DNA of 21,633 nucleotides from a virus. The position numbers were made by a program, and so were the translations under genes. The notes beneath the pieces are model-generated. The model worked only from the letters and a program-made list of their open reading frames with translations, had not been told where the DNA came from and did not search any database. Position 1 is the stretch's first letter, and every line of letters begins with the position of its first letter. The stretch spans positions 1 to 21,633 of the IMG/VR virus record IMGVR_UViG_3300008448_000783, one strand, 5' to 3'. Below are positions 1 through 21,633 of this stretch, one piece after another.

Positions 1-273
1 AAACTAAGTGACATAACTAAAGATTTGAATATTCAAGAAAAAGCAACTGAGGTCCTAGAAAAAGCAAAAGAATTAATTGAAAGAGGTATAGAGAAGGGTA
101 AAGATGCTTATGAGGGATTAAAAGGTTTTACAGGCTCTGTAGATATTAAAGTGGATATAAACAGTAATAGCACACAATTAGCGGGTATTGTGGTTGATGA
201 ACTATCTAAAAATCCACAAATGAGGGCTGAATTTGTTTCTAATATTGTTAAAAGCACCAAAACATACGCATAG
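1..273 (+). CDS. Small tail-region protein of unknown function (5' end outside window)
   Basis: The reading frame is open from base 1 (KLSDITKDLNIQEK...) to TAG at 271-273, so this is the last 90 residues of a longer protein. A TTG at 25 could be read as a start, but codons upstream are open and in register, so truncation by the window edge is more likely. The visible part has an amphipathic Lys/Glu-rich helix (about residues 9-37), then a short strand-like stretch (VDIKVDIN), then another helix with a basic end. There are no catalytic motifs, membrane segments or cysteines. It lies 39 bases before the giant baseplate gene on the same strand, so a tail or assembly role is plausible from position alone. 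I do not recognise the family. Confidence 0.6.
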   Translation, partial: KLSDITKDLNIQEKATEVLEKAKELIERGIEKGKDAYEGLKGFTGSVDIKVDINSNSTQLAGIVVDELSKNPQMRAEFVSNIVKSTKTYA

Positions 274-285
274 TAAAATAATAAA

Positions 286-304
286 TTATCTATTTATTAG
301 ATAA
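286..304 (+). repeat. AT-rich perfect inverted repeat in the leader of the giant baseplate gene
   Basis: TTATCTA (286-292) and TAGATAA (298-304) are exact reverse complements around a 5-base loop (TTTAT). The structure starts 13 bases after the preceding stop codon and ends 8 bases before the ATG at 313. The stem is almost all A-T and has no T-tract after it, so it is not a convincing terminator. It could be a weak hairpin near the ribosome site or an operator-like site. In sequence this AT-rich it may also be chance. Confidence 0.3.
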
Positions 305-312
305 AAGAATAG

Positions 313-3300
313 ATGCCAAGTTATTTAGATTTTAATTCTACAAAAAAACTTAGAGATGAGTTATTAGCTAAGACCCTACAAAAGCCAAATGGTCCACAAA
401 CTTTTAACACATCTAACTACTCTATTCAAACTACCAGAAATATTGCCAATAGGGATTTAGGGGATGTAACATTAAACGATGATACATCTAGAGCTGCTCA
501 ATTAGTTTCAACAGATGGTAGTAATAGATTTGGACCTGAAAATAGTCAATATGAGGTTTTAGAAAATACAAGAATTTTAATTGACCCAGCAGGTAATATA
601 GGGTTGTATCCATATTTTCCAATAGCTGACGGTATATTAGGTAGAAGTCTTATTGGGGCTTTAAATTCTGGTAATTACGAATTTGAATCGACATTAGCAA
701 AATTTGCCAACTATCATTTAACCGAATCACCAGACGGTCCAGTTCAATCTAGAATTAGGCAAAATTTAAAAACAGCTACAGAAGGTAGAGCAAGAATATT
801 AGACGCCGTTAATGGTAATCTTTCATCTGCAATTAATATTATAAGAGGTAGAGAAAGATTAATTGAAAAAAATTATAAGATTACTGTTGCAAAAACTATA
901 CCTGGCAAAGCAATAGATTTTTTACAAACAGTTTCTGGTATAGAATTTCCATGGTCAGAAATACCTGGTGATTATTTAACAAATCCAGCAAACCCTGTTG
1001 TAAACAGACCAGTACCTAAAACTGAATTAGGAAAAATATTTCAAGATGCTACAGGTGTATTAGGTTCATTATTAGGAATACAAAGAAGACCGGCGGCAAG
1101 TAGAAAACCATCAGACTTAATGATTGAATATTTGAGTGATGGTCAAAAAGATGTTTTATTTGATAATTTATCTTTTTCAACTTATGCACCAAATTATACA
1201 ACCAGAGCTAGATCACAAAATACAAGTAAACTATTCAATTTTGTTGATAGTGTTGCTACTGGTATAAATAAAGTATTAGGTAGAGAAGCTCCAGAAGGTA
1301 AAGCATATATCGGAGATGATAGAGGAGATGATATTAAAAATGTTTTAGAAGATTTTAATCAAAATAAAGTATTAAGCCCATACTATCTTTCATATAAATT
1401 TGATTCAAAAGCTGCAGAGTTATTTTCTAATGAGAAAAATATTTCAGAAAGAGGTTCAATTCCGGGAAAATTAACATGGTTTAGTATTAATTCAAAAAAT
1501 AGATTAGGTGCCAACAATACGGAATATTCTTCAGAGAGAGGTATCCTTGAGGATAGCTTATCAACAAAGCAGGAATTTAGAGACGATTCAATACTTGGTA
1601 AAACACAACAATTATTAAATTCATTACCAAAGAATGGTGGTGAATCAAGATCACATGTTGCAAATGTTATTGATCAAACTTCAAGAGTTTTTAAAGAGGG
1701 TACAAAATTTATATCAAGAGGTTCAGCAATTGCATATGTTGATAAAGCAACGGGGGTACAAGATGGTACAGAATATTGTAGAGTTTGGACAAAGGATAGG
1801 GCTTATATGAACTATACAGATACCATGAAAAAAACTGGAACGATTAGAAAAATCGAAGACAGTGTTATGAGTACACCATGGAATTTAAATATAGCCCCCA
1901 TGTCAAATGGTAATAGATCTTTTGTTGGGTCTACTAACATAGACGGTATAGAGGGTAAAGCTAAAAAATATATGTTTTCTATTGAGAATTTAGCATGGAA
2001 AACTTCAAACAAATTTGGATATACTGTTAATGATTTGCCTATATGTGAAAGAGGTGCTACTGGTGGCCGTGTTATGTGGTTTCCTCCATATGATTTAAAG
2101 GTAAACGAAACTAATACAGCTAACTGGGATAAAAATAATTTTCTAGGTAGACCAGAACCGATATACACATATCAGAATACAGAAAGAACAGGTACAATAT
2201 CTTTTAAAGTTGTTGTTGACCACCCGAGTATTCTTAATTTATTAATTAAAGAAATTTCTGATGAAGAAGCTGAGAACTTTTTAAATTCATTCTTTGCTGG
2301 ATGTTATGATGTTGATTTTTATACTTTAGTTAGAAAATATATTACATTAGATCCATCCGATCTTCAATTGATTATGTCTTATCTTGAGTATTATAGAAAA
2401 GATGAAAATTTTAGAAGAGAAGACACAACAACATCACTTGAATTTAATAGCGTTGCTGGTGAAGTGACTGTAAAACCAGGAAGAGAAGAACCTATTGAAA
2501 GTCCAGCTGCGGATGGTAGAAATACCCTTGGCCAAGTATTAGCTGATAATATAATTTATTTTCCAAATGATATTCCAGGCCCTAAAAGCAACATATACAT
2601 TGATGCTAAAAGTCAATCATATGATTCAGTATATAGTGATTATATTAAAGATAAAGAAAATTTTAAAAATCAATTAGCTAGTGGTCTTAATACTATTTTA
2701 ACCGTTGATACAAAAGATAACAAAGCAGATAGATTTGTAATATTTGGAACAGAAGATCCAACAAGTGGAGGTACGATTTCAATTCAAACATTAATAAATG
2801 AGAAAAAGGGTTTAATTGATACAGCTTTTACACAACTACAAACAAATTTTGGTATAATAAGTGGGGCAACAGCAACACTTAAATCAGAATTAGAAAAGAA
2901 AAATATAAAACAAATAAAACTAACTATTGAGTCATCAACATCATTTGTTGCGGATGATTCATACAATATTAAACTTTCACATAGAAGATCTGATAGTTTG
3001 ATAAAATATGTATTAAAGTCGATTTCAAAAGATTCAAATACAATACCTGAATATAAATGGGATAAAACAATTGATGAATTAAATGCTAATCCAGCACAGA
3101 CCAATCAAACGGTAACAATTGATCTTAAAAAGTTAGGATATGGTGAGGATATTGAAGGATCAATGGTTGTTGACTTTGTTAACAAGGGTGAAAAAGCAAC
3201 AGCAAGTGGACCAGAAACATATGATTGCACTGGTAAAGAAATTAAAAATAAAACTGGTTTAAAAAAATACGCTCCAATTACTTTTTATTGTAGATCTGCG

Positions 3301-5118
3301 AGTGTTAAAATAACTTATGAACAAGTTAATAAAACAGAACCAGAAAAGAAAACTAGATTTATCCCCGGAGAAACAACAATAACCCCAGGCAAAACAGATA
3401 TTTCAGAAATTACAACAACTAAAAAAAGAAAACCACCATTAGATGTTGTAAAGAAACTTATAATGAAGGCTCTTTCTGAATGTTTCTATTTTAAGAAATT
3501 AGAAGAAACAGATCCTGTTGTATTTGGTAGTCTAAAAGAAAAGTTGAGATATTTTCATCCAGCTTTCCATTCAATGACACCAGAAGGACTAAACGCTAGA
3601 TTAACATTCTTACATCAATGTATTAGACCTGGTGACACGATACCAGTTAAACAATTAGGAACAGACATAAATGGAACCGTTGTCGATGCTAGAAATACAA
3701 CATTTGGCCCGCCACCTGTTTGTGTTTTAAGAATTGGTGATTTTTACCATTCAAAGATTGTGATAACGGCTATGAACATTACATATGAAAATAGCACATG
3801 GGATTTAAACCCAGAAGGTATTGGTGTACAACCAATGGTTGCTGATGTGACATTACAAGTTAACTTTATTGGTGGTCAAGGTATTAAAGAGCCAGTAGCC
3901 AAGTTACAAAATGCTTTAAGTTCAAACTTTTATGCAAATACTGAGGTTTATGATTATAGAGCCGATTCTACTGTTGACCAAGACAAACTACAGAGATTCA
4001 ATGTTGATTTCTTAGAAAAATTAACCGGAGGCGTTAAAACACCAGGTGTTGCTGGTTTACCAACTGAAGATAAAACTAAAAAAGACGGTACTTGGATTGG
4101 ATCACAAAATGGAACTAAAATGACCTATAAAGAAGTCATTCAAAATTTATTTAAATCAACCAATGATTATTTTAGTGCTTTCAAAAACACATATACAAAA
4201 CTAACAGAATCATATGGTAAAGAATTTTTACCTATGTTTATATCACAAACATATAGAACAATTAATCAAATTGATGTTCAAAATACATTGTCATCAACAA
4301 TACAGGTTAATTTATTGGGCGAATACAAACAATTTGTTGATTTTGCCAATCTTTATGGAAGAGTAGAAAAAGAATTACTTGCTAAAGTTAGTTCATCAGA
4401 TCATAATGTTGTTTTAGATTTAGGATTTGATTCCGGAACATCAAAGTATGATAGATCTAGAGAAATAATTGATGCATATATCAAAACAACAATAACCGAG
4501 TTTTTAAATAAAATAAGAGACGAAAAAGCAACTAAAGATTTAGAAGAAAATAGAAACAAACTTATTGATTTAATTGATAGGGTTAATTTTATAATGAAAA
4601 CCAATGGTAAAGACGGCAGATTTGATAAAAAAGAAACCACTGTTGCAACATTAGCAAATTTTGATTATACTAAGTTTTATACACAATATGATGAAGCGAT
4701 AAACCTTATAAAAGACAAGCACTCAATCTTCACAACTGATTTAGATAATACAATTAATTTTAACTTACCATCTTTTGATGATACTGCTTATAAAAAGATA
4801 TTAGCATTTATAATAAAAGACAAAGTTTCTGTTATTAGAAAACTATATGACGATTCAAAAGACACAAAGTATTTTGATCAAAATGCATTAAACAGAATAG
4901 AAAAGAGAGTTGAGAAATTTATTAAGAACAATAAATCTGATTCGGATATTAAGAAATTTAAATACAAAGAGGCTAAGCTTAAAAAAGAAATAAAACCATT
5001 TGATTTCAGCTATACTGGAACATTAAGTGGCCAAGAAATTGAAATACTTGAAAAAGTACACGCAATAAAAGGTGCTGCAGGAGCAACCAAATTAAATTTT
5101 TTAAAACCTAGTAAATAA
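313..5118 (+). CDS. Giant baseplate/tail-tube-associated structural protein with an embedded OmpA-like segment
   Basis: This 1601-residue protein has no recognisable signal peptide or transmembrane helix. Residues about 565-645 hold a block ending in WFPPYDL (about 587), GRPEPIYTY (612-620) and ERTGTISFKVVVDHPS. I associate this with large virion proteins of uncultured tailed phages and with contractile-tail tube or baseplate proteins. Residues about 747-1000 look OmpA-like: IYFPNDIPGP (from 748), a strand LTIESST (870-876), YNIKLSHRRSD (884-894), which fits the YNxxLSxxRA signature, and CRSASVKI (993-1000) at the usual closing strand. A second baseplate-type block follows: FHPAFHSMTPEGL (1081-1093), GPPPV (1132-1136), then WDLNPEGIGVQPM and a VTLQVNFIGGQG strand. 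The C-terminal 380 residues are mainly charged helices. The stop overlaps the next ATG (TAATG), so translation is probably coupled. Structural role: confident. Exact T4 counterpart: unknown. Confidence 0.75.
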   Translation: MPSYLDFNSTKKLRDELLAKTLQKPNGPQTFNTSNYSIQTTRNIANRDLGDVTLNDDTSRAAQLVSTDGSNRFGPENSQYEVLENTRILIDPAGNIGLYPYFPIADGILGRSLIGALNSGNYEFESTLAKFANYHLTESPDGPVQSRIRQNLKTATEGRARILDAVNGNLSSAINIIRGRERLIEKNYKITVAKTIPGKAIDFLQTVSGIEFPWSEIPGDYLTNPANPVVNRPVPKTELGKIFQDATGVLGSLLGIQRRPAASRKPSDLMIEYLSDGQKDVLFDNLSFSTYAPNYTTRARSQNTSKLFNFVDSVATGINKVLGREAPEGKAYIGDDRGDDIKNVLEDFNQNKVLSPYYLSYKFDSKAAELFSNEKNISERGSIPGKLTWFSINSKNRLGANNTEYSSERGILEDSLSTKQEFRDDSILGKTQQLLNSLPKNGGESRSHVANVIDQTSRVFKEGTKFISRGSAIAYVDKATGVQDGTEYCRVWTKDRAYMNYTDTMKKTGTIRKIEDSVMSTPWNLNIAPMSNGNRSFVGSTNIDGIEGKAKKYMFSIENLAWKTSNKFGYTVNDLPICERGATGGRVMWFPPYDLKVNETNTANWDKNNFLGRPEPIYTYQNTERTGTISFKVVVDHPSILNLLIKEISDEEAENFLNSFFAGCYDVDFYTLVRKYITLDPSDLQLIMSYLEYYRKDENFRREDTTTSLEFNSVAGEVTVKPGREEPIESPAADGRNTLGQVLADNIIYFPNDIPGPKSNIYIDAKSQSYDSVYSDYIKDKENFKNQLASGLNTILTVDTKDNKADRFVIFGTEDPTSGGTISIQTLINEKKGLIDTAFTQLQTNFGIISGATATLKSELEKKNIKQIKLTIESSTSFVADDSYNIKLSHRRSDSLIKYVLKSISKDSNTIPEYKWDKTIDELNANPAQTNQTVTIDLKKLGYGEDIEGSMVVDFVNKGEKATASGPETYDCTGKEIKNKTGLKKYAPITFYCRSASVKITYEQVNKTEPEKKTRFIPGETTITPGKTDISEITTTKKRKPPLDVVKKLIMKALSECFYFKKLEETDPVVFGSLKEKLRYFHPAFHSMTPEGLNARLTFLHQCIRPGDTIPVKQLGTDINGTVVDARNTTFGPPPVCVLRIGDFYHSKIVITAMNITYENSTWDLNPEGIGVQPMVADVTLQVNFIGGQGIKEPVAKLQNALSSNFYANTEVYDYRADSTVDQDKLQRFNVDFLEKLTGGVKTPGVAGLPTEDKTKKDGTWIGSQNGTKMTYKEVIQNLFKSTNDYFSAFKNTYTKLTESYGKEFLPMFISQTYRTINQIDVQNTLSSTIQVNLLGEYKQFVDFANLYGRVEKELLAKVSSSDHNVVLDLGFDSGTSKYDRSREIIDAYIKTTITEFLNKIRDEKATKDLEENRNKLIDLIDRVNFIMKTNGKDGRFDKKETTVATLANFDYTKFYTQYDEAINLIKDKHSIFTTDLDNTINFNLPSFDDTAYKKILAFIIKDKVSVIRKLYDDSKDTKYFDQNALNRIEKRVEKFIKNNKSDSDIKKFKYKEAKLKKEIKPFDFSYTGTLSGQEIEILEKVHAIKGAAGATKLNFLKPSK

Positions 5119-5438
5119 TGAATCAGTATTTCAATAGATATGATTACTTTTTAGAAGACGGGGAACATAAAATTGTTCCAGGTATTGAAATACCCCAAAA
5201 GTCTACTGATAAGTTTTTTAACTATAAAAAGGGTAAAGACCGTTTAGATAAAATATCACAAGAATATTATGGAACCCCATTGTTTAGTTGGTTAATTTTA
5301 ATGGCTAATCCCAAATTAGGTTCCGTAGAGTTTGAGATACCAGATAACGCAATTATTAGGATTCCTTTTCCTTTGATTAATTCTTTACAAGATTATAAAA
5401 AGGGCGTAGAATTGTATAGACTATATTATGGCGAATAA
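5118..5438 (+). CDS. Baseplate wedge protein, gp53/LysM-like
   Basis: This 106-residue protein has a LysM-like core at about residues 38-86: KGKDRLDKISQEYYG, then LFSWLILMANPKLG, then FEIPDNAIIRIPFPL. Phage T4 gp53 and related wedge or hub-joining proteins share this pattern: a helix carrying the tyrosine-rich YYG step, a hydrophobic helix ending in an Asn-Pro, then a 'proline-Asp then I-x-I-P' strand. LysM folds bind peptidoglycan in other proteins; in baseplates they usually serve as protein-protein modules. The ATG overlaps the upstream stop by one base. The 3' end overlaps the next gene by 11 bases, so all three are probably translated together. The family assignment rests on motif pattern and position between two baseplate proteins. 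Confidence 0.7.
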   Translation: MNQYFNRYDYFLEDGEHKIVPGIEIPQKSTDKFFNYKKGKDRLDKISQEYYGTPLFSWLILMANPKLGSVEFEIPDNAIIRIPFPLINSLQDYKKGVELYRLYYGE

Positions 5439-8400
5439 TCAATTAAATCAGAATGAAAACATATTAGTATTAGTAGATCAACAAAACATAGTACACATTG
5501 ATCCTAATACCGTTGTTTCCTCATCTGGCGATTTGCAACCAAGATTTGTTGATCACGAAAATTTAGTAATGTATGTTAACCTTGAGGCCGATCTGGTACC
5601 AAGAAGTGTTTTATATTCTGAATCTCAAACAAATACATTAACATCTGTTGCACAAGGAAAATTTAATTTACTTAGAAACTCAGACCCAAAAAATGAGTTT
5701 GAAAACAATTTTGATACAAATTGGACAGAAACATTTGTTTCAAATAATAATATAGCGTCTAGTAGAACAACCGGAGAAGGTGTACATTACGACCCAACTG
5801 CACAAACATTCGGTATTGATTCAATAAATGTTACAGTTAAAGGGGCAAACAACATCCCTCAAGTTGGTATAAATTTTATTGATGTTAGAGGTAAAACTTT
5901 ATTTGACGCCCCGGACAATTCACCATATAAAGCTTTTTTTCATCAACCATGGCCAATATTTTATTTAACAATTAAAGGATTTTATGGTAAAGCGATAAGA
6001 TACAGACTTCAGTTAGTTGATTTTAAATCTAAATTCAATGGCAGTACCGGTAATTTTGAAATTGCAACAAAATTTGTTGGCTCAAGCTACGCATTTTTAA
6101 ACGATATACTTTTACAAAACATTATTAATGCGCCATTCATGTATATGGTTGAAAAACCAGAACCACTTAAGGTGAATGAAAAAACAGGGTTTATTGAAAA
6201 AACTATTTCTAAAACAACAAAAGGATACGCAATATTAAAATCTGTTTATAACGAATATAAAGCAAAGGGTTATATAGATAAAAATTTTCCAGTTAAAACT
6301 CTTAGAGATTTATTAATGACTGCAACCGCTTTGGATACAATTATAGAAAAAGCACTTTTTTCTGAAACAATTGAACCAGATGTTTTAAGTGATGTGGCAC
6401 AATATGATAAGACTCTCGATAAATTTGAAAAGGCTATTATCTCTTGGGGTAGTAGATACCTTTCAGCAGATAATCCACCATATTCTGAGACCGTTAGATT
6501 TCCCGGATCAACCACTGATACAACTGTAAATTATTATAGATTAAATAAGCCAACAAACGATAGCAGTAAAGTTACAAGTGGCCCGCTTAATTTTGAAATA
6601 GTTACAGGAGCAACAACAAGTAACTCATTAGCATCTATTATAAAGTATTATGTAGATGATCTTGAAAAAAATAAAGCATTTGGTGCTAAACCAAAGGCCA
6701 AACTAAAAAACGGTATAGAAACACAGACAGTATCGTTAGATACAGTAAAAAATATTAAAAACTTTTATGAAATAAAAGATAGCCAAATAGTTGTATCAAA
6801 TGAAAAATTAATAAATTATATAAAATCAATACAAGCCACATTCATAAAGCAAAGAGACGCGGTAGAAAATGAAGTTGAAAATAAAATGAATGTGGTGATA
6901 CAAAACAAAGAGGTTGGTTTTGGTTTTAAACCTACAATTAGAAATATTTTTGCTGTTATTTTAGCAAATGCAGATACGTACATTAGACTAATGAAAGACG
7001 TACACAACAAGTCAATTCAAAAATCTGATTTAAGAAAAAAAGAAATAGCGTATGCCGCTAAAACCGCAGATGATCAAAGAGAAATAATTTATCCTTGGCC
7101 AGAAGTTAAAAAGAATGGTAGAGATGATAAACCAACATTCTTTTATCCCGCAGATCCAGAAATAATAGGATTAACAAAAGGTAATAACTATAATATTTGG
7201 CCAGAGGTTGAGTTTGTTGAAACATATAATAGCGTAGCTGTTAAAAGAGTGGATACTGGAACTGGTAAAGAAGTTAGTCCCGGAGAAATTACGTTTGTTT
7301 TTGATGATGATAAAGAAACAAGAGAAACTTTTAATGTAAGTTCATTATTAAAAATTGCAGACCCCGCACCATATATAAACAAATCTTTATCAAATATTCT
7401 TTACGAGATTTATGAGAGAGCACAGTTAATTACATCGTTAGAGAGTTTTGATTATGGAAAAGGTTTAGACGAAATTGTTGAAAATGAATTTAAAAATATT
7501 AGTGGAGCAACACAAAGTGATGTTGATATAAGAGCATTACTTAGTACAAGAATTAAAAGTATAACAGATTTAACAGATTCACTTCAAAAATACGCAGAAA
7601 AAGAGAGATACCCATATTTTCAAGATGGTCTAACAACAGTAGAATATATTAGAGGGTTACTTGATGATGATTTTAAAATTGAACATTATACTAATTCTGT
7701 TCAAAATAATGGTACCAAAAGTAATGAATTTGAGAAATTACAATCTGCTTTAGATTCATTTGTTATTCCAGAATATAGAACAAAAGAGTTTCCTTTTAAT
7801 TCTGATCTATACAGTTCATATGTTTCAACTAATTTATTGAGTAACACTTTCGGTTCCGGCTCATCTATTGGTTATAAAGGTATTTTTAAGGTTAATGAAA
7901 ATTCTAATTTTATTAGCTCACCAATTAATCCGAAAGCTTGGGTTAATTCAAGTTACCATAAAAATATGTTTTCGAGTCAAATAAAGTATGATAATTTTAC
8001 AAGAAATCTATTAAACACGCCATATTTTCACAAGCAACTATATGATGATTTTATGAAAGGCGGGGTTGAGGGTAGATATGTTGGATCGGCATATATTTTA
8101 TTAAATTCTTTACCATATAAAGATTTAGACGACGTTTTAGACTTTGATGGTAAAAAGACATTTATGTTTTCGTTATTTAAAGAAGTTGGTGCGACACATT
8201 ATATACCACATCATTTAATTTTAAAATGGGGGGCACAATATCACAGATATAAAAAATATCTTACTGACGGTATTGATATTATAAGCGGAATTACAATTCC
8301 TATTAGCGGAGCTACATTTTTTGATAACGCAACTAATGCTTCATTTAGTTTAACTGGAAATACAACACCAGATCAAACTGGAATGACTAGTACAATAACC

Positions 8401-11250
8401 GGCGCAACATATAATAGTAATAGTTATGTGGGGTTGTATCCATTCTACCATGGTATCTATTCACAAATTGTTAATGGGTATAGTTTTTATAACCCATCTG
8501 GATTTACAAAAACAAGTGCAAATGCTGCTAATGCCGCAAACCAATATTCTGCTGCAGTAGCATCAGGAATGACCAAGTTTGTTATATCCAAACCAACATC
8601 AACATCCGGATATACTTTTACGTGTTTGGTTGATAATTCAATATTTTCACCTAAGGATACTCGTTATACTGTTTTACCTTCATTTAACGGGGGTCAAATA
8701 ACCGACTTGATTAATAATTTCAATACACTAACACAAGATTCATTCAGACTTATTTATGATTCAAATAATTTAAATAACAACCCATCATATAGTACAGTGT
8801 ACTTTCCAACATATGGAGAAAGATTTGAAAATATTTCTGGAGAATATACTTTAAATGGTAATAAAAAACGCGTGATGGATTTAATTGCCGTTTTTAGCCC
8901 AGACATATTAGATGAGTTTGAAAAAATGTTTATTAATTTTGCGTCATTAGATCTCGATCTAGATACAGTAAAAGAGGGAATTGATTATAGTTCTTTTCAA
9001 AGTCTTTTGAAAGAAATTACTAGTATATCTAAAGACGGTATTGATTTTAATTCTAGTGGATACCAAACAAAAATAAAGGAAAATCAAACAAAAAAGCTAG
9101 AAGATTTAACTAATCAACTTTTAAACAATAAAGCTTTAGATATTTTAACAATTGGTAACCCTAGACAAATTGATGATTATGTTATTCGTGGATATATCGG
9201 AAGATCAAAAACTTATGGTGTAAATGAATATAATGTTTCTCAATTAACAGCACAAAATCAAAAACTAATTGAATTATACATTGGTCAAAATATTACTGGT
9301 GCAACATATAGCGGAATTAGTAGTAACCTTTATCATCACTTTTTTCAAATAAGCGATATTCAGGTTAACTCTGAAAATATATATGCACATAGAGAATTAG
9401 CAAGAATTTATGCCGGATGGGTCAAAGATCAAATTGTTAATACTCCTGGATTTTCACCAAATTATACTAACTTTAAAACTTATATAGAGGCTAATATATT
9501 CCGTCCTCAGGTAAATAGATTAAATGACTTTTTAAATAACCTTACTAGAAAATTTTCAGTTTTAAAAGAAGAAACATTAGAAGGAAAGGTCACCATTTAT
9601 CATGGATTTAATGAGGCAAAATCAACATTATTAGATTTATATCAATATTTTAAATCTTTTAATGATAAATGGATTTCTGGAAACGCAATTGGCCAAAGAA
9701 GTCTAATGGATGAATTTTTATTTTTAGATAGATCTAATAGAGACATTGGAGATGAGGCATACATAAGTCTTGAACGTTTAATTTCATTAGCGGATGAAAA
9801 AAATATTAAAATAGATTTATATAGCGCAGTTTCATTATTGATTCAAGGAACAAACTTTGATTTGAGACCGCTACCGGCTTATGTAAATTTCTATGGCACT
9901 AATTCTACTAATAAGAAAAAAATACTACCTTCTAAAAGTATTGCGCGTACATTATTTGGCACACACCTAGATGTAGATTATCAAGAATCGTCACCTAAAA
10001 TTATACTTCAGTACATTAACAAGACATCTCAATATCTAGATATGTCTAAAGTTAGTAAAGAGTATAAATTTAAAAACGATGGTTTTGATATCAAAAATCC
10101 AAACAACAATCCGTTATTGATTGAACCAAAAATATTCATGGATGCTGATTTATCGAAATCAAACAGAGTAGTTTCATTTGAAATAAACTTTGGTGATCAA
10201 GCACAAAATATATTTAAAAACATTTCTCTTGATCAAAGCACATATAAGAATACAACAGAAAGTGCTTTAGCACAAGAAAGATTAGCAAGATCACAAGGTG
10301 GCGGCGGTAGCCATGCTGTTGATATAGGTTTATTTGACATTTATAAAACAGCTTCGTATCAATGTAGTGTTACTTGTATGGGTAATGCAATGATACAGCC
10401 AACCATGTATTTTTATTTGGCTAATGTTCCTATGTTTGCTGGAACATATCTTGTTTTTGACGTTAATCACGCAATTAAGCAAGGAACATTTGAAACAACA
10501 TTTACTGGTGTTAGAATTTCTAATAGTTCGTTACCATCATTAGAAAGTACATTTATGTCTAGTTATAGGCCGCTATTTAGTAGAATACTTTCAGCTGCAG
10601 TTAAGAAAAAACAACAATCGGATCAAGCTCAAACAACAGCTAAATCAATTACAACGACAGATAATAAAACTTTTACAATTGATCCTGGAGCTCCAGCAAG
10701 AGGAGAAGATTTAAATAATATTAATAAAACATCCGGATTTTTATTTGGCGATCTACTTCCATATAATGGTCAACAGATAAATGGTAAACCAGAACAATAT
10801 ATTCAATCAATTAACTACAACAACGAGAATTGGCTTAGATCTAGAGTATGTGTTCTAGGCTCAGGAAAATACATACCAATTAAAAATGGGTCACCAGCAG
10901 AATTATCCATGGTTAGTGGATGGAAAGCATATCCTAATAAACTTGTTAAATTATCAGACATTGGACCGTTATATGAATATTATTCTATAAGAGCGAATGT
11001 AACAAACACAAATAAAGAAACCCTTTTTGGTTGGGATACTATTTTTTATGTACCTAAATCAAACGCAACATACACACTTGAGACCAACGTCAATCCTAAT
11101 GACGGTAAATTTGATGGCCCAGTTCATAGTGGGCCTAGTATAGATGATCCCACTTATGCACAATATGGCTTTGCTATTAGTCCTAGTTTAATGAGAAAAC
11201 TAAGGTTAGTTGAGGGGGATGTTTTATATTTAAGGTACGTAAGGAAATAA
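5428..11250 (+). CDS. Giant baseplate hub-like tail protein (1940 residues)
   Basis: The N-terminal region (about 145-250) reads IDVRGKTLFD (151-160), PWPIFYLTIKGFYGKA (174-189) and a Gly-Asn-Phe-Glu step leading to APFMYM. This matches the start of hub-like structural proteins of large tailed phages. Near the C-terminus, after a glycine run GGGGS (1624-1628), comes MGNAMIQPTMYFYL, then PMFAGTYLV, then a V-N-H and TTFTGVR series (about 1651-1700). That is the strand pattern of gp27/VgrG-type hub barrels. Between these lie about 1,300 residues, including a Thr/Ser/Gly-rich stretch (about 950-1060). The last 170 residues form a separate domain ending YGFAISPSLMRKL and GDVLYLRYVRK, which may be a small beta barrel. 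No lysozyme motif is seen, although T4 places one in its hub spike. The start is the ATG overlapping the gp53-like gene by 11 bases. Baseplate role: confident. Precise equivalence to gp27: inference. Confidence 0.72.
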   Translation: MANNQLNQNENILVLVDQQNIVHIDPNTVVSSSGDLQPRFVDHENLVMYVNLEADLVPRSVLYSESQTNTLTSVAQGKFNLLRNSDPKNEFENNFDTNWTETFVSNNNIASSRTTGEGVHYDPTAQTFGIDSINVTVKGANNIPQVGINFIDVRGKTLFDAPDNSPYKAFFHQPWPIFYLTIKGFYGKAIRYRLQLVDFKSKFNGSTGNFEIATKFVGSSYAFLNDILLQNIINAPFMYMVEKPEPLKVNEKTGFIEKTISKTTKGYAILKSVYNEYKAKGYIDKNFPVKTLRDLLMTATALDTIIEKALFSETIEPDVLSDVAQYDKTLDKFEKAIISWGSRYLSADNPPYSETVRFPGSTTDTTVNYYRLNKPTNDSSKVTSGPLNFEIVTGATTSNSLASIIKYYVDDLEKNKAFGAKPKAKLKNGIETQTVSLDTVKNIKNFYEIKDSQIVVSNEKLINYIKSIQATFIKQRDAVENEVENKMNVVIQNKEVGFGFKPTIRNIFAVILANADTYIRLMKDVHNKSIQKSDLRKKEIAYAAKTADDQREIIYPWPEVKKNGRDDKPTFFYPADPEIIGLTKGNNYNIWPEVEFVETYNSVAVKRVDTGTGKEVSPGEITFVFDDDKETRETFNVSSLLKIADPAPYINKSLSNILYEIYERAQLITSLESFDYGKGLDEIVENEFKNISGATQSDVDIRALLSTRIKSITDLTDSLQKYAEKERYPYFQDGLTTVEYIRGLLDDDFKIEHYTNSVQNNGTKSNEFEKLQSALDSFVIPEYRTKEFPFNSDLYSSYVSTNLLSNTFGSGSSIGYKGIFKVNENSNFISSPINPKAWVNSSYHKNMFSSQIKYDNFTRNLLNTPYFHKQLYDDFMKGGVEGRYVGSAYILLNSLPYKDLDDVLDFDGKKTFMFSLFKEVGATHYIPHHLILKWGAQYHRYKKYLTDGIDIISGITIPISGATFFDNATNASFSLTGNTTPDQTGMTSTITGATYNSNSYVGLYPFYHGIYSQIVNGYSFYNPSGFTKTSANAANAANQYSAAVASGMTKFVISKPTSTSGYTFTCLVDNSIFSPKDTRYTVLPSFNGGQITDLINNFNTLTQDSFRLIYDSNNLNNNPSYSTVYFPTYGERFENISGEYTLNGNKKRVMDLIAVFSPDILDEFEKMFINFASLDLDLDTVKEGIDYSSFQSLLKEITSISKDGIDFNSSGYQTKIKENQTKKLEDLTNQLLNNKALDILTIGNPRQIDDYVIRGYIGRSKTYGVNEYNVSQLTAQNQKLIELYIGQNITGATYSGISSNLYHHFFQISDIQVNSENIYAHRELARIYAGWVKDQIVNTPGFSPNYTNFKTYIEANIFRPQVNRLNDFLNNLTRKFSVLKEETLEGKVTIYHGFNEAKSTLLDLYQYFKSFNDKWISGNAIGQRSLMDEFLFLDRSNRDIGDEAYISLERLISLADEKNIKIDLYSAVSLLIQGTNFDLRPLPAYVNFYGTNSTNKKKILPSKSIARTLFGTHLDVDYQESSPKIILQYINKTSQYLDMSKVSKEYKFKNDGFDIKNPNNNPLLIEPKIFMDADLSKSNRVVSFEINFGDQAQNIFKNISLDQSTYKNTTESALAQERLARSQGGGGSHAVDIGLFDIYKTASYQCSVTCMGNAMIQPTMYFYLANVPMFAGTYLVFDVNHAIKQGTFETTFTGVRISNSSLPSLESTFMSSYRPLFSRILSAAVKKKQQSDQAQTTAKSITTTDNKTFTIDPGAPARGEDLNNINKTSGFLFGDLLPYNGQQINGKPEQYIQSINYNNENWLRSRVCVLGSGKYIPIKNGSPAELSMVSGWKAYPNKLVKLSDIGPLYEYYSIRANVTNTNKETLFGWDTIFYVPKSNATYTLETNVNPNDGKFDGPVHSGPSIDDPTYAQYGFAISPSLMRKLRLVEGDVLYLRYVRK
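8281..8316 (+). repeat. Local tandem-like duplication encoding ISGIT...ISGAT
   Basis: Inside the hub-like gene, the 15-base words at 8281-8295 (ATAAGCGGAATTACA) and 8302-8316 (ATTAGCGGAGCTACA) differ at three positions. They encode ISGIT and ISGAT, six bases apart. A further ITGAT follows at 8395-8409. This is the densest occurrence of a peptide that recurs along the two giant tail proteins. Short duplication within a loop is the simplest reading. Confidence 0.4.
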
Positions 11251-11270
11251 AACCAGAAAAAACATAAAGA

Positions 11271-11293
11271 TTGTAGTATTTATATGTATACAT
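11271..11293 (+). promoter_or_regulatory. Candidate promoter/operator in the gap after the hub gene
   Basis: The 52-base gap holds TAGTATTTATAT (11274-11285), close to TAGTATTGTTTATAT upstream of gp25 (21037-21051). It overlaps a perfect 10-base palindrome ATGTATACAT (11284-11293), 9 bases before the ATG at 11303. No terminator is visible in the gap, so this would be an internal promoter. The call rests only on resemblance between gaps and on spacing to the start. Confidence 0.3.
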
Positions 11294-11302
11294 TTTAACA
11301 CT

Positions 11303-11500
11303 ATGGAAAAGTTAAATAACGCGGTCAATCAGTTTTTAAACCCAAAGGTTACAAAAGCTGTTTCTAATGACCAAATGGAAAGAGAAGAATGCGATTTGCA
11401 GACTGGTGAATGTTATGTCATCAGATCTAAAGATGGTATTGTTGAAAGAATAAATAAAAAATACATTACCGAAGACGGTAGACAATTATTACAAGACTAA
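11303..11500 (+). CDS. Small hypothetical phage protein (65 residues)
   Basis: This short, charged protein starts at an ATG after an A/T-rich leader and stops 4 bases before the next gene. An N-terminal helix (about 1-20) is followed by a compact segment with two cysteines, C30 and C37, in EECDLQTGECYVI. Then comes a Gly-containing turn and IVERINKKYITEDGRQLL. The spacing C-x6-C and the strand-turn-strand look suggest a small folded domain, but two cysteines alone do not make a metal site. There is no signal peptide or membrane segment. The pattern feels familiar from T4-like marine phages, but I cannot attach a function. It is likely co-transcribed with the two genes after it. Confidence 0.6.
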   Translation: MEKLNNAVNQFLNPKVTKAVSNDQMEREECDLQTGECYVIRSKDGIVERINKKYITEDGRQLLQD

Positions 11501-11504
11501 AACT

Positions 11505-12146
11505 ATGTTAGAACAAAAGCTTTTACAAGAGGTTAATAGATTTAGAGAAATCAATAGAAATGCAACTAAGCATTATATTATAAAAGAACAGGCTGAGCCT
11601 GCCGCTTTACCTCCAGCAGGCGCCCCAGCTGCGCCAGACGCATCAGCTGCGCCAGAAATGCCAGCACCAGATGCGGGAATTCCAGCAGCACCAGGATTAC
11701 CTGATAGCCCAGCTATGGGTGAAACAGAAGAGGTGGATGTTACCGACTTGGTTAATATGACCAAAAACATTAAAAACGAACTGGAAACCTCAAAAATGGA
11801 AAATGATAGTGTTATCCAGAAAATGGATACAGTATTCAGTAAACTAGACGATTTAGAGTCTAAGTTAAGTAATATGGACGCTATAATATCTAAAATTGAT
11901 CAACTGGGTGCTAGAGTTGAAGAAATGAAACCACAAACCCCACAAGAGAAGCTAGAGATGCGTTCACTGGATTCATATCCATTTAACGAAAAACCACAAG
12001 AGTTTTTTGCTCATAAACAAGACGAAATGAGAGCTAGCGGTAAAAACGAATATGTTTTAACAAAAAACGAAATTGAGAACTATTCAAAAGAAGAGCTAGC
12101 TGGAAGCTTTAACCCTTACCAAGATGAACAACAACCTAAGTTCTAA
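11505..12146 (+). CDS. Pro/Ala-linker and coiled-coil protein of unknown function
   Basis: The 213 residues fall into four parts. Residues 1-28 form a charged helix. Residues 30-70 are a Pro/Ala-rich linker (repeated APDA, PAAP and similar). Residues about 76-142 are a long heptad-like helix with repeated short motifs (KMDTVFSKLDDLESKLSNMD) that should form a coiled coil. The tail, about 143-213, is Glu/Lys/Gln-rich and includes RSLDSYPF. The linker's GCN and CCN codons make 11590-11710 clearly more GC-rich than its surroundings. The architecture suits a virion-associated or scaffold-like structural protein, but nothing shows a specific role. Its 3' end overlaps the next gene by 23 bases in another frame, suggesting coupled translation. 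Confidence 0.65.
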   Translation: MLEQKLLQEVNRFREINRNATKHYIIKEQAEPAALPPAGAPAAPDASAAPEMPAPDAGIPAAPGLPDSPAMGETEEVDVTDLVNMTKNIKNELETSKMENDSVIQKMDTVFSKLDDLESKLSNMDAIISKIDQLGARVEEMKPQTPQEKLEMRSLDSYPFNEKPQEFFAHKQDEMRASGKNEYVLTKNEIENYSKEELAGSFNPYQDEQQPKF

Positions 12147-12504
12147 TGTAAATTTCTTTTTAGGACTACAGAATCAGTTTAAAATATTACACTGGCAAAC
12201 TAAAGGTTATGCTAGACATAAAGCTTTTGGTGAAATTTATGAGACTTTAGACGGTCTTATTGACGAATATGTTGAAATTTGTATGGGTAAACATGGTAGA
12301 TTTGCTTTAGATAATTCTACAAATACCATCCAAATGAATAACCTATCCGAACTTAATATTGTGGAATTTTTACAAACCGCAAAAAATAGACTTATAGGTT
12401 TTAGTGGTGAATTATCACAAGAAAGAGATACCGATCTTTTAAACCTTAGAGACGAAATGTTGGGTTCGTTGAACAAATTAGCATATTTACTTACCCTAGA
12501 ATAA
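12124..12504 (+). CDS. Ferritin/Dps-fold-like small phage protein
   Basis: The 126 residues are predicted to be nearly all helical, with four helices at about 8-27, 31-54, 78-96 and 101-124. The first two carry FKILHWQTKGYARHKAFGEIYE followed by LDGLIDEYVEICMG. This resembles the Dps signature (K-x2-HW-x2-K/G, then H, then a D-x3-E pair). Candidate metal-side residues are H23, H32, E37, D43, D47 and E48. Phage proteins of this size and pattern are grouped as a domain of unknown function related to ferritin-like folds (DUF5856, from memory). Full Dps proteins are about 150-170 residues, so this one is short, and iron oxidation or DNA protection is not shown. It is the last gene before a strong terminator and overlaps the upstream gene. 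Confidence 0.6.
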   Translation: MNNNLSSNVNFFLGLQNQFKILHWQTKGYARHKAFGEIYETLDGLIDEYVEICMGKHGRFALDNSTNTIQMNNLSELNIVEFLQTAKNRLIGFSGELSQERDTDLLNLRDEMLGSLNKLAYLLTLE

Positions 12505-12534
12505 TTTTTTATATATTTTTTAAAATATTTTTAG

Positions 12535-12561
12535 CCCAGATTTTGTAATCTGGGTTTTTTT
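12535..12561 (+). terminator. Intrinsic terminator ending the tail/baseplate transcript
   Basis: CCCAGATT (12535-12542) pairs perfectly with AATCTGGG (12547-12554) around a 4-base loop TTGT, followed by seven T residues (12555-12561). It lies 30 bases after the stop at 12504 and before the gp32-like gene. Stem, loop and T-tract all fit a rho-independent terminator on the + strand. Confidence 0.92.
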
Positions 12562-12599
12562 GTTTATATTTTACTATTGTCAATTTAAAAACAAATAAT
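12560..12599 (+). promoter_or_regulatory. Probable promoter and leader of the replication block
   Basis: The 38 bases between the terminator T-tract and the ATG at 12600 contain TTGTTTATATTT (12560-12571), an exact 12-base match to 21042-21053 upstream of gp25. Then come TACTATTG (12572-12579), one mismatch from the Bacteroidetes -7 consensus TAnnTTTG, and an A-rich leader. There is no Shine-Dalgarno sequence and no visible pseudoknot like the one used by T4 gene 32 mRNA. The promoter call is inferred from position and the shared word; a -33 TTTG at proper spacing is not clear. Confidence 0.45.
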
Positions 12600-13448
12600 A
12601 TGAGTACAGTAGATGCAGTACTAGCACAGTACGAAAAAAGCAAGCAATCCGCAAGCGGAAACAACAACAGAGTATCTAGCGAAGAGAGACTTAAAAGGTA
12701 TTTTACAACAGTATTACCTAAAGGCTCTAAAGGGGAAGAACGCAGAATCAGAATTCTACCTACAGCAGATGGAACATCACCATTTAAAGAGGCTTATTTC
12801 CATGAAATCCAAGTGGATGGAAAGTGGGTTAAATTATACGATCCAAAGCAAGATGGTAAGCGCTCTCCATTAAATGAGGTGTATCAAAGTTTAATGAATA
12901 CAGGTGTAGAATCAGATAAAGAATACGCTCGTCAATATCGTTCTAAGAAGTTCTATATTGTAAAAGTTATCGATCGCGATAATGAGCAAGACGGACCAAA
13001 GTTTTGGAGATTTAAACACAATTCAAAACAAGACGGTATTCTAGATAAGATTTTCCCATTATTCCAAAAGAAGGGAGATATTACAGATCTACAAACAGGT
13101 AGAGACTTAACGTTATTCTTAACATTAACAAAATCTGGTAATGGTAAAGAATACACAACAATTAACTCTATCATTCCGGAAGACCCATCACCACTTCACT
13201 CAGATGAAACAGTGGCAAAAGGTTGGGTTAACGATGAATTAAGTTGGTCTGATGTTTATTCTAAAAAACCAGAAGAATATTTGGAAATGGTAGCAAAAGG
13301 TGAAACACCTACTTGGGACTCAGAAGGTAAAAAATGGGTTTCAGGTGCTAGTGGAGAAGATGTTATTGTTGGTAAAAAACAAACAGTTTCTACACCAATT
13401 GAAGATCCACAAGAAGATGAAGATGCAGATGAAAATCTGCCATTCTAA
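12600..13448 (+). CDS. 32: gp32-type single-stranded DNA-binding protein
   Basis: This 282-residue protein coats single-stranded DNA during replication and recombination and recruits partner proteins. It fits the T4 gp32 layout. A basic N-terminus (residues 29-50: ERLKRYF, KGSKGEERRIRILP) leads into an OB-type core (about 45-200) with VDGKWVKLYDP (72-82), QYRSKKFYIVKVIDR (112-126) and KFWRFKHNSK. A linker and a highly acidic tail follow (about 268-282: EDPQEDEDADENLPF). Two features are odd. There is no cysteine anywhere, so the Cys/His zinc site of T4 gp32 is absent. The tail also ends in DENLPF, which resembles the DDDIPF tip of bacterial SSB. It is the first gene of the replication block, just after a terminator, as suits a highly expressed protein. 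A GC stem-loop lies between it and the recombinase. Confidence 0.87.
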   Translation: MSTVDAVLAQYEKSKQSASGNNNRVSSEERLKRYFTTVLPKGSKGEERRIRILPTADGTSPFKEAYFHEIQVDGKWVKLYDPKQDGKRSPLNEVYQSLMNTGVESDKEYARQYRSKKFYIVKVIDRDNEQDGPKFWRFKHNSKQDGILDKIFPLFQKKGDITDLQTGRDLTLFLTLTKSGNGKEYTTINSIIPEDPSPLHSDETVAKGWVNDELSWSDVYSKKPEEYLEMVAKGETPTWDSEGKKWVSGASGEDVIVGKKQTVSTPIEDPQEDEDADENLPF

Positions 13449-13454
13449 CCCAAC

Positions 13455-13485
13455 GGGCCGGAGATAACGTCAATGGCCCATTTTT
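13455..13485 (+). terminator. Candidate attenuator between SSB and recombinase genes
   Basis: GGGCC (13455-13459) and GGCCC (13475-13479) form a 5-bp all-GC stem around a 15-base loop, followed by ATTTTT (13480-13485). It sits in the 51-base gap between the SSB stop and the uvsX-like start and is strikingly GC-rich for this genome. The short stem and large loop make it a weak terminator. Partial termination would give more SSB than recombinase, or the stem may protect the 3' end of the SSB mRNA. Confidence 0.45.
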
Positions 13486-13499
13486 AAAAAATTATTATT

Positions 13500-14531
13500 A
13501 TGGCTATAAAAAAACAAAACTTCTCGATTTCACAACTTGCTTCGAAATATTCAAGCAAAACAACATATAAACCAGATCGTTTTTTGGACCTTGGTGATGC
13601 ATTTTTGGATGCAACTGGTTTACCTGGGCCAGCATTAGGTCATATTAATATGTTTTTAGGTCACTCAGATACAGGTAAAACCACAGCACTACTTGGAGCA
13701 GCTGCAGATGGTATTAAAAAAGGTATGTTACCAATTTTTATAATCACTGAACAAAAGTTTGATTTTGATCATGCTTCAATTATGGGTATTCCTGTAACAA
13801 AAGATGTTGATCAAGGAACTGGAGAAGTAACATATTCTGGTGATTTCATTTTTAGAAACGATTTTGAATATATTGAGCAAATCACAGATTTTATTAATGA
13901 GATGCTTGATTTACAAGAAAAAGGTGAATTACCATATGACTTGTTATTCCTATGGGATTCTGTTGGTTCTGTACCATGTAAGATGACATGGGAAGGTAAA
14001 GGCGGAAAGCAACATAATGCGTCTGTTTTATCTGATAAGATTGGTATGGGTATCAACCAAAGAATATCTGGCTCTAGAAGAGCAGATAAGGCTCATACAA
14101 ACACTTTGATTATCGTTAACCAACCTTGGGTTGAACTTCCTGATAATCCATTTGGTCAACCTAAAATCAAAGCTAAGGGTGGTGAATCTATTTGGTTGAA
14201 TTCAACATTAGTATTCAGATTTGGTAACGAGAAAAATGCTGGTACAACAAAAATTTCAATCACTAAGAATAAGCGAACTGTAACTGTTGCAACAAGAAGT
14301 AAAATTACAGTTATGAAAAACCACGTAAACGGTATTCAGTTTGGTGATGGTAAAATTATGGTTACACCTCATGGATTTATGAGAGCAAAAGAAGCTGCAG
14401 AAGAGAAAAAATCTAGAGAGGATTATGTAAAGGATAACTTAGACTATATTAGCTCATTATTCGATGAAAAAGTCGATAATCTTCAAGAACTAAAGTTTGA
14501 GCCGATACCAGAAGAAGAGAACGAAGATTGA
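13500..14531 (+). CDS. uvsX: UvsX/RecA-like strand-exchange recombinase
   Basis: This 343-residue ATPase should form filaments on single-stranded DNA and drive strand invasion in recombination-dependent replication and repair. The Walker A motif is GHSDTGKTT (54-62). The RecA-type catalytic glutamate fits E84 in IITEQKFD. Walker B is DLLFLWD (147-153), followed by SVGSVP. The NTLIIVNQPW strand (201-210) corresponds to the switch region ending in Asn-Gln. Basic loops (SGSRRADKAH; KNKRT) are where DNA contacts would be expected. Length is close to RecA and slightly below T4 UvsX (391 residues). It follows the SSB gene, its functional partner in T4. No separate UvsY-like mediator is seen in the window. 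The alternative name RecA cannot be excluded; phage context favours UvsX. Confidence 0.88.
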   Translation: MAIKKQNFSISQLASKYSSKTTYKPDRFLDLGDAFLDATGLPGPALGHINMFLGHSDTGKTTALLGAAADGIKKGMLPIFIITEQKFDFDHASIMGIPVTKDVDQGTGEVTYSGDFIFRNDFEYIEQITDFINEMLDLQEKGELPYDLLFLWDSVGSVPCKMTWEGKGGKQHNASVLSDKIGMGINQRISGSRRADKAHTNTLIIVNQPWVELPDNPFGQPKIKAKGGESIWLNSTLVFRFGNEKNAGTTKISITKNKRTVTVATRSKITVMKNHVNGIQFGDGKIMVTPHGFMRAKEAAEEKKSREDYVKDNLDYISSLFDEKVDNLQELKFEPIPEEENED

Positions 14532-14558
14532 TTGTTTAACTATTAAAGACTAGACTAA

Positions 14559-15578
14559 ATGTCTAATACATTGTTGGTTGATGGAGATAATCTATTAACC
14601 ATTGGTTTCTACGGTTTAAAAAACCATTTTTATAAAGGTCAGCATATAGGTGGATTATTTCACTTTATCGACACACTCAGAAGATCGTTTGAAAATTATC
14701 AACTTGATAAAATCTGCGTATTCTGGGATGGTAAAGATGGTCATATATCTAGAAAGAAAATATATCATCATTACAAAGAGAACAGAAAGTCCAGAACAAG
14801 GACTGAAGAGGAAGTTTTCTCATACCAAAGGCAAAGATCTAGGATTAAACAATACTTGGAAGAACTTTATGTTAGGCAAGGTGAATTCGAGTATTGTGAA
14901 TCTGATGATTGCATCGCCTACTACACACAAAATTCTCCTAAAGAGAAAAAGATAATCTACTCATCTGATAGGGACTTAGCACAGCTCGTAAATGAGAATG
15001 TAACGCTCTATAACCCATCACACAGAAAAGTATATAAGAAGAATGACATAATTGATTATGATCATGAAACTATCTTGATTGAAAATGTCAAACTGGTTAA
15101 AATTTTATGTGGTGATCCTTCTGATAACATCTTCGGTATTAAAAATATGGGTATTAAAAGATTAATCTCACTTTTCCCCGATATAAAAGAAAAGCAAATT
15201 ACTTTAAGTGAAGCAAGAGAGAGAGGTAATCTTTTATTTTCGGAAGACAAGGAAAATAAATTGGTACAGAACTTTTTAACTGGTGTTACTAAGCTCGGTG
15301 TTTTCGGTGATGAATTTTTTGATATAAATAATAAAATGGTTTGCTTGGATGAGCCAATTTTAACCGAAGAAGCCAAAAATGGTGTTAATTCTTTAATAAA
15401 AGAAAATCTTGATACCGAAGGGCGTTCTTATAAAAATACTATGAAAATGATGATGGAGGACGGTATTTTCACTGTTTTACCAAAGAGTGATGATGCATGG
15501 ATAAAATTCCTAAATCCTTTTCTAAGACTAACTACTAAAGAAAAAAATAAACATACAATTAAATTTAAAATTAAATAA
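14559..15578 (+). CDS. rnh: FEN-type 5'-3' nuclease (T4 RNase H-like)
   Basis: This 339-residue metal-dependent flap and RNA-primer nuclease processes Okazaki fragments in the T4 system. The full acidic set of the PIN/FEN fold is visible: D8 and D10 (VDGDNLL), D57 (CVFWDGK), E114/D116/D117 (ESDDCIAYY), D137/D139 (SSDRDLAQL), and D186/D189 in GDPSDNIFGI, followed by the helix-hairpin-helix NMGIKRLISLF. Basic residues in the arch (HYKENRKSRTRTEEE, about 71-85) would contact the flap. It is slightly longer than T4 RNase H (305 residues). The ATG at 14559 follows the recombinase by 27 bases. Exonuclease of the Pol I N-terminal or T5 type is the same fold; the phage context favours the T4 name. 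Confidence 0.88.
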   Translation: MSNTLLVDGDNLLTIGFYGLKNHFYKGQHIGGLFHFIDTLRRSFENYQLDKICVFWDGKDGHISRKKIYHHYKENRKSRTRTEEEVFSYQRQRSRIKQYLEELYVRQGEFEYCESDDCIAYYTQNSPKEKKIIYSSDRDLAQLVNENVTLYNPSHRKVYKKNDIIDYDHETILIENVKLVKILCGDPSDNIFGIKNMGIKRLISLFPDIKEKQITLSEARERGNLLFSEDKENKLVQNFLTGVTKLGVFGDEFFDINNKMVCLDEPILTEEAKNGVNSLIKENLDTEGRSYKNTMKMMMEDGIFTVLPKSDDAWIKFLNPFLRLTTKEKNKHTIKFKIK

Positions 15579-15590
15579 AAACTAAGACTT

Positions 15591-16034
15591 ATGAACATTC
15601 AAGAACAAAACAAGTTTGAATTTTTACTTACACTAGACGGCAATATCATCTGCCAGCGATTTTTTAACGTTAAAGACTATAATCCTTATACCAGGAAGTC
15701 TATGAATCTGCATTATGAAGTAAAAAATATTTGTGAAGAAATTTCGGAAGATTTGAAAATAAAAAGTTCCGAATACTTAATCGAAAATCAAGGATTTTTT
15801 ATGAATAATGAAGTTGTGGAAGATCCTAAAGAGATGGAAGAACAGTATTTTTTACTGCAAATTAAGCAAGGTGACGATGTATTTATTTCAAGAATATTTG
15901 CTGCGCACTATTACCACCCAAAGGTTAGATACGCGGTAGACATTCGACCAAAATTAAGAAGAATTTTGGCAGATTTAACTGAAGTTTTGTCAGTAAGCGA
16001 TCCAGAGACGACATATCTTCAGTACGAACTTTAA
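15591..16034 (+). CDS. Conserved-looking hypothetical protein between nuclease and helicase
   Basis: This 147-residue protein seems to combine beta strands at both ends with a helix between. It begins with FEFLLTLDGNIICQRFFNVKDYNP (about 9-32), continues with a helix carrying ICEEISEDLKIKSSEYL (47-63), and ends with strands ISRIFAAHYYHPKVRYAVDIRP (about 98-119) and a C-terminal helix. It has no nuclease, ATPase or zinc motif and no signal peptide. It sits 12 bases after the FEN-like gene and 29 before the helicase gene, within an otherwise fully assigned replication operon. A replisome accessory role, for example helicase loading, is therefore possible. The sequence does not resemble T4 gp59 in any way I can see, so this is positional inference only. 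Confidence 0.65.
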   Translation: MNIQEQNKFEFLLTLDGNIICQRFFNVKDYNPYTRKSMNLHYEVKNICEEISEDLKIKSSEYLIENQGFFMNNEVVEDPKEMEEQYFLLQIKQGDDVFISRIFAAHYYHPKVRYAVDIRPKLRRILADLTEVLSVSDPETTYLQYEL

Positions 16035-16063
16035 TTTATTTTATTTTATAACTTATATATTTT

Positions 16064-17455
16064 ATGACCGAGAAAAATTTTGGCCATTTAGGGCAAACGT
16101 ATCAAATATCACTATTAAAAACTATTATAGAAGACCGAAAATTCGGTGAAACTATTGTTGAGGTCATAGATCAAAACTATTTTGACAATAATGGGTTTAA
16201 GTTCATTATGCAAAATATTAAGGAGTGTTATGAAAAATACGAAACACTACCTTCATATACCGCATTAGAACAAAAAATATTATCAGAAAGCGTTTCAGAC
16301 ACAGCCAGGACTGCTTTTATTGATACCATTAAGAATATACAAGACCACGTTATTGATCAGGGTGGAATTCCTTTAATTAAGGACAAAGCTATGAACTTCT
16401 GTAAGCAGCAAGTTCTTAAGAAAACCATCAAGAAAATAGAGGAGATAACAGCTAAGGGTGAATTTGAAGAGTACCACAAAATTGAGAAACTAATTCAAGA
16501 CGCTCTACAAGTTGGTGTTAGTGATAATGATGTAGTAGACATCTTTGATAGTATTAGCTTAGCTTTACAAGCTGATAATAGAAGACCAATACCAACAGGC
16601 GTTGTGGGTATTGACAACCTATTGGATGGTGGTTTGGGAAGAGGCGAACTTGGGGTAGTCTTAGCCCCAACCGGAACAGGTAAAACAACTTTATTGACTA
16701 AATTCTCTAACGAGGCCTTTAATCAGGGTTACAATGTTGTTCAAGTTTTCTTTGAAGATAACGTTAATAACATTAAACGAAAACATTTTACCATTTGGAC
16801 CGGTATTTCTCCAAAAGAACAACCATTACATGCTGAAGAGGTTGAGAAAATTGTAACAGAAAGAAAAAGTATATCAACTGGCGAGCTTAGATTACTGAAG
16901 TTACCTAGTGATTCTGTTACAATTTCTGAAATTAAATCAAAATTAAGAAAGATGCAAGCTGATGGTTTTAGAGTAGATTTACTAACTTTGGACTATGTTG
17001 ATTGTATCACCCCTGAGAAGACAAATTATAATGAAGAGTGGAAGGGAGATGGTGCAATTATGAGACAATTAGAAGCTATGACATCTGAATTTGATATCGC
17101 AATATGGACTGCTACCCAAGGTAATAGAGAATCTATTAAGAGTGAAGTAGTAACCACAGATCAAATGGGTGGATCTATTAAAAAAGCCCAAATTGGACAC
17201 GTTGTATTGTCTATTGGTAAAACAATTGAACAAAAAGAAATGAATCTTGCAACATTAACATTATTGAAATCCAGAATCGGTAAAGATGGTGTTGTATTCA
17301 ATAACTGCAAATTCAATAATGAGTTTCTTGAAATTGATGTTGACCATCAAAATACTTTGCTTGGTTTCAAAACCGATAAGGAAGAAGAAGCAAAGCAGCG
17401 CAAGAACAAAATCTACAACGAATATTTAGCACAAAAAGAATTATTAAACAAGTAA
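16064..17455 (+). CDS. 41: DnaB-type replicative helicase (T4 gp41-like)
   Basis: This 463-residue hexameric helicase should unwind the fork 5' to 3' on the lagging-strand template. A helical N-terminal domain (about 1-155) opens with [17 protein letters not shown], as in DnaB-type proteins. It is followed by a RecA-type core: [18 protein letters not shown] (about 179-196), Walker [10 protein letters not shown] (201-209), VFFEDN (228-233), Walker B LLTLDYVD (306-313), and the H4-like strand [12 protein letters not shown] (347-358) with Q352 and R355. The charged C-terminal tail is typical for this family. Its length matches T4 gp41 (475 residues). No primase gene (gp61 type) is present in the window. 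It stands 14 bases before nrdB, so it is probably co-transcribed with it. Confidence 0.9.
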
Positions 17456-17469
17456 AAAAAACAAACACT

Positions 17470-18447
17470 ATGACCGAGAAGATTCTAGTTGACAATCCCG
17501 GACGCTTTGTCCTTTTCCCAATCGAGCACCATGATTTATGGAAGCTTTATAAACAGCAAGAAGCATGTTTTTGGACTGCTGAAGAGATTGATTTAGGACA
17601 AGACATTTATGATTGGGAAAATAAATTAAACGCAGACGAACAACACTTTGTTAAACATGTATTAGCATTTTTTGCGGCATCTGATGGTATTGTTAATGAG
17701 AACATAGCAATGAATTTTGTTAATGCTGTTCAATACACTGAAGCTAAAATGTTTTATGGTTTTCAGATTATGATGGAAAATATTCATAGTGAAACTTATT
17801 CATTGTTAATTGACACATACATCAAAGATAAGGAAGAACAAAATAAATTATTTAATGCCATCGAAACTGTTCCAGCTATTAAAAGAAAAGCTGAATGGGC
17901 ACTAAGATATATTGAAAAAGGAACATTTGTCGAAAGACTTATCGCTTTTGCAGCAGTTGAGGGTATCTTTTTCTCTGGATCTTTCTGCGCAATTTTCTGG
18001 TTGAAGAAAAGAGGTTTAATGCCGGGTTTAACCTTTTCTAATGAATTGATTTCTCGTGATGAAGGTATGCATTGCGATTTTGCATGTCACTTATTTAATC
18101 ACCATATTGAAAACAAGTTATCACAAAAGCAAATTAAAGATATTATTTGTGGCGCATTAGAAATTGAGAAAGAGTTTATTCTTGAAGCCTTACCAGTTAG
18201 ACTTATTGGTATGAACTCAGATTTAATGGCTCAATATCTTGAATTTGTTACAGATAGATTATTGGTTGCTTTGGGGGTTCCTAAAGTTTACAATTCAGAA
18301 AACCCATTTGATTTTATGCAAAATATTGCTCTACAAGGGAAAACAAATTTCTTTGAAAAGAGAGTTGCTGAGTATCAAAAAGCAGGTGTTAATAAAACTG
18401 CGGAAGCGGAGGATCTAGAATCAGCATTTGGTGATTTAGAATTTTAA
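17470..18447 (+). CDS. nrdB: Class Ia ribonucleotide reductase small subunit, eukaryote-type
   Basis: The 325-residue R2 subunit houses the diiron-tyrosyl radical used by NrdA to make deoxyribonucleotides. All key residues are visible by alignment to mouse R2: D72 (FAASDGIV), E103, H106 and radical Tyr110 in [10 protein letters not shown]164 (AAVEGIFF), and E198 and H201 in [10 protein letters not shown]. Long stretches, such as [20 protein letters not shown], are close to the animal and Bacteroidetes form rather than to the E. coli NrdB form. The C-terminus ends in an acidic, hydrophobic peptide ([10 protein letters not shown]) of the kind that docks into R1. It precedes nrdA by 15 bases, so both subunits come from one message. 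No grx or nrd regulator box is seen here. Confidence 0.95.
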
Positions 18448-18462
18448 AAAATATAATTTGAG

Positions 18463-20898
18463 ATGAAAGTACTAAAAAGAGACGGAACGTTAGAAGAGAT
18501 GAGATATGATAAGATCACTAAAAGAATTAGTGCTCTTTGTGATGACCTTAATATGGATTATGTTGATCCTACATTTATTACACTAAAAGTTACGCAAGGA
18601 ATTTATGATGGGATTACAACTAAAGAGTTGGATGTACTAGCGGCAGAAACTGCGGCATCTATGACAACAACGCATCCTGATTATGCAAAATTAGCGGGGA
18701 GATTGGCTGTAACAAATTTACACAAGACAACACCAAAGAAGTTTTCTCAGGCCATTAAAGAATTACATTCTTTTATTGAACCAAAGACTGGAAAGGAATC
18801 AACACTGATTTCAGATGATGTATATGAGTTCGTGATGGATAATAAAGAAATTATTGATGGTGCAATCAATATTACGAGAGATTTTGATTTTGATTATTTT
18901 GGCTTCAAAACCTTAGAAAGATCATATCTTTTAAAAATTGGTGAAAGAACCGTTGAAAGACCACAGTATATGTACATGAGGGTTGCTGTTGGTATTTGTA
19001 ATGGTGATGTTCAGATGGCTTTAAGAATTTATGATGATTTGTCACAACACTTTTATACGCACGCGACACCAACATTATTCAATGCTGGAACACGCAGACC
19101 ACAAATGTCATCTTGTTTCTTAATTGGAAATAAAGGTGACGATATTGATGGATTATTTGACACAATCAAAGATGTTGCAAAAATTTCTAAATGGGCTGGT
19201 GGTATTGGCTTACATGTTCATGATGTTCGTGCTAAAGGGGCATACATTAAAGGCACCGGCGGAATGTCAGATGGTTTACTACCAATGATGAAAACTTACA
19301 ATGAAGTTGCTCGTTGGATTAATCAAGGAGGTAAAAGAAAAGGTTCATTTGCAATTTATCTTGAGCCATGGCATTCAGATGTATTAGAGTTTATTGATCT
19401 AAGAAAGAATCATGGAAAAGAAGAGATGAGAGCTAGAGATTTATTTTTAGCAATGTGGACACCAGACTTATTTATGCAACGTGTTGAATCTGACGGTGAT
19501 TGGTCTTTATTTTCACCAGATGAGGCACCAGGGCTATCTGACATGTATGATACACCAGAAGATAAAGCTTTTACTCGTTTGTATGAATCATATGAACAAC
19601 AGGGTTTAGCCAGAAAAACAATCAAAGCTAGAAAACTAATGGATGCGATATTAACCGCACAGATTGAAACTGGAACACCTTATATGTTATACAAAGATGC
19701 TGCTAACTATAAGTCAAATCAAAAGAATTTAGGTACAATTAAATCTTCAAATTTGTGTACTGAAATTATTGAATATAGTTCACCAACTGAACAAGCTGTT
19801 TGTAACTTAGCATCAATAGCATTACCAAAATATATTTTAGATGGTGAATTTAATCATCAGCTATTATTTGAATACACTTACCAAGTTGTTAAGAATTTAA
19901 ATAATGTTATTGATTTGAATTTTTACCCAACAGAAGAAACAAAAAGATCTAACTTTAAACATAGACCAGTTGGTTTAGGTGTACAAGGATTAGCAGATGT
20001 ATTTTGTATATTGTCATTACCTTTTGAAAGTGAAGAGGCGGATAAACTACAAACAGAAATTTTTGAAACAATTTATTTTGCTGCAGTAACATCATCAAAA
20101 GATATTGCAAAAGAAGTTGGGGCATATGAATCAATTTCTGGTTCACCGATAGAAAAGGGAATTTTTCAATATGAAATGTGGGGTAAGACAGATAAAGATA
20201 TGTCAGGAAGATGGGATTGGAAATCTTTGAGAAAAGAAGTTGTAAAGTATGGTGTTAGAAACTCATTACTTGTTGCACCAATGCCAACGGCATCAACCGC
20301 ACAAATTTTAGGTAACAACGAAGCATTTGAACCATTTACAACGAATCTTTATTCAAGAAGAACATTAGGTGGAGAATTTATTGTTGTCAATAAACACTTG
20401 GTTAAAGATTTAATGAATATTGGATTATGGAATGAAGATTTGAAAAAGAAACTAATTCTTGAGAATGGATCTATTCAAAATATTCCAGAAATTCCTACAC
20501 CAATCAAAGAAGTTTATAAAACTGTTTGGGAAATGTCTCAAAAGAGAATTTTACAAATGGCGGCCAATAGAAGTATTTTTATCGATCAATCACAGTCAAT
20601 GAATTTATTTATCGATAACGCAACAAAAGCAAAAGTACTCGCGGCTCATTTGTTCGGTTGGAAGCTAGGTCTTAAAACCGGAATGTATTATTTGAGAACA
20701 AGATCTGCTGTTGACCCAATTAAAGGATTAGGTTTAGATACCTCAACAGTAAAGCCAGTTGCTGAAGTACAACCAAAGCAACAAACAGCATACGCTACAC
20801 CTCAAAATACTATTATAAGTGAAGAAACGCCTGAAGTTGTAATGATGGCTAGTAGGCCAGATGATTCACCATTTGAATGTGAAGGATGTGGATCGTAA
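18463..20898 (+). CDS. nrdA: Class Ia ribonucleotide reductase large subunit, eukaryote-type
   Basis: The 811-residue R1 subunit reduces ribonucleoside diphosphates. It has an N-terminal ATP cone (about 1-90: VLKRDGTLEEMRYDKITKRI onward), so dATP feedback is expected. Catalytic residues are clear: C218 (PQMSSCF), N430/C432/E434 (SNLCTE) with C432 as the radical cysteine, C447 (AVCNLAS), the radical-relay tyrosines Y742-Y743 (GMYYLRTRSA), and a C-terminal redox pair C806/C809 in ECEGCGS. C218 has the same number as in human RRM1. Residues 745-803 form a Pro/Gln/Thr-rich linker to the swinging tail. The protein is slightly longer than human RRM1 (792 residues). It is the last gene of the replication block; a structured non-coding segment and a terminator follow. 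Confidence 0.96.
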   Translation: MKVLKRDGTLEEMRYDKITKRISALCDDLNMDYVDPTFITLKVTQGIYDGITTKELDVLAAETAASMTTTHPDYAKLAGRLAVTNLHKTTPKKFSQAIKELHSFIEPKTGKESTLISDDVYEFVMDNKEIIDGAINITRDFDFDYFGFKTLERSYLLKIGERTVERPQYMYMRVAVGICNGDVQMALRIYDDLSQHFYTHATPTLFNAGTRRPQMSSCFLIGNKGDDIDGLFDTIKDVAKISKWAGGIGLHVHDVRAKGAYIKGTGGMSDGLLPMMKTYNEVARWINQGGKRKGSFAIYLEPWHSDVLEFIDLRKNHGKEEMRARDLFLAMWTPDLFMQRVESDGDWSLFSPDEAPGLSDMYDTPEDKAFTRLYESYEQQGLARKTIKARKLMDAILTAQIETGTPYMLYKDAANYKSNQKNLGTIKSSNLCTEIIEYSSPTEQAVCNLASIALPKYILDGEFNHQLLFEYTYQVVKNLNNVIDLNFYPTEETKRSNFKHRPVGLGVQGLADVFCILSLPFESEEADKLQTEIFETIYFAAVTSSKDIAKEVGAYESISGSPIEKGIFQYEMWGKTDKDMSGRWDWKSLRKEVVKYGVRNSLLVAPMPTASTAQILGNNEAFEPFTTNLYSRRTLGGEFIVVNKHLVKDLMNIGLWNEDLKKKLILENGSIQNIPEIPTPIKEVYKTVWEMSQKRILQMAANRSIFIDQSQSMNLFIDNATKAKVLAAHLFGWKLGLKTGMYYLRTRSAVDPIKGLGLDTSTVKPVAEVQPKQQTAYATPQNTIISEETPEVVMMASRPDDSPFECEGCGS

Positions 20899-20904
20899 GA
20901 TAAT

Positions 20905-20988
20905 GGGTGGCGCCCTCAAAGTTTAGCTGTCGTCAAGGCGTACCTTGAGCATCCAGGACTTGACAATACAGGGTGCGAATATCAAGTC
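20905..20988 (+). ncRNA. Candidate pseudoknotted structured RNA between nrdA and gp25
   Basis: Four helices can be drawn by eye. GGGTG (20905-20909) pairs with CATCC (20950-20954), with one G-T wobble. GCGCCCT (20910-20916) pairs with AGGGTGC (20970-20976), seven pairs with one wobble. TCAAGG (20933-20938) and CCTTGA (20943-20948) form a perfect hairpin with loop CGTA. GACTTGA (20957-20963) and TCAAGTC (20982-20988) form seven perfect pairs. The first two cross each other, and the second crosses the fourth, so the fold is a nested double pseudoknot. An alternative, GTCAAG (20932-20937) with CTTGAC (20959-20964), competes with the last two and would allow switching. The segment starts 6 bases after the nrdA stop, is richer in GC than its surroundings, has no sensible reading frame, and ends 8 bases before a terminator stem. 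No known Rfam class was recognised. It could be an mRNA 3'-end element, a small RNA or a riboswitch-like control. Confidence 0.6.
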
Positions 20989-20996
20989 ACAATACT

Positions 20997-21022
20997 AAAA
21001 CCCAACTTCGGTTGGGTTTTTT
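20997..21022 (+). terminator. Intrinsic terminator after nrdA and the structured RNA
   Basis: CCCAAC (21001-21006) pairs with GTTGGG (21011-21016) around a stable TTCG tetraloop, extended by AAAA (20997-21000) against TTTT. The run of six T residues is at 21017-21022. The AAAA and TTTT symmetry makes it potentially bidirectional, but no gene lies on the minus strand here. Confidence 0.93.
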
Positions 21023-21033
21023 ATTTATATCCA

Positions 21034-21059
21034 TTTTAGTATTGTTTATATTTATTGAT
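21034..21059 (+). promoter_or_regulatory. Probable promoter and leader of gp25-gp6
   Basis: After the terminator comes TTTTAGTATTG and then TTGTTTATATTT (21042-21053), identical over 12 bases to the word after the other terminator (12560-12571). TAGTATTG (21037-21044) is one mismatch from the Bacteroidetes -7 element TAnnTTTG. The ATG at 21060 follows without a Shine-Dalgarno sequence. If TAGTATTG is the -7 element, the transcript starts just before the ATG and is nearly leaderless. Confidence 0.45.
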
Positions 21060-21515
21060 ATGGCTACAAAGTATGGTATAGATTTTCCTTTTAGAAATAG
21101 CACGTTAGGTGACTATACTAGAATGACATTGAATGTAGATGAGGAGGTTAGAGCAAACCTTATTCATTTATTATTAACTAGAAAAGGAAGTAGATATTTT
21201 TTACCTGACTTCGGTACAAGGTTATATGAATTCATATTTGATTTAAATGATAGTATAACCTACAGCAGTATAGAAGATGAAATTAGAGAAACTGTTAAAA
21301 TTTATATACCAAATCTAGAGATAAACGCAATAAAAATTACAAATCCTGATATAGATCCAGAAGACGGCGCTTCAAGTATTAGTGAAGATGAGGATACTAG
21401 ATTATTTAGAGTTGGTGACGGTTCTACTAAACCATATACTGCCAAAATAAGAATTGATTATACAACAAATAATGGAACTTTTTCTAGTTCCGACTTTGTA
21501 ATTATTAACATATAA
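21060..21515 (+). CDS. 25: Baseplate wedge protein gp25
   Basis: This 151-residue member of the gp25/gpW family joins the wedge core to the sheath initiation point in contractile tails. The start is the ATG at 21060 (MATKYGIDFPF). An upstream GTG at 20973 is in frame, but that extension would have to read through the structured RNA and the terminator, so it is rejected. The core motif is LLLTRKGSRYFLPDFGTRLYEFIFD (37-61), matching the family pattern T-x-(R/P)-G-E-R-x-x-x-P-x-F-G. The usual Glu before Arg is Ser here (GSR, 43-45). The C-terminal part holds strands separated by an acidic loop (about 98-116) longer than in many members. Its stop is one base before the next ATG, typical of the conserved 25-6 pair. 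Confidence 0.9.
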   Translation: MATKYGIDFPFRNSTLGDYTRMTLNVDEEVRANLIHLLLTRKGSRYFLPDFGTRLYEFIFDLNDSITYSSIEDEIRETVKIYIPNLEINAIKITNPDIDPEDGASSISEDEDTRLFRVGDGSTKPYTAKIRIDYTTNNGTFSSSDFVIINI

Positions 21516-21516
21516 T

Positions 21517-21633
21517 ATGAGCAAAAAGATAGCATATACTAACAGGGATTTTGCTGGTTTGAGACAAGACCTAGTAAACTTAACCAAAGAATATTACCCG
21601 GATATTATTCAAAATACAAACGACGCGTCGATT
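21517..21633 (+). CDS. 6: Baseplate wedge protein gp6-like, N-terminal part (3' end outside window)
   Basis: ATG at 21517 opens a frame of 39 codons that runs off the window end. It begins MSKKIAYTNRDFAGLRQDLV, then reads LTKEYYPDIIQNTNDASI. The pattern 'Y-x-x-RDF-x-x-L-x-x-x-L-x-x-x-x-K-x-YYPD' is typical of the N-terminus of T4 gp6/baseplate J-type wedge proteins. Its position directly after gp25 is the usual gene order. The body of the protein cannot be seen, so the assignment relies on this short stretch and synteny. Confidence 0.75.
   Translation, partial: MSKKIAYTNRDFAGLRQDLVNLTKEYYPDIIQNTNDASI

Follow-up and report, generated by a model that had tools for sequence, protein, structure and literature searches.

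A pseudoknotted RNA downstream of a phage reductase gene represents a widespread class of structured RNAs that may act in trans

Positions 20905–20988 of the window, i.e., of the whole stretch of 21,633 nucleotides of DNA analysed here (a 21.6-kb virus record), specify a structured RNA of a kind that is widespread among phages. It is a compact covarying pseudoknot that is found in at least 148 contexts beside several kinds of gene, has no Rfam match and was absent from the searches of isolate phages that were made, and it thus looks like a new RNA class. The class is widespread in phages and apparently previously undescribed; the novelty concerns the RNA class, not necessarily a biochemical mechanism. 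Its placement, mostly in single copy and with neighbours that are exchanged, including the interior of tmRNA, suggests that one dose is kept for a purpose that is not tied to one adjacent gene, and this purpose might reveal a novel means of host control. We tentatively propose, at close to an even chance, that the RNA works in trans, as free RNA or as an RNA–protein particle.

The element lies in the gap between nrdA (18463–20898) and a gp25-like gene (21060–21515). Its first helix, P1, begins 6 nt past the nrdA stop codon, and a terminator hairpin (20997–21020) starts 8 nt beyond the end of the element at 20988. A preliminary description of this segment proposed four compatible helices of 5–7 bp, two of them perfect, within 84 bases that are GC-rich in an AT-rich genome, do not code and stand between a stop codon and a terminator, and all of this was borne out. 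The direct check of coordinates located the four helices exactly at 20905–20988: P1 (20905–20909/20950–20954) and P2 (20910–20916/20970–20976) contain one G·U pair each, while the internal hairpin (20933–20938/20943–20948) and P3 (20957–20963/20982–20988) are perfectly paired, and the crossings of P1 with P2 and of P2 with P3 are present. The GC content of the element is 52.4% vs. 31.9% in the whole window. A coding element is ruled out by 1- and 2-nt indels inside it among relatives. The parts of the locus are as follows:

18463..20898, plus strand: nrdA, large subunit of class I ribonucleotide reductase (phrog_84, E 3e-202; TIGR02506 above cut-off)
20905..20909, plus strand: 5′ strand of P1, GGGTG, partner 20950–20954 (100% of cells paired in 30 sequences, 99.6% in 57)
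20910..20916, plus strand: 5′ strand of P2, GCGCCCT, partner 20970–20976, in a pseudoknot with P1 (100% of cells paired)
20917..20932, plus strand: linker with a small hairpin, AGT (20920–20922)/GCT (20926–20928) (3-bp pairing in 20 of the 24 pattern-matching sequences out of the 30-row nrdA-group alignment)
20933..20948, plus strand: hairpin TCAAGG-CGTA-CCTTGA inside the pseudoknot (98.5% of cells paired in 57 sequences)
20950..20954, plus strand: 3′ strand of P1, CATCC (pair counts in 57 and 30 sequences)
20957..20963, plus strand: 5′ strand of P3, GACTTGA, partner 20982–20988 (in 30 sequences 96.2% of cells are paired, and 6 of the 7 pairs show two-sided changes)
20966..20969, plus strand: ATAC, near-invariant and unpaired, directly 5′ of the 3′ strand of P2 (A, T and A in 57/57; C in 54/57)
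20970..20976, plus strand: 3′ strand of P2, AGGGTGC (pair counts in 57 and 30 sequences)
20977..20979, plus strand: GAA directly 3′ of the 3′ strand of P2 (G in 56/57, A in 57/57, A in 57/57)
20982..20988, plus strand: 3′ strand of P3, TCAAGTC, which in other members may pair 5′ of P1 (third-helix counts; 30-sequence alignment)
20997..21026, plus strand: intrinsic terminator with a 10-bp stem, TTCG loop and T-rich tail, closing the transcript (hairpin call; the sequence varies among relatives)
21060..21515, plus strand: gp25-like baseplate wedge gene (phrog_261, E 4e-15)

The structural case rests on comparison and covariation and not on energy, since the nested minimum-energy fold is ordinary (z −0.56; 58 of 200 shuffles are as good). 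A P1/P2/P3 descriptor of equal score appeared in none of 2000 dinucleotide shuffles of 20846–21060, any descriptor match in 59 of them. Searches with the gp25 protein (56 loci) and with the C-terminus of nrdA (the best 80 of 598) supplied the relatives, and many of their nrdA–gp25 gaps hold the element with visible compensatory changes; other gaps are without it. The comparison of such homologous gaps, proposed in the preliminary description, shows the pairs to be conserved and covarying, with support for all four helices in 30 relatives. In this nrdA-group alignment P1 and P2 are paired in 100% of cells, the hairpin in 97.8% and P3 at the level given above, and 13 of the 25 pairs have two-sided changes. 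The observed value was reached by 0 of 500 shuffles on four measures and by 1 of 500 on the fifth, the number of pair types, and sliding the helix partners abolishes the pairing signal. Individual pairs illustrate the exchange: the fourth pair of P1 is UA in 22 sequences and AU in 8, the first pair of P2 is AU in 16, GC in 12 and GU in 2, and the second pair of P3 is AU in 14, UA in 13 and GC in 3.

A second alignment covers more diverse members of the class and contains 57 of 60 representatives (L305, L334, and L368 were omitted for long inserts), 113 of 115 unique elements having been kept after removal of false matches. Here P1, P2, and the hairpin are paired in 99.4% of cells and 10 of 18 pairs have two-sided changes, among them 4 of 5 in P1; P2 has such changes at 3 of 7 pairs in both alignments. 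None of 500 shuffles was as high on any measure. The first pair of P1 is seen as GC, GU, AU, CG, and UA, and the second pair of the hairpin is CG in 36 sequences and UA in 19. At two positions G·U is the commonest pair (47/57 and 46/57), which points to RNA rather than duplex DNA. Among the 148 contexts listed, a tRNA stands nearby on the same strand in 11 and on the opposite strand in none; together with the preference for G·U this suggests that the element acts as RNA. Six members missed by the finder or scan (L046, L050, L122, L134, L148, and L401) were read by hand, with strands chosen by the reader, and five of them satisfy all three helices, L134 failing P2 in the register tested. The very divergent L046, L148, and L122 keep P1, P2, and P3 with different letters, and L050 is shortened, lacking the hairpin and keeping P1, P2, and P3. 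Judged from these comparisons of sequence, the double-pseudoknot structure at 20905–20988 is real.

The core of the class, whose members are ~60–100 nt long, consists of P1 (5 bp) followed directly by P2 (7 columns) and an internal hairpin that is mostly YAAGG...CCUUR. The junctions are AUA(C/A)A ahead of the 3′ strand of P2 and GAA after it, with AUA and both A of GAA present in 57/57 sequences, and these invariant unpaired nucleotides hold across genomic contexts. The linker equivalent to 20917–20932 is missing from the subtype found in tmRNA leaders. The strand after GAA pairs with the linker between P1 and P2, as in the window, in 65 of 113 elements (inner form) and with sequence 5′ of P1 in 36 (outer form); in L288 and L360 the outer pairing continues, as read by eye, into a longer stem. 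The remaining 12 elements have neither third helix at threshold, four of them being tmRNA-internal and six being reductase members with a one-mismatch P3. Shuffled tails also pair often, the inner count of 65 comparing with a mean of 38 and a maximum of 52, and the outer count of 36 with a mean of 23 and a maximum of 32. Since this control is weak, P3 rests on the 30-sequence alignment. Provided that both forms exist, members of the class differ by a permutation of the closing helix, which lies inside or outside the pseudoknot.

IMG/VR was scanned by pattern, first for the hairpin and next with a version of the 3′ junction that disfavours the nrdA type, and together with the loci this gave at least 148 distinct contexts after removal of duplicates; both scans list only part of their matches, so the class is larger than this. 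The context classes were assigned by short patterns and ARAGORN, a few proteins being tested by family models, and the sample is biased to nrdA by the gene queries used. With this reservation, 73 of the 148 listed follow reductase genes, 31 lie immediately upstream of phage tmRNA genes, 11 are inside tmRNAs, 11 are in tRNA clusters, 21 are elsewhere and one is truncated. The reductases of the 73 listed contexts have a CEGCGS-like tail in 64 cases and a PDCVSCEA-like tail in nine. The spacing from their stop codon to P1 is 6–8 nt in 67 and 10 nt in six, and a run of five T occurs within 95 nt after the element in 71. Three kinds of reductase precede the RNA, namely class I NrdA, an NrdE-prime-like enzyme (of 592 aa in L167 and L234) and a class II-like enzyme (L046; the best NCBIfam match, TIGR02505, is just below cut-off, and a Pfam RNR-II insertion domain is present). 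In L046 the RNA and gp25 are preceded by this class II-like gene (792–2702) instead of nrdA; in L212 a frame that is reductase-like by eye (730–1896, minus strand) and a 65-aa frame precede the RNA. In loci of the L267 type the next gene, by eye, is not gp25. The terminators that follow the element vary in sequence from one relative to another. Among 90 distinct nrdA flanks, a sample biased by loci fetched with element-derived patterns, 17 are without the element, and by eye the terminator is retained there. Stop-codon read-through stimulated by a pseudoknot 6–8 nt downstream was rejected, the extension frame not being conserved by eye (L014, L015, and L037).

Several of the tmRNAs are supported by Rfam or ARAGORN, the others by a 5′-end or tag pattern; the L235 tmRNA scores 37.6 bits (E 1e-13), under the Rfam cut-off of 47. 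In the 31 tmRNA-leader contexts listed the motif TAnnTTTG, which we take to be a Bacteroidota promoter element, is always present upstream, the background being 1.8% per 30-nt window, and among all 39 elements with the motif the gap to P1 is 12–15 nt in 36. No TAnnTTTG stands just upstream of the window element. In the 11 tmRNA-internal contexts listed the element sits between the tag and the 3′ domain, where by eye it occupies the place of a pseudoknot. Two such phage tmRNAs, L235 1–425 and L361 ~6519–6983 (minus strand), are missed by ARAGORN, and their tags are recognisable, ending in ALAA and AIAA; the embedded pseudoknot may be the reason for the miss. The element also occurs close to phage tRNAs; in L276 it begins 3 nt after tRNA-Gly. 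In four tRNA-rich phages (L191 4930–5340, L238 6540–6850, L401 1200–1590, and L384 1300–1590) the pseudoknot appears to lie within a longer, apparently non-coding stretch of 250–350 nt, which may be a larger RNA or a tmRNA that has diverged; ARAGORN calls no tmRNA in any of them, nor does Rfam in L191 and L238.

Known families did not account for the RNA. None of 4227 Rfam 15 families matched the window at gathering threshold, in agreement with the preliminary description, which recognised no known class. Neither tmRNA nor tRNA was found in the window (Rfam 15 and a tRNA/tmRNA search); a tag frame and tRNA-like ends, absent around the window element, are present around other members, e.g., L280 and G010. 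When 17 related loci were compared with Rfam, the matches were solely to tRNA and tmRNA, and in L280 and L361 the tmRNA match spans the element, which is inside the tmRNA. A permissive Rfam search of the window and L238 gave sub-threshold matches; istR in the window aligns mostly to the terminator and one flanking stem and was rejected, as was a permuted hammerhead, the 57-row alignment containing no conserved CUGANGA (the hammerhead core used for comparison is that given in PMC10085705). The nrdA-type hairpin pattern had 15 matches in 84,980 bacterial and archaeal genomes, by eye none with the rest of the element, and the covariance model found nothing in 395 Bacteroidota genomes under strict filters, with ten candidates scored per genome shown and no positive control. 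Among isolate phages no full element was found with the window DNA, the elements of L238, L191, L275, and L361 or the L235 tmRNA region as queries; the partial matches to elements were a 29-nt stretch within a head gene (H36, E 0.3) and a 31-nt one in the upstream flank of the L275 element (H37), and the tmRNA query had short matches in 352 records, the 30 listed covering about the last tenth of the query. One query of plasmids gave no match. No description of such an RNA was found in the part of the literature covered (listings and passages, with few subscription papers).

Closest in ecology are ROOL and GOLLD, structured RNAs without a known function that phages likewise encode, frequently close to tRNA islands; GOLLD members often exceed 800 nt (PMC12286853). 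ROOL is also large and both have Rfam profiles, whereas the present class is ~60–100 nt, has another architecture and matches no Rfam family at threshold. The manA and wcaG motifs are structured RNAs of T4-like marine cyanophages; unlike the present RNA they are candidate riboswitches placed in potential 5′ UTRs (PMC2864571), and the sole trace of them here is a sub-threshold wcaG score over L235 (25.9 vs. 42 bits). The tmRNA pseudoknots PK2–PK4 are comparable in that 11 listed contexts place the present element inside tmRNA too, but the class has its own conserved core, is mostly outside tmRNA and is located elsewhere in 6 of 13 records with tmRNA.

Copy number and position were followed with the covariance model on whole records, which matched in 26 of 30 and 36 of 40 (one of the 40 being a bacterial genome). 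Exactly one copy is present in 60 of the 62 matching virus records, many of which are fragments and none known to be complete, and two in G008 and G038; the model is weak on the most divergent members (L122, E 1e-3), so that copies may be missed. Among matching records of at least 100 kb one copy is present in 21 of 22. In the second G008 copy (L401), P1, the hairpin and P3 are made of new letters and still pair. In 13 of the 29 records searched nrdA is present, and the RNA adjoins it in five (G001, G002, G014, G015, and G022), lies elsewhere in five (G006, G008, G009, G010, and G011) and is absent from three (G003, G016, and G017, picked because their gap is without the element), which indicates that the RNA is dispensable. 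An above-threshold tmRNA is present in 13 of 27 records, with the RNA directly upstream in four (G011, G024, G025, and G028), inside in one (G010), elsewhere in six (G005, G006, G007, G008, G012, and G022) and absent in two (G003 and G016). These records are partly close relatives, include many fragments and were chosen via known loci, and thus are not independent draws. The position of the RNA is therefore independent of any one neighbouring gene, as expected of a trans-acting RNA; this is consistent with trans action and is not proof of it.

What could such an RNA do? Three roles were suggested in the preliminary description, and of these a trans-acting phage small RNA fits best, since an RNA that is mostly in single copy while its neighbours change is favoured to be one carried on a convenient transcript rather than a repeated cis-acting module. 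The phage would make the RNA from whichever transcript is convenient: in the window it would form the end of the nrdA mRNA, in its 3′ UTR, bounded by the terminator and, as a guess, probably trimmed near the nrdA stop codon, and in other phages it would come from its own promoter ahead of tmRNA, from within tRNA arrays or from inside tmRNA. Again as a guess, the rigid fold might expose the invariant nucleotides of its junctions to a partner that is conserved from host to host, possibly during host takeover. In its full form, to which we give somewhat less than an even chance, the proposal is that an undescribed, widespread class of phage non-coding RNA acts in trans on a conserved host machine (e.g., the ribosome, RNA polymerase, a ribonuclease or a defence protein), is encoded mostly in one copy on interchangeable transcripts, including the inside of tmRNA, and has a closing helix in two permuted forms. 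Several observations weigh on the other side. The short spacing from reductase stop to P1 speaks against trans action, and the association across three kinds of reductase could be a real tie to reductase, which slightly lowers our estimate for the trans reading and raises those for a cis module and a switch, although the sampling through nrdA queries may inflate this tie. Wherever it was seen, the RNA also belongs to another transcript, so that it may have a cis role.

The main rival, which we regard as unlikely, is a cis-acting protection or processing module, a rigid pseudoknot that blocks exonucleases or sets the RNA ends of the transcript that hosts it, be it the 3′ end of nrdA mRNA, the 5′ leader of tmRNA or a tRNA precursor; the exonuclease-blocking 3′ end for nrdA mRNA put forward in the preliminary description is one form of it and is possible. 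The element is indeed near transcript ends, as the T runs of the reductase contexts and the position ~13 nt after TAnnTTTG in tmRNA leaders illustrate, it often adjoins RNAs that need maturation, it replaces a pseudoknot inside tmRNAs (by eye) and it persists behind three kinds of reductase gene; stable-RNA neighbours such as tmRNA and tRNA would also be predicted by such a role. However, a generic protector would often be expected several times per genome, which disagrees with the single copy in nearly all records, records with their own tmRNA or nrdA often carry the RNA elsewhere, and the nrdA flanks without the element keep their terminator (by eye). Processive antiterminators such as put and EAR bind RNA polymerase and act on the transcript that contains them, and a similar activity would suit an RNA that comes just past what is presumably the promoter of tmRNA units and, in other contexts, precedes the terminators ahead of late genes. 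Its occurrence inside mature tmRNA sequence is hard to reconcile with this, and antitermination would defeat the T run kept soon after the element in nearly all reductase contexts listed, so we hold it to be quite improbable. An RNA primer or an R-loop forming replication origin would be single copy by nature, and the element is mostly found once per record at varying positions; its presence inside tmRNA, and in other contexts at the 3′ end of transcripts with a terminator nearby, leaves this reading a slim chance.

A self-cleaving ribozyme of HDV-like topology, trimming tRNA, tmRNA or mRNA ends, was considered because the order P1a P2a hairpin P1b (hairpin) P2b in the 57-row alignment resembles the HDV-like order P1a P2a hairpin P1b P2b. 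Theta ribozymes have a similar order of two pseudoknotted helices and an internal hairpin, also lie near phage tRNAs and require a catalytic cytosine at the first position of J4/2 (PMC10879173). No counterpart of this cytosine is found: the junction is NATA(C/A)A in 57/57, its sole conserved C stands near the junction end, two bases ahead of the P2 GGG, with A in its place in 3/57, and on this account the HDV-like reading was dropped. Moreover, cleavage would break the tmRNAs that contain the element, and theta ribozymes are tRNA-associated, whereas tRNA clusters make up just 11 of the 148 contexts listed; a ribozyme therefore appears very improbable, in spite of cases such as the element next to tRNA-Gly. 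The least probable reading, a metabolite-responsive switch controlling nrdA or gp25, takes up the nucleotide-responsive control of the preliminary description. It gains from the three kinds of reductase gene that precede the RNA and from the invariant junction nucleotides, which could form a pocket, but the same RNA occurs beside or inside tmRNAs and in tRNA clusters, and the terminator, which is 8 nt away, shares no strand with the element and varies among relatives, so that the overlap or competition with a terminator that marks an attenuator or riboswitch is absent from the window. The additional competing pairing on which the switch was based is present in the window; a comparable pairing of at least 6 bp was found by a crude test in 30 of 108 members, and hence it is not general and the switch is disfavoured.

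Further observations concern the neighbourhood of the element. In L158 and L024 the nrdA–gp25 gap contains after the nrdA stop a remnant, GGGTAATACCC, that looks like a decayed element, and the gap is filled by repeated terminator arms of GCGACA type. In G022 (C1:100609–104115) the nrdA match is in two parts inside one open frame of 1175 aa, which is intein-like. Immediately 5′ of the gp25 start codon the window carries TTATATTTATTG at 21046–21057. This string occurs once in the window, where about two occurrences are expected by chance with one mismatch allowed; the same or a near-identical string stands at the same place in most of the printed relatives while the rest of the gap differs, and it is possibly a late promoter giving a nearly leaderless gp25 mRNA.
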